Positions 1 to 64,000 of a stretch of 64,000 nucleotides of DNA are shown in pieces. The notes below the pieces were generated by a model that was given only the letters and a program-made list of their open reading frames with translations, did not search any database and was not told the DNA's origin. Source of the DNA: Cytophagaceae bacterium (GTDB lineage: Bacteria; Bacteroidota; Bacteroidia; Cytophagales; Cytophagaceae); assembly GCA_025454925.1 (NCBI GenBank), contig JALONM010000003.1:62001-126000 (forward strand), in the 5' to 3' direction. The position numbers and the translations under genes were made by a program. Every line of letters begins with the position of its first letter. Position 1 is the first letter of the stretch.

Positions 1-6
1 AGGGAT

Positions 7-1074
7 ATGAGTTCGAATACCATACGCATTGAGAAAACCACTCAATCAAAAATAGGAAGTACCGATTTTTCCAACCTTGAATTTGGAGCTGTTTATTCTG
101 ACCACATGTTTGTGGTAGATTTTAAAAATAAAACCTGGGAAAACCCAAAGATTACGCCGTTTCAAAATCTAACCATGTCGCCCGCCTGTTCTGTATTGCA
201 CTACGGACAAACGGTGTTTGAAGGGATGAAAGCATTTCGCGCAGACAATGGCGATATTTTAATTTTCAGACCGGAGGCGCACTGGAAACGTTTGAACCAA
301 TCGTGCAAGCGTTTGTGTATGCCGGAGGTTCCCCTGGAACTGTTTATGGAGGGGCTTACCGAATTGGTGAAATTGGACAATCAATGGATTCCTTCGCTGG
401 AAGGTTGCTCGATGTACATTCGTCCGTTCATGTATGCATCCGATGAATTTATCGGAGTAAAACCTTCTTCCACTTATAAATTTATTATTTTCACTTCGCC
501 GGTATCAGGCTACTACAAAGGCTCTGTAAAGGTGATCGTGGAAACGGAATTTGTACGCGCTGCGGAAGGCGGAATCGGGTATGCCAAAACCGGTGGAAAT
601 TATGCAGCGTCTTTGCTTCCGGCAAAGCAAGCGCTGGAAAAAGGATACCATCAGTTGCTATGGACCGACAGCAAAGAGCATAGTTATTTTGAAGAAAGCG
701 GTACCATGAACCTGATGTTTGTGGTGAACGATACTATTTTAACACCTCCCCTGAGTTCGTCGATATTGGCTGGTGTTACGCGCGATTCCATTTTAACGCT
801 TGCCAACGATCTGGGATACAAAATTGAAGAACGCCGTATCAGTGTAGCTGAAATTGTAGAAGCACTCGAAAACAAAAAATTGCAAGATGCTTTTGGTACA
901 GGAACTGCTGCGACCATTACACACATTTCACAAATTCACTGCAATGGCAAAGACTACGAATTGCCTGCCATCAATACCCGTAAAATCAGCAACGCGTTGA
1001 ATGATGCCTTGATGAACATCAAACTGGGTAAAGCCGAAGATAAGTTTGGATGGAATTTTAGAATAAAAAAATAA
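7..1074 (+). CDS. ilvE: Branched-chain amino acid aminotransferase
   Basis: A fold-type IV PLP enzyme that transfers the amino group between leucine, isoleucine or valine and 2-oxoglutarate in the cytoplasm, as the last step of their synthesis or the first step of breakdown. The 355-residue length fits the longer BCAT group. The motif around residues 191-201 (GYAKTGGNYAA) contains the probable PLP lysine, K194. YGQTVFEGMKAFR near residues 66-78 and the FGTGTAATIT stretch near the end are also typical. The ATG at 7 is the first in frame in the window. A strong intrinsic terminator begins ten bases after the stop, so it is the last gene of its transcript. Promoter and possible upstream partners lie outside the window. 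Confidence 0.95.
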   Translation: MSSNTIRIEKTTQSKIGSTDFSNLEFGAVYSDHMFVVDFKNKTWENPKITPFQNLTMSPACSVLHYGQTVFEGMKAFRADNGDILIFRPEAHWKRLNQSCKRLCMPEVPLELFMEGLTELVKLDNQWIPSLEGCSMYIRPFMYASDEFIGVKPSSTYKFIIFTSPVSGYYKGSVKVIVETEFVRAAEGGIGYAKTGGNYAASLLPAKQALEKGYHQLLWTDSKEHSYFEESGTMNLMFVVNDTILTPPLSSSILAGVTRDSILTLANDLGYKIEERRISVAEIVEALENKKLQDAFGTGTAATITHISQIHCNGKDYELPAINTRKISNALNDALMNIKLGKAEDKFGWNFRIKK

Positions 1075-1083
1075 ATGCGCAGA

Positions 1084-1109
1084 GCTGCACCCCGGTGCAG
1101 CTTTTTTTT
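1084..1109 (+). terminator. Intrinsic terminator after ilvE
   Basis: A 7-bp stem (GCTGCAC / GTGCAGC) with loop CCCG is followed by eight T. It ends the ilvE transcript. It also rules out a GTG start at 1095 for the next gene, because that codon lies in the right arm of the hairpin. Confidence 0.85.
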
Positions 1110-1151
1110 GATCAAAGCAATCCTCCGGTTACCTCAATTGATGTGAAGCCC

Positions 1152-2906
1152 ATGAAAAACCTGATGTATTTAAATCGCTACTTCTGGCGATACAAATGGC
1201 TTTTGATGGCTGGTGTGGTATGGATTATTTTAAACAACTGGTTTCTGATCAAGCGGGGTCCGTTGGTGCGAGAAGGTACCAATGAAATCGTCCGGTTTCT
1301 GAAAGACGACGGCTACGACAGGAGTTTGTTTTTACAGGCTACCCTGGAGTTAAGTTTGTACATTGTAGGCGCCTCGGTCATTGCAGGCGTATGTTTGTAT
1401 TTTCAGCGCAAATCGTTGATAGGAATGTCGCGCCATATTGAATATGACTTAAAGAACGACATCTATCGCCACTACCAGAAATTGCCTCTTCGATTTTACA
1501 AAAAGAATAATACAGGAGATCTGATGAACCGGATTTCGGAAGATGTAGGCCATGTGCGGCAATACCTGGGACCAAGTCTTATGTACGGCATCAACATGGT
1601 AGTATTGTTCAGCATTGCCATTCATTATATGTGGCAGGTGAGTCCGGTGCTTACCTTGAGCACGCTGTCTCCCCTGCCCTTGCTGGTAGCAGCGATTTAT
1701 CTGGTGCACGCCCGGGTGAACCGGCAATCGGAAGCCATTCAAAAAAGTCAGTCGCGCCTGGCCACGATGGTACAGGAAATTTTTTCGGGAATACGAATTG
1801 TAAAAGCTTTTGCAAAAGAAACACATATACAAACTACATTTTCGTCGGAATCTGATCAGTACCGCAAAGAATCTATAAAACTTAGCAGCATACAAGCCTT
1901 CTTTTTTCCGGTCATTATGTTTTTAATCGGCATGAGCACGGTATTGCTGGTGGGCGTTGGTGGCTACCTGATCATAGAAGGAAAAGACAATTTAAGTTTG
2001 GGCCATATAACAGAATTTTTGATTTACCTGAACATGCTGAGTTGGCCGGTAGCCTCATTGGGCTACATCAGCAGTTTGATACAACGTGCAGAAGTTTCGC
2101 AAAAACGCATCAACGAATTTTTGTTTGAGAAAAATGAAGTTCTATCGGGATCTGCAGTGGTGCAGGATTGGGATGGATCGGTATCGTTTGAGGATGTTTC
2201 CTTCCAATATCCTGACACAGGCATACAGGCCTTAAAAGGTGTTCGTTTTCATTTGGCGGGCTCTCATACCCTTGCCATAGTAGGGAATACCGGGTCGGGG
2301 AAAAGCACAGTAGCTGCCTTGATTGGACGACAGTACGATGCGCAGGAAGGAAACATTCGTATTGGAAAAGAGTCTATCAAAAATATGCAGACGCAAGATC
2401 TCCGGAGGCAGATGGGTTTTGTACCGCAGGATGTTTTTTTATTTTCGGACACTATTGAAAACAATATTCGTTTTGGCAACGAGCAGGCAAGCGAATCGGA
2501 AATACGGGAGGCGGCTCGATTGGCAGATCTAGACAGTACGATTACTCATTTCCCGGAGGGTTATAAAACCATCTTAGGCGAACGTGGCATTACCTTATCG
2601 GGTGGGCAGAAGCAACGCTTGTCCATAGCCCGTGCGCTGGTAAGGCGTCCGAAACTACTGGTGCTCGATGACTGCCTGTCGGCGGTGGATACGCATACGG
2701 AGCACACAATCTTGAGCAATCTTCAGGCAATGAAAGGACATACCTGTATCATAATTTCGCACCGCTTGTCGTCGGTAAAACTTGCCGATTACATTTTGTT
2801 TCTGGACCAGGGTAGAATTACCGAGCAAGGTACGCACGAGGCGCTGATGGATTTAAATGGTCAATACAAAGCATTGTATCAAAAACAAATGGAAGAAGAA
2901 AAATAA
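1152..2906 (+). CDS. ABC exporter half-transporter, YheI/BmrC-like with degenerate Walker B
   Basis: A type IV (MsbA-like) exporter half of 584 residues: six membrane segments in the first 300 residues, then an ATPase domain with Walker A GNTGSGKST, Q-loop, signature LSGGQKQR and H-loop ISHRLSS. The Walker B region reads LLVLDDCLSAVD, so the catalytic glutamate is replaced by aspartate (residue 507, codon at 2670). In known heterodimeric exporters (TM287/288, BmrCD) this change marks the subunit with the inactive ATP site. No partner gene adjoins it. The only other exporter half in the window (36972) is canonical. The ATG at 1152 was chosen because the longer frame begins inside a terminator hairpin. 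The substrate is unknown; drug or lipid is usual for the family. Confidence 0.9.
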   Translation: MKNLMYLNRYFWRYKWLLMAGVVWIILNNWFLIKRGPLVREGTNEIVRFLKDDGYDRSLFLQATLELSLYIVGASVIAGVCLYFQRKSLIGMSRHIEYDLKNDIYRHYQKLPLRFYKKNNTGDLMNRISEDVGHVRQYLGPSLMYGINMVVLFSIAIHYMWQVSPVLTLSTLSPLPLLVAAIYLVHARVNRQSEAIQKSQSRLATMVQEIFSGIRIVKAFAKETHIQTTFSSESDQYRKESIKLSSIQAFFFPVIMFLIGMSTVLLVGVGGYLIIEGKDNLSLGHITEFLIYLNMLSWPVASLGYISSLIQRAEVSQKRINEFLFEKNEVLSGSAVVQDWDGSVSFEDVSFQYPDTGIQALKGVRFHLAGSHTLAIVGNTGSGKSTVAALIGRQYDAQEGNIRIGKESIKNMQTQDLRRQMGFVPQDVFLFSDTIENNIRFGNEQASESEIREAARLADLDSTITHFPEGYKTILGERGITLSGGQKQRLSIARALVRRPKLLVLDDCLSAVDTHTEHTILSNLQAMKGHTCIIISHRLSSVKLADYILFLDQGRITEQGTHEALMDLNGQYKALYQKQMEEEK

Positions 2907-2965
2907 GTATTTCTGCAGTTTCCTATTGCTGGCAAATAGCTTGTTGCATTTCATTTTTAGTATTT

Positions 2966-3583
2966 ATGAAAACACGTTCCCTTCATTATTTCGGTGGAGT
3001 ATTTTTATTCGTATTCGTCAGCCTGCATTTGATCAACCATGCGGCATCTTTATGGGGCTCGGAATCGCATATTGCGCTGATGGCAACGTTGCGCCATTTT
3101 TACCGGCACCCGGTGCTGGAAGCTTTGCTAGGCATGGCGCTCATAAGCCAAGGGATATCTGGCATACGTTTATGGCGGAACCTACGCGGCACCACCATGG
3201 AATTCTTTCAACGGATGCAAGTTTGGTCTGGACTTTACCTACTTTTTTTTCTGGTGATTCATACCAGCGCTGTATTGGGCGGAAGGTGGCTGTTGGGATT
3301 GGATACTAATTTTTATTTCGGAGTAGCTGGAATCAATACCTTTCCCTTGAATTTGTTTTTTATTCCTTATTATGGATTGGCAGTCATGAGTTTTTTTGCG
3401 CATCTGGCCGGCATTCATTATAAAAAAATGAAAACACCATTGCTGGGCTTGCCTGTGGAAGCTCAGAGCTGGGGCATCCTGCTGGTTGGAATCGTAATCA
3501 CAGGTTTGCTTTTTGCTGGTTTTACGGATTATTTTAGTGGCATTGATATTCCAACTCCCTATCAGTTGCCGCCGAAAATATAA
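2966..3583 (+). CDS. SdhC/FrdC-like cytochrome b membrane subunit
   Basis: A 205-residue protein with five predicted membrane helices (about residues 9-26, 50-70, 88-108, 130-151, 168-187). Histidines sit inside or at the ends of helices (H21, H25, H48, H99, H146, H151), as expected for axial heme b ligands. This fits the membrane anchor of the succinate dehydrogenase/fumarate reductase superfamily. No flavoprotein or iron-sulfur subunit gene is next to it, so it may be an orphan anchor or part of a complex encoded elsewhere. It starts 59 bases after the ABC exporter stop and may be co-transcribed. The family call rests on topology and histidine placement, not on a full alignment. Confidence 0.6.
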   Translation: MKTRSLHYFGGVFLFVFVSLHLINHAASLWGSESHIALMATLRHFYRHPVLEALLGMALISQGISGIRLWRNLRGTTMEFFQRMQVWSGLYLLFFLVIHTSAVLGGRWLLGLDTNFYFGVAGINTFPLNLFFIPYYGLAVMSFFAHLAGIHYKKMKTPLLGLPVEAQSWGILLVGIVITGLLFAGFTDYFSGIDIPTPYQLPPKI

Positions 3584-3718
3584 ACAGGTAGGATTATGGG
3601 GAGCTGCACGGAGGTACAGCAGGCGTTTCGTTGTTCCGGTATAAACATTTCTCTCACAAGGAATTATCCATAATTTGATTTATCGAAAAGGATGTTACTG
3701 TTTCTGGGTAAAAAACAC

Positions 3719-3726
3719 TATCTTTG
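3719..3726 (+). promoter_or_regulatory. Promoter -7 box for tig
   Basis: TATCTTTG matches the Bacteroidota -7 consensus TAnnTTTG exactly. It would give a leader of about 45 bases before the tig ATG. The -33 box is weak. Confidence 0.6.
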
Positions 3727-3775
3727 CACTCCGATTTTGTAAAGACCATTGTACTGGTACCAAAACTGATTTGTA

Positions 3776-5104
3776 ATGGAAATTTTATTAGAAAAGAAAG
3801 ACAGCACCAATGCGCGACTGAAGGTAAACCTGAAAGAAGCTGATTACCAACCTAAGATTAAAGAGAAGCTGAAGGAATACGGAAAAAAGGCCAACATGAA
3901 AGGATTCCGTCCTGGCAAAGTACCGGCTTCCCTGATCAGCAAAATGTATGGTAAGAGCATTTTGGTAGACGAAATCAATAATCTCTTATACGAATCTGTA
4001 AATAAATACATCAAAGATAATTCCCTTGACATCGTTGGCGATCCCATGCCAGTTTCTGACGAGGGTAAAAATATTGACTGGGACAACCAGAAGGACTTTG
4101 AATTCAGCTATGAACTTGGTTTGGTTCCTGAATTTGCCGTTGAAATTTCCGATAAAGTAAGCGTTACCCAATACTCGATTAAAGCAGACGAGAAAGTGGT
4201 TGAAGAAACCATTACAAACCTGCGCAATCAGTACGGTGAAATGCAGGATGCTGAAGCGGTTTCTGAAGGCGACTACGTAAAGGGTGATTTGAAAGAGAAG
4301 GACAGCGATTTTAAAGCGGATACCCTGGTACCAATGAATCGCGTTTCGGCTAAAGAAGCTCCTAAATTTTTAGGTAAAAAAGTTGGGGATACCATTGAAT
4401 TCGTAATTAACGAAGCATTTGAAGACCCTGCTTACATTCGCTATGTAACAGGTTTGGATGAAGAAAAATCCGCTGAGAAAGTTGGCAAAACGTTCCAGTT
4501 CACCATTACGAATATTCGTCACGCACACCAGGCCGAATTGAACCAGGAATTTTTTGATAAAATTTTCGGTAAAGATCAAGTAAGCACTTTGGAAGAATTT
4601 AAAACCAAATTGGCTGAAACGGTATCCGAAAATTATGTTAGAGAAAGCACCAATAAATTGGAAACCGATATTATCGATCGTCTGACGGGTGCTACCGACA
4701 TTGATCTTCCTAAAGACTTTCTTAAGAAATGGTTGAAGGCCACCAATGAGAAGGTAACGGACGAAGTTCTGGAGAAAGAATTTGATTTGTATGTAAAAGA
4801 GTTGAAGTGGACTCTAATCAAAAATAAAATTGCTAAATCGGACGATGTAAAAATCGAGTACGAGGAAGTAATGGATAAAACACGTCAGATGTTCATGGCT
4901 CAGTTCGGTATGTCTACCGTAGCGGAAGAAATGAAAGAGACGATGGATAAAGTGGCCGATAATTACCTGAAAGATCAGAATGGTAAAAATTACATGCGTA
5001 TGTTGGAATCTGTTTTCAACGACAAAGTATTGAATCTGATCCGCACCAAAATTACGATTCAAACGAAAGAAGTAAGCGTGGAAGAATTCAAAAATCTTGC
5101 TTAA
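3776..5104 (+). CDS. tig: Trigger factor, ribosome-associated chaperone
   Basis: A cytoplasmic chaperone that binds ribosomal protein L23 at the exit tunnel and shields nascent chains. The N-terminal ribosome-binding domain shows the signature GFRPGKVPASLI near residues 42-53 (consensus GFRxGKxP). The middle part (about 135-245) sits where the FKBP-type domain lies, and the remainder is the long helical C-terminal arm. The 442-residue length is usual for the family. It has its own promoter box at 3719 and a near-perfect terminator right after the stop, so it is a single-gene unit. In many bacteria tig precedes clpP-clpX; here that link is absent and the next gene faces the other way. Confidence 0.93.
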   Translation: MEILLEKKDSTNARLKVNLKEADYQPKIKEKLKEYGKKANMKGFRPGKVPASLISKMYGKSILVDEINNLLYESVNKYIKDNSLDIVGDPMPVSDEGKNIDWDNQKDFEFSYELGLVPEFAVEISDKVSVTQYSIKADEKVVEETITNLRNQYGEMQDAEAVSEGDYVKGDLKEKDSDFKADTLVPMNRVSAKEAPKFLGKKVGDTIEFVINEAFEDPAYIRYVTGLDEEKSAEKVGKTFQFTITNIRHAHQAELNQEFFDKIFGKDQVSTLEEFKTKLAETVSENYVRESTNKLETDIIDRLTGATDIDLPKDFLKKWLKATNEKVTDEVLEKEFDLYVKELKWTLIKNKIAKSDDVKIEYEEVMDKTRQMFMAQFGMSTVAEEMKETMDKVADNYLKDQNGKNYMRMLESVFNDKVLNLIRTKITIQTKEVSVEEFKNLA

Positions 5105-5126
5105 TTCCTTCTAAAAGAATCCGACC

Positions 5127-5170
5127 TATAAAATAAAAAATCCCGCACATGCGGGATTTTTTATTTTATA
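5127..5170. terminator. Bidirectional terminator between tig and yedK
   Basis: A perfect 20-bp inverted repeat with GC core TCCCGC / GCGGGA, loop ACAT and AT-rich flanks that give a U-tract on both strands. It serves the convergent tig (+) and yedK (-) genes. Confidence 0.9.
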
Positions 5171-5211
5171 GAAAAAGCGAACTCTGCGAGGAATACTTCC
5201 TGGATGTTCGT

Positions 5212-5907
5212 TTAGTCGAAAAGATTGAAAGTTTCGCCAGGATAAATTTTAGGAGCAATTTGTATGCACTCCGGATAGTCGTACGCGACCGAATTTACCA
5301 CTTTGTGGGCCTGATAAAAGCTCATTTTTTCGGGGTCGTATGGCTTTACTATAGCTTGTAACTGGGCATCACTGGCCTTGTCGTTTAACCAAAGCTTTTC
5401 GCTTTCCTGATTTAATATAAGCGGCATACGATCGTGTACCTCAGCCACCAGTTTATTGGCATCAACGGTTACAATGGTATACGTATTGATAATTTCGCCA
5501 TTCGGATTTTCCCAGGAATCCCACAGGCCCGCCATGGAAAACACATCATCGCTGGCAAGCATGATGCGGTAAGGCACTTTATTCTTCCCTACCTTTTTCC
5601 ATTCAAAAAATCCATCGGAAGGAATAAGACAGCGTTGGGAACGCACCACATGTTTAAATGGAGCTTTGGTAAATATGGTTTCGCCGCGGGCATTGAACAA
5701 ATGAAGGGAATTATTTTCATCCAACGACCAACTGGGAATTAAGCCCCATTTAAAAAAAGAAAACTCATCGGGACGACGGTTGGTAATAACTACTGTCTGT
5801 TGGGTAGGTGCAATATTGTATCGTGGTTTCCAGGGTTCATTCATCTGGATCCCATAGCGTTTCATTAGTACGTCCGAACTTTTGGCCAGGGAATATCGGG
5901 TACACAT
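5212..5907 (-). CDS. yedK: SRAP-domain abasic-site processing protein (YedK/HMCES)
   Basis: This family forms a thiazolidine crosslink to abasic sites in single-stranded DNA and protects them during replication. The catalytic Cys2 directly follows the initiator methionine (MCTRYS). The other active-site elements are present: NARGE at 72-76, the glutamate in SDGFFEW (E102) and the histidine in VHDRMP (H158). Length (231 residues) is normal. The Cys2 requirement fixes the start at 5907. It is a lone gene on the minus strand with a possible promoter at 5926-5956. There is no lexA or SOS box nearby that I can recognise. Confidence 0.92.
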   Translation of the reverse strand: MCTRYSLAKSSDVLMKRYGIQMNEPWKPRYNIAPTQQTVVITNRRPDEFSFFKWGLIPSWSLDENNSLHLFNARGETIFTKAPFKHVVRSQRCLIPSDGFFEWKKVGKNKVPYRIMLASDDVFSMAGLWDSWENPNGEIINTYTIVTVDANKLVAEVHDRMPLILNQESEKLWLNDKASDAQLQAIVKPYDPEKMSFYQAHKVVNSVAYDYPECIQIAPKIYPGETFNLFD

Positions 5908-6211
5908 GGTTCTATTGGTTTGAAGTAAAAGTAATGATTCATCCGGTCATTATCAACCTTGTTTTTTGAAATGAGAGGCTAATGCAGAAGAAGCGCCTGC
6001 AATATCAGGAATGACACAATTGTCTGTTCGCCTTCAGAGGGGTATTACCGGAAGAAAATGGAATTCTGAAATATAAAACGGGAAAGGACAAGATCCGAAA
6101 CCCCAGCGTGGAAGATCTGGGGGGAAAAGCGAAAAATTATTTCACAAAAAGGCCTATATTCACGGATCAAAACCCCAAGGGCATTGCCCGATTGAATGCA
6201 AGGAAACACGT
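5908..6211. other. Intergenic region, divergent yedK / oligoendopeptidase
   Basis: No credible gene is seen. Besides the possible yedK promoter there is a 6-bp hairpin, CCCCAG (6101-6106) / CTGGGG (6117-6122), with no U-tract. No clear TAnnTTTG box precedes the peptidase gene. Confidence 0.5.
5926..5956 (-). promoter_or_regulatory. Possible yedK promoter
   Basis: On the minus strand TTG (5954-5956) is followed after 20 bases by TACTTTTA (5926-5933), one mismatch from TAnnTTTG. The box lies 18 bases before the ATG. Confidence 0.35.
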
Positions 6212-7945
6212 ATGTTAAGCATCGAAAAAAAAAACCGGAACTTTCTAAAGCCAGATTTCTCCATTACTACCTGGGATACGCTGGTTCCTTATTTAGAAGA
6301 TCTTAAAAACAGAAAACTAAATTCTGGAGACGATTTGTTAAAATGGTTTCACGACCGCTCTGAACTCGAGTCGTTGTTGGAAGAAGATCTTGGTTGGCGT
6401 TACATCCGCATGACCGGAGATACCGCAAAAAAGGAATACACCGAACGCTATCAATATTTTATCACAGAAATACAGCCTAAACTGGCTCCATACTCCAATG
6501 CTTTTGATGAGAAAGTATTGCGTTCTGTATTTCTGAAAGAGATGAAACGACCTGGCTATTCCATCGCCATTCGAGGCATCGAAAAGGAATTCAAGATCTT
6601 CCGGGAGAAAAATATTCCGGTAATAACAGAAACAGATCAGTTGGCGCAGCAGTTTGGTGCCATCAGTGGAGCCATGTCTGTAACAATCGATGGCAAAGAG
6701 CTCACCATGCAACAGGCTTCCGATTACATGCAATCGCCCGATAGAAGCATTCGGGAAAGTGCTTATAAAAAAATACAGGAACGCCGTCAGAAAGACAAAA
6801 ATACCCTCGACGATTTATTTTCACGATTGGTTTATTTGAGGAATAAAATTGCCGTACAGGCAGATTTCAAAAATTACCGTGATTATATGTTTACGGCCAT
6901 GGGCCGCTTTGATTACAGTCCGGCCGATTGCATGGCTTTTCACACAGCGGTACAGGAAGAAGTGGTTCCATTGATGAATGAACTTGCCCAGGAACGGAGA
7001 AATGCGTTGAAAGTAGAGCAACTTAAACCCTGGGATCTTTCGATCAATTATTTCGGCACTACTCCCTTGAAACCTTTTCAGAATGGAGCGGATCTGGTTG
7101 ATAAAACCATACGTTGTTTCGGTCGCATTGATGCTCAGTTGGCGGAATGTATCGAAACCATGAAACAAATGGGGCACCTTGACCTAGAAAGTCGCAAAGG
7201 AAAAGCTCCCGGAGGATATAATTACCCCTTGGATGAAATTGGCATACCCTTTATTTTCATGAATGCGACCAGTACCTTGCGCGACCTGGTTACCATGGTG
7301 CATGAAGGTGGACATGCCTTTCATTCGGTGCTCTCCAAGGACCTCGAACTTAATGTTTTCAAACATCCACCTTCCGAAGTGGCTGAGTTGGCTTCCATGT
7401 CCATGGAATTAATGAGCATGGAATACTGGGATATTTTCTTCCCTGATAAAAAAGATTTGATCCGAGCCAAATTGGAACATTTGGAAGGCATTGTGCAAAC
7501 ACTGCCGTGGGTAGCAACGATCGACTGTTTCCAGCACGCTTTGTACGAGCGTCCGGAGCATTCCACGGAGGATCGAAAAAAAATCTGGAATGAGGTATAT
7601 CAGCGCTTCGCCAGTGCTGAAGTCAATTGGACCGGACAGGAAAAGTACCGGAATTATATGTGGCAGAAACAACTTCATTTGTTCGAAGTACCGTTTTATT
7701 ACATTGAATATGGCATGGCACAATTGGGTGCAATTGCTGTATGGAAAAATTTCAAAGAAAATCCACAGAAAGGATTTGCCCAGTACAAAGAAGCGTTAAA
7801 ACTTGGCTACACGAAATCGATACCGGAAGTGTACCAGGCTGCAGGCATACGATTCGACTTTTCAAGATCGTACATCCGGGAACTTATGCAATTTGTACGC
7901 ACCGAAATGGAAGACTTAAAAAAGAAATCACAAACCAAAAAATAA
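6212..7945 (+). CDS. pepF: M3-family oligoendopeptidase (PepF-like)
   Basis: A zinc metallopeptidase that cuts short peptides, most likely in the cytoplasm because no signal peptide is visible. The zinc motif HEGGH is at residues 364-368 (MVHEGGHAFHS), and the third ligand glutamate lies in the downstream helix (SEVAELASMSMELM). The 577-residue length fits M3B oligoendopeptidase F relatives from Bacteroidota, which are slightly shorter than Lactococcus PepF. The gene is followed six bases later by a lipoprotein gene in the same direction. The exact subfamily, and therefore the preferred peptide length, cannot be told from motifs alone. Confidence 0.88.
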   Translation: MLSIEKKNRNFLKPDFSITTWDTLVPYLEDLKNRKLNSGDDLLKWFHDRSELESLLEEDLGWRYIRMTGDTAKKEYTERYQYFITEIQPKLAPYSNAFDEKVLRSVFLKEMKRPGYSIAIRGIEKEFKIFREKNIPVITETDQLAQQFGAISGAMSVTIDGKELTMQQASDYMQSPDRSIRESAYKKIQERRQKDKNTLDDLFSRLVYLRNKIAVQADFKNYRDYMFTAMGRFDYSPADCMAFHTAVQEEVVPLMNELAQERRNALKVEQLKPWDLSINYFGTTPLKPFQNGADLVDKTIRCFGRIDAQLAECIETMKQMGHLDLESRKGKAPGGYNYPLDEIGIPFIFMNATSTLRDLVTMVHEGGHAFHSVLSKDLELNVFKHPPSEVAELASMSMELMSMEYWDIFFPDKKDLIRAKLEHLEGIVQTLPWVATIDCFQHALYERPEHSTEDRKKIWNEVYQRFASAEVNWTGQEKYRNYMWQKQLHLFEVPFYYIEYGMAQLGAIAVWKNFKENPQKGFAQYKEALKLGYTKSIPEVYQAAGIRFDFSRSYIRELMQFVRTEMEDLKKKSQTKK

Positions 7946-7951
7946 TTTCTT

Positions 7952-8527
7952 ATGAAATCGCATGTGCTCGTATTCCCTTTATTGATCATGATGGTATTGT
8001 GTAGCTGTGAGGAAAAAAAGAAACCGGTGGCCAATACAGATTCTCTGCAAACGAGTTTGAAAGCGCTTCGGGACAGCACCGACAAAGCCTGGCAATTAAT
8101 GATACAATCGGACGACCAAAAAATTGCCGACATGAAACGCTTGCTCTTGGAAATTTCGTACTGCAAGGAATACAACGCCATGCGCCAGGATTCTCTGGTA
8201 AAGGCTGTGGATGCCCTGGCCAGCACTCGCTACAAACAAAGCAGCATGACTGATGAGCAAATTAATTCCTACGATGACTTAACGAATCGTTTGATATTGG
8301 CACTAAAAAGTCATGCCCTGGCAACACCGGAACTTAGCTCACATACCATTGCCGGGCAATTATACAACGATATTGCCAAGGCCGATAACGATGTAGTGCA
8401 ATACAGAGCGCTATACGATCGCTTTGCATTTCAGTATAACGGCTTTATCGAACAAAACAAAGAGGCATTAGGAAAAGACAGTATGCCCGCCACGTTACCT
8501 GTTTTTTCGATACAAATAGCTCAATAA
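7952..8527 (+). CDS. Lipoprotein of unknown function
   Basis: A 191-residue protein beginning with a lipoprotein signal (hydrophobic residues 5-16, lipobox LCSC, probable lipidated C19) followed by a charged linker. The rest is largely helical and hydrophilic, with many Asp, Gln and Lys residues and no motif I recognise. A resemblance to coiled-coil LemA-like proteins is possible but not supported by a specific motif. It starts six bases after the oligoendopeptidase stop and precedes the DUF3127 gene by 26 bases, so the three probably share a transcript. Confidence 0.75.
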   Translation: MKSHVLVFPLLIMMVLCSCEEKKKPVANTDSLQTSLKALRDSTDKAWQLMIQSDDQKIADMKRLLLEISYCKEYNAMRQDSLVKAVDALASTRYKQSSMTDEQINSYDDLTNRLILALKSHALATPELSSHTIAGQLYNDIAKADNDVVQYRALYDRFAFQYNGFIEQNKEALGKDSMPATLPVFSIQIAQ

Positions 8528-8553
8528 TTCAATTATTCATGACCCTATAAACT

Positions 8554-8910
8554 ATGCAACTAACGGCTAAACTAATTCAGGTTCTTGCGCTTCAAACTGG
8601 TTCAGGACGCAATGGAGAATGGAAAAAACAAGATATCATTGTCGAAACGGAAGGACAGTATCCTAAAAAAGTATGTATTTCCATTTGGGGCGATAAAATT
8701 AATTCAGGACAATTGAAAGTTGGCAATATGTTAAAAATTGATTTTGATGTAGAAAGCCGCGAATATAATGGAAAGTGGTACACCGACGTAAAGGCTTGGA
8801 AAATTGATGTAGCGGGAGGAACTACCGGCACAAGTGAACACACGCTGCCGGATGATTCCATGGATGGCATGACGTTCACTGCTGAGGGTGGCGATGATTT
8901 GCCATTCTAA
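8554..8910 (+). CDS. DUF3127 OB-fold protein with SSB-like acidic tail
   Basis: A 118-residue protein matching the DUF3127 family of Bacteroidota: alternating beta strands (residues 1-80) with the conserved KVCISIWGDK and YNGKWYTDVKAWKI stretches, consistent with an OB fold. A flexible linker leads to an acidic C terminus ending DDLPF. Bacterial SSB proteins end in DDDIPF, which recruits repair and replication partners, so a single-stranded nucleic-acid role with partner recruitment is a reasonable inference. It is the last gene of the peptidase/lipoprotein run and ends before the strong bidirectional terminator at 9025. Confidence 0.8.
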   Translation: MQLTAKLIQVLALQTGSGRNGEWKKQDIIVETEGQYPKKVCISIWGDKINSGQLKVGNMLKIDFDVESREYNGKWYTDVKAWKIDVAGGTTGTSEHTLPDDSMDGMTFTAEGGDDLPF

Positions 8911-8958
8911 TCCTGTTAATGTATGACGATTGATTAAGAGAAGCGTCCACACTTATAT

Positions 8959-8986
8959 AATCGAATTTCTAGGTAGAAATTCGATT
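8959..8986. repeat. 13-bp perfect palindrome
   Basis: AATCGAATTTCTA and its exact complement are separated by GG, and TCCAC / GTGGA lie further out on each side. It sits in the 3' region of the DUF3127 gene and has no U-tract. Its function is unknown. Confidence 0.6.
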
Positions 8987-9024
8987 GTGGAAAATAACCC
9001 GATCAGTCTCCATTGAAATTTCAC

Positions 9025-9070
9025 CAATAAAAAAGACTCCTTGGAAATGACCAAGGAGTCTTTTTTATTG
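9025..9070. terminator. Bidirectional terminator, 20-bp perfect stem
   Basis: A perfect 20-bp stem with loop AAATGA has A6 and T6 at its base, giving U-tracts on both strands. It ends the convergent DUF3127 (+) and GH16 (-) transcripts. Confidence 0.92.
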
Positions 9071-9086
9071 GCTCTGAGCAATTGCT

Positions 9087-11222
9087 TTATTCGATTACAA
9101 TTCTGCGAAGGTATTGGGTTCCATTTTGTTCCAGCATTAACATGTACACACCCGGTGCATACTGTTCTATGGAAATTGGTACTCCGGATCCTTGTTGTCC
9201 TCTTCCCATTTCTTTGCCCTGCGCTGAGAATAATTGCCAGCGATAGGATTGCTTATTAGGCATCACTACACTCAACTGAGCATCTGCGGGGATTGGACTT
9301 ACTTCAATGCCGGCTTCTTCCGCTGAAATCAAATCGGTAGTACAATTACCTGTACTGGATACTGAAAGTGTTTTTGCAGGAGTGGAAGTACAATTGGCGG
9401 AATTGTTTTCAACCACCGATATGGTGCCATTGCTGGATCCGAATTGCACATTCACCGAGGCAGCCGTTGCCGCATTGGTGATAGATGCTCCTGCCGGTAA
9501 GGTCCAGGTGTATGTGGAACCAGTAGAGCCTGTCACCGAATACGCGCGTGTTTCATTGTTGCAGAACGTAGCACTACCGGTAATGTTGGACGTTGCATAC
9601 GGTTGATTATCGACCAGCAAATTATCAATAAAATACGTGCCTGAAGTGGCGGTGCCTGGAGTAAACATCAATACCAAACGGTTCACCGCAGTACCAGCCG
9701 TGTTGGCATCGGGTATGCTGATACGTGTAAAGTAGAGTGTTTCCCATTCATTTACTCTTGTGGTAGTGGCGCGGTACGTAGTATGCCTACCTGTTGGATA
9801 ATTGGAAGGAGTAGCCGTGGCTGAATTCTCCAGGGTAATTTCTACATTTCGCCCAGCTGCATTAGAATATACATCTAAGGCAAACCGTTTAACGCCATTT
9901 TTAAATAAATCAGCGTTTCCTAATCCTGGATTCTCCAAAATCAATACATCGTAAGCCTCCGAAGCATTCCGGTCGTACCTACCGCAAGTACTCGACGTAT
10001 TCTGAGCTTGAGCAGTATTAGGATTATTTACTTTTGTATTGAAAACTCCGTTAATAAAACCATAACTGTTGAATCGATTGTTTTCAAAATCTTCCAGAAC
10101 TTGCCCGCAATGCGTGGGCTGAACATTGGTAGGAAGGCTGAAATTACCTGTACCGCAATTAAGTGTTTTGGTCAAGCTAACGGTTCCGTTAGAGGTACCC
10201 CAATTCACAGAAATAGCATTTGTTCCTTGACCGCTGGCAATTGTTCCACCCGTTACATTCCAGGCATACGTAGCACCTGCATTGGCTGTGCTGCTGTAGG
10301 TAGAGGTTTCGTTTCTTAAAATAGCGGAGTTTCCAGAAATGGCATTGGCAAACGCACCATTAGAAATATCGGTGTATACACGCACATAATCCACTTGCAT
10401 GGTTCTAGTCCAGTTTGTGTTACCATTGATTATAGCAGATGTAGTAGGATTACCCGGGTACCAACCTCCTACGGCTACGTTGAGAATCAAATAAAAATTT
10501 CTGTCCCAGGGCCATGTTACGGCGTTATTGGAAGCTGGATTTAAAGAATTTGGATTTTGGGTTTCCGTTTTGTACAAATTTCCGTCTACAAACCATTTGA
10601 TTACACCTGGCGTCCATTCCACAGTAAACACGTGGAAATTTTGAGTGAAGTTACCAGAAGACAACGTATAAGGTGTACCATCCCATTGATTTTGTGGCCA
10701 AGAGGAACCATAATGTAGCGTTCCATCCACGTGATTCGTTTGGTCACCACGAAATTCCATGACGTCTATTTCACCGCTGGTTGGCCATCCACCATAGGAG
10801 TTATCGCGCGGCAACATCCAGAATGCCGGCCATACACCTGTACCTCCTGGAAGCAGAATTCGAGCTTCCATTTTTCCATAAAGCCAGCTATGCTTGCCGC
10901 GTGTATGGATGCGGCCTGAAGTAAAATCAGAAATGTTAGAATTGTTGTAGTTTGGAGCATAACGTGCCGTAATATTCAACATTCCGCCTGAAACACTCAC
11001 ATTATTACTATTGCTTGTATAAAATTGTTTTTCGCCGTTTCCCCAACCGCACATATTTTGACTAATCTGGCAACCGTTCCCTGTCTCGTAACTCCATTTG
11101 TTCATGTCCAGGGCTGTCCCATCAAAATTATCTTCCCATACCTGTTCCCAACATTGAGACCAAGCGGATTGGCTTCCTAAAGTAAGAAGCACCAGAAAAA
11201 AGCTTACGTGTAGTGATTTCAT
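9087..11222 (-). CDS. Secreted GH16 beta-glucanase with T9SS sorting domain
   Basis: A 711-residue secreted glycosidase. A signal peptide ends near SAWSQ (about residue 23). A family GH16 catalytic domain follows (about 25-285) with the signature GEIDVMEF, giving nucleophile E151, D153 and acid/base E156; laminarinase (beta-1,3-glucanase) activity is the likeliest. Then come Ig/PKD-like segments with repeated WxV/TWTLPAG-type strands around a jelly-roll-like region (CGQVLEDFENN onward), and a roughly 75-residue C-terminal domain resembling T9SS type A sorting domains. The annotated frame could begin at TTG 11231, but the ATG at 11222 leaves a normal signal peptide. Its GH16 domain is related to that of the gene at 42424, which lacks the sorting domain. 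Confidence 0.88.
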   Translation of the reverse strand: MKSLHVSFFLVLLTLGSQSAWSQCWEQVWEDNFDGTALDMNKWSYETGNGCQISQNMCGWGNGEKQFYTSNSNNVSVSGGMLNITARYAPNYNNSNISDFTSGRIHTRGKHSWLYGKMEARILLPGGTGVWPAFWMLPRDNSYGGWPTSGEIDVMEFRGDQTNHVDGTLHYGSSWPQNQWDGTPYTLSSGNFTQNFHVFTVEWTPGVIKWFVDGNLYKTETQNPNSLNPASNNAVTWPWDRNFYLILNVAVGGWYPGNPTTSAIINGNTNWTRTMQVDYVRVYTDISNGAFANAISGNSAILRNETSTYSSTANAGATYAWNVTGGTIASGQGTNAISVNWGTSNGTVSLTKTLNCGTGNFSLPTNVQPTHCGQVLEDFENNRFNSYGFINGVFNTKVNNPNTAQAQNTSSTCGRYDRNASEAYDVLILENPGLGNADLFKNGVKRFALDVYSNAAGRNVEITLENSATATPSNYPTGRHTTYRATTTRVNEWETLYFTRISIPDANTAGTAVNRLVLMFTPGTATSGTYFIDNLLVDNQPYATSNITGSATFCNNETRAYSVTGSTGSTYTWTLPAGASITNAATAASVNVQFGSSNGTISVVENNSANCTSTPAKTLSVSSTGNCTTDLISAEEAGIEVSPIPADAQLSVVMPNKQSYRWQLFSAQGKEMGRGQQGSGVPISIEQYAPGVYMLMLEQNGTQYLRRIVIE

Positions 11223-11412
11223 AGTTCCCAACGATTTTAAAATTCCCTTTCAGACTCCAGTGCAATTTTTTCTGCCTATCATCTTATACGAATAAATAGA
11301 CGAAAAGAACTAGTTTCGCAATTCCGTACAAGAAAATCTATTGAAATTTCATTTCTTTTGTAGATCTTGTACAGGGCAATATTCTGGTTAAATAGCAATT
11401 TTAAAATTGATA

Positions 11413-12459
11413 ATGAGGGAGTTAGAATATTATTTTCGTTTTTTATTTCTTTTCAGCCGCATACCATTCTACGTATGTATTTTAATTTCAACATGGGCAT
11501 TAGGACAGCATTTTTCGATCGCCTCGTATAATGTGGAAAACCTTATGGACACCCTCGACAATCCGCATACCAACGACAACGATTTTCTTCCTACCTCCAA
11601 AAATCAATGGAATACTCAGCGTTACTTCACCAAAGTGCAACACCTTGCCGAAGCCATTTCGATGATTGATCAGGGAAAAGCGCCCCATGTGCTGGGCTTA
11701 ATGGAAGTAGAAAACAGAAAGGTGCTGGAAGATCTGGTACAAAATAAAACCTTACAATCTTATCAATATCAGATTGTACATGCTGATTCCAAAGATGAAA
11801 GAGGCATTGATGTCGCTTTTTTGTATCAAAAAAACTTTTTTAAACTGCTTGCCTGGAAAACCATCAATGCTTCCCTGGAAAAACTTCCTACACACACACG
11901 GGATATCTTATTGGTCAAGGGCATTGTGTATTCGGATACCATGATGTTTGTGGTAAATCATTGGCCTTCCCGGCGAGGTGGCAAGGATCAAACCGAACAC
12001 AAACGAATTACCATGGCACTGTTGGTGCGAGAAGTATTGGATTCTTTGCAGCAACGTGGAGAAAATATTCCGGTAACCATACTGGGAGATTTTAACGACG
12101 AACCAACGGACAAAAGTTTGCGTGAGGTACTGCTGAGTAAAGGCAACTGGGACGATAGTTGTAATGAGTGTGTGTACAATCCTTTTGAATCATTGCATTT
12201 AGCTGGCAAAGGTTCTTACAAATACGAGCAGGATTGGAATATGCTAGATCAGATATTGCTAAGTAATGGGTGGCGGAACAGACGTTGGAAATTACAGGAA
12301 GCCTCTATTTTTCATCCTGCCAAGCTGCACTACCAGCGCGACTTACACCAAGGTCCCTTTAAAACGTTTCATAAAGGAAAATACAAAGGTGGTTACAGCG
12401 ATCATTTCCCGGTGTACATCCGAGTTAATTACCTGGGTATTCGAAAAAAGAATGAATAA
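11413..12459 (+). CDS. Secreted endonuclease/exonuclease/phosphatase-family protein
   Basis: A 348-residue protein with an N-terminal hydrophobic segment (about residues 8-32, ending near ALGQ) that probably acts as a signal peptide, followed by the DNase I-like fold. The motifs are IASYNVENLMD at the start of the fold, LMEVEN with the catalytic glutamate, VNHWPSRRGG, ILGDFNDEP and a final SDHFPVYI with the catalytic histidine. The family includes nucleases, phosphatases and sphingomyelinases, and the substrate cannot be chosen here. Export suggests scavenging of nucleic acid or phosphate. The ATG at 11413 is preferred over the in-frame TTG at 11407. Confidence 0.85.
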   Translation: MRELEYYFRFLFLFSRIPFYVCILISTWALGQHFSIASYNVENLMDTLDNPHTNDNDFLPTSKNQWNTQRYFTKVQHLAEAISMIDQGKAPHVLGLMEVENRKVLEDLVQNKTLQSYQYQIVHADSKDERGIDVAFLYQKNFFKLLAWKTINASLEKLPTHTRDILLVKGIVYSDTMMFVVNHWPSRRGGKDQTEHKRITMALLVREVLDSLQQRGENIPVTILGDFNDEPTDKSLREVLLSKGNWDDSCNECVYNPFESLHLAGKGSYKYEQDWNMLDQILLSNGWRNRRWKLQEASIFHPAKLHYQRDLHQGPFKTFHKGKYKGGYSDHFPVYIRVNYLGIRKKNE

Positions 12460-12578
12460 TAATGGATATTGTAATTAAATTACTGAACTGGAATATCAAC
12501 TAATTCCGATTGTTTTCCAGATATCCAAGGGTACAGCTTCGTAAGAGAGAAGATTTTCCAAATCCTTTAAGAATCTCC

Positions 12579-12586
12579 TATCTTTG
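12579..12586 (+). promoter_or_regulatory. Promoter -7 box of aminotransferase operon
   Basis: TATCTTTG, an exact TAnnTTTG match, ends five bases before the first ATG (12592). Transcription would begin at or next to the start codon. A T-rich stretch at 12554-12557 could serve as the -33 box. Confidence 0.6.
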
Positions 12587-12591
12587 GGCAA

Positions 12592-13788
12592 ATGTTTGGT
12601 ATGCATCAGCGACAACTTTTTTTACAGCATATGGCCCAAACCTCCCCGGCTCCAATGGCACTGGAGGTAGAAAGAGCGGAAGGTGTGTGGTTATATGACC
12701 GGCAAGGTAAACGTTACCTAGACCTCATTGCAGGCATTGGAGTAAGCAATGTTGGTCACCGGCATCCAAAGGTGCTGGCTGCAATTCAGCATCAATTAGA
12801 CCGGTACTTGCATGTGATGGTGTATGGCGAATATGTGCTAAGTCCACAGGTTGCCTTGGCCAAAGCCATCGCCGAAACCTTGCCTGGAGGTCTGCACCAG
12901 GTATACCTGGTCAACTCTGGCTCTGAAGCCACAGAAGGAGCCATGAAATTAGCCAAACGTTTTACCGGCCGAACAGAATTAATTTCTTGTGCTCAGGCAT
13001 ATCACGGTTCTACACAAGGATCTTTATCCCTGATGGGCGATGAATATTTCAAACAAGCGTATCGCCCTTTACTCCCGAATACCCAACTAATCCGATACAA
13101 CGACCATGCCTCCCTTGATTTCATTAGCAGCCAAACAGCGGCGGTATTTGTAGAGACCATTCAGGGTGAAGCTGGGCTGAGGGTGGCCAGCAAAGAATGG
13201 ATGAAAGCTTTAAGAAAGCGATGCACCGATTGCGGTACCTTGCTGGTGCTGGATGAAATACAGGCAGGTTTCGGAAGAACAGGAACTTTCTGGGCATTTG
13301 AAGCCTATGAAATCATGCCCGATATCGTTCTGATGGCGAAAGGCATGGGAGGCGGCATGCCTATTGGCGCTTTTGCTGCTTCCGTCTCCATCATGCAATG
13401 CTTGAGTTATGAACCCGTGCTCGGACACATCACTACGTTTGGCGGGCATCCGGTGAGTGCGGCCGCAGCACTCGCTACCTTGCATCTTATAAAAGAACAA
13501 CAACTTAATCTACAAGCATTGCGAATCGAACAGCAATTCCATAATGGATTGAAACACCCCAAGGTAATAGAACTGCGCAGTGCCGGAGCCATGATGGCAC
13601 TCGAACTAGGATCCTGGGACCTCGTTCAAGCATGCATACAACTAGCGTTGGAAAAAGGGCTCATAACCGATTGGTTTTTATTTTGCAACACGGCTTTGCG
13701 GATTGCCCCTCCTTTAACTATGACAGAAGAAGAGGCCAACTGGGCCATACAAACTTTACTGGAATGTTTAGAGCAACTTCCCTCATGA
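12592..13788 (+). CDS. Class III aminotransferase, acetylornithine aminotransferase-like
   Basis: A cytoplasmic PLP enzyme of the ArgD/omega-aminotransferase group (398 residues). It shows VNSGSEATEGAMKLA (phosphate-binding region near 108-122), the D221 in VLDEIQAGFGRTG that pairs with the pyridine nitrogen, and Schiff-base lysine K250 in LMAKGMGGGMPIGA. In Bacteroidota such genes are often annotated as aspartate aminotransferase family proteins, and no arginine genes adjoin it, so acetylornithine specificity is not assured. The start may be ATG 12592, which would make the message leaderless given the box at 12579, or ATG 12601. Its stop overlaps the next gene in the pattern ATGA, so they are translationally coupled. 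Confidence 0.85.
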   Translation: MFGMHQRQLFLQHMAQTSPAPMALEVERAEGVWLYDRQGKRYLDLIAGIGVSNVGHRHPKVLAAIQHQLDRYLHVMVYGEYVLSPQVALAKAIAETLPGGLHQVYLVNSGSEATEGAMKLAKRFTGRTELISCAQAYHGSTQGSLSLMGDEYFKQAYRPLLPNTQLIRYNDHASLDFISSQTAAVFVETIQGEAGLRVASKEWMKALRKRCTDCGTLLVLDEIQAGFGRTGTFWAFEAYEIMPDIVLMAKGMGGGMPIGAFAASVSIMQCLSYEPVLGHITTFGGHPVSAAAALATLHLIKEQQLNLQALRIEQQFHNGLKHPKVIELRSAGAMMALELGSWDLVQACIQLALEKGLITDWFLFCNTALRIAPPLTMTEEEANWAIQTLLECLEQLPS

Positions 13789-14420
13789 AACCGTATGCGT
13801 TTTTGTGGTGGCCATTGCCTATCGCAGTGCTCTGTTTGCAACTGCTCATTCCTTTCCTAAATGAAATGGAATGGCTGGAACCAGCGTCCTCCGTAATCCA
13901 ATGGTTACACATGGCTTCCCGGATTTTATTTTTGATAGTCCTCCTCTTGCAAACTTTTATAGTGGCGCATTTCAATGAAAAATCCATGCTGGTCGTGGCA
14001 TTTACGTTAGCATTCCTCATTCAACTGTTTGTCTTTTGTTTCGATATTTTGAATTGGAATCAACCAAATTTTATTTTCACACTTTCGATATTCTTTCTCT
14101 TTTTACAACTCGGAAAATTATTCCTGATTTTGCAAGCGGAACAGCCGGTGTTGAGAAGATTCAATGTATTCATTACACTTGCCGAGTTGTTTCAATTTGT
14201 GTTTACGGTGGTAGTGGTCATGTTTTATGCCTATTCCCATGGATCAGAATACGAATCCTGGTTCCTGTACTGCATCGAATGGAGCAAGTACTTGAATATT
14301 CCGGTTACAATGTTATACGCGTTATATTTTTATTTAATACAAAAGCAATTGAACCACCTAACCACTGCCATTCCTATTCAACAACCTGAAGATTTCCTAA
14401 ATGAAAATGAACTTGAATAA
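13785..14420 (+). CDS. Unknown integral membrane protein
   Basis: A 211-residue protein with about six hydrophobic helices (near residues 6-26, 40-62, 66-86, 92-112, 124-150, 170-195) and a charged C-terminal tail. I recognise no family motif. The ATG at 13785 overlaps the aminotransferase stop by four bases (ATGA), a strong reason to prefer it to upstream in-frame starts, whose extra 51 residues would overlap the previous gene and are not hydrophobic. Its 3' end overlaps the next membrane protein gene by 20 bases. The similar size and topology of the two suggest they act together, possibly as diverged paralogues. Confidence 0.75.
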   Translation: MKPYAFLWWPLPIAVLCLQLLIPFLNEMEWLEPASSVIQWLHMASRILFLIVLLLQTFIVAHFNEKSMLVVAFTLAFLIQLFVFCFDILNWNQPNFIFTLSIFFLFLQLGKLFLILQAEQPVLRRFNVFITLAELFQFVFTVVVVMFYAYSHGSEYESWFLYCIEWSKYLNIPVTMLYALYFYLIQKQLNHLTTAIPIQQPEDFLNENELE

Positions 14421-15051
14421 ACATTCCCTTGGATACACCAAAGGGCCCTATTTTGCTATTGTGCCTGGAGTTTTAATTGCATTGACTATTGCTATTTCCT
14501 ATTTTTCCTTTGGCCTGAATGATAATTCTGAAGAATCCGGACGACTGGCCAACATTGCTTACTTAAGACTTGGCTTAAGTTTTACGTATCTGTTAGCCAA
14601 TGCATTTATAGCACTGGTGATTTTCGAATACAAAGAAATAAAAAGTTTAATTTATTTGCATATCGGTTATGCCATGATGGTATTGTGGGAATTAAACGAT
14701 GAAGTCAACAATATCCAACAGGAATCGGCTCTTCCCTTCCTTTTTTTCTTAACGTCTTCGGTAATGGACATCATGACAATGGTATATGCCGGACAAATAC
14801 AGAACCAAGGATTGCGAAATATTTTCCGGCCTTTTGCCATAAGTGTAGTCGTGGCTAAAATAATTGGTATAGCAGCCGAATTTGTTTTATCATTAGAAGG
14901 ATTGGAAGTACTGCAGCTGCTGTCTTCTACGGCAATTCATGTGCTGTTGATGTATTTTTTCTGGAAATTGCCTTCGGTTCCATTGGATCCGGATACCGAT
15001 GCTCCCAGAGAAGACGGGGATCTGCTGCACAAAAGCGACCTGGAAGATTAG
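14401..15051 (+). CDS. Unknown integral membrane protein
   Basis: A 216-residue protein with about six hydrophobic segments (near 17-38, 54-76, 82-98, 106-124, 140-162, 165-185) and an acidic, cytosol-like C-terminal tail (PLDPDTDAPRED then KSDLED). It is unrecognised. It overlaps the preceding membrane gene by 20 bases and lies 70 bases before rlmH. Acidic residues within the third segment region (WELNDEV) are unusual for a membrane helix and could bind ions or a partner. Start options are ATG 14401 and ATG 14407; both give the same topology. Confidence 0.72.
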   Translation: MKMNLNKHSLGYTKGPYFAIVPGVLIALTIAISYFSFGLNDNSEESGRLANIAYLRLGLSFTYLLANAFIALVIFEYKEIKSLIYLHIGYAMMVLWELNDEVNNIQQESALPFLFFLTSSVMDIMTMVYAGQIQNQGLRNIFRPFAISVVVAKIIGIAAEFVLSLEGLEVLQLLSSTAIHVLLMYFFWKLPSVPLDPDTDAPREDGDLLHKSDLED

Positions 15052-15121
15052 TACCACATCAATACTAGGAGTAACTTCTGCGCCTGCCAGGAATCCGTCG
15101 GGCCATCGATCTATTGGAATC

Positions 15122-15598
15122 ATGAAAATAACACTCTTGCAAGTAGGCAAAACGGAAGAAAGCTATTTATTGGAAGGCATTGCTATCTACGAAACTCGCC
15201 TTAAGAAATACGTCCATTTCCAAACGATACAAGTGCCTGCCAGCAAGCTAAGCGGCAGTCAGAAAAACACCGATGTCATAAAGAAAAAAGAAGGGGAAGA
15301 AATTCTATCCAAGGTACAGCCCTCAGATTTCTTCATGTTACTGGATGAAAGAGGTAAAAAATATTCTTCGAGAGAGTTTGCTCAATTTTTACAACAAGAA
15401 AATAATAAAGCCACCAAACACATTGTATTTTGCATTGGTGGGGCCTATGGATTTTCTCCGGAAGTATACCAGCGTGCCAATGCCATGGTATCGCTGAGTC
15501 AGTTTACATTTCCGCATCAATTGGTTCGCTTGATTTTTGCAGAGCAATTATACCGAGTGCACACAATTTTAAAAAATGAACCTTATCATCACGATTAA
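15122..15598 (+). CDS. rlmH: 23S rRNA (pseudouridine-1915-N3)-methyltransferase
   Basis: A SPOUT-class methyltransferase that methylates pseudouridine 1915 in helix 69 of 23S rRNA. The 158-residue protein shows the RlmH core: LLDERGKKYSSREFA in the middle, the SAM-binding IVFCIGGAYGFSPEVY, and the C-terminal SLSQFTFPHQLVRLIFAEQLYRVHTI, ending with PYHHD. The ATG at 15122 starts the conserved MKITLLQVGK. The open frame continues upstream to 14999, but that part overlaps the previous gene and has no RlmH similarity. It is probably expressed with the aminotransferase and membrane genes. Confidence 0.95.
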   Translation: MKITLLQVGKTEESYLLEGIAIYETRLKKYVHFQTIQVPASKLSGSQKNTDVIKKKEGEEILSKVQPSDFFMLLDERGKKYSSREFAQFLQQENNKATKHIVFCIGGAYGFSPEVYQRANAMVSLSQFTFPHQLVRLIFAEQLYRVHTILKNEPYHHD

Positions 15599-15623
15599 GA
15601 TGATAAGAAGAGGCATGGCTGCA

Positions 15624-16355
15624 TTATTCTTCAATGATTCTTACTTCGGTACGACGGTTTTTGGATTTTCCATATTCCGAAGCATTGGGTGCTACCGGAG
15701 CCTTTTCACCATAGCCTTTGGCCAGTAATCGGTCTGAACTAATTCCCTTTTTCACCAGGTAATCACGAATGGCGTCCGCCCTGCGCTGCGACAAACGCAT
15801 GTTGTCGTCGTCATTCCCCGAATTATCGGTGTGACCGGCGATTTCTGCCTTCATCCGAGGATTTTTTTTGAACGACTCATATAGTTTCTCCAGAGTAGGA
15901 ATTGCTTCCTTTTTTATTTCATATTTATTTACGTCAAAGTAGAGGTGATTGAGGGTAAATCCTCGCACATAAAATGTTACTACTTGAATCTGCAAATATT
16001 GAGTATATTCATATCCACCCTCTCCTACCGGAATTTCTCGTTCAAAATGAAACAGCTTGCCAAATTTTCGCACAGAGATCGAATATTTTTTTCCTTCAGG
16101 CAACAATACCTCCACCATTCCGTCAATATTGGCCTTTCCATCCAGTTGAACAGTTCGGTCGTCTGACTCTACATGCACCAGTGCTCCCTCTTCCGGAATT
16201 TTCTTAGTGTCGGTGACTATCAGTTTTACCAGCGATTCTGTTTCGGTAGCCGTTAATTCCTCACCATGATGATGGTGAAACAGATGATGGGTATGCTGAG
16301 CGACGGCGCCATTCATTAGAAAATAAATAAACACTATGATTAAAATTCTCTGCAT
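15624..16355 (-). CDS. OmpA-family outer membrane protein with histidine-rich N terminus
   Basis: A 243-residue envelope protein. The signal peptide (residues 1-20, cleavage after AVAQ) is followed at once by a histidine cluster (seven His within residues 21-30, including HHHH). Next is a beta-sandwich-like segment (about 40-115) resembling carboxypeptidase-regulatory-like domains. The C-terminal OmpA domain (about 130-243) carries LYFDVNKYEI, the peptidoglycan-binding AGHTDNSGNDDDNMRLSQRRA and GYGEKAPV motifs. It probably links outer membrane to peptidoglycan. The histidine run could bind zinc or copper, though no metal transport genes are adjacent. It is convergent with rlmH, 25 bases apart, with no clear terminator between. 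Confidence 0.85.
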   Translation of the reverse strand: MQRILIIVFIYFLMNGAVAQHTHHLFHHHHGEELTATETESLVKLIVTDTKKIPEEGALVHVESDDRTVQLDGKANIDGMVEVLLPEGKKYSISVRKFGKLFHFEREIPVGEGGYEYTQYLQIQVVTFYVRGFTLNHLYFDVNKYEIKKEAIPTLEKLYESFKKNPRMKAEIAGHTDNSGNDDDNMRLSQRRADAIRDYLVKKGISSDRLLAKGYGEKAPVAPNASEYGKSKNRRTEVRIIEE

Positions 16356-16498
16356 ACCTTAGACATGTGTAAATTCATACGCATAAGTACCTATTCGCGT
16401 TTCAATGGAGAGGTACTTTTCTTTGATTTATTACCATTTAAATCCTCATTAAAAAAGTCAATACACTATCATTCAAACCCTTACAATCATTCCATCAA

Positions 16499-16544
16499 TC
16501 TATCATTCAATCATTCTATCATTCAATCAATCTATCAATCAATA
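16499..16544 (+). repeat. Tandem 16-bp repeat upstream of phosphoesterase
   Basis: The unit TCTATCATTCAATCAT occurs nearly three times (16499, 16515, 16531), with further degenerate ATCATTC/ATCAATC words from about 16467. It ends four bases before the -7 box at 16549, so it covers the place where a -33 box would lie. Confidence 0.8.
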
Positions 16545-16548
16545 AACA

Positions 16549-16556
16549 TATCTTTG
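16549..16556 (+). promoter_or_regulatory. Promoter -7 box for phosphoesterase gene
   Basis: TATCTTTG, an exact TAnnTTTG match, gives a leader of about 32 bases before the ATG at 16594. The upstream element would fall inside the tandem repeat. Confidence 0.6.
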
Positions 16557-16593
16557 TTGTAATTCAGGAAAAGTTATTGCATTCGATTTAATT

Positions 16594-17097
16594 ATGAAAA
16601 TAGGCTTACTTTCCGATACGCATTCTTTTTGGGATGAAAAAATAGAAAAGTACTTGGGGGAATGCGATGAATGGTGGCATGCCGGTGATTTCGGTCACCT
16701 GGAAAATCTCGCGGACATTCAAAGGGAAAAAAAACTAATAGGGGTATATGGCAATATTGACGACGCATCCATACGAAATGAGTTTCCGGAAAATCAGGTA
16801 TTGATGCGGGAAGGTCTTAAGATTCTCATCACACATATCGCAGGCAGTCCGGGTAAATACCCTGCCAGGGTTAAGAAATTAATTTTAGATGAAAAACCGA
16901 ATGTATTGGTGTGTGGACATTCGCATATTTTGCGTGTTGTGCACGACCCCGGGCATAACTTGTTATACCTCAATCCGGGAGCTGCCGGGCATGAAGGTTT
17001 TCACAAAATCAGGACGTTGTTGCGCTTCGAAATAATAGATGGCAAAATTGAGCACCTCCAGGCCATTGAATTAGGCAAGCGAGGAAAGCTAAACTGA
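16594..17097 (+). CDS. YfcE/MJ0936-type metallophosphoesterase
   Basis: A 167-residue cytoplasmic calcineurin-like phosphodiesterase with the complete metal-binding set: LLSDTH (residues 5-10), HAGDFG (near 29-34), GVYGNID (GNxD motif), ILITHIAG, CGHSHI and the final NPGAAG. YfcE enzymes split model phosphodiesters, and their natural substrate is mostly unknown. It is transcribed from the box at 16549 next to an unstable-looking tandem repeat. The next gene, nusB, has its own promoter 60 bases downstream of the stop, so this is probably a single-gene unit. Confidence 0.9.
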   Translation: MKIGLLSDTHSFWDEKIEKYLGECDEWWHAGDFGHLENLADIQREKKLIGVYGNIDDASIRNEFPENQVLMREGLKILITHIAGSPGKYPARVKKLILDEKPNVLVCGHSHILRVVHDPGHNLLYLNPGAAGHEGFHKIRTLLRFEIIDGKIEHLQAIELGKRGKLN

Positions 17098-17132
17098 AAA
17101 GTTGACGAAAATAGTACCTGTTTTACACATTG

Positions 17133-17164
17133 TTTGTTATTTCTTTTCGCTCCGTGTATATTTG
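17133..17164 (+). promoter_or_regulatory. nusB promoter (TTTG-20-TATATTTG)
   Basis: TTTG at 17133-17136 and TATATTTG at 17157-17164 are separated by 20 bases, matching both parts of the Bacteroidota consensus. The leader would be about 28 bases. Confidence 0.75.
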
Positions 17165-17196
17165 TTTTTAATACTATCACTTAAAACGTTCTTTGC

Positions 17197-18372
17197 ATGC
17201 TTAATCGCAGAATGCTCCGGGTAAAAGCGCTACAATCCTTATATTCCTATTATCAGGGTCAAGCCGCTAACGTAGAACTAGGAGCAGATTTAATCGCTGA
17301 AATCTTTTCTCCTGATCTTAATTCTATGGAAGTTCAGGACCATGTAAAACTAAAAGCGCAACGCGAAGAAGCTACAATCATTTACAAAAAAGCAGCCGAA
17401 TCAGGGAATTCACCTGATTTCGGAACCTCCGATAAAATAATTGCTAACGCCGTATACAAAGCCCTCGACCATTTTAAGAGCTTAATGGAAAAGGACCGTA
17501 AACAAGTGCGTAAACATTTACAGGAAGATATACAAAAACTTTCCTGGGATTATCTCATGCTTCTTAAATTTTTGCTCGATGTATCCGAACAAGTGATGAT
17601 CGATGAGCAGGAAAACATGAGTAAGTTATTAAGTCCTAAATCTTCGCCTCCCAAATACCTAAAGTTACATACGAATAAAATCATTGAGAAACTGCGCATC
17701 AACGAATCCTTTTTAAACCGGTGTGGCAGAGAGCATGTTGGTTGGGAAAAGCAGGTAATCCGTTCTTTCTTCAAAGAAATACTAAAAAAAGACGACGAAT
17801 ACATCCGGTATCAGGAATTAAAAGAAGCCAGCTGGGACGACGATAGAGCCATTCTGATGCATATCATGAAAGACTTGATGCTGAAAAAAGAGTCGGTGAT
17901 CATGCACCTGGAGGAATCGGATTTAAATTGGAATGAAAACAGCGTTATTGCCAAAGGCGTTGCTTCCAAGGCTTTAAAATTGTTTGATGAAAGTTACCAG
18001 GAAAAATCCCCTCTGCCTGAAATTGCCTTGAATTGGGATGAAGACCGTGAATTTTACATGGATCTTTTTGAAGAAACACTCAAGCGCGATAAAGAACTTG
18101 AAGGCTACGTAATGAGTAAAATAAAAAACTGGGAAATGGACAGGCTGGCCATGACCGACCGTATTTTATTGAAACTCGCTGCCGCCGAAATGATCCGGTT
18201 CCCTAGCATTCCGGTTAAAGTAACCATCAACGAATTTATTGAGATATCGAAATCGTATTCTACACCTAATTCTAAACAATTTGTAAATGGTATCCTGGAT
18301 GCCTTGTCGGCTGAACTAAGCAGCCAGGGAATTGTTAAGAAGAGTGGTCGCGGATTAATAGATAACAAATAA
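17197..18372 (+). CDS. nusB: Transcription antitermination factor NusB, long Bacteroidota form
   Basis: NusB with NusE (S10) binds boxA RNA and promotes antitermination of rRNA operons. The usual protein is about 140 residues; this one is 391. The NusB fold is split: MLNRRMLRVKALQSLYSYY at the start matches its first helix, and the rest of the fold lies after about residue 245 (MDRLAMTDRILLKLAAAEM, then VTINEFIEISKSYSTPNSKQFVNGILDAL). In between is a roughly 200-residue charged helical insertion. Long forms of this kind are known from Bacteroidota; the role of the extra part is not known to me. The next gene, DUF1573, follows after 260 bases with its own promoter. Confidence 0.92.
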   Translation: MLNRRMLRVKALQSLYSYYQGQAANVELGADLIAEIFSPDLNSMEVQDHVKLKAQREEATIIYKKAAESGNSPDFGTSDKIIANAVYKALDHFKSLMEKDRKQVRKHLQEDIQKLSWDYLMLLKFLLDVSEQVMIDEQENMSKLLSPKSSPPKYLKLHTNKIIEKLRINESFLNRCGREHVGWEKQVIRSFFKEILKKDDEYIRYQELKEASWDDDRAILMHIMKDLMLKKESVIMHLEESDLNWNENSVIAKGVASKALKLFDESYQEKSPLPEIALNWDEDREFYMDLFEETLKRDKELEGYVMSKIKNWEMDRLAMTDRILLKLAAAEMIRFPSIPVKVTINEFIEISKSYSTPNSKQFVNGILDALSAELSSQGIVKKSGRGLIDNK

Positions 18373-18572
18373 ATCAACCTTTCCCGTAGTGCTTGTTTTT
18401 CCTGCGGAGAATGTTCTTGGTTCTTAGATCCATGGCTTGTAGTTTTGGGCATTGAAGGACGGACTTACAAATTTAGAGTTGTTTAATCGCGTTGGAAACC
18501 TTTAACCTACTTACATATTTTCCAATGGTTGGAATTCAACTTAAATATAGAAAAAAGCATATCGGGCAGGGT

Positions 18573-18603
18573 TTTGAACTTTGATTCGGAAATTTTACCT
18601 TTG
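18573..18603 (+). promoter_or_regulatory. Promoter of DUF1573-yajC-ybbR-coaE
   Basis: TTTG (18573-18576), 19 bases, then TACCTTTG (18596-18603). Both parts fit the Bacteroidota consensus and lie 29 bases before the ATG. Confidence 0.7.
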
Positions 18604-18632
18604 CCTCTGTACCGTAATGATTCATTAACACT

Positions 18633-19124
18633 ATGAAAATTAACTTTTTAGCCATTGTTATGCTGTGTGCAGCCTTATCTTCCTGCGACAGTAAAGGTTC
18701 AGAAAAATCGAGTTCGGATACCAGCGTAGTGGTTCCTGCTGCCGAGGAAACGGCTGGAGAAGAATCTAAGAAGCCTCTGGAGCTAACGAGCATTGAGTTT
18801 CTCGAAAAAGAACATGATTTCGGAACGATCAACGAAGGAGAAAAGGCCATTCATGTTTTTAAATTTAAAAATACAGGATCTAATCCACTGGTCATTTCCG
18901 ACGCACGTCCGGGTTGTGGATGCACCGTACCAACCTTCACTAAAGACCCGGTAGCGCCAGGTGAGACCGGTGAAATTAAAGTTGAATTTGACAGTAATGG
19001 CAAAAGCGGACAAAGTACTAAAAAAGTAACGGTGATCTCCAATACAGAACCTGGTTCAAACGAAATTTCTTTCAAAGTAAACGTGTTGAAAAAAATTGAC
19101 GGGCCTTACAAACAACAACAATAA
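18633..19124 (+). CDS. DUF1573 lipoprotein
   Basis: A 163-residue lipoprotein: signal with lipobox LSSC and lipidated C18, a Ser/Glu-rich linker to about residue 48, then a DUF1573 Ig-like (ASH/MSP-like) domain. That domain carries the hallmarks HDFGTINEGEKAIHVFKFKN, ISDARPGCGCTVP and PGETGEIKVEFDSNGKSG. Such domains are common in Bacteroidota envelope proteins, and their molecular role is unknown. The paired cysteines in GCGC could bind metal or form a disulfide. It heads a conserved run with yajC (18 bases later), ybbR and coaE. Confidence 0.88.
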   Translation: MKINFLAIVMLCAALSSCDSKGSEKSSSDTSVVVPAAEETAGEESKKPLELTSIEFLEKEHDFGTINEGEKAIHVFKFKNTGSNPLVISDARPGCGCTVPTFTKDPVAPGETGEIKVEFDSNGKSGQSTKKVTVISNTEPGSNEISFKVNVLKKIDGPYKQQQ

Positions 19125-19142
19125 TTTAACTAACGCACAATA

Positions 19143-19478
19143 ATGAATACAATGTTACCGCTGCTACAAGCAGCACAGCAAGGCGGCTCCCAATGGTTTA
19201 CCTTGGTATTATTTGGTGGTATGTTTGTGGTGATGTATTTTTTCATGATACGACCTCAGCAGAAAAAAGCCAAAGAAGCCAAAAACTTCCGCGAGAACAT
19301 CAAGAAGGGAGATGAGGTAGTAACGATTGGTGGCCTTCACGGAAAAGTACACAGTGTAAAAGACAACGGAACCATTGTATTGGAAGCTGATCCTGGGGTA
19401 CGCCTTACCTTTTCACTGGAAAGTATTTCCGCAGAATCCACAAAAAAAATAATGGAGACTGAACTTAAAAAATCCTAA
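19143..19478 (+). CDS. yajC: Preprotein translocase subunit YajC
   Basis: A 111-residue single-pass membrane protein that associates with SecDF and the SecYEG translocon. One membrane helix (about residues 19-38) is followed by the conserved IRPQQKKAKEAKNFRENIKK, then KGDEVVTIGGLHGKVHSV and the small SH3-like domain to the end. secDF is not in the window. The stop is immediately followed by the start of ybbR with no gap (TAA then ATG), indicating co-translation. Confidence 0.93.
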   Translation: MNTMLPLLQAAQQGGSQWFTLVLFGGMFVVMYFFMIRPQQKKAKEAKNFRENIKKGDEVVTIGGLHGKVHSVKDNGTIVLEADPGVRLTFSLESISAESTKKIMETELKKS

Positions 19479-20420
19479 ATGAAAAAAGTAGTCCGGCTAC
19501 TTGGAATTAAAAGAAGTGACTGGTTGCCTATAGCCTCGTGCTTGCTGGCGGCAGTCACTTTTTGGTTTTTTGTTTCCATGAACGATGATTACAGCATCGA
19601 AGTTTCTCATCCCCTGGAAGTAAAATACGATCCGGATTTATATGTACCCATCAGTGCACCTCCCAAAGAAGTGCGATTTAGCACCACGGCCTCCGGTTGG
19701 GATTTACTGCAAAAAACCAGCTTTATAAACAGCAGCCCGATCGAAATTAGTCTTGACGAATTCAAAAAAAGAAGGTACCTAAGTTCCTCTCGACTCAAGC
19801 CAATCGTTGAAAGACAAATGCGTGGGATAAAAATTAACTATATACAGGAGGATACCATTTGGGTCAACTTCGAAAAAAAAAGAAATCAAAAAATTAAAGT
19901 ACGTTTACAGGTTTCTAATTACCTGGCGGAGGGAGTAGAACTAGATGGTCCAGTCATCATAAATCCTTCTGAAGTAGATATCATTGGCCCCGGTTCTTTA
20001 ATTCGCAAGGCTCCACTGCTGCTGGATCTGAGTCTGCCTCACCGAAACATATCGGGCACTTACCAGGAAGACATTGAATTGCATAGTGAAATGGAAGGCT
20101 TAAGTTTTAAGCCGGAGGAAGTACATGTATCCTTTAAAACCATTCTTCTTGAATCCCAATCCGATCAATTTCAAATTACAAAAGTGAATTTCCCTAAAAG
20201 GAAAAATATTAAACTTTCTGAATCTCAGGTTACGCTTACACTGTACTACCGTGAAGGGGATAAAGAAAAAGCAAAAGCCTTCAAACCTCAGGTAATGGCT
20301 GACTTTAATCAATTGAACGAACAGAAAAAAACCATCAAACTTCAATTAAAAAATACACCGGATTGGTTGAGAAGCGCGAAGATAGAACCTTCTTATGTTC
20401 AAATACGGTATGGAGAATAA
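19479..20420 (+). CDS. YbbR-like domain protein
   Basis: A 313-residue protein with an N-terminal membrane anchor (about residues 15-34, DWLPIASCLLAAVTFWFFV) and YbbR-type beta-rich repeats outside the membrane. Strand patterns such as YVPISAPPKEVRFS, VNPSEVDIIGPGSLI and WLRSAKIEPSYVQIRYG recur. In Firmicutes the YbbR protein CdaR regulates the diadenylate cyclase CdaA; here no cdaA is adjacent, and in Bacteroidota the gene travels with yajC and coaE. Its role here is unknown. The coaE start lies within its last codons (11-bp overlap). Confidence 0.85.
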   Translation: MKKVVRLLGIKRSDWLPIASCLLAAVTFWFFVSMNDDYSIEVSHPLEVKYDPDLYVPISAPPKEVRFSTTASGWDLLQKTSFINSSPIEISLDEFKKRRYLSSSRLKPIVERQMRGIKINYIQEDTIWVNFEKKRNQKIKVRLQVSNYLAEGVELDGPVIINPSEVDIIGPGSLIRKAPLLLDLSLPHRNISGTYQEDIELHSEMEGLSFKPEEVHVSFKTILLESQSDQFQITKVNFPKRKNIKLSESQVTLTLYYREGDKEKAKAFKPQVMADFNQLNEQKKTIKLQLKNTPDWLRSAKIEPSYVQIRYGE

Positions 20421-21021
20421 GCCCCTTATAATCGGATTGACGGGCGGTATCGGTGCTGGTAAATCAACCGTTCGCAGATATTTTGAGCGCATACATCAAA
20501 TTCCCAGTTACGATGCCGACACCAGGGCTAAATGGTTGATCAACCATCTGGAACCACTCAAAACACAATTGATTGAGCTGTTTGGCCAGGAAGCTTATAC
20601 CCATGGAACATGGACTCCTTCCGTGGTAAGCCCTAAAATCATGGCCAATCCAGAGTTAACCAAGCAACTCAATGGCCTGGTTCATCCATGCGTAAAAACG
20701 GATTTTGCACAATGGCATGCACAACAAAATGCCCCTTATGTAATCAAAGAAGCCGCACTTTTGATTGAAGCTGGAACCTACCAGGAATGCGATCGGTTGG
20801 CGGTGGTCACGGCGATGGAATCTACCCGGATTCAACGAATTTTGAATCGTGATCCTCAACGGAGCATTTCTGAAATAAAAAATATACTTGCCCGGCAACT
20901 TCCCGAATCAGAAAAATTAAAACTTGCCAACGATATTATTTACAACGAAGAACAACAAGCCTTGATTCCTCAATTAGAAAAACTTCATCGCATCTGGCTT
21001 TCACTTTCCCTTCCCCATTAG
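20410..21021 (+). CDS. coaE: Dephospho-CoA kinase
   Basis: Catalyses the last step of coenzyme A synthesis, phosphorylating the 3'-hydroxyl of dephospho-CoA with ATP. It starts MENKPLIIGLTGGIGAGKST with a P-loop at about residues 11-19, followed by YDADTRAKWL (substrate-binding DAD-type motif), VIKEAALLIEAG and the RDPQRS lid region. The 203-residue length is standard. The ATG at 20410 is chosen because the conserved start of the P-loop strand follows it; the frame's earlier start at 20395 only adds five residues. A 12-bp hairpin lies 14 bases downstream. Confidence 0.93.
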   Translation: MENKPLIIGLTGGIGAGKSTVRRYFERIHQIPSYDADTRAKWLINHLEPLKTQLIELFGQEAYTHGTWTPSVVSPKIMANPELTKQLNGLVHPCVKTDFAQWHAQQNAPYVIKEAALLIEAGTYQECDRLAVVTAMESTRIQRILNRDPQRSISEIKNILARQLPESEKLKLANDIIYNEEQQALIPQLEKLHRIWLSLSLPH

Positions 21022-21034
21022 ATTTTTTAGATGT

Positions 21035-21061
21035 AAGATTTTATCGTTCCGATAAAATCTT
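21035..21061 (+). terminator. Hairpin after coaE
   Basis: A perfect 12-bp stem (AAGATTTTATCG / CGATAAAATCTT) with loop TTC. The U-tract is short, so termination may be partial. Confidence 0.5.
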
Positions 21062-21295
21062 TAAAAGCAACTACCTTGCATTTCCATTTTGCTAAAAATA
21101 CAGTAAGCTTTTTGTGCTTCAGGCAGTTTAAAACGTTACCACTTGCGTAAATACAATTCTATTCAAACTTATACGCCTTGTCAGTAGTAAAAGAAAATTG
21201 AAGACACTATCTTTAAAAAAAAATTGAAGTGTTCAATGAACTTTTATGTGTAACAAAATGTTACATAATTGAAATAAAAAATGAGTGATTGATAA

Positions 21296-21325
21296 TTGAA
21301 AATCTAAATCAACACTGTATATTTG
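21296..21325 (+). promoter_or_regulatory. Promoter of candidate ncRNA
   Basis: TTG (21296-21298), 19 bases, then TATATTTG (21318-21325). There is no open reading frame directly downstream, only the structured element ending at 21445. Confidence 0.6.
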
Positions 21326-21330
21326 TTTCG

Positions 21331-21445
21331 ACATTTGGAATACACGAGGTTAATGCCTCTAATGATATTTAAGATTCCATAGCTGGTTGAGAGATCTGGG
21401 GGAAACATAGTGCGAAGCCCTTCGTACTTCCCCCAGTTTTTTTTT
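21331..21445 (+). ncRNA. Candidate structured small RNA, about 115 nt
   Basis: A stand-alone transcript is suggested by a good promoter at 21296-21325 and a strong intrinsic terminator. The 5' part can form GGAAT / ATTCC enclosing a GAGGT-TAAT-GCCTC hairpin. The 3' part is a long hairpin: a 9-bp stem CTGGGGGAA (21396) / TTCCCCCAG (21428), a five-base ACATA bulge on the 5' side, an inner 7-bp stem and a GCCC tetraloop, followed by nine T. No signature of tmRNA, SRP RNA or RNase P is seen. A 6S-like RNA is conceivable but a closing 5'-3' stem is not obvious. It could instead act as a leader for valS, 80 bases away, but the terminator argues for a separate RNA. Confidence 0.5.
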
Positions 21446-21527
21446 GTACCAATCCTTGTTTTTAATAGGTTGTAAATTCAAGTCCGTCATTGTATTTTTA
21501 CCTTCTATCATAAAAAGAAATTACTAG

Positions 21528-24194
21528 ATGACTGAGTTGAGCAAAACCTATAGTCCTTCAGAAATTGAAGAGAAATGGTACCGCTATTGGATGGAACATC
21601 AATTTTTTTCCTCAAGTCCAAATCCATCTAAAGAGAAATTCAGTGTCGTCATTCCTCCTCCCAATGTTACGGGAGTATTGCACATGGGCCATATGCTCAA
21701 CAATACGATTCAGGATGTATTGGTGCGCCGTGCACGTATGCAAGGAAAAGAAGCCTGTTGGGTACCTGGTACCGACCACGCCTCTATTGCTACGGAGGCC
21801 AAAGTAGTGGCTTTACTCCGGGAAAAAGGAATTAAAAAAAGTGATATTAGCCGTGAGGCATTTCTTGCCCATGCCTGGGATTGGAAAGAAAAATATGGTG
21901 GCATCATATTATCCCAATTAAAAAAACTAGGGGCTTCGGTAGATTGGAACCGTACGCGCTTCACCATGGAAGACAGTCTTTCGGAATCGGTGCTGAAAGT
22001 GTTTGTAGATATGTACCAGAAAGGCTACATATACCGCGGACTGCGCATGGTAAACTGGGACCCGCAAGGCAAAACGGCCTTGTCTGACGAAGAGGTAATT
22101 TACAAAGAGGTTAATTCCAAATTGTACCATCTTCGTTATTTAATAGTGGACGGTAACAAACCTGAAACTACCACGGCTAAGTCAAATTACCTGACTATTG
22201 CCACTACACGTCCAGAAACTATTCTTGGAGATACAGCCATCTGTGTGCATCCGGAAGATGAGCGCTACCAGCATCTCATTGGAAAACACGTGCTCGTTCC
22301 TATTATTGAACGCATGATTCCTATCATTGCGGATGAATACGTAGAAAAAGACTTTGGTACCGGATGCTTGAAAGTAACACCAGCCCACGATATAAACGAC
22401 CATGAACTGGGCAAAAAGCACAACCTGGTTACCATCGACATCATGCACGACGATGGGCTGTTTAATTTCAGGGCATTACATTTTGAAGGGAAAGACCGCT
22501 TTGAAGTGCGCAAAGAAATTGTTCGCTATCTCGAAAACCTGGGTCATTTAGCAAAGGTAGAAGAAATTAAAAACAACGTTGGCTATTCCGAACGCACCAA
22601 CGCAGTAATAGAACCACGGCTGTCTAAACAATGGTTTGTCGACATGAAAAAATTCATGAAAGCAAATCCAGAAGTGTTGGACGCCGTAATGCAAGACGAA
22701 ATCCGAATATATCCGGAGAAGTTTAAAAACACTTACCGGCATTGGATCGATAACATTAAAGATTGGTGCATCTCCCGCCAGTTGTGGTGGGGACACCAGA
22801 TTCCTGCCTGGTATGCGCCCAATGGAGATTTTGCTGTGGCCGAATCGGAAGAGCAGGCTTACCAGCAATTGCTTGCAAAAAATCCGGGCTTGCAACGTTC
22901 TGAGCTTCGCAGAGACGAAGATGTGCTCGATACCTGGTATTCCTCATGGCTTTGGCCAATCACCGTATTCGACGGCTTAACCAAACCTGACAATCCGGAT
23001 ATCAAGTATTATTACCCCACTGATGTGCTCGTTACAGCGCCGGAAATTTTATTTTTCTGGGTGGCTCGCATGATCATGGCAGGATATGAATACCAGAAAA
23101 AATTACCGTTCAAAGATGTATACCTGCATGGTATTGTGCGCGACAAAGAAGGACGTAAAATGTCTAAATCGCTGGGCAATTCTCCTGACCCCATTGACCT
23201 GATGAATAAATACAGTACCGATGGGGTGAGGTTTGGAATGCTGGTGAGTGCGCCTGCTGGAAACGATATTCTGTACGATGACAAATACTGCGAACAAGGT
23301 CGGAATTTTAACAATAAGCTCTGGAACGCCTTGCGTTTGATCAAAGGTTGGAAACAGGATACTTCGCTTGCGCCTTCCGATGCGCAGCAGCAAGCAATTG
23401 CCTGGTTTGGCAATCGCTTGAATCAAGTAGCGGTGGACCTCGAAACTCAATTTGCCGATTATCGTCTTTCTGAGGCCCTGATGTCGGTCTACAAGCTGAT
23501 CTGGGATGATTTCTGCGCGAGTTACCTGGAAATGATTAAGCCAGGCTTTGAACAACCCATCGATGCCCATACGTATGAAATTACCCTCTCCTACTTCGAA
23601 ACGATGGTAACACTTCTGCATCCATTTATGCCTTTTATTACGGAGGAAATTTGGATGTCCTTGAAAGAACGAACGAAAGGAGAAAGCATCTGTGTGGCCG
23701 CCTGGCCTCATGCAGGCGCATTCAATGACAAACTTATTACGAATGGATTCCGGGCATTGGAAGTAGTAACCGAAATCAGAAATTATCGCCAAAGCAAGCA
23801 GTTGAGTCCCAAAGGACCTTTGGTACTAAGCGTTCACGCGCAGGACTTAGGTCCTTATATTCAATTTTCATCGGTTATACAAAAGCTGGCGAACCTGAGT
23901 GCTCTGCATCCCGGACAAAAACCGGAAACTCCCGTTACATTCGTGCTTCAGTCGGATGAATTCTACATTCCTGCGCCGGAATCGGTAGATACAGAGAAGG
24001 AAATAGAAAACCTGCAAAAAGAATTAGAATACATCAAAGGATTTTTGAAATCCGTAAATGCCAAACTCTCCAATGAGAAGTTTGTTTCGGGCGCTCCGGC
24101 AGCCGTGGTAGACATGGAAAAAAAGAAAAAAGCAGACGCTGAATCTAAAATCATCACCTTGGAACAAAGTTTGGAGAGTCTTCTCAAAAACTAA
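21528..24194 (+). CDS. valS: Valyl-tRNA synthetase
   Basis: A class I aminoacyl-tRNA synthetase of 888 residues that charges tRNA-Val. It has PPPNVTGVLHMGHML (the HIGH-type motif), the CP1 editing domain (region of TTRPETILGDTAICVHP), GRKMSKSLGNSPDP (KMSKS) and a C-terminal coiled coil of about 65 residues (from TEKEIENLQKELEYIKG) that binds tRNA. It starts at ATG 21528; the 80 bases between it and the candidate RNA terminator show no T-box-like element. An intrinsic terminator follows. Confidence 0.97.
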   Translation: MTELSKTYSPSEIEEKWYRYWMEHQFFSSSPNPSKEKFSVVIPPPNVTGVLHMGHMLNNTIQDVLVRRARMQGKEACWVPGTDHASIATEAKVVALLREKGIKKSDISREAFLAHAWDWKEKYGGIILSQLKKLGASVDWNRTRFTMEDSLSESVLKVFVDMYQKGYIYRGLRMVNWDPQGKTALSDEEVIYKEVNSKLYHLRYLIVDGNKPETTTAKSNYLTIATTRPETILGDTAICVHPEDERYQHLIGKHVLVPIIERMIPIIADEYVEKDFGTGCLKVTPAHDINDHELGKKHNLVTIDIMHDDGLFNFRALHFEGKDRFEVRKEIVRYLENLGHLAKVEEIKNNVGYSERTNAVIEPRLSKQWFVDMKKFMKANPEVLDAVMQDEIRIYPEKFKNTYRHWIDNIKDWCISRQLWWGHQIPAWYAPNGDFAVAESEEQAYQQLLAKNPGLQRSELRRDEDVLDTWYSSWLWPITVFDGLTKPDNPDIKYYYPTDVLVTAPEILFFWVARMIMAGYEYQKKLPFKDVYLHGIVRDKEGRKMSKSLGNSPDPIDLMNKYSTDGVRFGMLVSAPAGNDILYDDKYCEQGRNFNNKLWNALRLIKGWKQDTSLAPSDAQQQAIAWFGNRLNQVAVDLETQFADYRLSEALMSVYKLIWDDFCASYLEMIKPGFEQPIDAHTYEITLSYFETMVTLLHPFMPFITEEIWMSLKERTKGESICVAAWPHAGAFNDKLITNGFRALEVVTEIRNYRQSKQLSPKGPLVLSVHAQDLGPYIQFSSVIQKLANLSALHPGQKPETPVTFVLQSDEFYIPAPESVDTEKEIENLQKELEYIKGFLKSVNAKLSNEKFVSGAPAAVVDMEKKKKADAESKIITLEQSLESLLKN

Positions 24195-24195
24195 T

Positions 24196-24233
24196 GTGCC
24201 GCCTACCTATGGTAGGCGCACTCCGATTTTTTT
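24196..24233 (+). terminator. Intrinsic terminator after valS
   Basis: A stem of GTGC + GCCTACC with GGTAGGC + GCAC (one bulged C) and loop TAT, followed by a seven-T run. Confidence 0.75.
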
Positions 24234-24267
24234 AGTATACTTGTAAACACTGATATCAAAACAGGAT

Positions 24268-25215
24268 ATGAAATTACCGATTATAGGCCTTTTAGTAATT
24301 TTTATGCTTTCATGGGGAAATAATGCCCTGGCGCAAAATCCCAAACAATCGAAGAAGTATAAAGTAAAAAAAGAAAAGAAGAGAGATCCGTACACGCCCG
24401 TTTATCATGATAAAGATTCCGATGGAGATGGTGTACCCGATGGAAGAGATGAATGCATACATACTCCCAAAGGAGAGCCCGTAACACCTTTTGGATGTCC
24501 GTTCGATACTGATTTCGATGGCGTTTATGATTACGAAGATTTGTGTAAAACCGAAAAAGGTCCTAAAGATAACAAAGGCTGCCCTTGGGGAGACCGCGAT
24601 CAGGACGGTATCAAAGATAATGAAGACCTTTGTCCGGATGTATTTGGCGTAGCTAAATTCAAAGGGTGTCCTGACTCAGATGGAGATGGGATCCAGGATA
24701 AAGACGATAAGTGTCCGAAAGAACCCGGTATTGAAAAATACCAGGGCTGTCCTCCACCATTCATTGATACTGATAAAGATGGTATTGATGATTACCACGA
24801 TGTATGCGTAAAAGTACCTGGTGTCAAATCCAACAAAGGGTGTCCTGAAATTAAAAAAGTAGATCAGGATGCCGTTTCCATGGCTTTCAAAAACTTACTG
24901 TTTGAGACCAACAAAGACGTTATTGTAGAATCTTCTTTTGCCTCATTAGATGCGTTAGCCAAAATGCTTCGCAACAATCCAAAATACAACTTGTACCTGG
25001 AAGGCCACACCGACAGCGAAGGGAACGATGAAGCCAACATGGATTTATCGAAACGTCGTTCCGCTTCCGTAAAAAAATACCTGGTAGCCAAAGGAATTAA
25101 ACCTGAACGCATCACCACAGACGGATTTGGAGAAACAAGACCTGTAGATTCCAACGATACCGAAAATGGTCGACGCAACAACCGCCGTGTGGAGATGACC
25201 ATTATCCAACAATAA
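24268..25215 (+). CDS. OmpA-family protein with thrombospondin type-3 repeats
   Basis: A 315-residue outer-membrane-associated protein. A signal peptide (about 1-22, ending near NALAQ) is followed by a basic linker and about five TSP3-type calcium-binding repeats (residues 50-195; DSDGDGVPDGRDEC, DRDQDGIKDNEDLC, DSDGDGIQDKDDKC, DTDKDGIDDYHDVC). Each has Asp ligands and a closing cysteine/GCP. The C-terminal OmpA domain (about 205-315) has LLFETNKDVI, LEGHTDSEGNDEANMDLSKRR and GFGETRPVDSN for peptidoglycan binding. No beta-barrel is present. It stands alone between two terminators. Confidence 0.92.
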   Translation: MKLPIIGLLVIFMLSWGNNALAQNPKQSKKYKVKKEKKRDPYTPVYHDKDSDGDGVPDGRDECIHTPKGEPVTPFGCPFDTDFDGVYDYEDLCKTEKGPKDNKGCPWGDRDQDGIKDNEDLCPDVFGVAKFKGCPDSDGDGIQDKDDKCPKEPGIEKYQGCPPPFIDTDKDGIDDYHDVCVKVPGVKSNKGCPEIKKVDQDAVSMAFKNLLFETNKDVIVESSFASLDALAKMLRNNPKYNLYLEGHTDSEGNDEANMDLSKRRSASVKKYLVAKGIKPERITTDGFGETRPVDSNDTENGRRNNRRVEMTIIQQ

Positions 25216-25227
25216 AAAAACAATCAT

Positions 25228-25272
25228 GCTGAACAAAAAAGTCCCGCTATAGGCGGGACTTTTTCGTTCAGC
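25228..25272. terminator. Long terminator hairpin after ompA/TSP3 gene
   Basis: Stem GCTGAAC + A-run + GTCCCGC pairs with GCGGGAC + T-run + GTTCAGC, loop TATAG. About 20 base pairs in all. Confidence 0.85.
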
Positions 25273-25422
25273 ACCTATATTTTCAATAAACCAAAACAAT
25301 TCACATCCAAACATTATAGATTATTTTTAAATAAAATTAAAGTTATCATAACGTTAATAATCTTAACCTATGGTTAACATTCGGGAAACATTGCTCAACT
25401 TGCAGCATCATATCCGTTAACA

Positions 25423-26628
25423 ATGAAAGCAAACGTATTATCCTTGACATTACTATGCCTGATTGCGGCATCCGGCCTTCAGGCTCAGAGTGAATCCAAA
25501 GCGCCAATCGTATCTTTTAAACGAGGCTTGGGCATCACTCCTCCCGATAGCAGTTTTTCCATAAACTTCCGGTTCCGTATTCAAAATAGAGCCGTTTATA
25601 ACACCGTTTCTGAAGATGATTTTTCTGCGGAAGATATAGAGGCACGCGTTCGAAGATTGCGCATGCGCATAGAAGGTTTTATGCTGAATCCAAAACTCAC
25701 TTACATGATTCAACTTTCCTTTTCCAGAGGGGATATGGACTGGTCGGTGCGCGATAACAGCTCTATTAATAACAGTCCCAATGTAGTGCGCGACGCGGCC
25801 ATGTACTATCGTCCCACTAAAAGTCTTCAATTGATTTTCGGACAAACCAAATTGCCTGGAAACCGCCAGCGTGTAGTTTCTTCCGGAGATCAACAATTTC
25901 TGGATCGCTCTATTGTGAATGCCACCTTTAACATCGACCGTGATTTTGGACTTCATGTCAACTACTTCAATAAAATTGGGAAGTTCCACTACCAAATCAA
26001 AAGTGCTATTTCCAGCGGAGAAGGACGCAACGCGAATATTTCATCTGCAGGACTAGCTTATACGAGTCGATTGGAATTGCTACCCTTGGGTGAATTTACC
26101 AACAAAGGTGATTACTTTGAAGGGGATTTAGAAAGAGAACCAAAACCTAAAATCTCATTAGCAGGTGGATTGTGTTATAATGAAAGAGCAGTACGCACTG
26201 GAGGTCAACTAGGAAATGATCTGGGAAATCCGGCAAACATGACCACCTTCATTTATGACGGTCTGATTAAATATAAAGGGATTGCTATTTATGCTGAATA
26301 TATGGAGAGAAGAGTAGATTATCCTGTAACCACTGTTAGTGGAAGCAATCGAATTGCAACAAACGGCTCTGGAACCAATATTCAGGCAAGTTATATTTTC
26401 AAGAATAATGTCGAACTTGCAGCAAGATATGCGGAAGTCACACCTGGATATAAAACAAAACCCTTTACCGATCGTACCAAGGTATACGCCTTGAATGTTA
26501 CTAAATATCTGAAAGCACATAGAGTAAAATTGCAAGGATATTTAGGTTATAATCAAACCTATCGGTATTCAACTTCAAAACATCGCAATTTCTGGACCTT
26601 AGGCGCTCAGTTTGAACTTGGAATATAA
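25423..26628 (+). CDS. OprO/OprP-type phosphate-selective porin family protein
   Basis: A 401-residue outer membrane beta-barrel with signal peptide (cleavage near GLQAQ, about residue 22). Features are those of the porin O/P family: early RFRIQNRAVYN strand, ARVRRLRMRIEGFMLNPKLTYMIQLSFSRGD, YYRPTKSLQLIFGQTKLPGNRQRVVSSG with clustered basic residues, then alternating amphipathic strands to a final aromatic-rich strand (NFWTLGAQFELGI). Substrate selectivity (phosphate or polyphosphate) is known only for the Pseudomonas members and is inferred weakly here. It is flanked by terminators and appears to be a single gene. Confidence 0.85.
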   Translation: MKANVLSLTLLCLIAASGLQAQSESKAPIVSFKRGLGITPPDSSFSINFRFRIQNRAVYNTVSEDDFSAEDIEARVRRLRMRIEGFMLNPKLTYMIQLSFSRGDMDWSVRDNSSINNSPNVVRDAAMYYRPTKSLQLIFGQTKLPGNRQRVVSSGDQQFLDRSIVNATFNIDRDFGLHVNYFNKIGKFHYQIKSAISSGEGRNANISSAGLAYTSRLELLPLGEFTNKGDYFEGDLEREPKPKISLAGGLCYNERAVRTGGQLGNDLGNPANMTTFIYDGLIKYKGIAIYAEYMERRVDYPVTTVSGSNRIATNGSGTNIQASYIFKNNVELAARYAEVTPGYKTKPFTDRTKVYALNVTKYLKAHRVKLQGYLGYNQTYRYSTSKHRNFWTLGAQFELGI

Positions 26629-26635
26629 AAGAAGC

Positions 26636-26661
26636 ACTTTTTCCTTCCCCTAAGGAAAAAG
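26636..26661 (+). terminator. Hairpin directly after porin gene
   Basis: Stem CTTTTTCCTT / AAGGAAAAAG, loop CCCC plus T. No T-run follows on the + strand, so it may protect the mRNA end instead of terminating. Confidence 0.45.
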
Positions 26662-26686
26662 AAGTATTTAAATTCGAAACTTTAAG

Positions 26687-26732
26687 AAAAGGAATAACAG
26701 GACATGTACTGGTTTCTGTTATTCCTTTTTTT
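26687..26732. terminator. Terminator between porin and small membrane gene
   Basis: AAAAGGAATAACAG pairs with CTGTTATTCCTTTT around a 15-base loop, followed by T7. The minus-strand gene's stop codon at 26731 lies against it. Confidence 0.75.
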
Positions 26733-27033
26733 ATTCCTGCTCAAAGTCCAACAAATTGTCAAAGGATTCTTCTTGTAAAAAAAAATCTTCCTCCCTTCTT
26801 GTCGGCAGCGCTTTGTGATAAACATGGGAAGAAAAATCGCGCACACCTTGCAATGCTTCCATTTTTTTAAGTTTTACCAGAAACAAAATACCGATACCTG
26901 GAAGTAACCAACAAAAAACTAAAAATATCCAGTGCTTGGAATGTGTTTTTTCAGGTAAGTTATAATAGAGAACGGTACCTAAAACTGCCGCGTTCAGGTA
27001 CACCATTATAATAATTAATAGCGCATCTTCCAT
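26731..27033 (-). CDS. Small PLDc_N-like membrane protein
   Basis: A 100-residue protein with two membrane helices (about residues 5-25 and 36-54) and a charged, acidic C-terminal half. The pattern HWIFLVFCWLLPGIGILFLV resembles the short PLDc_N domain (two helices with a conserved Pro-Gly in the second) that precedes cardiolipin synthases, but no phospholipase D domain follows. Such stand-alone PLDc_N proteins exist in Bacteroidota without known function. It is convergent with the porin gene and isolated on the minus strand. Confidence 0.6.
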   Translation of the reverse strand: MEDALLIIIMVYLNAAVLGTVLYYNLPEKTHSKHWIFLVFCWLLPGIGILFLVKLKKMEALQGVRDFSSHVYHKALPTRREEDFFLQEESFDNLLDFEQE

Positions 27034-27544
27034 CTCGATTACAAGTTAAATTCCTAATAAGTAACAGTGGCTCTTCTCCTCTATAGAGATTTTAAACCTA
27101 CAAGGATTAGAATTTCGTAAAACTAGATAAGGTTGTAATTCTCGAATCCTGGGAGGTTGGAATAAATACAACCATTTCGGAAAATAGAGCCATTAACAAT
27201 ATCCTATTCACAGGTTCTAGCCATTAAATACTATAGGAAGATAAATATCAGTGCTTCTATTATCAAGCCTCCCAGCAAATGCTAACAAAGAATTAATATT
27301 ACACCGTTTATGATAAAGATTTGATAATACCACAATAATCACTGCTACAAGGACAACCAACACGAGTGTAGGCATGCATAGTCAACAACCAAGGACTGCT
27401 CCAAAATCAGAAAGGGCTTATTACCGTTTACTCGACGAATTCAACCATTCAATAATTAAATGAATAGGTCATTGTAGTGGATATAAAATAAGTTTTACAT
27501 TTAGATAAAATTTCTGCCCACCAACCACTTTATAAAAAAAAAGT
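27034..27544. other. 511-base gene-free region with inverted repeats
   Basis: No open frame of credible composition is seen. It is AT-rich and contains GGTTGTA (27131-27137) / TACAACC (27167-27173) and, over a longer distance, CTGGGAGG (27149-27156) / CCTCCCAG (27268-27275). These could pair in RNA, but no promoter or terminator frames them clearly. Confidence 0.4.
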
Positions 27545-28171
27545 ATGATGTCCATTCAAAAGACAACATTGGTATTGCTTTGTATTTGGGGGATAGGGAT
27601 TTTCTCTTGTAATAAAAAATCACCAGAGAGCCAAGATCCTCTTCCTTCAGCCCTACCCTCCCACACCTTTCGCGACGAACGAGACCAGCGAATATATCCG
27701 TATGTTGCCATAGGGAAGCAAGTTTGGATGGCTACTGATCTTTCGTACCGTCCGTCCAGTGGTTCGTACTGCTTTGACAATAATCCGTTGAACTGTGATT
27801 CGGTCAGTGTGCTGTACGACTATGAAACAGCCATTACTGCATGTCCGGCGGGATGGCATCTTCCCCACGACTCGGAGTGGCAAACCTTAGAAAAGTTCAT
27901 AGGCTTTAGCGATGCCGATACAGCTATCGCAGGCGGTACTCGAGGGGATGCATCCAGTCTTAAATCGGGAGGCTCTGCAGGTTTTAATATGTCCGTGTAT
28001 TCCGGATACTATACTGGAACCAACTACTTCAGCAAAGGAAAAGCTCAATACTATTGGTCAAAAGCGAGCCGATGCCGAAAATTTGATAAAAATTCGAACG
28101 GAATTTTTCGCTTTACAAGTTTTAGCCTGCCCGAAACCAAGCGAATGTGTGTGCGCTGCATACAGAATTGA
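27545..28171 (+). CDS. FISUMP-domain lipoprotein
   Basis: A 208-residue lipoprotein (C22 in IFSC) carrying the Fibrobacter succinogenes major paralogous domain. Hallmarks are YPYVAIGKQVWMATDLSY, the CFDNNPLNC pair, CPAGWHLPHDSEWQTLEKF, the YYWSKASRCRKF region and the closing CVRCIQN. The domain is found in many surface proteins of Fibrobacteres and Bacteroidota and its function is unknown. It starts with two consecutive ATGs (27545, 27548). The next gene begins eight bases after the stop, and the third gene overlaps that one, so three surface proteins appear to be made together. Confidence 0.88.
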   Translation: MMSIQKTTLVLLCIWGIGIFSCNKKSPESQDPLPSALPSHTFRDERDQRIYPYVAIGKQVWMATDLSYRPSSGSYCFDNNPLNCDSVSVLYDYETAITACPAGWHLPHDSEWQTLEKFIGFSDADTAIAGGTRGDASSLKSGGSAGFNMSVYSGYYTGTNYFSKGKAQYYWSKASRCRKFDKNSNGIFRFTSFSLPETKRMCVRCIQN

Positions 28172-28179
28172 TTTTTTAC

Positions 28180-31100
28180 ATGAATCCTCCTTTTATGAAA
28201 TCCTATCTCATCAAAACGATGTTGGTCTTGTTTACCAGTGCAGCCTGGTGTAACGTAGTGGTAACTGCGGCAGAAACAAGCACAATAACCAACCCTCAAT
28301 TCATAGGGATGAGTGAATTATGCCGCGACACATTGTACGAGCTGCGAATTACAGAAAGTAATGCAGGAGATTTTAACGACGTAAATCAAGGCACTTACAC
28401 CATTCAATTACCAACTGGATTTGTTTTTGCCAATACCAACAATCATTCTCCCACCATTACGGTAAGTACGATAAGCGGCACTGCTCCTACCACGTTTACG
28501 TTGAACATTGGACCAGTTCCCAACAACAGCAACACCTATACGTTTCAATACACGCTTGCTGGCAGTGCAAATGGTATTAGTGAAATTAAAATCAGCAAGC
28601 TCACGATACGCTGCAACCTCGCCAAAGCATCGGGAGAAATTGCTGGCGGTAGTTCTACCATGGAAGGCAATTCCTTAAACGAACAACCGCATGGATACTT
28701 ATCAAATACACCACCCTTGCTCATGAATTCAACGATATTATGCGAAGGCAGTGAGGTAAGGCTAGAGAGTGTGCTAAAAAAGAATAATGCTACTTATAAA
28801 TACTGGAGGAAAGTAATCGAAGTACAAACGACCAATTATGAGCTGAAAAGCAACCAGACTCGCGCCGATTATACCTATGAAATTGGACCGCATGACAAAA
28901 CATTTTATATCGAAATCATTTATGCCAATACCAGTTGCACCCTTGCCACCGAAGAGAAAACGCTTGTCGTAGATAATCGTATTGAATCAAATACGATCAC
29001 CTCCACCAATCAAAATTTATGCAATGCCAATAATGGAAATAACCCAAGTCCTATTATTGGCAGCATAGCCACGGGTTCGCATCCGGTAGTATATACCTGG
29101 CAATATTCCTTTACTACTGACACCTGGTTCGATCTTCCTAATTCTAACACGAGCATCTATGATCCTCCTGGAATTAGCCAGATTACTTATTACAGGAGGA
29201 AAGCGGTAAGTGGATCCATTTGCGACGAAAGCTATTCCGATACCATTGAAATTATACCTGGAATTATTGACAATACAATCAGCACAACCAAACAGAATTA
29301 TTGTATTGATGGAAACACAGTCGTTTTTGAATTGATTTCAGGAAGCATTGCAACCGGACAAAATACTATTCAATACCAATGGCAAATAAAAAATGGAAAC
29401 ACATACGTAAACATTCCGGGTGCTACTGAAAGGGATTACCGGCCACTTCAATTAACCAGTACACAGACCTACCGGCGAAGAGCCAGCTCTGGAAATTGCC
29501 CAAACGTTAGCAATGAAATAATCATTACTGTAAATAGCAACCTGGACTTAACCGATAAGAATCCAGGCAATCCATATATTTTCGAACGCAGTGATTCCGA
29601 CAAAAAAGACTTGTCAAATCTGGTAAACATTCCAGCTAATTATGTTTCGTTGGTATTTACACTACCATCCTATCCTGGCGCGATTAGCGATCAAAAAATG
29701 TTTACCACCTCTGCCGTTCCCCCGGGAGAATATAAATTTGAATACGTACTTACCAACGCAGGCGGATGCGTGCGAACCGGAGTTTTTCCAAAGTTGAACA
29801 ACAACCAAACAGAAAAATACATCACCGTTCGAGACCCTTCGTATATTCCTGTATTTTTTAGCACCAATCAAGGGTATCCCGTTTGTGAAAATGGAGCTTC
29901 GTTTGGCTTTTCATTAAATCTTAGCGGCCCACTGTATTCAACAGAAACGACTAATGGTGCATTAACTATCAGAAAAGAGCAACTGTTTACCAAAATCTCT
30001 GTCCTGGAAAAAAATCAGGAGCTTGTTTTATACAACAATGCTCAAGGAAAAAAAACTCACACAGACAATATTCAACCACAAAATCACAACAACTTTTCAA
30101 TACCCTTTGAAGTCATTATTGCAGAGCGCACCACCACCCTACTTGCTGGTACCAATCAAGAATTAAGTTCTAGTGATAGGTTCTTTACAGAAAGATGGTC
30201 CATTCCGGTAGTACCCCGGCGCAATCCGATGTTAACAGGATTGCCCAATCCAATAGACGAGATACATTATATTTGTTCTGCCTCTCTCGATACTATAACA
30301 CTCGTGCCTAATCAAGCAGATGGTGACTTTATTTTTAAAATTGTTAATGGTCCATCCATCCCCTCCAGTCTGATAAAAAAAGATGGTTACAATTTTAAGT
30401 TTGTACCCAGAAGCTTGTTTGATTCCCTTCAACAGAATTTGGATGTAGTCTTATCCATAAACTACAAAGTTCCGGGAAGTGGAAATTTTAATTTTTGCCC
30501 GGATGAAGTAAATTATATAGTTCGATTTCAGGAACCCTATGACGTAAGTTTTGAAGAGATCGACGACATTCATTGCCAGGATGTCCCTGTTCGATTGTTG
30601 ACACGCGTGCCAAGTATTCCAGCCACGTTTTCTTTTCAATGGTTTTGGGGCGATGGAAGCATTCAAAGCAACACTTCCAGTTCAAGTGAATTCAGTCATC
30701 AGTACGCCCTTCCTGGTGAATATAAGGTGCGTTTAAAAACTTCTATTCCAGAAAATGTATCGGGAGCATTGTGCCATGCTGATTTTCAAAAAACCATTAC
30801 AGTATCGGCAAAACCGAAAGCCAGCTTCGATGTTTTTAATAATATTAAAGGAGAAGAAGCCAGGATTAAAAGCACTTCCCAAATAGGTACCAGCGGCACT
30901 TCGTTTTCAGATCCCATTCAATGGTATGTTTGGCGAATCAACGGTGTATGGGAGGAGGATTCTCTCAGTAAAGAAATCAAGCCAGTCATCGAACAATCCG
31001 GAATGGTAGAAATTATACATTATGTGGTAGCGACCAAAGGTTGCTCCGATACTGTGCGACGCGCCATTCCTTGGTTTTCTGTTTTTCCGGTCAGCAGTCA

Positions 31101-32700
31101 GCAAAAAGGATACAACGAATCCTTTGATTCCGCTTCTCCCGAAAGTTGGTTTCACAGCGGACAGTACTACCATACTGAAGACCAGCATAAAAGTAGTTGG
31201 CAATTAGGAAATCAATATTTCAAAAATGGAACTGGTAATTTTTGGTCCACCACCGGCAATTCCTCATCGGTTCCAGCCGATAGAAATAAAAATGAGGGAT
31301 ATTCCAGGTATTTCAACGATGAACAGTCCTATGTGGAATCACCCTGCTTTGATCTGGAAAAATTTAGCGCACCGGTACTCAGCATCAAGCAAAGGTATCA
31401 TGCCGATCTTTTTTTCGATGGCGCGAACATACAATATACTTTTTGTGATTCGGCATTCCTGAATGAAAAATGGTATAATCTCGGAAGTTATGAAGGTGGT
31501 TTGGAATGGTACAATGCGTTTGCTATCGTGAGTAAACCCGGTGATTTAATTGAAGGATGGTCGGGAAGTTCAGATGAATGGAAATTAAGTGCTCATTCCC
31601 TAGGTTCTGCCAAAAGCATGATGGAACAAAATCCCTCACGCAAATATGTGCGATTCCGAATCAACTTCGGATCTAACGGAGACAACAAACCTGGAAATCT
31701 TTTTGATGGATTTGCATTCGATGATTTTGTTATTGATAACATCAATAGAAATGTATTGATCGAAAGTTTTGTTTCAGAAAAAAAACAAGACAGTCTGCAA
31801 TCAATTGCTGGAAATTCTCAATCGATAGTGATCAAGCATTATGTATGGCAGGAAGCAGAGGATATGGATGGTGAAGGCGATTTACCTTATCAATTTAATA
31901 AAGCAGACGGTCCGGTTCGCTCGCTTTTTTATGGAGTAGACACGTTACCCAAATCCATTATGGATGGCATCGAACGTAAGGACGAATACTTTTCGAATTG
32001 GGGTACCCAAACCTTTGAACGCAGGCGCCTGTTGGTTTCTCCCTTTGAATTGGAAATAGGATCAGTAAGCATCGAAAACGGAACCTTAATCATTCCTGCC
32101 ATGGTGCGACAATTAAAAAATATCGCTGACAAAAAGCCGTATGCACTCATGTTTGCTATTGTCAATCGGCGAGATTCCTCCTTAATTAAACTTTTACCTA
32201 ACGCAGCGGGAATCCGCATACGTCCGGAAGATTGGACGGGGGCGCAAGTTAGCCTTCCGGCCTATCGCTGGAAGCCAATTCTTGGATTAGATTATTCTGA
32301 AGGCATACAAATCATTGCTTATCTCCAAGACGAAAGCTCAAAAGAAATACTACAAGCCGTGCAGAAATCGTTGCCTTATTCGGAACTGAATGGACTGCAG
32401 CCAGCTTCAGATCCATCGATCACACAAGGCTTGCAGCGCCGTACGTGGACTCAGTTACCCCCCGTGCAATTGTTTCCCAATCCCGTTTTGCAACAACTCT
32501 CGCTTGAATTTTCCTGGAACGCTCCGGAAACCATCCACTATACCATTCAAAGCTACCAAGGCATACAGGTCTTGCAGGGACAACTTCCGGAAGGAAGTTT
32601 ACACTGCCGGGTGCCTGTTCAGGAATTACCTCCCGGATTTTACAACATCACCTTGCGCACCTCCGGCGATAGCCAAACCATTAATTTTATAAAGCAATGA
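28180..32700 (+). CDS. Giant secreted surface protein with PKD and T9SS sorting domains
   Basis: About 1506 residues from ATG 28180 (ATG 28195 is also possible; the signal peptide MKSYLIKTMLVLF follows the latter). The body is a series of Ig-like beta domains with repeated phrases: TYKYWRKVIEVQ, VVYTWQYSFTTDTW and IQYQWQIKNGNTYVNIPGA, each preceding Y(R)RRA strands, typical of the SprB/PKD-like repeats in gliding Bacteroidota. A clear PKD domain (FQWFWGDGSIQS then HQYALPGEYKV) is central. A later region (about 960-1150) looks like a MAM/jelly-roll adhesion module (ESFDSASPESWFHSG then SPCFDLEKF). The C terminus VQLFPNPVLQQLSLEF onward is a T9SS type A sorting domain. An adhesin or structural role is inferred. 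Confidence 0.85.
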   Translation: MNPPFMKSYLIKTMLVLFTSAAWCNVVVTAAETSTITNPQFIGMSELCRDTLYELRITESNAGDFNDVNQGTYTIQLPTGFVFANTNNHSPTITVSTISGTAPTTFTLNIGPVPNNSNTYTFQYTLAGSANGISEIKISKLTIRCNLAKASGEIAGGSSTMEGNSLNEQPHGYLSNTPPLLMNSTILCEGSEVRLESVLKKNNATYKYWRKVIEVQTTNYELKSNQTRADYTYEIGPHDKTFYIEIIYANTSCTLATEEKTLVVDNRIESNTITSTNQNLCNANNGNNPSPIIGSIATGSHPVVYTWQYSFTTDTWFDLPNSNTSIYDPPGISQITYYRRKAVSGSICDESYSDTIEIIPGIIDNTISTTKQNYCIDGNTVVFELISGSIATGQNTIQYQWQIKNGNTYVNIPGATERDYRPLQLTSTQTYRRRASSGNCPNVSNEIIITVNSNLDLTDKNPGNPYIFERSDSDKKDLSNLVNIPANYVSLVFTLPSYPGAISDQKMFTTSAVPPGEYKFEYVLTNAGGCVRTGVFPKLNNNQTEKYITVRDPSYIPVFFSTNQGYPVCENGASFGFSLNLSGPLYSTETTNGALTIRKEQLFTKISVLEKNQELVLYNNAQGKKTHTDNIQPQNHNNFSIPFEVIIAERTTTLLAGTNQELSSSDRFFTERWSIPVVPRRNPMLTGLPNPIDEIHYICSASLDTITLVPNQADGDFIFKIVNGPSIPSSLIKKDGYNFKFVPRSLFDSLQQNLDVVLSINYKVPGSGNFNFCPDEVNYIVRFQEPYDVSFEEIDDIHCQDVPVRLLTRVPSIPATFSFQWFWGDGSIQSNTSSSSEFSHQYALPGEYKVRLKTSIPENVSGALCHADFQKTITVSAKPKASFDVFNNIKGEEARIKSTSQIGTSGTSFSDPIQWYVWRINGVWEEDSLSKEIKPVIEQSGMVEIIHYVVATKGCSDTVRRAIPWFSVFPVSSQQKGYNESFDSASPESWFHSGQYYHTEDQHKSSWQLGNQYFKNGTGNFWSTTGNSSSVPADRNKNEGYSRYFNDEQSYVESPCFDLEKFSAPVLSIKQRYHADLFFDGANIQYTFCDSAFLNEKWYNLGSYEGGLEWYNAFAIVSKPGDLIEGWSGSSDEWKLSAHSLGSAKSMMEQNPSRKYVRFRINFGSNGDNKPGNLFDGFAFDDFVIDNINRNVLIESFVSEKKQDSLQSIAGNSQSIVIKHYVWQEAEDMDGEGDLPYQFNKADGPVRSLFYGVDTLPKSIMDGIERKDEYFSNWGTQTFERRRLLVSPFELEIGSVSIENGTLIIPAMVRQLKNIADKKPYALMFAIVNRRDSSLIKLLPNAAGIRIRPEDWTGAQVSLPAYRWKPILGLDYSEGIQIIAYLQDESSKEILQAVQKSLPYSELNGLQPASDPSITQGLQRRTWTQLPPVQLFPNPVLQQLSLEFSWNAPETIHYTIQSYQGIQVLQGQLPEGSLHCRVPVQELPPGFYNITLRTSGDSQTINFIKQ

Positions 32701-33932
32701 AACATCCATTCTCCTCTGTTTCCATTATTACCATGTTGTGGCTCACAGCAGGTTTAACTTTTTCCTGTAATAAGAATAAACCAAAACCAGGAAAGGCGGA
32801 AGTGTTTATTAAATTTTTCGGAACGGCTGTAACCAGCTATGGCTATGCACTGGAAGACACCGGAGATGGTTATCTACTGGTGGGTTCTTCCATACAGGAT
32901 GGGCGTTTGGATAAGGACGTGCTGGTAGTGAACACCGATTACTTTGGGAACAGGCGATGGCAACATCATATCGGTGGCAGCAGGAATGAAATTGCCCGCG
33001 ATGTGATGATAAGCGCTGAAGGTAGCATTTTTATCGCCGGATCTAAGCAACAGGAGCATTCCGATTCATCTGACTTTTATGTGATCCAACTCAGCAGAGA
33101 CGGTTTAATTCAACGAGAGTTTGTATATGGTGAAAAAAAACATTCAGAAGAAGGATATTCCATTCAATTACTTTCCAACGACACGCTGGTAGTTGCCGGC
33201 ACTGTTCAAAAGGATGACGAGCAAGATATGTGTGTTTGGAAAGTGAAAGGATCCGATATAGTCTGGAAAAGAACCGTAGGAATTCTAGGGGAGAAAGAAG
33301 ATTTAAATCAGGTCATTGAAGGCCAATCTCAGGAGTTATATTGGTGCGGTACAGCCTACAGAGAATCGGGGCCATCGGTGGATGCCAACATTCGAATCAT
33401 TAAATCAGATGCAAACGGTCATATGATATGGCAATATGAATATGGAAAATTTGATGGCATTCATCAATGTGGCAAACAGATTATGTTCGCTCAGGATGGT
33501 TATTTATATGTCGTAGGAAGTCAGGGAGCACTGGGAAAACCAGAGGAACATCTTTGGTTTTTAAAAATAAATCAGAATGGCCGGATGGAATGGAGCAAAC
33601 TTCCGGCGGGTGCAGGAACCGGAGGTACTTGCCTGGATCAATCACAGGACGGAGGGTTTATTCTGGCCGGATACAAATCCTTAGCGTTCTCCAATCCAAA
33701 CCCCAACGAAAACAATTCAAATTTCTTATTGGTAAAATTGAATGCAGAGGGCGATACAGAATGGTACAAAGATTTAGGAGGCTCACGCCACGACGAGGCT
33801 ACCAGTGTAATCGCTGCCAACAACGGTGGATATTTAATGCTGGGAATGGCCGATTTATACGACAACCGCAACGGAGTATTTGCCTTGATAAAAACCAACT
33901 CCAAAGGGGAAATGAATGAATCTGAAAAATAA
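32697..33932 (+). CDS. Repeat (beta-propeller-like) lipoprotein
   Basis: A 411-residue lipoprotein (C24 in TFSC). Seven or so repeats of about 50 residues follow the pattern GYLLVGSS, D..VVNTDYFGN.RWQHHIGGS.NEIARDV, GSIFIAGS, and so on to GGFILAGYKS, LLVKLNAEGDTEWYKDLGGSRHDEATSV and GGYLMLGM. This is the signature of SBBP/PQQ-like propeller repeats in secreted proteins. The ATG overlaps the stop of the giant protein gene (ATGA), so translation is coupled. It may bind or present the giant protein at the cell surface; this is inferred from operon structure alone. Confidence 0.82.
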   Translation: MKHPFSSVSIITMLWLTAGLTFSCNKNKPKPGKAEVFIKFFGTAVTSYGYALEDTGDGYLLVGSSIQDGRLDKDVLVVNTDYFGNRRWQHHIGGSRNEIARDVMISAEGSIFIAGSKQQEHSDSSDFYVIQLSRDGLIQREFVYGEKKHSEEGYSIQLLSNDTLVVAGTVQKDDEQDMCVWKVKGSDIVWKRTVGILGEKEDLNQVIEGQSQELYWCGTAYRESGPSVDANIRIIKSDANGHMIWQYEYGKFDGIHQCGKQIMFAQDGYLYVVGSQGALGKPEEHLWFLKINQNGRMEWSKLPAGAGTGGTCLDQSQDGGFILAGYKSLAFSNPNPNENNSNFLLVKLNAEGDTEWYKDLGGSRHDEATSVIAANNGGYLMLGMADLYDNRNGVFALIKTNSKGEMNESEK

Positions 33933-33935
33933 TTC

Positions 33936-34358
33936 TCAATCACTGTCTGACTTTACCCATGCTAAAGCATCTTCCAGATTTTCAAAGGCCTTGGTATTCA
34001 TACCCGTTACCATGTTTACTGCTTTCTCAAGATAAACGGAAATGAATTTCTTGAATCCTGCCTTCTCTGTATTGATGCCAGCAACTTTAAACGAGGGATT
34101 TTTTACTTGTTTCTTTAATTCAGGAAGCCAGGTCATTACCAGCCAACTTCTCATTTCCATATTAGAACCCTTACTGCGACGCTGGTCAGCGACCATTCCT
34201 GCACAATCGTGGTGAAGAATGCATTCTAAAAACTTCCCAAACATCGTCTTGTATTCTTCAAAAGAAAAGGATCCGATGATATCGAGGTAAGAGCAACCTG
34301 CTTCAGGTACGAAATAAATTTCGCAATATCGCTCAGAAAAAAAAAGGTGTTTTTCCAT
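33936..34358 (-). CDS. SpoIIAA/STAS-like protein
   Basis: A 140-residue cytoplasmic protein. The strand/helix order (CEIYFVPEAGCSYLDIIGSFS, FLECILHHDCAGMVADQRRSKG, WLPELKKQVKNPSFKVAGI, then the LEDALAWVKS end) fits the SpoIIAA-like/STAS group found in Bacteroidota, which carry an alpha/beta anti-sigma-antagonist-like fold. A phosphorylatable serine equivalent to SpoIIAA Ser58 cannot be placed with certainty. It is transcribed just downstream (118 bases) of a SiaC-like gene on the same strand; both are small proteins of the kind that take part in partner-switching, so a joint regulatory role is possible. Confidence 0.6.
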   Translation of the reverse strand: MEKHLFFSERYCEIYFVPEAGCSYLDIIGSFSFEEYKTMFGKFLECILHHDCAGMVADQRRSKGSNMEMRSWLVMTWLPELKKQVKNPSFKVAGINTEKAGFKKFISVYLEKAVNMVTGMNTKAFENLEDALAWVKSDSD

Positions 34359-34476
34359 ACCTGTTGCCGGAGAACAAAGTATACATTAAAACATCTAACC
34401 CGATCGGTCATTTTCTTGCATAAGAAAAGCCAGAGGCAAACCGTACATTTAAAATTATTCTACCAGTGAGGCGAAG

Positions 34477-34866
34477 CTAATACGAATCTACCAACTGTAT
34501 GGTGATCGGATGTTTAATCAAATCTTCAAATATTTTTACCGTATCCTGCATGTCTTCATCCGCTTCCTCCGAAAACCAAATCAATTGCAGATCCACATCT
34601 TTCTGCACCAACGTAACCAATTGATTCAATAAAGATAAGAGGTATTTGGCACTAGCCGTATTAAAATACTTTAATCGGATAGTAAGCAAGGTAGGGTTGG
34701 ATGGCTGTTGAGCATATTCTGATAGCCAATTTTCCATTTGTTTATAAATGGGTTTAGGATCTTCATCACAAGAAATTCCCGAAATACTAAAGATTCCCGA
34801 AGTCTGAAAAGAAACCTGCAAGGACTTTGGGCCAGAAAAAGGTATTTCTAATGACTGCATAGACAT
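34477..34866 (-). CDS. SiaC-family (DUF1987) regulatory phosphoprotein
   Basis: A 129-residue protein matching SiaC/DUF1987: FSISGISCDEDPKPIYKQM near residues 26-44, then LLTIRLKYFNTASAKYLLSL, and the C-terminal WFSEEADEDMQDTVKIFEDL. In Pseudomonas aeruginosa SiaC is phosphorylated by SiaB and dephosphorylated by SiaA, and the unmodified form activates the diguanylate cyclase SiaD; the phosphosite is Thr68 in the equivalent YFNT stretch, here T70. None of siaA, siaB or siaD is in the window. Start ATG at 34866 (an alternative ATG is two codons in). Family call strong, pathway uncertain. Confidence 0.85.
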   Translation of the reverse strand: MSMQSLEIPFSGPKSLQVSFQTSGIFSISGISCDEDPKPIYKQMENWLSEYAQQPSNPTLLTIRLKYFNTASAKYLLSLLNQLVTLVQKDVDLQLIWFSEEADEDMQDTVKIFEDLIKHPITIQLVDSY

Positions 34867-35082
34867 TCCAACTTAAAAATCAACCAGTTACAAGTATGGT
34901 ATATATGGGATTAGTACGTGATTTTTGAAATTCGGTTATGTAAAGGAGCTATAAATCCACTTAAAAAAAGAGGAAATAAGCACCTCGGGAAAAAACGGTG
35001 GAAAGAAACCTTAGTCTGGGCTGGGAATTAGCCTCGAAAATCAGTTTAATCCACGTAAATTGCGATCTGTTTACATGGGTAT

Positions 35083-36960
35083 ATGAATTACGTTTCTGCC
35101 GAGGGGCTTTCCAAATCATTTCACGAGAAGTGGCTTTTTAAAAATATAAATTTTGGTATCAACCGGGGCCAGCGGATAGCCCTGGTGGGGCACAACGGAT
35201 CGGGTAAATCCACGTTGATGAAAATCATAGCAGGAAAACTAAATCCAGACGAAGGGAAAGTTGCAGTGCAAAAAGACATCCGGATTTCATTTCTGGACCA
35301 GGAGCCACAATTTCAATCAGCATTAGTGAAAGATGCCTTGTTTGATTCGGGCAGCGACATGATGAAGGCTGTGCAGGAATATGAACATGCGCTGGAAAAT
35401 CCGGAAGACGAAAAGAAACTTACCGCAGCTATTGAGCGCATGGAAGCTTTGCAGGCCTGGGATTATGAGCAGCGTGTAAAGCAAATCATTAGCTTTCTTG
35501 CTATCGGAGGATTGGAACAGGAAGTTAGCACACTTTCAGGAGGACAGCGGAAACGACTCGCCCTGGCGCGCATTCTGATCGAAAACCCCGATCTCATTAT
35601 TCTCGATGAACCTACCAACCATCTAGATCTGGAAACCATCGAATGGCTCGAAAATATATTAAGCGCCCAACAAACTACTTTGCTATTGGTCACACACGAC
35701 CGGTATTTTCTGGACAACGTTTGTACGGAAATTATTGAACTCGACCGTGGAGAACTCTTTTATTACAAAGGGAATTACAGTTATTTCCTGGAAAAGAAAT
35801 TCGAACGGGAGCAAATGCAGCAAGCTTCAGTGGAGAAAGCACGCAACCTGATGAAAAAAGAATTGGAATGGATGCGCAAACAGCCTAAGGCACGCGGTAC
35901 CAAAGCCAAATACAGGGTAGATGCGTTTTACGACTTAAAAGAAAAAGCTCAAGGAAAAGAAGAACGGGCCAACCTGGAACTGTCGATGCAACAAACCCGG
36001 CAGGGAAATAAAATTCTGGAGATTAATGCCATCGAACATGCTTTTGAGCAAAAAACGATTCTACAACCCTTTTCTTATGTATTTAAAAAGAAAGACCGGG
36101 TTGGCATCATCGGAAAAAATGGCGCAGGCAAATCTACTCTTCTGAATATCCTCACGGGAAAACTCACGCCTAGTGCAGGCAGCGTGGTAAAAGGAGAAAC
36201 CACGGTGTTCGGTTATTACCATCAGATGGGAATGACGTTTAAAGAAGATGCTCGAGTAATCGATATTGTAAAGGAAATGGCGGAATATATTACTATGGCC
36301 GACGGTTCGGTCGTATCAGTTTCCAAATTCCTGGAACTCTTCCTATTCCCCCCTGTGCAGCAATATACTCCGGTGCATAAGCTCAGTGGTGGTGAACGCA
36401 AGCGTCTGCAATTGCTCTGCGTACTCATTAAGAATCCCAACTTCCTGATTCTGGACGAACCAACCAATGATTTCGATCTAGACACACTCAATGTGTTGGA
36501 AGATTTTCTTGAAAATTTTGCGGGATGTTTGTTGATCGTATCGCACGACCGGTACTTTATGGATAAACTGGTCGATCACTTGTTTGTATTTGAAGAAGCA
36601 GGAAAGTTGCGGGACTTCTATGGAAACTACACCGACTACCGCGAAATGAAAGCCCAGGAGGACGAAACCGAAGTGCAGCTGAGCAAAGCAAACCCCTCCG
36701 TTCCTGTGGCTGTGAAATCAGAAAATACGGCCAGTGTTTCTACCAACACGGTCACCAGAAAAAAATCTTTTAAAGAGAAAAAAGAACTGGAAGATCTGGA
36801 AAAATTACTTCCTGCCTTGGAAAAGGAGAAGGCAGTATTGGTGGAAAAATTAAATCAAGGCGGCTCTTACCAGGAAATAGAAGCCTGGTCGGCTTCTATT
36901 CAACAATTGAGTAATGAAATCGACGAGAAGACCATGAGATGGTTAGAATTGAATGATTAA
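35083..36960 (+). CDS. ABC-F family ATPase (Uup-like)
   Basis: A soluble 625-residue protein with two ABC ATPase domains and no membrane segments. Domain 1 has Walker A GHNGSGKST, signature LSGGQRKRLALARI and Walker B LIILDEPTNHLD; domain 2 has GKNGAGKST, LSGGERKRLQLL and FLILDEPTNDFD. The interdomain linker (about residues 240-320) is long, charged and helical, as in ribosome-binding ABC-F proteins. The last 80 residues form a coiled coil (KEKKELEDLEKLLPALEKEK) like the DNA-binding C-terminal domain of Uup. It likely rescues stalled ribosomes or acts on branched DNA. The next gene, an ABC exporter, follows after 11 bases. Confidence 0.9.
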   Translation: MNYVSAEGLSKSFHEKWLFKNINFGINRGQRIALVGHNGSGKSTLMKIIAGKLNPDEGKVAVQKDIRISFLDQEPQFQSALVKDALFDSGSDMMKAVQEYEHALENPEDEKKLTAAIERMEALQAWDYEQRVKQIISFLAIGGLEQEVSTLSGGQRKRLALARILIENPDLIILDEPTNHLDLETIEWLENILSAQQTTLLLVTHDRYFLDNVCTEIIELDRGELFYYKGNYSYFLEKKFEREQMQQASVEKARNLMKKELEWMRKQPKARGTKAKYRVDAFYDLKEKAQGKEERANLELSMQQTRQGNKILEINAIEHAFEQKTILQPFSYVFKKKDRVGIIGKNGAGKSTLLNILTGKLTPSAGSVVKGETTVFGYYHQMGMTFKEDARVIDIVKEMAEYITMADGSVVSVSKFLELFLFPPVQQYTPVHKLSGGERKRLQLLCVLIKNPNFLILDEPTNDFDLDTLNVLEDFLENFAGCLLIVSHDRYFMDKLVDHLFVFEEAGKLRDFYGNYTDYREMKAQEDETEVQLSKANPSVPVAVKSENTASVSTNTVTRKKSFKEKKELEDLEKLLPALEKEKAVLVEKLNQGGSYQEIEAWSASIQQLSNEIDEKTMRWLELND

Positions 36961-36971
36961 GAAACGAACAC

Positions 36972-38798
36972 ATGGCAAGACCCAATTTTAATAGCAACGG
37001 TGCATCCAAAGAAGATTTACCCAAAATAAAAATCACCAAAGAAAGTCTAAAAAGTAGCACCTGGATTTTCCAATACATAAAGCCTTACCGGTATAGTTTT
37101 ATTGCAGGATTGGCCATGATATCTTTATCTGGGCTTACCACCATGGCTTTCCCCTATTTGCTCAAAGAACTACTTAACAGTGTTGAGCAGCAAAAAAACG
37201 GTGATGCCATGCACTATACACCCGGAGAAATTGTAATAGCCATGCTTCTGGTCCTCACCGTACAGGTAATATTTTCGTATTTCAGAATTTATCTTTTTTC
37301 TAAAGTGGGAGAAAATGCCGTGGCTGATTTACGCAAGCATATTTACGCGCATTTGATGAAAATGCCGGTAGAGTTTTTTGCTAAAAACAGAGTAGGTGAA
37401 TTATCCAGCAGAGTAAGTGCCGATGTATCGCAGATTCAGGATGCCGTTTCAACTGTGCTGGCTGAAATTCTGAGAGGAATTGTAATCTTATGTATTGGCA
37501 CTTTTCTTATTTTCTATTTATCATCCAAGCTGGCGCTGCTGATGTTGTCGGTGGTACCTGTAGTGGTAATTGTTGCGGTTGCATTCAGCAGACGCATACG
37601 CAAACGTTCTAAGGAAGCGCAGGATAAACTTGCCGAATCAGGCACCATTGTACAAGAAACCTTGCAGGGAATAAGCAATGTAAAATCCTTTACGAATGAA
37701 TACTATGAAGTAAATCGCTACAATCATTTTATACAGGATGTGGTAACCCTTGCCATCAAAAATGCAGGACTCAGAGGTTTATTTGTTTCCACCATCATCT
37801 TCGTTATGTTTACCACGGTAGCGGTTGGCGTATGGTACGGGGCGCAATTGATGCCCATCAAAGACTTATCTGTATTTGTCATCTACACCGCATTTGTAGG
37901 AGGCACCTTAGCTGGCTTTGCTGAATTATATGCCCAATTTCAACGCACCCTGGGTGCTACCCAGCGGGTGCGGGATATTTTAAATGAACCTACTGAGGCC
38001 ATAGAAGCTTCGTCCATAGTGGTGGAGGCAGCAAATCAAATACAAGGAAAAGTTCGATTTAAAGAGCTTGAGTTTGCATATCCCTCCAGACCCGAAATGA
38101 AAATCCTGAAAGGACTTTCCTTGTCGGTGGAAGCGGGCCAACAACTCGCCATCGTAGGCAGCAGTGGTGCTGGCAAAAGCACCATTACCAACTTGATCCT
38201 TGGATTTTATGAAGTACAAAACGGAGAGGTATATATAGACGATCGCCCTATTCAATCATTTCCGTTACAACAACTGAGAGCACAAATTGCATATGTGCCA
38301 CAGGATATTTTCTTGTTCGGAGGAAGCATCTTGGAAAACATCGCCTACGGAAAACCAGGAGCTACCTTGGAAGAAATTCAGGAAGCTGCCGTGAAAGCCT
38401 ATGCACATGACTTCATTTCTTCTTTTCCCGAAGGATACCAAACCTTGGTAGGAGAAAGAGGAATTAAGCTTTCCGGAGGACAACGCCAACGTATTGCCAT
38501 CGCCAGGGCAATTCTGAAAAATCCACGCATCCTATTGCTGGACGAAGCGACCAGCGCCCTCGATAGTGAATCGGAATTATTGGTGCAAAAAGCCTTGGAT
38601 GCCTTGATGAAAAATAGAACCTCCATTGTTATTGCACATCGCCTTTCCACTATACGCCATGCGGGTCAAATTGTGGTGCTAGAAAATGGACGTGTGGCTG
38701 AAATTGGGACCCATGATGAACTCCTTCGTATTCCTGGTGGTAGCTATCAATCGTTGTATTCCAAACAGTCAGAACCTAGCCTGCAACAGGAGCATTAA
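36972..38798 (+). CDS. ABC exporter half-transporter, MsbA-like
   Basis: A 608-residue exporter with six membrane helices in residues 40-325 and an ATPase domain with Walker A GSSGAGKST, signature LSGGQRQRIAIARA, canonical Walker B ILLLDEATSALDSES (catalytic glutamate present) and IVIAHRLSTIRHA. It is therefore expected to work as a homodimer, or as the active partner of a degenerate half. MsbA-type lipid A flippase or drug export are both possible. It is probably co-transcribed with the ABC-F gene (11-base gap). A large inverted repeat follows the stop. Confidence 0.9.
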   Translation: MARPNFNSNGASKEDLPKIKITKESLKSSTWIFQYIKPYRYSFIAGLAMISLSGLTTMAFPYLLKELLNSVEQQKNGDAMHYTPGEIVIAMLLVLTVQVIFSYFRIYLFSKVGENAVADLRKHIYAHLMKMPVEFFAKNRVGELSSRVSADVSQIQDAVSTVLAEILRGIVILCIGTFLIFYLSSKLALLMLSVVPVVVIVAVAFSRRIRKRSKEAQDKLAESGTIVQETLQGISNVKSFTNEYYEVNRYNHFIQDVVTLAIKNAGLRGLFVSTIIFVMFTTVAVGVWYGAQLMPIKDLSVFVIYTAFVGGTLAGFAELYAQFQRTLGATQRVRDILNEPTEAIEASSIVVEAANQIQGKVRFKELEFAYPSRPEMKILKGLSLSVEAGQQLAIVGSSGAGKSTITNLILGFYEVQNGEVYIDDRPIQSFPLQQLRAQIAYVPQDIFLFGGSILENIAYGKPGATLEEIQEAAVKAYAHDFISSFPEGYQTLVGERGIKLSGGQRQRIAIARAILKNPRILLLDEATSALDSESELLVQKALDALMKNRTSIVIAHRLSTIRHAGQIVVLENGRVAEIGTHDELLRIPGGSYQSLYSKQSEPSLQQEH

Positions 38799-38811
38799 GT
38801 GGCTACTTTCG

Positions 38812-38866
38812 CTAACATCCGATTGTAAGTGAATTCTCAATCGATCCACCAACAATCGGATGTTAG
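38812..38866. terminator. 15-bp inverted repeat between convergent genes
   Basis: CTAACATCCGATTGT (38812-38826) and ACAATCGGATGTTAG (38852-38866) are perfectly complementary around a 25-base loop. There is no U-tract. It lies between the ABC exporter (+) and the beta-helix gene (-). Confidence 0.5.
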
Positions 38867-38879
38867 ATAGAATAGGGTT

Positions 38880-41800
38880 CTAAGGATTCGTACGTGGAAG
38901 TTTTATCGCATATACACCGGAACTTGTTTTAACATTCAGGATGTACATTCCATTAGCTAAACCGGATAGGGGATAGTGTTGCTCTACCCAATCGCGGCCA
39001 GTGAAATCATCGGATAAAATTAGTTTGCCATCGCTGCTCAGCAATTGCAGAGAGGCGCTCCCATTATCTAGCAACAAACCAATATCCAATCCGGAGGAAC
39101 TCAGCAAGGCCACAATTTCTTGATTTCCGGAGGAAATGCTCCGAATGTTTGAATACGAGGTTTTCCCATCCCAATCTTCCTGTTTTATGCGATAATACAG
39201 TATCGCCGCCTCAGGCAACGCTCTGTCGATCCATTCATAACCATGTAAGCCAATGCTGGTGCCTGCTCCGGAAAGGGTGGCAATGGATTCAAAATGAATT
39301 CCATCCACACTACGCATAATTGAAAATTGTTTATTATTTGTTTCACTCAACGTATACCATTGCAAGCGGGCACTCTGAGCATCCAAACGCTTTGCGGTAA
39401 ATTCAAGCCACTCTACTGGCAGTGGAGCCGAACACGTAGAAAACGGACTGGTACTATTGGCGGCATTGGTCTGCGTAGCTGAGACTGCCGCCGCTTCTCC
39501 AACGCTTAAACCTAAGCTATGTGTAAAGGTCCAATTCCCGGATCCGTCAACCACCGTGGTACCAATAAATGTCTCTCCTTCGCAATCACACCAGGTTCCA
39601 GCATCTACCGTGGTATTGCGGTAAATATGAACGGTAAAACCAGGATCGCCTGTACCTGTAATATCATTTGCCAATGAACTTACAATCACCGGGGCTGCTA
39701 CATTATCATTACCAGCGCCGTTGCGTTCAATGCCTCGCTGTTCGTTGCAATAAATTTTATTATAGGTAATCAAATTACGATGAGAAGAATTATATACAAA
39801 AACACCCGGACCGCCATCAAAAAAACCTGGTACATTTTTATTATAGGCAATAATATTTCTGTTTGCTAAAGAACCTCCGATGATATTGTCAAAATTAGGC
39901 CCTGCAGAACCAATATTGATTCCCCAATCTTCATTACCCAACTGTAAGGTTCCCGATTTATCGGTACCAACATAATTACCAATGATCTGATTGTTGGTGG
40001 CATTCCTCAGATAGATGCCTTCGTTTAAATTGGCTGAGCAAATATTTCCTTCGTGTAAACCACTCCCTCCAACGATATTTCCACTCGATTCATTTAAAGA
40101 GATTCCAGCCCAGTAATTGGGCTTGGCAATGGTACCGGTGGAATCGACGCCACAATAGTTCCCCAACATAATATTGTTGTCAGGTCCTTCCACACGTATT
40201 CCATCCCCTTGAAGCGCAGCATATCCATTTCCTGAACACACATTTCGTTCAGCAAAAGTGCTGCCTCCGACGGTAATATTACTGCTGGCACCGAGTAAAT
40301 AAATGCCACTAAAATCATTACCGATCATGGTTGTTCCATCTGCGCCAAGACCAACAAAATTGGCCCGGACAAACCCGTTGGCCGAAGAGCCCGTAACGAC
40401 TATTCCGTTATCGTTGGCACACACAATGTTTCTATGGGCAAAAGTACTCCCTCCTACCGTCACCTGGTTTGAATTTTCAACGACGATTCCTATCCCTGCA
40501 TTTCCTCGTGCCAACAAGCCCGTTCCATCAATACCCACATAATTCCCAGACACAACAGTATTATCCGAATTCAGAATAAACAATCCCGCTGCATTGTTGG
40601 ACGAAATATAATTGCGTTCTGTGGCGGTAGTTCCACCCACATAACTGTCTTCCGTATTGATTAACTCTATGCCACGCTGTCCATTGCCAATTGGAGTGCT
40701 TAGGTCTGTTCCCAGCCCTATTACATTGCCGCGTATGTAGGCTTTGTCAGAAGTAGCTCCATTGATAGAAATTCCATGTAAATTATTTCCTGAAATAAAA
40801 TTTCTCTCCGCGGCCAAACTCCCTCCTATTCGGGGATTACGACAGTTATCTATGTTAATGCCACTCAGTGCATTTCCTCTGTCTGTAATTCCTCCAATAT
40901 CTAACCCTATAAAGTTACCTCGAATTCTCAGACTGTCGCAAGAGACCAAATTCATCCCAAATAATGTGTTGTTGGAAATATAATTTCCAGCCCCAGCTAT
41001 ACTGCCTCCAATCGTAGCACGCAGGCAATTGATTAACATAATTCCATGCTCTCCATTGGGAATAGCGGAAGTACCATCAAAGCCCAATCCTATTCGGTTA
41101 GAGGAAATAATTAATCGTTGTGAATTGATGGCAAAAATGCCGTGAAAGGTATTACTGCCTATAATGTTGGATTGAATGATCAGGTCATGAGAATTTCCAT
41201 TCGCTTCGATTCCAAACGTAGCATTGCCTAAAGCTGCATTCCCCGAAATAAGTGTACCGATCAAATTAAATCGAATAATCGTTGCTTGTGCATTGTCATT
41301 AAAAATACCACGTTGTCCATTTCCGGAAATCAGATTGTATTCCAGTATATTATTATTGGAAGCGCCAAGTACCATAATACCATTTTGTGCATTAGGAAGT
41401 GCTGCTGTACCAGTTTTGTTGGTGCCAATTAAATTTCCTCGTACTATGTTGTTGCTGGAGTTCGCTTGAAAACGAATGCCCTGTTCATTACAACCAGAAA
41501 TCAAATTGGGTTGCCCAAGGACCAATCCTCCAATTAAATTTCCGTTTGAATTATCCAATTCAATTCCATTCCAAAGTATTGGGGTGGCCGCTGCCGCTGT
41601 TCCTGCCGCATTGGTACCAATCTGATTGCCTTGAATAATATGGTTTGAGGAATTCCAAAGGTATAAGCCCCTGTTAGCACCTGAAAGTATGATACCTTGT
41701 ATGGTAGATCCGGTCGATCCTGCTGCTAGTGTGAAACCATTGATACAACTCGCAACCACATTTATGGAAGGTGTACCGGGTGCGCTGCTAGGTTCAGAAT

Positions 41801-42023
41801 AGCCATCAATACTAATAGGATCTGTGATATTGGGCAAGCAAGAAGCGAGGGTAATGGTAGTGGCTGCACCAAAATTAAACGTGATAACATCAAGCCCAAC
41901 ATTGCCGTTCGCCAAGGTAATTGCTTCCCGGAGAGTCCCAGGACCTGCATCTAATGCACTCGTAACAGGATAGGTTGCCGCCAAGCTGACACTTGAGATT
42001 AATAAGATAAATAAGCGCTTCAT
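38880..42023 (-). CDS. Secreted right-handed beta-helix protein with T9SS-type C terminus
   Basis: About 1047 residues from ATG 42023 (an earlier in-frame start at 42032 adds three). After a signal peptide (ending near VSLAA) and a CSLREAIT-like opening (GPGTLREAITLAN), there are many beta-helix coils of the NosD/pectate-lyase-like type. They form longer units of about 65 residues with the phrases IRGNxIGLGxDGT, NGxHGIxLxN, xxxIGGSxxxxRNxISxNN. The helix spans about residues 50-770. Then come an Ig-like domain (VIVSSLANDITGTGDPGF), an ELP-type segment (LPVEWLEFTAKRL) and a C-terminal sorting domain (LANGMYILNVKTSSGVYAIKL). It probably binds or acts on a polysaccharide; no catalytic motif could be assigned. 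Confidence 0.85.
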   Translation of the reverse strand: MKRLFILLISSVSLAATYPVTSALDAGPGTLREAITLANGNVGLDVITFNFGAATTITLASCLPNITDPISIDGYSEPSSAPGTPSINVVASCINGFTLAAGSTGSTIQGIILSGANRGLYLWNSSNHIIQGNQIGTNAAGTAAAATPILWNGIELDNSNGNLIGGLVLGQPNLISGCNEQGIRFQANSSNNIVRGNLIGTNKTGTAALPNAQNGIMVLGASNNNILEYNLISGNGQRGIFNDNAQATIIRFNLIGTLISGNAALGNATFGIEANGNSHDLIIQSNIIGSNTFHGIFAINSQRLIISSNRIGLGFDGTSAIPNGEHGIMLINCLRATIGGSIAGAGNYISNNTLFGMNLVSCDSLRIRGNFIGLDIGGITDRGNALSGINIDNCRNPRIGGSLAAERNFISGNNLHGISINGATSDKAYIRGNVIGLGTDLSTPIGNGQRGIELINTEDSYVGGTTATERNYISSNNAAGLFILNSDNTVVSGNYVGIDGTGLLARGNAGIGIVVENSNQVTVGGSTFAHRNIVCANDNGIVVTGSSANGFVRANFVGLGADGTTMIGNDFSGIYLLGASSNITVGGSTFAERNVCSGNGYAALQGDGIRVEGPDNNIMLGNYCGVDSTGTIAKPNYWAGISLNESSGNIVGGSGLHEGNICSANLNEGIYLRNATNNQIIGNYVGTDKSGTLQLGNEDWGINIGSAGPNFDNIIGGSLANRNIIAYNKNVPGFFDGGPGVFVYNSSHRNLITYNKIYCNEQRGIERNGAGNDNVAAPVIVSSLANDITGTGDPGFTVHIYRNTTVDAGTWCDCEGETFIGTTVVDGSGNWTFTHSLGLSVGEAAAVSATQTNAANSTSPFSTCSAPLPVEWLEFTAKRLDAQSARLQWYTLSETNNKQFSIMRSVDGIHFESIATLSGAGTSIGLHGYEWIDRALPEAAILYYRIKQEDWDGKTSYSNIRSISSGNQEIVALLSSSGLDIGLLLDNGSASLQLLSSDGKLILSDDFTGRDWVEQHYPLSGLANGMYILNVKTSSGVYAIKLPRTNP

Positions 42024-42423
42024 ATGGTCCATATTTACGAAGAATACCTATTCTGGTTGAGAGGTAACAGCATAATGCTCAGTAAAATGTAGTTTTCTAG
42101 CGTATAGAAAACATAGGAGGTAAGAATAATTTCGCTTACTAAACTATAATTTAAACTTAATATACTGATTACTAGACTATATTAAAAAAAAACACACCAT
42201 TACACAACAATAACTACTACTAAACAGTACAAACACCCGAAATCATGTTACGTAAATGTTTTTAGAATTAAAATTCTTACAATTTCAATTCTAACGAATG
42301 TCTTTTAAACGAAATATTAATGTTTTTTAACTTCTATTTTTGATTCTCAAATTGGGTATTTATGCTGATTTACTTGGATTTCGAAAAATTCTTGGGTTTA
42401 CTTGAATACTAAACTTAAAAATC
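42024..42423. other. 400-base divergent intergenic region
   Basis: Very AT-rich. There are no genes and no clean TAnnTTTG box for either neighbour. An AGAATT-AA-AATTCT palindrome lies at about 42264-42280, followed by a related CAATTCTA word, and might be a regulator site for the GH16 gene. Confidence 0.4.
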
Positions 42424-44175
42424 ATGCGAATACTAATTCTAATTCTTCTATCTCCGGTTGTTCTCTGGTCTCAGGAATGGAAGCTACAATGGAGCGACGA
42501 GTTTAACGGAACAGAATTAAATCTTCAGCACTGGAATTATGAAATAGGAAATGGAGAGGGCGGCTGGGGTACCGGGCAAATTGATTATTGTACCGACCGA
42601 CCCGAAAATGTTCGGGTTCATAAAGGATTCCTCAAATTAGGAATCAATAAAGAAGATATCAGTGGTTTTCACTACACAGCTGGTCGCATTAATACCAGAA
42701 ACAAGATTACGGCAAAATATGGACGTATTGAAGCTCGAATTAAAATTCCTGCAGGAAGAGGGATAGGCGCCGCCTTTTGGATGTTACCCCAAGATGAAAA
42801 ATTTGGTTGGTGGCCTCGCAGCGGCGAAATTGATATTCTTGAAATCAACGGACATGAAATCCACCGTAATTATGGAACTGTGCATTATATGCTTTCCGGC
42901 CAGCGCAAATACACCGGACATGATATTATAGTACCTAATGATCTTAGTAAAGAATTTCATGTGTACGCCATTGAATGGGATGAAAAAATAATCAAATGGT
43001 TTCTTGACGATTCTTTGTACCATACATTTCCTATAGCTGAACCAATTGATGAAAGAACTCCTTTTAATGAGCGCTTTTATTTTATCTTAAGTACAGGGGT
43101 TGGCAGTGATTTCTCTGGTAAAATAATTGAAGACAAACTTCTGCCCCAAACCATGGAGGTTGATTATTTGCGGGTATATAAAAAAGTAGTACATCCTGAA
43201 ATCCAGATGGCTATTGGCTCTGAAGATGGAAAAAGCCTGGAATTACATTTTAATGAACAAATAAAACCCACCGCCGATTTTTCTAAAATAAAATTTATTG
43301 GACAAGAAAATGCGGTTGTTTCGGTACAAAATAAATACAGGGAAAATAATGTATTGGTGCTTCAATTGGCCAAGGTATTAAATTCCAAAGACTTCATGGT
43401 AGCGTTGGGTGCAGGCGCTGTCACTACCCTCGACCAGATTCCAAACAAAGACCTCGCTGCGTTTACCGTCATTAACCTGGTGTCGGGATCAAATCCGCAT
43501 TGGCTGGGAGCCCTGACCATGTCCGACGCATATACCTTAGAAGTAAGCGGTAGTAAAAAATTCACCTCCGATCCCTCCATTTCAAAGATTGAGGTTTTAC
43601 AAAACGGCAAACGCGTTGGCTGCACCATTTCTGTAGATTCTTTGCGTCCTAGCAAACTTCTCATTAAAGCTGGAATCCCCTTTATGAAAGGCGACTCTCT
43701 TCAACTTTCTATTCCTGCCAATACCTGCAAGAGCAACGATGGCATATTCTATCCTTCCGCCATGGTAAGGGTAAATAATTCCCTTCCGTTTAAATCCATA
43801 CTGCCTGGACGTATTGAAGCTGAAAATTACCTAAGACAAAGCGGTGTACAAAAAGAAGAGTGCCATGATGTAAGTAAAGGACAAAATCTGGGGTATATCG
43901 ACGATAAAGACAATTTCGATTACCAGGTGTATGTGCAAGAGGACGGAGAGTATGAGATAAGTGTTCGTGCCGCTGTGATGAATTACAATGCCATCCTCGA
44001 ATTTAAAATAGCAGAGCAATCCATTCAAATACCTTTAGTACAAACCTTTGGTTGGCAAATCTGGAAAGATTCTCCAGGTGGAAAAATATCCTTAAAAAAA
44101 GGTGTCTATACCTTGCGCTGCAATTCCATCAACGGAGGTTTTAATCTCAATTACCTTCAGCTTACGAAATTATAA
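42424..44175 (+). CDS. Secreted GH16 beta-glucanase with CBM6-like module
   Basis: A 583-residue secreted enzyme. The signal peptide is short (cleavage near LWSQ, about residue 16). The GH16 catalytic domain (17-255) has GEIDILEING with the E-D-E catalytic triad and GAAFWMLPQD ahead of it, typical of laminarinases. A middle beta-sandwich of about 200 residues (SEDGKSLELHFNEQIKP onward) resembles Ig-like spacer domains. The last 130 residues (PGRIEAENYLRQSGVQ, ending GGFNLNYLQLTKL) match family 6 carbohydrate-binding modules. There is no T9SS sorting domain. It precedes a GH3 beta-glucosidase gene by 200 bases; together they would turn beta-1,3-glucan into glucose. Confidence 0.9.
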   Translation: MRILILILLSPVVLWSQEWKLQWSDEFNGTELNLQHWNYEIGNGEGGWGTGQIDYCTDRPENVRVHKGFLKLGINKEDISGFHYTAGRINTRNKITAKYGRIEARIKIPAGRGIGAAFWMLPQDEKFGWWPRSGEIDILEINGHEIHRNYGTVHYMLSGQRKYTGHDIIVPNDLSKEFHVYAIEWDEKIIKWFLDDSLYHTFPIAEPIDERTPFNERFYFILSTGVGSDFSGKIIEDKLLPQTMEVDYLRVYKKVVHPEIQMAIGSEDGKSLELHFNEQIKPTADFSKIKFIGQENAVVSVQNKYRENNVLVLQLAKVLNSKDFMVALGAGAVTTLDQIPNKDLAAFTVINLVSGSNPHWLGALTMSDAYTLEVSGSKKFTSDPSISKIEVLQNGKRVGCTISVDSLRPSKLLIKAGIPFMKGDSLQLSIPANTCKSNDGIFYPSAMVRVNNSLPFKSILPGRIEAENYLRQSGVQKEECHDVSKGQNLGYIDDKDNFDYQVYVQEDGEYEISVRAAVMNYNAILEFKIAEQSIQIPLVQTFGWQIWKDSPGGKISLKKGVYTLRCNSINGGFNLNYLQLTKL

Positions 44176-44377
44176 ACTTTGTCAATCAAATGTCAGTACA
44201 CCTAAAAATGAAATGCAATAAAATGATAATCAAAACTTTAAATTGTTTCTTAGATGATAAATCCGATCCAAAGCAGGTCCTGAGTAAAGCAAAAAAATGA
44301 TGTCCGGCAAGTGTCAAAATTTTCATTTACTAAACAAAACTGTATAATCCTTAACATTCACGAATAAGAAAATTTTT

Positions 44378-46612
44378 ATGATCAAAAAGTTAATAGTTGC
44401 TTCACTGCTCTTTCAATTCCTAGCAACATTTGCCCAGGATAATGAAAAACGTATAGATGAAATTCTCAAGCAAATGACGCTGGAGGAAAAGGTTGGACAA
44501 ATGACTCAGGTTACTCTGGATGTAATAAGTAAGGGACAACCTTTCGACGAGAAGAAAAAACAAGAAATTAATGAAGCCGGTTTGAAAGAGGCGATACACA
44601 CCTATAAAATAGGCTCCATCCTGAATACAGGAACGCATACCTTGACTCGTGATGAATGGTATACCATAATTGGGAAAATTCATCAGGAGAATAAGACTTC
44701 CCGGTTAAAAATTCCGGTGCTGTATGGTATCGACGCCATCCACGGTGCCAATTATACTGTGGGTGCTACGCTGTTTCCTCAGGAGCTCGCATTGGCCGCT
44801 ACCTGGCAACCTGCCTATGCCGAAAAAATGGGACAAATTACAGCCTATGAGGTACGTGCCTCCGCCATACCTTGGAATTTTTCTCCTGTACTGGACCTGG
44901 GCAGACAACCATTATGGTCGCGCTTTTTTGAGACCTTTGGCGAAGACCAATACTTAGCCACGCAAATGGGAAATGCAGCGGTGTTAGGCTACCAAGGGAC
45001 GAATATGGGGCATCCGGAGCGTGTAGCAGCATGCCTGAAACATTATGTAGGATACAGCAATAGCAAATCCGGAAAAGACCGCACTCCTATTCAAATGTCG
45101 GAGCGCGAACTTCGCGAATTATACTTGCAGACCTTTAAATCCGCCATTGAAAAAGGAGCCATGACGGTCATGATAAACTCTTCTGAAATCAATGGAACGC
45201 CGGTACATGCTTCGCACCGCATTCTTACACAAATCCTGAAAGATGAATTAAAGTTCAAAGGTTTTGCAGTTACAGACTGGGAAGACATTATTATGCTTCA
45301 TACCGTGCACAGAGTGGCCGCTACTGAAAAAGAAGCCGTAAAAATTGCCGTAAACGCAGGGGTAGACATGAGTATGGTACCTTTGAATTATAGCTTTTTC
45401 AAACACCTGGTAGAATTGGTAAACGAAGGGCAAGTTCCTATGTCGAGAATCGACGATGCCGTGCGCAGAATCTTGCGTGTAAAATTACAGTTAGGGCTTT
45501 TCACTAAAACACACGAGGAAAAATCTTACTACACTAAATTTGGATCTGCTGAATTCGCTAACGCCAGCTATCAGGCTGCATTAGAATGCGTAACCCTATG
45601 TAAAAATCAAAACAATATTTTACCTCTGAAAAAAGGCAAAAAAATATTGGTGACTGGAGTAGGTGGAAATACGCTAAACTGTTTGAATGGAGCCTGGACA
45701 CATACCTGGCAAGGAGTTGACTCTACCTACAATACCAAAGGAAAGAAGACTATTTTCCAGGCCATGCAGGAATTGGGAGGAAAAGAAAATGTGTTCTTCG
45801 TGCAAGGAACCTCCTTTGATAAAGATGTGAATATTGCCAAAGCTGTTGAAAAAGCTAAAGAAGTAGACTACATCGTATTGTGCCTAGGAGAAATTCCAGC
45901 AACTGAAAAAGTGGGTGATATCGAAGACCTCAGCTATCCTGCTGCACAACTCAACTTAGCCAAAGCGCTTGCGGCAGCCGGAAAACCTGTTATAACCATT
46001 TTGCTAAGCTCAAGACCACGTCTATTTACTGAAGTAGAACCCATGTTCAGCGCTGTGATCAATGCTTACTGGCCTGGAGACGAAGGAGGAAGAGCACTGG
46101 CAGCTACTCTGTATGGCGATAATAATCCATCTGGGAAACTTCCGTACACCTATCCTAAATACTCTGGCTCTTTGGTAACCTATGACCATAAACTTTCAGA
46201 AAAAAGAGACAAAGATTTTGGATTCAATGCGTTTAACCCTCTTTATGAATTTGGACATGGTTTAAGCTATACAAGTTTCGAATACACAGCAATGAGTGTT
46301 AGCAAAAACCTCCTTAAAGGAAATGAAAAAATACAGGTAAGTATACAAGTGAAAAATACCGGTGCGGTAGAAGGTAAAGAAGTTGTTCAACTTTATTACA
46401 GAGATCAATTTGCCAGCATCACTCCTTCTGTTAAAAAATTAGTTCGATTTGAAAAAATTAGCCTGAAGCCTGGAGAAACTAAAACCGTACGTTTTGAAAT
46501 CGAGGCCAAAGACCTGGCATTTGTCGGAGCGGATCTAAAATGGATCACCGAACCAGGTAAATTTGATCTGATGATCGGAAAATCAAGTATTGAAATTTCG
46601 TACGAAGAATAA
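44378..46612 (+). CDS. bglX: Family GH3 beta-glucosidase, exported
   Basis: A 744-residue enzyme with a signal peptide (cleavage near TFAQ, residue 19). The GH3 N-terminal TIM-barrel domain has PVLYGIDAIHGANYTVGATLFPQ and the nucleophile aspartate in GFAVTDWEDI. The alpha/beta sandwich follows (KKILVTGVGGN and the SYPAAQL region), and a fibronectin III-like C-terminal domain begins near YEFGHGLSYTSFEY. It cleaves oligo-beta-glucosides in the periplasm. It has the usual BglX length. Its position after the GH16 gene points to laminarin or mixed-linkage glucan as source. No SusC/SusD pair is nearby. Confidence 0.92.
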   Translation: MIKKLIVASLLFQFLATFAQDNEKRIDEILKQMTLEEKVGQMTQVTLDVISKGQPFDEKKKQEINEAGLKEAIHTYKIGSILNTGTHTLTRDEWYTIIGKIHQENKTSRLKIPVLYGIDAIHGANYTVGATLFPQELALAATWQPAYAEKMGQITAYEVRASAIPWNFSPVLDLGRQPLWSRFFETFGEDQYLATQMGNAAVLGYQGTNMGHPERVAACLKHYVGYSNSKSGKDRTPIQMSERELRELYLQTFKSAIEKGAMTVMINSSEINGTPVHASHRILTQILKDELKFKGFAVTDWEDIIMLHTVHRVAATEKEAVKIAVNAGVDMSMVPLNYSFFKHLVELVNEGQVPMSRIDDAVRRILRVKLQLGLFTKTHEEKSYYTKFGSAEFANASYQAALECVTLCKNQNNILPLKKGKKILVTGVGGNTLNCLNGAWTHTWQGVDSTYNTKGKKTIFQAMQELGGKENVFFVQGTSFDKDVNIAKAVEKAKEVDYIVLCLGEIPATEKVGDIEDLSYPAAQLNLAKALAAAGKPVITILLSSRPRLFTEVEPMFSAVINAYWPGDEGGRALAATLYGDNNPSGKLPYTYPKYSGSLVTYDHKLSEKRDKDFGFNAFNPLYEFGHGLSYTSFEYTAMSVSKNLLKGNEKIQVSIQVKNTGAVEGKEVVQLYYRDQFASITPSVKKLVRFEKISLKPGETKTVRFEIEAKDLAFVGADLKWITEPGKFDLMIGKSSIEISYEE

Positions 46613-46622
46613 TAGGTTTTAC

Positions 46623-46643
46623 GCCGGGGTCTCAGGCCCCGGC
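46623..46643 (+). terminator. GC-rich hairpin between bglX and the DISM gene
   Basis: GCCGGGG / CCCCGGC with a seven-base loop starts ten bases after the bglX stop and ends 15 bases before the next ATG (46659). There is no U-tract. It may attenuate read-through, or stabilise the upstream mRNA end. Confidence 0.5.
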
Positions 46644-46658
46644 ATAACTTTCATCCCG

Positions 46659-48500
46659 ATGCGTCTACTTCTTCTACTATTTTGCTTTAACCTCGCCTTG
46701 GCTCAGGAATTGATTCAGCTCAAGCCTGATGTTCAATTTGTTGAAATCAAAGAAGGAAAATATAAGATTTGGGTTGACAGCAGCAATCAGGCTACCATTG
46801 ATCAGGTTAGAAAAAAAACGTTTGCAGAACTTCCTCTCTTCAACAAAAATCCTGAATATAGTTACTGGCTGCACTGCCGCATTCTTTCAGAAAAAAATCT
46901 TAACTGGGTCCTTGAAATCCTCGATTCCAGACAGCAAGAACTAGAAATTTATGTGATTGACTCCACGAATGTTTTTGTTGAAAAGCTTGGACAACGAATT
47001 CCATTTAAGCAGAGGAGTTATGGTCACAAAAATTTCATTATTGACTTACCTCACCAAGGTAACACGCAGGAAATTTATATCAAGTTCAAATCACCCTTTG
47101 TAATTTCCATGCTGAGTAAAATCAGACGCCATCATGAATTTACCTCGTACGCGCTTAATGAATATTATTTTCTAGGTTTCTTTTACGGATTGCTTTGCAT
47201 CATAATTCTTTATAATTCCTTTCTCTTCTTATTTGTTAAAGAACGTATCTACTTATACTACGCTGGATTCGTGTTGGCTTGGGCCTTTCACTCACTCAGC
47301 GACGACGGGATCGGTAATCAATACCTTTGGACGGATTTTTATTGGGTTTCCGCCTTTGGACAGCTCATTTCAAGACCCTTATTCGTCTTCTTTCTAATCA
47401 TCTATTCTATTGAATTCTTATCCCTGAAAGAACGATATCCAGGAGCTACCAAGCTCATCTATTTAATTTACGCAGCCTACTTGGTAATAAGCAGCATGGA
47501 TTTCTTCTGGCTGCACATGCCTCATGTCATGAACACCATGTTTATCATTCCATTGCTGATTATTTTCTATTACGCAGTAAAAATATTCAAAGATGGATTC
47601 CGCCCCTCACGATTCTTTATCATAGGAAACTCTTTTGTATTGTTGGGTTTGGCACTTCGTATTTTAAAAGATACCGATGTCTTGGAACATATTTCAGCCT
47701 CCGTGAGCCTCATGGTATTCGGTATTTACAGCCAGAACATGGGAGTATTTTTGGAAATCCTGGTGATGACTATAGCCCTGGCCGACCGCTTGAGGTATTT
47801 AAAACGTAAAGACGAAGAAGCTCAAAATATTATCATTGAACAGCTCAAAGAAAACGAACAACTCAGTCAGAAAGTTAACAGAGAGCTCGAACAGAAAGTA
47901 AATGAGCGTACCGTTCAATTGCAGGAAGCGAAAAAAGTGGTAGAAGAAGCCAATGAAAAATTAAAAGCACAGGCCGACGAAATTCAACGCATGAATGCAT
48001 TGCTCGATCTCGACAATCATAAACTTAAGAAGAAAGTACAAGAAGTGACGGAAGCTCGTGTAAAATTCAAGGACGTCAGTTACGAAGAATTTTCCAACAT
48101 TTTCCCAAACGACCTTGCCTGCCAGCGATACCTGGAGGAAATAAAATGGAGTAAAGGCTATCACTGTAAAAAATGCAACAACAGTAAATTCAGCGAAGGG
48201 GTAAAAAAATTCTCCCGAAGATGCACCAAATGTGGATACAACGAATCCATTACTGCTTATACCTTGCTCCATAAATGTAAATTCCCCCTCCCGAAAGCGA
48301 TGTACATTCTGATGAAAGTATTTCGATACGGAGAAAAAAATAGCCTCAACGAAATGTCTGAACAATTACAATTGAGAAAAAGTACGGTTTGGGCCTTCAA
48401 GGAAAAAGTATTAGAGGCCATGAAAAGCCAGAAAAGTAAAAGTAATAACTTTGATGACAACCTTGCCCAGCTTATACTCAGCAGTAAAGTAGAAGACTAG
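46659..48500 (+). CDS. 7TMR-DISM receptor fused to IS1595-type transposase zinc-ribbon/helical domain
   Basis: 613 residues from ATG 46659; the frame upstream runs through the hairpin and lacks a signal sequence. Order: signal peptide (1-16), extracellular 7TMR-DISMED2-like beta domain (about 17-165, with YWLHCRI and LEILDSRQQELEIYVID), seven membrane helices (about 168-380, opening EYYFLGFFYGLLCIIILYN), a charged coiled coil (about 385-470, ELEQKVNERTVQLQEAKK). Then comes a C-terminal module matching the N-terminal part of IS1595/ISXO2 transposases: FPNDLACQRYLEEIKWSKG, a CxxC-15-CxxC zinc ribbon (C503, C506, C522, C525), ITAYTLLHKCKFPLPKAMYI, and a helix-turn-helix-like SEQLQLRKSTVWAFKEKV. 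The DDE catalytic domain is missing. A membrane-anchored sensor with a DNA-binding output is inferred. It follows the GH16-GH3 pair. Confidence 0.85.
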   Translation: MRLLLLLFCFNLALAQELIQLKPDVQFVEIKEGKYKIWVDSSNQATIDQVRKKTFAELPLFNKNPEYSYWLHCRILSEKNLNWVLEILDSRQQELEIYVIDSTNVFVEKLGQRIPFKQRSYGHKNFIIDLPHQGNTQEIYIKFKSPFVISMLSKIRRHHEFTSYALNEYYFLGFFYGLLCIIILYNSFLFLFVKERIYLYYAGFVLAWAFHSLSDDGIGNQYLWTDFYWVSAFGQLISRPLFVFFLIIYSIEFLSLKERYPGATKLIYLIYAAYLVISSMDFFWLHMPHVMNTMFIIPLLIIFYYAVKIFKDGFRPSRFFIIGNSFVLLGLALRILKDTDVLEHISASVSLMVFGIYSQNMGVFLEILVMTIALADRLRYLKRKDEEAQNIIIEQLKENEQLSQKVNRELEQKVNERTVQLQEAKKVVEEANEKLKAQADEIQRMNALLDLDNHKLKKKVQEVTEARVKFKDVSYEEFSNIFPNDLACQRYLEEIKWSKGYHCKKCNNSKFSEGVKKFSRRCTKCGYNESITAYTLLHKCKFPLPKAMYILMKVFRYGEKNSLNEMSEQLQLRKSTVWAFKEKVLEAMKSQKSKSNNFDDNLAQLILSSKVED

Positions 48501-48506
48501 CGTCTT

Positions 48507-48539
48507 AAAGCCCAATCTTCGGAATTGGGCTTTTTTTTT
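48507..48539 (+). terminator. Intrinsic terminator after the DISM fusion gene
   Basis: AAAGCCCAAT pairs with ATTGGGCTTT around loop CTTCGGA, then nine T (48531-48539). The last T is also the first base of the next gene's -7 box. Confidence 0.85.
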
Positions 48540-48546
48540 ATCTTTG
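48539..48546 (+). promoter_or_regulatory. Promoter -7 box abutting terminator
   Basis: TATCTTTG, an exact consensus, begins at the final T of the terminator tract and ends four bases before the ATG at 48551. The -33 position falls inside the terminator hairpin and shows no TTTG. Confidence 0.55.
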
Positions 48547-48550
48547 CAGC

Positions 48551-49531
48551 ATGAAACAGGATGTTTACTTACCCTTTGAGCAATTAGTATTTCCCTCGAC
48601 CGCATGTTTCTTAACGGGGAAACCCTTAGGGGAATCGGATTCTATGTATTCTGTTTTTCCCGAATGGTTGAGAAAAAGGTATGAACTGGATGGAAAAACT
48701 TTTTCTATGTTGCTCGATGGGACACGCGTAAAGTACGAAGACTTTCTGCTTCCTTGTTCCGACGAGGTATTAAATCGCCTGATAGCTCTTGACGAGGAAA
48801 TGGAGCGTGCCTTTTCAAAAGGCTACGAAGCAGTGGCTGCATTACCACGCACTACCTTGTTCTATTGGATGGCTAAAACGGTTTATGGAATTTTATTTCA
48901 TGATTTTCAACTCGCCATTCAGCATCAATCCAAACGCCAGGATAGATTTACACTTTCTAATTATTTAAAGCGTAGATTTTCAACGTTACATGGGATGATG
49001 CAAGGTATGCTTGGCATGGTGGATATCGCAAACATCCCTTTCTCCATGGCAGTCTTTAAAGTCCGATACTCCAAAGATGTTTTTAATTACCGCGACGAAA
49101 CCAATAATCTTAATTGCTCTCTCAGCATGAACGACTTTGGAATTGTAGCTTGCTTACAAGACCATGGCATCAATGAGTCAATGCAGAAAGTGCTTATCGA
49201 AAAAATTGGTTCCACGACCTTGCATCCTGCTCAATTCGAAGAAATTTGCAGCCGCTTTATTTACTCCAACTATTTGCTTCGCTCCTATCCTACCTACGAA
49301 TATGTCGAGCAAAATAAAAAAGTAGTGCTGGAACTTAGCGAAGCCAACTGGCCCCCAGGTTTCCAACCCTGGAACGATGAAATGTTTGCACAGGTGTTAG
49401 CTACCTATTGGAAGCCTTGGGGAATTCCGATGTCGCAAATTCATCAGCCACCCAATCCTCCCATTAGTTTTTTGTATAAAGAAACATCCGAGGATTTAGT
49501 GGCATTTGAAGAGATCGCTCTTCCTTATTAA
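48551..49531 (+). CDS. Conserved-looking protein of unknown function
   Basis: A 326-residue protein without signal peptide or membrane helices. It begins MKQDVYLPFEQLVFPSTACFLTGKP, where a cysteine near residue 19 and another at residue 69 (LLPCSDE) might be part of a small metal site. It is rich in aromatic residues, with recognisable but unassigned phrases such as PRTTLFYWMAKTVYGILFHDFQ and WKPWGIPMSQIHQPPNPP. Codon use resembles its neighbours, so it is a real gene. I cannot name a family. The message probably starts at or beside the ATG, given the -7 box ending at 48546. It follows the DISM fusion gene but has its own promoter. Confidence 0.75.
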   Translation: MKQDVYLPFEQLVFPSTACFLTGKPLGESDSMYSVFPEWLRKRYELDGKTFSMLLDGTRVKYEDFLLPCSDEVLNRLIALDEEMERAFSKGYEAVAALPRTTLFYWMAKTVYGILFHDFQLAIQHQSKRQDRFTLSNYLKRRFSTLHGMMQGMLGMVDIANIPFSMAVFKVRYSKDVFNYRDETNNLNCSLSMNDFGIVACLQDHGINESMQKVLIEKIGSTTLHPAQFEEICSRFIYSNYLLRSYPTYEYVEQNKKVVLELSEANWPPGFQPWNDEMFAQVLATYWKPWGIPMSQIHQPPNPPISFLYKETSEDLVAFEEIALPY

Positions 49532-49599
49532 TTTATAAAAAGTAAATCCATGAGAGCAATGGGAAAATGTAAAAAACGGATTGACTGGAATAGCTTCCA

Positions 49600-51177
49600 T
49601 TAAAATCCCCATCGGAGGTAGATTCCAAGCACTATGAGAGCTAGCAATGCAGCAAAAAAATAAATGCGTTTCTGATGTGCATTCAACTCCGGACGGTTGT
49701 AGGCAAATAATAAACTTTTTATCTGCTCCAGTGGAGGAGGCACATCCATGAAACTGATGGCTACTATCAGCACTAGTGAGAATACAAACAGCACAACTGT
49801 AAAATTATAAATATTAAACATTGCGATAGACTGAAGCCAGGAACCTGTTTCCCAAAATTCAGCCCCTTTGAATGTGATATAAAATTTAGTTAACCCAATT
49901 ATAAAACCAAGTATCAAAGCCCAGGTGGCCGCACGTGCGGTGGCCCGTTCCCAAAAGATTCCCATAAGATATACCGCCACAATGGGTGGTGTAAAATAGG
50001 TTAATGAGGATGTAATAACATGCGGTACATCGGCATGAAAAGCATTCATCATCACCATCCAAATCATTGAAAATATTGCTACCACAATGGTGGCAATTTT
50101 CCCCACATTGGTAATCATAAAATCGTTGGCATCTGGAAAAATTTTCTTATAAAAATCAAATGTAAACAAGGTGGAGCATGCATTAAAAGAGGCTGACAAC
50201 GTAATCATGGCCGTTCCTACGGTAGCGGCTACCACCAGGCCTTTCAGCATATCCGGAATAAGTGTGGAAATCATAGACGCGTATAAGGTCTGTCCTTCGT
50301 ATTGAGGGGCTACTGTAAATAAATAAATGCCTGGCAGGATGGTAAGGGGGAATACAAGTAATTTTAAATACCCATGTAACAAGGCCCCGGACTGAAAATG
50401 ATATTCCGACTTACTAGCGAAATAACTTTGTACAATTGTTTGATTGATGCAATGAAACCAAATTCCCAGAATGGGTAATCCAAACACTACACCCGGCCAT
50501 GTATATAGCTCACCCGCTACCGGAGGCCTAAACAGCGTAAAATAATGTGGAGGATATTCTGCCGATACACTTCCATATGCCTTCAATACAAATACTGTAA
50601 ACAACAGGGTACCGCAGAGTATTACAAATCCAATCAAAACGCTGGTCATAATAATAGTGCGCTGTCCCCCTACGATGGAATAAACACCGCAAAACATTAT
50701 CATGAGTATGCTGGTAGTATAAATATCGATTCCAAAAAACTGATGTATGACCAGATGCAACGCTACCAGAATGGCCGATATACGCGCCACAATGGACATG
50801 AGGATTAATAAAAAGCTAGTAATGTATCCTACCACCCGATTGTATCGCATTTCCACATATTGACTGGTCGTGTAAAAATTATTGTGATGGTACACGCGAC
50901 CAAAAACAAGGGCAAGAAAAATACAACAGAGAATACCCGTGAGTTCTGCATTAAAGGCCGCTATGCCTAACTTCGCGGTTTTGGTAGTAAAGCTGAATAA
51001 CGAATTGGTGGAGGTATTGGACAAGAAGGCAATAAAACCTACCATGTACCAGGGATAATGATGAAAGGATACGAAATACTCCGACAATGAAATCTTACCT
51101 TTTGAATAATAAAAGGCCGCTATGCAGCAGATTGCAAAGAACGAAACCAGCGTAACGACACTAAAAGTATTCAACAT
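49600..51177 (-). CDS. Sodium:solute symporter (SSS/SGLT family)
   Basis: A 525-residue membrane protein with about 14 helices from the start (MLNTFSVVTLVSFFAICCIAAFYYSKGK) to the end (YFFAALLALIVLGIYLRWG). It shows the SSS pattern SLSEYFVSFHHYPWYMVGFIAFLSNTSTNSLFSF for the first core helix with its sodium-site residues, GVYSIVGGQRTIIMTSVLIG, and GLVVAATVGTAMITLSASFNACSTLF. The substrate cannot be deduced; relatives move sugars, sialic acid or inositol with Na+. Sitting between the glucan genes and another transporter, it could import glucose, which is inferred from position only. Confidence 0.85.
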   Translation of the reverse strand: MLNTFSVVTLVSFFAICCIAAFYYSKGKISLSEYFVSFHHYPWYMVGFIAFLSNTSTNSLFSFTTKTAKLGIAAFNAELTGILCCIFLALVFGRVYHHNNFYTTSQYVEMRYNRVVGYITSFLLILMSIVARISAILVALHLVIHQFFGIDIYTTSILMIMFCGVYSIVGGQRTIIMTSVLIGFVILCGTLLFTVFVLKAYGSVSAEYPPHYFTLFRPPVAGELYTWPGVVFGLPILGIWFHCINQTIVQSYFASKSEYHFQSGALLHGYLKLLVFPLTILPGIYLFTVAPQYEGQTLYASMISTLIPDMLKGLVVAATVGTAMITLSASFNACSTLFTFDFYKKIFPDANDFMITNVGKIATIVVAIFSMIWMVMMNAFHADVPHVITSSLTYFTPPIVAVYLMGIFWERATARAATWALILGFIIGLTKFYITFKGAEFWETGSWLQSIAMFNIYNFTVVLFVFSLVLIVAISFMDVPPPLEQIKSLLFAYNRPELNAHQKRIYFFAALLALIVLGIYLRWGF

Positions 51178-51409
51178 GAATGTAGTACTATTATCAACAT
51201 CATACTTCCCCTAGGGCTATTATACTGAATTAGGAGATAAACGTTTCAAATAGTGACTCATTAAAAGAATTATATAATAATCTGATAGACTGATCATTAA
51301 ACGAACTTTTCAAAGATTGCAAAACAAAATGTAGGAGTTATCACAGAAGGAACACCGTTGCCTTTAAAAACCTTGAGAAGCACCTCAACGAAATACCGCC
51401 CTAGGTTGC

Positions 51410-52663
51410 CTATTCTTCAAAATTCAAATCCTTGCCAAAAGTTTCCTCTAAAAAATACAAGGCCACTAAGGAAACCACAAAACAACAGGCACCAATGGCA
51501 TATGCCCCGGCGACGTCAGACTCAAGAAGTCCGGAAAAGTAAACAAACCCCGTATTAATTAAGACAAAGGCTCCTCGCACAAAATTTGGGGCAGTGGTAG
51601 CGACGGTGGCTCTAATATTGGTACCGAACTGTTCTGCCGCAATGGTTACGAATACAGCCCAATAACCACAGGTAAAGCCCAAGGCTCCACAAATCCAATA
51701 AAATCCAGATAAACTTAAGTAAGGCAAACTAACCAGATACACGACAGAACCTACCATCATCATTGCCAGAAATACCAACACAGCCTTTTTCCGGCTACCC
51801 AATACTTGGCTCAACAGGCCACTGGCAAGGTCTCCGAAGGTAAGTCCGATATAACCTACCATCACCAGATACGATTGCATCACGGGCCCATTTTCAATCG
51901 TGTGATGAATACGAAAAAATTTTGTTCCATACATGATCAGCAAACCTATCGAAAACCAGATAGGTACACCGATCAAAATACACTTCATGTATTTTGAAAA
52001 GACCGGCCACGAAGAAAACAACGAAAGGAAATTTCCGCGCTCCACTTTTTTCTCTTTTAATTTAGAAAAAATACCGGATTCAAAAACGGAGATCCGAAGC
52101 AACAACAGGGCCAATCCTAGCACGCCGCCGATGATGTAAGTGGTTTTCCAATCGAACATAACAGAGGCAAGTGCTGCCACAATAGCACCGGTAACGCCAA
52201 TGGAAGCGACCAGCATCGTTCCATAGCCGCGTGTTTCTTTGGGCATTATTTCAGCCACCAAGGTAATGCCTACCCCTAACTCCCCTGCCAGGCCAAAGCC
52301 TGCTACAAATCGCCAAAACGAATACGCCTCGATACTGCCAATAAATCCATTGGCAATATTGGCTAACGAATATGTAATGATAGAGGCAAACAAAACCGAT
52401 AACCGGCCTTTTTTATCGCCCAGTATCCCCCAAAAAATTCCACCTAACAGCATACCCACCATTTGATAATTATGCAATGTCATGCCAACCGTATCCACCT
52501 GTGTTCCGGTAAATCCAAGATCGTTGAGGCTTTTGATTCGAACCATACTAAAGAGGACCAAGTCGTATACATCCACAAAATATCCCAGTGCAGCTACAAT
52601 TACTGCGGTGTTGAAGATTCCATTTTGTTTGGAAAACAAGGACGATGTAGAGGAGGTATTCAT
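51410..52663 (-). CDS. MFS transporter, metabolite:H+ symporter type
   Basis: A 417-residue major facilitator protein with 12 predicted helices. It has GYFVDVYDLVLFSMV in the first helix with two acidic residues, GILGDKKGRLSVLFAS (the loop 2-3 signature GDrxGRr) and FVAGFGLAGELGVGITLVAEIMPKETRGYGTMLVAS. This fits the MHS/ProP-ShiA subfamily, which takes up small organic acids or betaines with protons. The ATG at 52663 is used; the in-frame TTG at 52678 would add five residues. It is divergent from the waaA-rsgA unit. Confidence 0.82.
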   Translation of the reverse strand: MNTSSTSSLFSKQNGIFNTAVIVAALGYFVDVYDLVLFSMVRIKSLNDLGFTGTQVDTVGMTLHNYQMVGMLLGGIFWGILGDKKGRLSVLFASIITYSLANIANGFIGSIEAYSFWRFVAGFGLAGELGVGITLVAEIMPKETRGYGTMLVASIGVTGAIVAALASVMFDWKTTYIIGGVLGLALLLLRISVFESGIFSKLKEKKVERGNFLSLFSSWPVFSKYMKCILIGVPIWFSIGLLIMYGTKFFRIHHTIENGPVMQSYLVMVGYIGLTFGDLASGLLSQVLGSRKKAVLVFLAMMMVGSVVYLVSLPYLSLSGFYWICGALGFTCGYWAVFVTIAAEQFGTNIRATVATTAPNFVRGAFVLINTGFVYFSGLLESDVAGAYAIGACCFVVSLVALYFLEETFGKDLNFEE

Positions 52664-52774
52664 ACGAATTGGGTACAAAATATAAGGTTAACAGGCAAAT
52701 GCTTCTTCTCACAAGCTAGGTTCTCCCCGAAAAATAAAAACTCCGAAAACAAGAACCATCGGTGCCTATCTGAT

Positions 52775-52870
52775 ATGGAAGATTTGCACACAGGAGATCA
52801 ATTCAAACAACTATTTGTCCTGAACCAAGGTTTAATAAGTGCCGAAGATATAAAAAAACGATTATATTGA
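52775..52870 (+). CDS. Possible 31-residue small protein or leader peptide
   Basis: ATG 52775 opens a 31-codon frame with charged, helix-like composition (MEDLHTGDQFKQLF then ISAEDIKKRLY) whose stop lies 14 bases before the waaA ATG. The frame continues open upstream but that part is minus-strand MFS shadow. No promoter or family is recognised. It could be translated just ahead of waaA, or be chance. Confidence 0.25.
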   Translation: MEDLHTGDQFKQLFVLNQGLISAEDIKKRLY

Positions 52871-52871
52871 A

Positions 52872-52879
52872 TAATTTTG
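52872..52879 (+). promoter_or_regulatory. Possible waaA -7 box
   Basis: TAATTTTG fits TAnnTTTG and ends five bases before the waaA ATG at 52885. No TTTG is found at the -33 distance, so this is weak. Confidence 0.35.
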
Positions 52880-52884
52880 TCTTC

Positions 52885-54132
52885 ATGAAGGTTGCAGTCT
52901 ATACCCTTGGCATTTATATTTATTCAGGTCTGATGCGCTTGGCAGCATCCTTTCATCGCAAGGCTGCGTGGATGGTATCAGGAAGAAAAAATACCTTGGG
53001 TCAATTGCTTGCTTTCAGAAACACCAATCCATCCCCGGTGCTATGGTTCCACTGCGCTTCCCTCGGCGAATTTGAGCAAGGCAGGCCTGTGATGGAAGCC
53101 CTGCGAAAAGCCTATCCCAAGCATGCCTTAGTTGTCAGCTTTTTTTCACCCAGTGGATTTGAAATTCGAAAAAATTATCCGGGTGCAGATTTTATCTGTT
53201 ACCTTCCTTTTGATATTCCTGCCCAAGCCAATGCGTTTGTAAATATACTTCGACCAAGTCTGGCCATTTTTGTGAAATATGAATTTTGGTACCATCACCT
53301 TCACGCGTTGAAACGTGCCCAAGTGCCATTGTTATTAATCTCTGCCAACTTCCGAAAGGAGCAGATTTTTTTCCGTTGGTATGGCACTTTCTTTCGTTCT
53401 TTATTGACCCATTTCAACTTTATATTTGTTCAGAATAAAGCTTCAGCGGAGTGTCTTCAAATTGCTGGCATAGGACATCATTCCATCAGTGGCGATACCC
53501 GATTTGACAGAGTGCTGGCGCAACGAAATATGCCGGCAGAATTAAACTTGCTACTTTCCTTTTGTCAGAACAAACGCATCATCATTTTGGGAAGCGCATG
53601 GGAAGAAGACTTCCAATTGTTCGAACCCCTACTGAACGATCATGATGATTCCATCAAGTACATTATTGCCCCTCATGAAATTCATGAAACCCAACTTTCA
53701 TCCTGGCAAAAACGAATTCCGTATCCAACGCTCCGATATTCACAAGCCAATGAAAACAACGTGCGCCATGTGCGTTGCTTATTCATTGATAGTATTGGCC
53801 TGCTGTCCTCGTTGTATCGTGTTGCTCATTTTGCGCACATTGGGGGTGCCTTCGGGAAAGGGCTCCATAATACCCTGGAAGCAGCCACCTTTGGAATGCC
53901 CATTAGCTTTGGACCCCGCATACAAAAATTTCCGGAAGCTTACCTGCTAATAGAAGAAGGCATTGGGAGATGCATTCAACAGGAACAGGAACTTCGTGCG
54001 TACCTGGCCGAAGCGCTCGAGCCTGGGTACAATCAGAGAATTAAACATCACAGTCAGAAATGGGTGGAACAACAAGCCGGAGCCACCCAATCCATCGTGC
54101 AGTATATTCAACAAAACATTCTTACATCTTGA
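52885..54132 (+). CDS. waaA: 3-deoxy-D-manno-octulosonic acid (Kdo) transferase
   Basis: An inner-membrane-associated glycosyltransferase (415 residues) that adds Kdo from CMP-Kdo to lipid A precursor, so the cell makes lipopolysaccharide. It has a short N-terminal hydrophobic anchor (VAVYTLGIYIYSGLM). The family core includes LWFHCASLGEFEQGRPVMEAL with the catalytic glutamate, FVKYEFWYHHLHALK, DTRFDRV and the C-terminal HIGGAFGKGLHNTLEAATFGMPISFGP that binds the nucleotide. ATG 52885 is the first clear start; the frame from TTG 52867 adds six residues. Its stop overlaps the rsgA TTG start. Confidence 0.93.
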   Translation: MKVAVYTLGIYIYSGLMRLAASFHRKAAWMVSGRKNTLGQLLAFRNTNPSPVLWFHCASLGEFEQGRPVMEALRKAYPKHALVVSFFSPSGFEIRKNYPGADFICYLPFDIPAQANAFVNILRPSLAIFVKYEFWYHHLHALKRAQVPLLLISANFRKEQIFFRWYGTFFRSLLTHFNFIFVQNKASAECLQIAGIGHHSISGDTRFDRVLAQRNMPAELNLLLSFCQNKRIIILGSAWEEDFQLFEPLLNDHDDSIKYIIAPHEIHETQLSSWQKRIPYPTLRYSQANENNVRHVRCLFIDSIGLLSSLYRVAHFAHIGGAFGKGLHNTLEAATFGMPISFGPRIQKFPEAYLLIEEGIGRCIQQEQELRAYLAEALEPGYNQRIKHHSQKWVEQQAGATQSIVQYIQQNILTS

Positions 54133-55049
54133 AAGGAATCATTACCAAATCTACCGGATCCTGGTACGACATTGCAGGCGAAGATCAAAAAAAATACCTG
54201 GGAAGGCTCCGTGGTAAATTTAAAATCAAAGATCTTAAGGTAACGAATCCTATTGCCGTCGGGGATAAAGTGGCTTTTGAACCGGAGCCTAACCTTGAAA
54301 CCGTAAGCATCACTGAAATATTTCCCAGAGAAAATTATATCATCCGGAAGTCGTCGCATAAAACCAATCAAGGACATTTAATCGCCAGCAACATCGACCA
54401 ATCTTTGCTGGTGGTTACCCTCTCATCTCCCAAAACCTCCAATGGATTTATTGACCGCTTTTTAATTTCCTGCGAAGCGTTTCGCATTCCAGCGATTCTT
54501 GCATTCAACAAATGCGATGTATATGATGAAGAAGAACAAGAGCTGACAGAAGCGTGGATGGATTTATACCGTCAACTTGGTTATACTTGCCTGAGTGTTT
54601 CGGCGGTGCGAGGCGACCGCATGGAACAGTTGCGCGCTTTATTGGAAAATAAAACCACCTTGATCTCCGGTCATTCCGGAGTAGGTAAATCAAGTTTACT
54701 CAATGCCTTGCTACCTTCCATTCAACAAAAGACATCCGAAATTTCTGCCTTTTCAGACAAAGGAGTACATACTACTACCTTTGCCGAAATGTTTGACCTC
54801 AATGATTCTACTCATGTGATTGACACCCCAGGAATTAAAGAACTCGGTATTTTTGATATTGGAGAAGCTGAAATCAGTCATTACTTTCCTGAAATGCGAG
54901 CCTTGCTGGGGCAATGTAAATTTCACAATTGTACACACGTGCACGAGCCCAAATGCGCGGTACTGGAAGCGGTAAAAGATGGACGTATTTCCGAAATACG
55001 GTACGAAAGCTATCTAAGTATTTTAGCCAACGAAGACAATCGCCATTAA
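54129..55049 (+). CDS. rsgA: Ribosome small-subunit GTPase RsgA, TTG start
   Basis: A circularly permuted GTPase that checks late 30S assembly. From the TTG at 54129 it has 306 residues: MKGIITKSTGSWYDI (OB domain start), the G4 motif FNKCDV, then G1 GHSGVGKSSL, G3 DTPGIKELG, and the zinc-binding C-terminal helix-loop CKFHNCTHVHEPKCAV with its Cys and His ligands. No ATG lies near the conserved first strand, and the TTG overlaps the waaA stop as TTGA, so a TTG start with coupled translation is the best reading. The frame extends upstream to 54060, inside waaA, with no RsgA similarity. Confidence 0.92.
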   Translation: MKGIITKSTGSWYDIAGEDQKKYLGRLRGKFKIKDLKVTNPIAVGDKVAFEPEPNLETVSITEIFPRENYIIRKSSHKTNQGHLIASNIDQSLLVVTLSSPKTSNGFIDRFLISCEAFRIPAILAFNKCDVYDEEEQELTEAWMDLYRQLGYTCLSVSAVRGDRMEQLRALLENKTTLISGHSGVGKSSLLNALLPSIQQKTSEISAFSDKGVHTTTFAEMFDLNDSTHVIDTPGIKELGIFDIGEAEISHYFPEMRALLGQCKFHNCTHVHEPKCAVLEAVKDGRISEIRYESYLSILANEDNRH

Positions 55050-55076
55050 CACCGCTTACATTCATTTCAACCATGT

Positions 55077-55104
55077 ATTCCTAAGCCGCATGCAGCTTAG
55101 GAAT
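55077..55104 (+). repeat. 10-bp hairpin after rsgA
   Basis: ATTCCTAAGC / GCTTAGGAAT around an eight-base loop with a GCATGC core. Its right arm shares four bases (55101-55104) with the next hairpin, so the two cannot form fully together. Confidence 0.6.
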
Positions 55105-55123
55105 GCTGGCAAGTACAGCATTC
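55101..55123 (+). repeat. 8-bp hairpin overlapping the previous one
   Basis: GAATGCTG / CAGCATTC around loop GCAAGTA. There is no U-tract. It competes with the hairpin at 55077-55104 for bases 55101-55104. Confidence 0.55.
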
Positions 55124-55361
55124 AAAGCTTTCCCTAATTCCTTGTTCTATCTATTGAATTTCACAAGCCCAATTTTCTCCATTGAAATTCTTCCACGCTG
55201 AAACGAACAACAACCTAAAAAAGCTCTGAAGGCATTAGATCACGATGCTATTTCATTGTACATACCTCATTTCAATTCCAGGTTATCCGCTACAAACCTT
55301 CCGTCCTGATTCATTTTGTTAGTTCTGAACATTACTGAATAAAACCGGATAATGTTTTTAT

Positions 55362-55400
55362 AAAAAAAGAGGGATAAAGTATTTCTACTTACATCCCTCT
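55362..55400 (-). terminator. Minus-strand intrinsic terminator downstream of RND operon
   Basis: AGAGGGAT / ATCCCTCT with an inner AAGTA-tttc-TACTT stem. On the minus strand it is followed by a seven-U tract (A-run at 55362-55368). It lies about 180 bases past the RND permease stop. Confidence 0.75.
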
Positions 55401-55511
55401 ATTCAATCACGTACTCAAACTATTTAAAATTGCAACCTCACGTTCGGTGTTGTTCAACCCTCATTTTCCCAAACAGAATATTGGAGAGCCCAAGATTTTG
55501 TTAGTCGGGAT

Positions 55512-55544
55512 AACCGGCCATGGATCTTCGATCCATGGCCGGTT
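55512..55544. repeat. 15-bp perfect GC-rich hairpin after RND permease gene
   Basis: AACCGGCCATGGATC / GATCCATGGCCGGTT with loop TTC. There is no U-tract on either strand. It may protect the 3' end of the operon mRNA ahead of the terminator at 55362. Confidence 0.7.
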
Positions 55545-55579
55545 CAAGATTCGTTGGCTTAAAAGATTAATACGTTCGA

Positions 55580-58500
55580 CTACTCTACCTTCACTGATTT
55601 CTTTGTTAATCGTAATTTTAAATTACCCGACATCAAATACAGTACAGGTATTAAAATCAAGGTAAGGAAGGTAGCAAAACCAAGTCCGAATATCATTGTC
55701 CACGACAAAGGCCCCCAGAAGGCTACGTTATCACCTCCAAAGAATATATGAGGGTTTAATTCCGTAAACAGGGTTACGAAATCAATATTCAAGCCTACGG
55801 CCAATGGTACCAATCCGAGAATAGTGGCAGTAGCGGTAAGAATTACAGGGGTCATACGCGTTCTGCCAGCTTCCACAATGGCATCGTAATACGTGGCACC
55901 TTCGTGTAGCTTTATGTCAGCAAATTCCACCAGCAATATCCCGTTCCGGACGGCAATACCCGCAAGCGCAACGATACCAATTCCTGTCATGATGATGGAC
56001 ATATCCATTTTGAAGATGGCAAAGCCCAACAATACCCCGATCACACTAAATACAATCTGAAGAAGAATGATAAGGGTTCTGGATATGGAATTGAACTGAA
56101 GGATCAAGATAGCGATGATCAATCCGATCGAAGTTAGCATGGCTCCCCCCAGGAATGCGCCGGTCTCCGCTTGCTCTTCCTGTTCTCCGGTAAACTTGAT
56201 CGTAATGCCGGTAGGTGTATTGAAACCAGTCATCGCTGATTTTAAATCGCCTACTACATTGTTCGCATTAAAACCACCCAATACATTCGAAGAAATCGTA
56301 ATCATACGCTTCTGATTTTTGCGGTTAATCCCCCCGTAGGTTTGAGTTATTTCAAAGTTAGCCAACGATGAAACCGGCACCTGACGCAGCATTCCCTGCA
56401 TATTCATATCACGGTACGTTATCTTGAGGTTGTTCAATGCCTCAATGTCGTTGCGTTGCTCAAACTGATAACGTAGTTGAATGGGATATTCGTCATTGTT
56501 TTCACGATATTTCGAAATCTCTTTTCCAAAAACTGCATTACGAATTTCCATGGCAATCTGAGCGGTAGAAATTCCCTCTGAATTGGCCTTGTCGCGATTG
56601 ATGGTAAAGGTAACCTCCGGCTTATTTTTTACAAGGTCTGATTTCAATTCTTCTACCCCTTCTACCCCTGAATTATTCAGGAATTGGATCAGGTTTTCCG
56701 AAGTAGTAATCATCTCTTCAAAATTATCACCGGTGATTTCAATATTAACGGGTTTACCCGTTGGAGGACCACCTTGTTCTTGTTCTACAGTGATTTGAGC
56801 GCCAGGTATGCCTTTCACCGCTTCACGAATTTTATTTAGGTATTCTTTAGTTGATTCTCCATTCCGTTTGGCGAATTCCACAAAGGCTACTGTGACGCGT
56901 CCTTTATGTGGAGAAGAAGTAAAATCAAATTGATTGGGATCTCCAGCACCCGCTCCAACATTGGCAATTACGGAAGATACGATTGGATTGTCTTTCCCAT
57001 CTCCCTCTCCTACTACCTTCATAATTCTATTTTCAACTATGGTGGTGATAGAATCGGTATATTCCTGGTCTGTACCAATTGGCAACTGAATAAACGTATA
57101 AATAAAATTAGGGTCGCTGGATGGGAAAAACACCACATTAGGAGTGCGTATACCAAAGAGCACGATGGAAAATACGAACAATACAAATGTACCACCCACC
57201 ACAAGAAACTTATGCGCTAATGCACCTTTCAAAATACCTACGTACCAGGAAACAACACCAGGCCATAATTTTTCCTGAAATTTCTGAATAACACCATCCA
57301 GGAAAAAGCGATGAGCCAACACCAACAGGTATAAGGTAAGGAAGAAATTACCCCAGCCAAAGCCCATTAAATATCCCAACACAACGATGACAACAGCAAT
57401 GATGGAAAAGCGAATAAAGCCTTTGGTCATTTTCGGTCCATGGGCTCCTTCGTGTTCGCTCATAAAATCAACGGCAAATACCGGGTTGATGATGTAAGCC
57501 ACGAGCAAAGAAGCCAGCAAGGTCACAATCAAAGTAACGGGAAGGAAGAACATGAATTCACCGATCACTCCGTCCCAGAACGCTAATGGAATAAAGGGTG
57601 CCAGGGTAGTCATGGTTCCGGAGAACACGGGTAAAAACACCTCACCGCAAGCTTGTTTAGCGGCTTCTTTGATAGGTAATTTACCGTTGCCGAAAATACG
57701 GTGGGTATTTTCAATTACCACAATAGCGTCATCCACCACAATTCCCAGTGCCAATAAAAAGGCGAAGAGCACAATCATGTTGAGGGAGAAATCGATGCCG
57801 TCCATAACGAAGAAGGCAATGCACATGGATAAGGGCACTGATAATCCTACGAACATGGCATTGGTAGCTCCCATGAAAAACATCAGGATTACTGTTACCA
57901 GAATAAATCCAATGATGATGGTATTGATCAAGTCGTGCAAGGTAACACGAGTGTTGTTGGATTGATCCCCTGTGATGGTTACTTTTAAATCTTTCGGAAA
58001 TTTATCCTTACGGTATTCTTCTATCAACGCGTTAATCTTATCCGAAGCGGCGATCAGGTTTTCTCCACCACGTTTTACTACGTTCAGCGTGATTACATTG
58101 TCACCGTTCAAGCGTGCAAATGATTCCTTCTCTTTAATGGTATCAACGATGCTTGCAATGTCACGCAGGTATACTTGCCCTCCACTGTTGGTTCGAATAA
58201 TAAGGTCACCGATCTGGGTCACTCGTTTAAACTCACCATTTACCTGTATAGAACGTTTCAGTTCATTCATGCGGATTTCTCCACCGGAAATGGTCATGTT
58301 TTCGTAGGCTACTGCGCGTTCGATATCGCCCATGGTAACATTAGCCTCTTCCATGCGCAATTTGTCCACGTTGATTTGGATTTCACGTTTCTCATCGCCT
58401 GCCATGTCCACACGACGAATTTCTTTCATGGCTTCAATTTTATCCTGAAGTTCGTCGGCATATTGCTTGATAAGTTTCAGATCGTAAGGCCCGGAAAGGT

Positions 58501-58936
58501 TGATGTTCATGATAGGGAATTGCGATGCATCCAGTTCGATTACCTGAGGATCTTCGAGAAGGTCTTTCGGTAAATCTTTTTTGGCATTGTCCACCGCATC
58601 CTTTACCCGCTGACGGGCATCCTTCATTTTTACATCGGTGTTAAACTCTACGATAACACTGGAATATCCTTGTACGGAGTTACTGGTTACTTTCTTTACT
58701 CCTTCAATGGATTTCATTTGCTTCTCCAGGTGCTTACTTACCAGGTTCTCCACATCGGTAGGTGAAGTTCCCGGATAAATAGTACTCACGATTAGCTGAG
58801 GAAAAGCAACTTCCGGAAACTGTTCTTTCGGTAGTTTTTTGTAGATCACTAGACCTACCAACATAAGTACGGCGGTAAATACGTAGATGGTGGTGCGGTT
58901 GTCTATGGACCAACTGGAAATTTTAAATTCTTTCAT
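55580..58936 (-). CDS. RND efflux permease (HAE1/AcrB family)
   Basis: The inner-membrane pump of a tripartite efflux system: 1118 residues, 12 membrane helices, two large periplasmic loops. It begins FKISSWSIDNRTTIYVFTAV; the fourth helix has ALGIVVDDAIVVIENTHRIF with the paired aspartates of the proton relay, and the second half has IGIVALAGIAVRNGILLVEFADI. It is slightly longer than AcrB. It is the last gene of the tetR-tolC-acrA-acrB operon, 31 bases after the adaptor gene. Substrate unknown; hydrophobic compounds or antibiotics are usual. A stretch in helices 10-12 differs from AcrB by a periplasmic insertion (VGLNIDFVTLFTELNPHIFF). Confidence 0.93.
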   Translation of the reverse strand: MKEFKISSWSIDNRTTIYVFTAVLMLVGLVIYKKLPKEQFPEVAFPQLIVSTIYPGTSPTDVENLVSKHLEKQMKSIEGVKKVTSNSVQGYSSVIVEFNTDVKMKDARQRVKDAVDNAKKDLPKDLLEDPQVIELDASQFPIMNINLSGPYDLKLIKQYADELQDKIEAMKEIRRVDMAGDEKREIQINVDKLRMEEANVTMGDIERAVAYENMTISGGEIRMNELKRSIQVNGEFKRVTQIGDLIIRTNSGGQVYLRDIASIVDTIKEKESFARLNGDNVITLNVVKRGGENLIAASDKINALIEEYRKDKFPKDLKVTITGDQSNNTRVTLHDLINTIIIGFILVTVILMFFMGATNAMFVGLSVPLSMCIAFFVMDGIDFSLNMIVLFAFLLALGIVVDDAIVVIENTHRIFGNGKLPIKEAAKQACGEVFLPVFSGTMTTLAPFIPLAFWDGVIGEFMFFLPVTLIVTLLASLLVAYIINPVFAVDFMSEHEGAHGPKMTKGFIRFSIIAVVIVVLGYLMGFGWGNFFLTLYLLVLAHRFFLDGVIQKFQEKLWPGVVSWYVGILKGALAHKFLVVGGTFVLFVFSIVLFGIRTPNVVFFPSSDPNFIYTFIQLPIGTDQEYTDSITTIVENRIMKVVGEGDGKDNPIVSSVIANVGAGAGDPNQFDFTSSPHKGRVTVAFVEFAKRNGESTKEYLNKIREAVKGIPGAQITVEQEQGGPPTGKPVNIEITGDNFEEMITTSENLIQFLNNSGVEGVEELKSDLVKNKPEVTFTINRDKANSEGISTAQIAMEIRNAVFGKEISKYRENNDEYPIQLRYQFEQRNDIEALNNLKITYRDMNMQGMLRQVPVSSLANFEITQTYGGINRKNQKRMITISSNVLGGFNANNVVGDLKSAMTGFNTPTGITIKFTGEQEEQAETGAFLGGAMLTSIGLIIAILILQFNSISRTLIILLQIVFSVIGVLLGFAIFKMDMSIIMTGIGIVALAGIAVRNGILLVEFADIKLHEGATYYDAIVEAGRTRMTPVILTATATILGLVPLAVGLNIDFVTLFTELNPHIFFGGDNVAFWGPLSWTMIFGLGFATFLTLILIPVLYLMSGNLKLRLTKKSVKVE

Positions 58937-58967
58937 ATCCGTTTTTGTTTAGAATTATTGACCAGAA

Positions 58968-60095
58968 TTAAAATTTAATATTCTGGCCATCCACTACATC
59001 CTGATATCCTACCGTGATGATTTTATCGCCTTCTTTCAGACCTTCCAGTATTTCTACATCTGTTTTATAGATGCTCCCTAATTTTACAGCTTTACGACGG
59101 GCCACGCCATTTTCAGCCACAAACAAATAAGTTCCGGCTTTATCGCGTTGCACCACGTTGAGAGGTGCAACAAAAGCTCTGGCCACTGAATAATCCTGAA
59201 TTTTTAAATAAGTAATCATGTTCGCCTTCAGGTTATTGGTGTTGCCTGGCAATTTGGCTTCTACCACAAACGAACGGCTGGCCGGGTTAATGATATCTCC
59301 GATGCTGGTTATATAACTTTCTCTCGTTTGGTTCAGGTCAGGAAATTCCAACACCACTTTGTTGCCTTTCTTTACTTTTGAGATATGACCTTCTGCTACA
59401 TCTCCTCTAACTTTCAGGTTAGACGTATTGATGATTCGGCAAATAGGAGCGCCTGGTCCGGCCAATTCGCCAACCTTAGGATAAATATCATCGATGGTGC
59501 CATCAACAGTAGCTACTACGCGAGTCATTTCCTGTTGTTCCTGCAATTGAGCCAATTGTTTCTCTAAGCTTTCTTTATTTGTTTTTGCTTGGAGGAACTG
59601 AATTTCTGAACCAATCTTTTGATCCCAAAGGGCTTTTTGCTTGTTGTAAGCAATGGTTGCTAAATCCAGATTCGTTTGTAATTGTGCGATACCTTTAACA
59701 ATCAAATCATCTTCGATAACTGCCAATACCTGTCCTGCCCGAACCTGATCGCCACGATTGACATTTATGCGCAGAATCGTACCGCTAGCTTTTGAAGAAA
59801 TTAAGACATTTTTATCGGCTTCAATTTTACCCTGGATTTCGAGGTAATGCGCGAAGGGACGAATGGCTACATCCTGCACAGACACCAACTTCTTCTTGGC
59901 ATCCTGGGCACCAGAGTCGCCTTCCAGCTTTCTTACCTGTGCTTCCAGACTGTCAATCTCAGATTTTAAAGCGATGTAAGAATCTTTTTTTACTTTTAAT
60001 TCTCCTTTGAGTTTTTCAAGGTCAGTACCAGAACTGCAAGCCGCCAGGAAAACCACAGAAGCCGCTGCAACAGATATATAGTGAAAAGTTTTCAT
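58968..60095 (-). CDS. RND efflux periplasmic adaptor (AcrA/HlyD type), lipoprotein
   Basis: The 375-residue membrane fusion protein that joins the RND pump to the TolC channel. The start at ATG 60095 gives a normal lipoprotein signal, MKTFHYISVAAASVVFLAAC, lipidated on C20. A start at 60131 overlapping the tolC stop by eight bases is open but puts 12 polar residues before the signal. After a coiled coil (LEKLKGELKVKKDSYIALKSE) follow the biotinyl-like ISSKASGTILRINVNRGDQVRAGQVLAVIED, the helical hairpin (about 160-215), the beta-barrel and the membrane-proximal domain. Operon position supports the role. Confidence 0.92.
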   Translation of the reverse strand: MKTFHYISVAAASVVFLAACSSGTDLEKLKGELKVKKDSYIALKSEIDSLEAQVRKLEGDSGAQDAKKKLVSVQDVAIRPFAHYLEIQGKIEADKNVLISSKASGTILRINVNRGDQVRAGQVLAVIEDDLIVKGIAQLQTNLDLATIAYNKQKALWDQKIGSEIQFLQAKTNKESLEKQLAQLQEQQEMTRVVATVDGTIDDIYPKVGELAGPGAPICRIINTSNLKVRGDVAEGHISKVKKGNKVVLEFPDLNQTRESYITSIGDIINPASRSFVVEAKLPGNTNNLKANMITYLKIQDYSVARAFVAPLNVVQRDKAGTYLFVAENGVARRKAVKLGSIYKTDVEILEGLKEGDKIITVGYQDVVDGQNIKF

Positions 60096-60123
60096 ACGTG
60101 TATAGATTGTGAGTTCGTTTTGA

Positions 60124-61500
60124 TTATTCATTGTATAAAGTTCCTAGCGCTTTCTGATATTCAACATTAGCGATGGCTACATTGTATAAGGCAGTGAAGT
60201 AATTAGTCTCTGCTTCCTTCAGTGAAGTTTCGGCGTTGATAAGTTCGAGGTTGGTTCCAACACCTTGTTCCATTTTGATTTTGGAAACCCGTACTATTTC
60301 TCTGGCCAATTCCACATTCTTCTTTTCCGATTCTACTAAGTTCAAACTGTTTTTTAATTGAATTTCGGCATTGATGCTTTGAAACTTAGCAGCCTGCGTA
60401 AAGGCATCCAGATCGTTTTCTGTTTTCTTCATTTCAATTTTCAACTGCTGAACTTTGTAGTATTTACCCATGCTGGAGAAAATAGGCACGGAAAGACTCA
60501 ATCCATAATTACCGTAAGGGAACCATTCGTTGGAAATTGTTTTGGCTACATCCAAATCTCCGCGTGTAACTCCCAAATTCCCGAATAAGGCCAGAGAGGG
60601 AAGATATCCGGCACGTTGGTTTTTCAGACTTAATTTTTCCAATTGCTGCTTGGTCTTCAGCAAGCTGTATTCCATACGTTGGGTAGGATCTACTTTTTTA
60701 TTAGCGCTCGACTTTAATGCTTCGTTGCGAATATCCTCTATGCTTCCGCTTGGTTGCAGTGGTTTATTCACATCGTATCCCATCTGAAATTTCAACGCAT
60801 AAATTCCCAGTTGAAGAAATGCTCTGGTATTTTCCTGGGAGCGAATCAGGTTGTTATATGCTACCTCGATGCGATCCAGGTCAACTTTTTCAATCAAGCC
60901 CTGCTGATGCATAGCCGTCATTTGCCTGCGCGTACTGTCGATTCTGCGAACATTGGCATCCAGCAATTTGGATTGCTCTTGAGTAATAATAACCATGTAG
61001 TAAGCTTTGGTAATATTTTCTGCTACCTGAATCTTACTCAATTTTGTATTCTTCTTCGATAGCTCCGCATAAGCGCGTGAAGCTTGTAATCCCACAATAT
61101 AGGAACCGTTGAATAAAATTTGAGAACCAGAAAGATAGGCATCTCCCAGGGCTTTGGTCTGAAAAAAGTTGTCTTGAATAACCACCTCATCCATGTTGAT
61201 GGGTGCACCTGGAGGCGCAAACAATGCAGCGGCAGCTGGTGGCATAAACATAGGCTTCAGCTTTGGATTTGTCATCAACATAGCCGATCCGCTGATCTGC
61301 GGAAGACCAATGGTGGTTGTTTCCTTAATTTTAGCCTCTGCAATGTATTCATCCAGGGTGGCATTTTTTACAGAAGCACTATTCTGTATGGCGAAGTCTA
61401 TACATTGCTGTAAAGACATGATACTATCGCTCTGAGCCCTCAGGGCACTTAGCGGCAGCAACAGGCCGAGTACGATAACGGTTAGGGTTCTCATGTTCAT
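60124..61500 (-). CDS. TolC-family outer membrane efflux protein
   Basis: A 458-residue outer membrane channel component. Signal peptide (cleavage near LRAQ, about residue 23), then two repeats of the OEP domain made of long helices: LQQCIDFAIQNSASVKNA and AENITKAYYMVIITQEQSKLLDANVRR in the first, LKTKQQLEKLSLKNQRAGYLPSLALFG and LNLVESEKKNVELAREIVRVSKIKMEQGVGT in the second. It starts nine bases after tetR and is followed by the adaptor gene, so one transcript makes the whole pump. Confidence 0.92.
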   Translation of the reverse strand: MNMRTLTVIVLGLLLPLSALRAQSDSIMSLQQCIDFAIQNSASVKNATLDEYIAEAKIKETTTIGLPQISGSAMLMTNPKLKPMFMPPAAAALFAPPGAPINMDEVVIQDNFFQTKALGDAYLSGSQILFNGSYIVGLQASRAYAELSKKNTKLSKIQVAENITKAYYMVIITQEQSKLLDANVRRIDSTRRQMTAMHQQGLIEKVDLDRIEVAYNNLIRSQENTRAFLQLGIYALKFQMGYDVNKPLQPSGSIEDIRNEALKSSANKKVDPTQRMEYSLLKTKQQLEKLSLKNQRAGYLPSLALFGNLGVTRGDLDVAKTISNEWFPYGNYGLSLSVPIFSSMGKYYKVQQLKIEMKKTENDLDAFTQAAKFQSINAEIQLKNSLNLVESEKKNVELAREIVRVSKIKMEQGVGTNLELINAETSLKEAETNYFTALYNVAIANVEYQKALGTLYNE

Positions 61501-61509
61501 GGTTTGGTA

Positions 61510-62136
61510 TTAATCTTCTTCTTCAATTATTTCTTTGTACTTGTTAATTAATTTGTGGCCTTTTAAGGTTGAAATTCCAAACAAAAAATGCTCGAAAAAT
61601 TCCACCTGTACTTTACTCATATTGAACTTACTAGGATTAAAGATGTCCTGATTGAATCCCATCTCTACTTGCTCAATGCGCATTCGGGTAAGGATCTCTA
61701 CATCGATGTCTTTCCTGAAATACCCTCCCTTTATTCCCTCCAGCAAGGTTTCCCGTATTTCATTTACCAGGAAATTCCATTTGTATTCTTCAAAACACTT
61801 CCAGGCTTTGGGATGATATTTCTTCAAATCATAAATCAACGTAGGATTGATGTTGGATATTTGCTGCTTCATAAAATGAGAGCTTTTGATGAGCTCATCA
61901 ATTACATTTTTCGATTCCCGCTTTAATTCCAACATCTGATTCATTTCTGCTTGCAGAAATGCCTTCATAAACTCCTGCACCAATTCCTCCTTATCAGAAA
62001 AATATTGATATATGGTCTTTTTAGAAATGGCTAACTGACGGCTGATGTCGTCCATGGAAATACTTTTTATCCCGAACCTCAAAAACAGTTCTCCAGACTT
62101 CATCAGGATTTCTTTGTATACTTCTTCTTTAGACAT
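61510..62136 (-). CDS. TetR/AcrR-family repressor of the efflux operon
   Basis: A 208-residue regulator. The N-terminal helix-turn-helix spans about residues 12-58: LFLRFGIKSISMDDISRQL followed by AISKKTIYQYFSDKEELVQEFM, the classic TetR pattern. The C-terminal helical domain would bind the inducer. The ATG at 62136 begins MSKEEVYKEI. The longer frame from 62169 would run through the promoter and is rejected. It is the first gene of the operon and very likely autoregulates it through the inverted repeat at 62150-62175. The -7 box ends three bases before the ATG. Confidence 0.92.
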   Translation of the reverse strand: MSKEEVYKEILMKSGELFLRFGIKSISMDDISRQLAISKKTIYQYFSDKEELVQEFMKAFLQAEMNQMLELKRESKNVIDELIKSSHFMKQQISNINPTLIYDLKKYHPKAWKCFEEYKWNFLVNEIRETLLEGIKGGYFRKDIDVEILTRMRIEQVEMGFNQDIFNPSKFNMSKVQVEFFEHFLFGISTLKGHKLINKYKEIIEEED

Positions 62137-62139
62137 GCA

Positions 62140-62170
62140 CAAAACTAAAGAAACTTTTAACACATCCAAA
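62140..62170 (-). promoter_or_regulatory. Promoter of tetR-RND operon (TTTG-19-TAGTTTTG)
   Basis: On the minus strand TTTG (62167-62170), 19 bases, TAGTTTTG (62140-62147). This is a full match to the Bacteroidota consensus. The ATG follows only three bases later. Confidence 0.8.
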
Positions 62171-62175
62171 GTTTC
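62150..62175 (-). promoter_or_regulatory. Candidate TetR operator
   Basis: A perfect 8-bp inverted repeat (GAAACTTT, 10-base spacer, AAAGTTTC) covers the -33 box and spacer of the promoter. A related, imperfect GAAACAT / ATGTTTT element lies at about 62190-62210 and may be a second site. Confidence 0.65.
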
Positions 62176-62438
62176 CCAGGTTTAAATAGTAGAAACATTA
62201 TTACATGTTTTGTAGTATTCAACCTATCATTTTACAGGCATGAAATTGGAAAAAAATTTAGTATTCCCAGCATAGAGGTGGCCTCAAAGCAGCTAAAATT
62301 AGACTTGACCCAGACAAATCAGGGAATAAAGCGGATGAGCTAAAAAAATCAAAATAGACTATTACGTGAAAAGACGTAATCAAAGCGAAAAGATCATGGA
62401 GACTAAGTAGTCAAAGGATGCATCGAATACCTAAAATA
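62176..62438. other. Intergenic region upstream of the RND operon
   Basis: There is no credible gene. It holds the imperfect GAAACAT repeat and an ATTACGT-gaaaag-ACGTAAT hairpin at 62361-62380. Short frames between 62270 and 62410 have a coding-like look but carry early stops; a decayed gene cannot be excluded. Confidence 0.4.
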
Positions 62439-63686
62439 TTACATGGAACCTTGCTTGACGATCGGCTCTTGTACCTCAAAGTAGGATAACTTCTTCCCAT
62501 ATACCAGGATATAAACATAGCAGCATAAGGGAATAATGAAGGCTATTTTATAACTGATGAAGGAATAATTTAATACATTAAACGGTATTACGGCGCCACC
62601 GACAATAAACATAATCAGGATAGCCGAACCATCGAGTGAGAATTTACCCAGGCCGTTTACACCCAAGGAAAATATACAGGGAAACAGCACAGAATTAAAC
62701 AATCCTACCGCTACTACACAATAAATAGAGAAGGCTCCATACGTTATGATCGAGAGAAAAACCAACACACCTGCTACCGCCGCTGCCCAGGTAACCAATA
62801 CCCGGGGGCTATACCGGAGAAGTAAATAAGCCCCCACAAATCGGCCTATCATAGCGCATCCCCAGTAATACTTTGACAAATCGTCGGTAAATGTTTCAAT
62901 GTATTTGGCAAGTGCTACCTCTGCCCCTACATAGGCAAAAATGGCAAATGCTCCTAAGCGAAGCTGCGGAAAATGCAACACATGACGTTTCCGCAACGAA
63001 GTAATTTTATTCAACGGCTCCAGGTGCGAGGTAGGAATATCGGGAATATGGAAAATGGACATTACGAATGCAAAGAGCAACATAAATACTCCAATGTATA
63101 AATACGGAAGTTGAAGATTGGCAGAATCAATTTCAATAAGTTGCTGCACGGGTAAATTTTTGCGGATCTCTTCGGGCAAATTGGAAAAATATCGAATTAC
63201 CGATAAGGCAAATACTGGTCCCAATAAAGTACCCAGTGAATTGAGGGCTTGCAGCAAGGTCAATCGGGAAGCGGCACTGCGTTTATCTCCCATCAGCACC
63301 ACATATAAATTAGCCCCTACCTGCAAGGTAGTAATGCCTGCCGCTTGGATGAATAGGGCCGATAAAAATAAATAGTACTGCCGATGATCGATGGCAAAAT
63401 AGATTAGGAAACACCCCAGGCACAACAACATCCAGCCGGTGATAATGCTTCTTTTATAGCCCACCCGCTCAATCAAACTACCCGATATGGAAGAAAAAAC
63501 CAGGTAAGAAGAAAAAAAGGTGATGTCAATTAATGTTCCTACCGCATAATCGATGCTGAACAATTGCTTCAAATGTTCGCTGATAGCGAAATTCAACACA
63601 GTAATAAACCCCCAGAAAAAAAACAGTAGGGCAAAAATTGCCAGGCGCTTGAGTACGTCCTTGTCGGTATGGTCTAAACGATTCAT
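62439..63686 (-). CDS. FHS-family sugar:H+ symporter (FucP/GluP-like)
   Basis: A 415-residue MFS protein with 12 helices. The first helix reads ALLFFFWGFITVLNFAISEHLKQLF, a hallmark of the fucose-galactose-glucose:H+ symporter family, with LIERVGYKRSIITGWMLLCLG in loop 2-3 and RLTLLQALNSLGTLLGPVFA in the fifth. The inward half has SVLFPCIFSLGVNGLGKFSLDGSAILIMFIVGGAV. FHS members carry L-fucose, glucose, galactose or N-acetylglucosamine. It starts 44 bases after a gene that runs off the window edge, probably in one operon that could name the sugar. Confidence 0.87.
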   Translation of the reverse strand: MNRLDHTDKDVLKRLAIFALLFFFWGFITVLNFAISEHLKQLFSIDYAVGTLIDITFFSSYLVFSSISGSLIERVGYKRSIITGWMLLCLGCFLIYFAIDHRQYYLFLSALFIQAAGITTLQVGANLYVVLMGDKRSAASRLTLLQALNSLGTLLGPVFALSVIRYFSNLPEEIRKNLPVQQLIEIDSANLQLPYLYIGVFMLLFAFVMSIFHIPDIPTSHLEPLNKITSLRKRHVLHFPQLRLGAFAIFAYVGAEVALAKYIETFTDDLSKYYWGCAMIGRFVGAYLLLRYSPRVLVTWAAAVAGVLVFLSIITYGAFSIYCVVAVGLFNSVLFPCIFSLGVNGLGKFSLDGSAILIMFIVGGAVIPFNVLNYSFISYKIAFIIPLCCYVYILVYGKKLSYFEVQEPIVKQGSM

Positions 63687-63730
63687 TCAGCTTTGTCGAC
63701 CCCTATGTTACATTTTTTGAAGGAAAAAAC

Positions 63731-64000
63731 CTATTCTTCCGATAATAAATAGATACGAACATGAAGCGATTGAGTTGTTTCGGAAGAGGGGATTTGTGGC
63801 CAAACCATTTCACCGGAAGTAAGCTCTTGCTCGGATATTCCGGCACTCAATTCCAAGACTAAACACCTTCTTCCACTGCGACGAAGCAAGCGAAGTCCAG
63901 CAGGAAGCATGGAAATCTCTGCAAACCCTGTGAAAAAAGCAGCGTGGCGTTGCTTCCATCGATGAATGTCCTGGAAATCCTTATATCGTTCTCCTTCCAG
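63731..64000 (-). CDS. 3' end of an unidentified gene cut by the window edge
   Basis: An open minus-strand frame runs from the edge to a TAG at 63731, encoding the last 89 residues, e.g. LEGERYKDFQDIHRWKQRH near the edge and IPSSETTQSLHVRIYLLSEE at the end. It shows no stop for 89 codons and codon use like its neighbours. I do not recognise it. It lies 44 bases upstream of the FHS sugar transporter on the same strand, so it is likely a sugar-related partner, but that is guesswork. Confidence 0.55.
   Translation of the reverse strand: MEGERYKDFQDIHRWKQRHAAFFTGFAEISMLPAGLRLLRRSGRRCLVLELSAGISEQELTSGEMVWPQIPSSETTQSLHVRIYLLSEE

Follow-up and report, generated by a model that had tools for sequence, protein, structure and literature searches.

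A 7TMR-DISM receptor ending in the zinc-ribbon and helix-turn-helix region of an IS1595 transposase, a putative one-component regulator of glycan use in Bacteroidota

The DNA analysed here, hereafter the window, is a stretch of 64,000 nucleotides from a Cytophagaceae bacterium (assembly GCA_025454925.1, contig JALONM010000003.1, positions 62,001 to 126,000). On its plus strand, a same-strand run is opened by a gene for a GH16 glycosidase with CBM6 (42424-44175) and continues with a GH3 beta-glucosidase gene (44378-46612), both assigned by Pfam, the latter lying immediately 5' of a single open frame that extends from the ATG at 46659 to the stop at 48500 and encodes 613 amino acids. The start at 46659 yields a signal peptide (MRLLLLLFCFNLALAQ; residues 1-16, 46659-46706, read from the sequence), followed by an extracellular 7TMR-DISMED2 sensory domain (PF07696, residues 35-147, 46761-47099, E 1.1e-16, 61.4 bits) with a weak sequence match to the solved RetS sensor domain, and by a seven-helix membrane domain (PF07695, 7TMR-DISM_7TM, residues 168-377, 47160-47789, E 2.9e-35, 122.5 bits against a curated cut-off of 29). 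A coiled-coil signalling helix with an ELEQKVNERT linker (47790-48065) then leads to an IS1595-type CxxC...CxxC zinc ribbon (residues 483-527, 48105-48239) and a helix-turn-helix (HTH) of three helices (48288-48428), whose recognition helix lies at about 48378-48428. Thus, the order of parts given in a preliminary description, from the signal peptide to the cysteine-containing tail, is found in one intact protein, and both Pfam matches place its receptor half in the 7TMR-DISM family as proposed there. A PDB sequence search with the whole protein returned sensible matches for the DISMED2 part only, all to RetS-type sensors, and the full-length AlphaFold model, built on two sequences, was set aside at a pLDDT of 47, a long helix over residues 342-468 being its low-confidence counterpart of the coiled coil. 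The fusion gene is followed on the same strand by a hairpin with a T run that resembles an intrinsic terminator by eye (48507-48541), and directly thereafter by a 326-aa gene (48551-49531) without any family match in Pfam or NCBIfam.

The assignment of the tail is based on several searches. In the whole-protein Pfam search, the zinc ribbon matched PF12760 (Zn_ribbon_IS1595) with E 2e-4 and 21.9 bits, slightly below the cut-off of 25.4; in a whole-genome frame search the same ribbon reached 26.8 bits and those of seven host-genome paralogues 27-41 bits (top 40.6), all above the cut-off. Residues 540-594 aligned to positions 2-57 of the 215 in the NCBIfam model of IS1595 transposases (NF033547), and tblastn with the tail alone retrieved annotated IS1595 transposases at 27-29% identity over about 80-93% of the tail, including ISPma1 (E 1e-9, 93% of the tail) and ISEc70, to which the region is 26-29% identical. 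Pfam, NCBIfam and tblastn therefore agree with the earlier reading of the tail as the zinc-ribbon and helical region of this transposase family. The catalytic domain is missing, as had also been stated: no Pfam match to DDE_Tnp_IS1595 was found in the window protein, which terminates past the HTH with about 20 aa between tail and C-terminus, and the next gene does not belong to any matched family. In all fusions examined, 1-22 aa remain past the tail, whereas full-length transposases of the IS1595 family continue for roughly 175-185 aa.

AlphaFold modelling of the tail from three sequences (mean pLDDT 80, pTM 0.75) predicted two helices and a three-strand ribbon, followed by three helices (75-91, 94-101, 105-121) arranged as in an HTH, the region also covered by NF033547. 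A PDB fold search with this model gave no significant match, and the best-ranked hits, all weak, were largely to HTH domains and ribosomal zinc ribbons. The columns without variation among 75 divergent tails are those of the four cysteines, one lysine and one threonine. A strongly diverged 7TMR-DISM fusion (L184:2915-4318), in which Pfam does not detect the zinc ribbon, still contains the cysteines.

The host genome carries nine genes of this build, one of them divided over two contig ends (L018 and L019, which overlap). A search of other Bacteroidota for the same architecture, in which more than 100 homologues were examined, found the tail in all 19 genomes of the host family, mostly in frames of 600-680 aa and as often as 14 times in a single genome, and in 140 of the 391 genomes of the host order; in a sample of the phylum, distant matches were mostly plain transposases. 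With nine host copies and more than 100 homologues elsewhere, a frameshift or an assembly join between receptor and tail can be ruled out, as can, given also the lengths of the tail ends, a hidden DDE domain. In a tree of 98 tails, a branch supported at 98/91 has every IS1595 transposase on the same side, while the internal order is unsure because the alignment has just 126 columns. The tree fits a single ancient capture of the transposase tail, with spread and duplication of the fusion thereafter. Two stand-alone soluble zinc-ribbon proteins of about 150 aa that lack the catalytic domain were also seen (L177:1194-1649 and, in the host genome on C36, L039:1249-1707). Another genome, G162, contains ten copies of an IS1595-like protein; the four that were read (L168-L171, ORFs of about 311-339 aa) diverge from each other and appear to have lost the catalytic motifs (VDE to CEL, TDGW to TNGW or TTGW), and they are possibly a second domesticated family, in this case soluble.

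The genes around the fusions outside the host family point to polysaccharide utilization loci (PULs). Among 59 such loci, susC is the very next gene in 29, and in 48 a PUL marker of some kind occurs no more than five genes away. The control consisted of ten 7TMR-DISM genes without the tail, taken from fusion-carrying genomes. A same-strand susC was found within three genes downstream of 38/59 fusions and 0/10 controls (Fisher p 1e-4), and any PUL marker within five genes of 48/59 and 0/10, respectively (p 1e-6), where both p values are rough, since few markers were used and some of these came from the loci themselves, the genes were called mechanically and some of the species are closely related. 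No glycosidase reference was present within five genes in 27 of the 59 loci. Fusions also sit in annotated PULs on Persicobacter, Flammeovirga and Aureibacter plasmids. The order on Persicobacter psychrovividus pPP7 is susD, PKD, GH3, GH16, fusion, and on pPP2 it is susD, hypothetical, GH3, cellulase, GH2, fusion, GH16, susC, susD, GH3; the Aureibacter plasmid has GH43, GH97, bglX, sulfatase, fusion, and the Flammeovirga plasmid has fusion, ribokinase and sugar transporter, then susD and susC on the opposite strand. The GH3 and GH16 neighbours in the window are those of a Persicobacter plasmid fusion gene.

Within the host family, susC was never seen near the fusion genes. Many copies adjoin or diverge from GH9, GH3, GH16, GH8, GH20, GH64-GH5, GH81, GH95 or GH97 genes and others do not. 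None of the seven located host-genome paralogues has susC, susD or a glycosidase gene among the neighbours tested; genes for citrate synthase, aminotransferase and other products occur close to some of them, suggesting that sensing of glucan products is not needed in every member. With this caution, the link to glycan use behind the preliminary idea that the receptor might sense products of glucan breakdown holds for the family, through the neighbours and a DNA element described below. Two other arrangements were noted: a tandem pair of fusion genes beside lectin and GH81 genes (L162:6958-10783), and, in two genomes (L220, L223), a fusion gene and a 7TMR-DISM gene without the tail in divergent orientation, with a GH3 gene alongside, perhaps a receptor pair.

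The gaps after susC-linked fusions have AGCGTAT[CT]A in common. A single weight matrix across all susC gaps was dropped in favour of a nine-base pattern, since it mixed several specificities. Loci of three families carry, in the gap ahead of susC or GH2, a pair of direct sites (AAGCGTATCAA) at a spacing of 88-92 bp, with a promoter-like TAnnTTTG downstream of the pair. When 20 new loci were held out, [AG][ACG]CGTAT[CT]A occurred in the gap of all 11 loci that belong to two families, each time on the coding strand, and in none of the remaining nine (eight of family f71, one of f2); the 20 loci together contain 18 sites in 5.5 kb of gap versus 49 in 392 kb elsewhere. With one further position relaxed, two direct copies 88-92 bp apart were present in 15 of 19 loci and 76 bp apart in one more, and two other loci have a weaker second copy at about 88-92 bp. 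Downstream of the paired sites come a conserved TTTATCA and a sequence resembling the TAnnTTTG promoter of Bacteroidota. Given the position of the 90-bp pair upstream of this promoter-like sequence, an RNA element is an unlikely interpretation.

A sequence-only model of the element (195 bases) was run over the 249 genomes of one family and gave 14 matches at E<1e-5, nine of which lie at the loci used for building the model, and all of which come from the ten fusion-carrying genomes. Matches immediately upstream of susC in G254 and G872, which follow GH5 and GH2, are independent of the model and represent further copies within the same loci. A lone match in G784 (C5:99343-99481, E 7e-6) on another contig, away from a fusion gene, is a possible second regulon site. 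The element tracks the protein: 17 of 18 element-bearing loci encode one HTH subtype, KGKISSxKLS...IRQ[SG]TCW, and the element-free susCD-linked loci encode other subtypes. The one locus that departs from this, L222, carries a lone site that may be a chance occurrence, and subtype and element may co-vary through common descent. The model did not match the window (2.7 bits), which is in line with the differing HTH of the window protein. Nor was the element found in the host's own family, where an operator search in the GH9-, GH3- and GH16-divergent groups revealed no clear common site.

The same kind of tail is also found on other sensors. Three proteins of about 1000-1070 aa (L203:7206-10409, L204:7403-10393 and L205:3874-6906) combine Reg_prop propellers and Y_Y_Y with it, resembling hybrid two-component systems (HTCS) in which the zinc-ribbon/HTH tail replaces kinase, receiver and AraC parts, and one of them is encoded directly upstream of susC-susD. 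In Pedobacter namyangjuensis (L010:5911-6798), a short two-helix membrane anchor and a coiled coil precede the tail and there is no seven-helix domain.

We consider it very probable that the fusion is a membrane-bound one-component transcription factor, most plausibly an activator, for glycan use, and that the window copy likely acts on the GH16-GH3 run. Architecture, catalytic-domain loss, conservation, gene neighbourhood and the DNA element of related families are observations; that the tail contacts DNA, that the effect is activating and not repressing, and what the ligand and the window copy's target are, we infer. DISMED2 and the seven helices would detect an outside signal, probably a sugar or glycan fragment, as suggested by the neighbouring genes and by the jelly-roll-like nature of the DISMED2 domain. 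The signal would travel via the coiled coil, which in a dimeric receptor could position two DNA-binding heads, to the zinc-ribbon/HTH domain derived from an IS1595-family transposase. This domain is proposed to occupy the paired sites upstream of the promoter, an activator position, of adjoining susC/susD or glycosidase genes, which may thus be switched on without a phosphorelay.

The preliminary description had already regarded the tail as a domesticated transposase module used as output, either in a membrane-bound transcription factor or as a protein-binding part. Domestication as output remains the best fit, and of the two options the former is much better supported by the susC-susD and glycosidase neighbours and by the DNA element that tracks the HTH subtype. 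A tail that has lost DNA binding and acts in protein-protein interaction or as a membrane scaffold, regulating through a partner, would spare a transmembrane protein from having to contact DNA at the membrane, and zinc ribbons do bind proteins too; nevertheless, retention of the HTH and the zinc ligands in 75 tails, the match between HTH subtype and the cis element adjoining the gene, and the existence of a single-domain soluble version (L177) make this improbable. Still less credible is a role in repressing or limiting IS1595 elements by binding their ends, as in transposition immunity, with the glycan-gene location being secondary. The tail does descend from the end-binding part of a transposase, and IS copies with close tails occur in G413 and G396, but no standalone close relative of the tail was found in the host genome, the candidate sites are direct and not inverted repeats, and neighbours and element indicate susC and GH promoters.

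A tentative third reading, less likely than the proposed one yet far more plausible than the two above, divides the family, so that susC-linked fusions are PUL regulators and the window copy and many family paralogues govern other membrane or stress functions. It draws on the absence of susC near fusions in the host family, the 27 loci that lack a nearby glycosidase reference and the host paralogues with citrate synthase, aminotransferase and other genes in their vicinity. On the other hand, the window gene is directly preceded by GH16-GH3 on the same strand, and related copies lie next to or divergent from GH9, GH3, GH16, GH8, GH20, GH64, GH81 and GH95 genes. Returning to the glycan regulator, the sugar-polymer genes beside the fusions and the matching DNA element before them indicate what is probably an unrecognised class of one-protein polysaccharide switches. 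We think it likely that this class, as yet unnamed and widespread in Bacteroidota, uses one captured transposase DNA-binding module as portable output for sensors of two or more kinds, 7TMR-DISM and Reg_prop/Y_Y_Y among them, acting from the membrane via paired direct sites about 90 bp apart before susC.

The regulators of polysaccharide use described in Bacteroidota are mainly HTCS, ECF sigma/anti-sigma pairs, SusR and a few others. If the proposal is true, these would be joined by a further regulator class, whose members now bear no annotation beyond '7TM diverse intracellular signaling domain-containing protein', control of many PULs in environmental Bacteroidota would be accounted for, and a transposase fragment would have become a modular signalling output; a precise predicted operator is available for testing. 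Other outputs are well documented for 7TMR-DISM receptors. The open-access literature covered here yielded no report of an IS1595 tail serving as the output of a receptor, nor of 7TMR-DISM proteins belonging to PULs.

The fusion has DISMED2, the seven helices and the coiled-coil output linker in common with the 7TMR-DISM receptors RetS, LadS, SagS and RgsP, but receptors of this type usually have a histidine kinase, cyclase, GGDEF or similar output instead of a transposase-derived, predicted DNA-binding domain. Sensory proteins of Proteobacteria, among them some of the 7TMR-DISM type, are likewise reported to end in a DNA-binding domain, that of the ChiS family (PMC8092284); this domain, however, is an unrelated cryptic trihelical HTH without a zinc ribbon, from another phylum and with no PUL link reported in that paper. 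The zinc ribbon and HTH region are shared with IS1595/ISXO2-family transposases, from which the fusion differs in lacking the DDE domain, in being membrane-anchored and in not forming multicopy identical elements. As in the HTCS of Bacteroidota PULs, a single-polypeptide membrane sensor is encoded next to susC-susD, and the same kind of tail also occurs on an HTCS-type sensor. HTCS contain histidine kinase, receiver and AraC domains within one protein, none of which was found by Pfam in the fusion. Finally, sensing and DNA binding within one membrane protein, as proposed here, are also combined in ToxR/CadC-type regulators, which have no sequence relation to the fusion and carry their modules in the opposite order along the chain.
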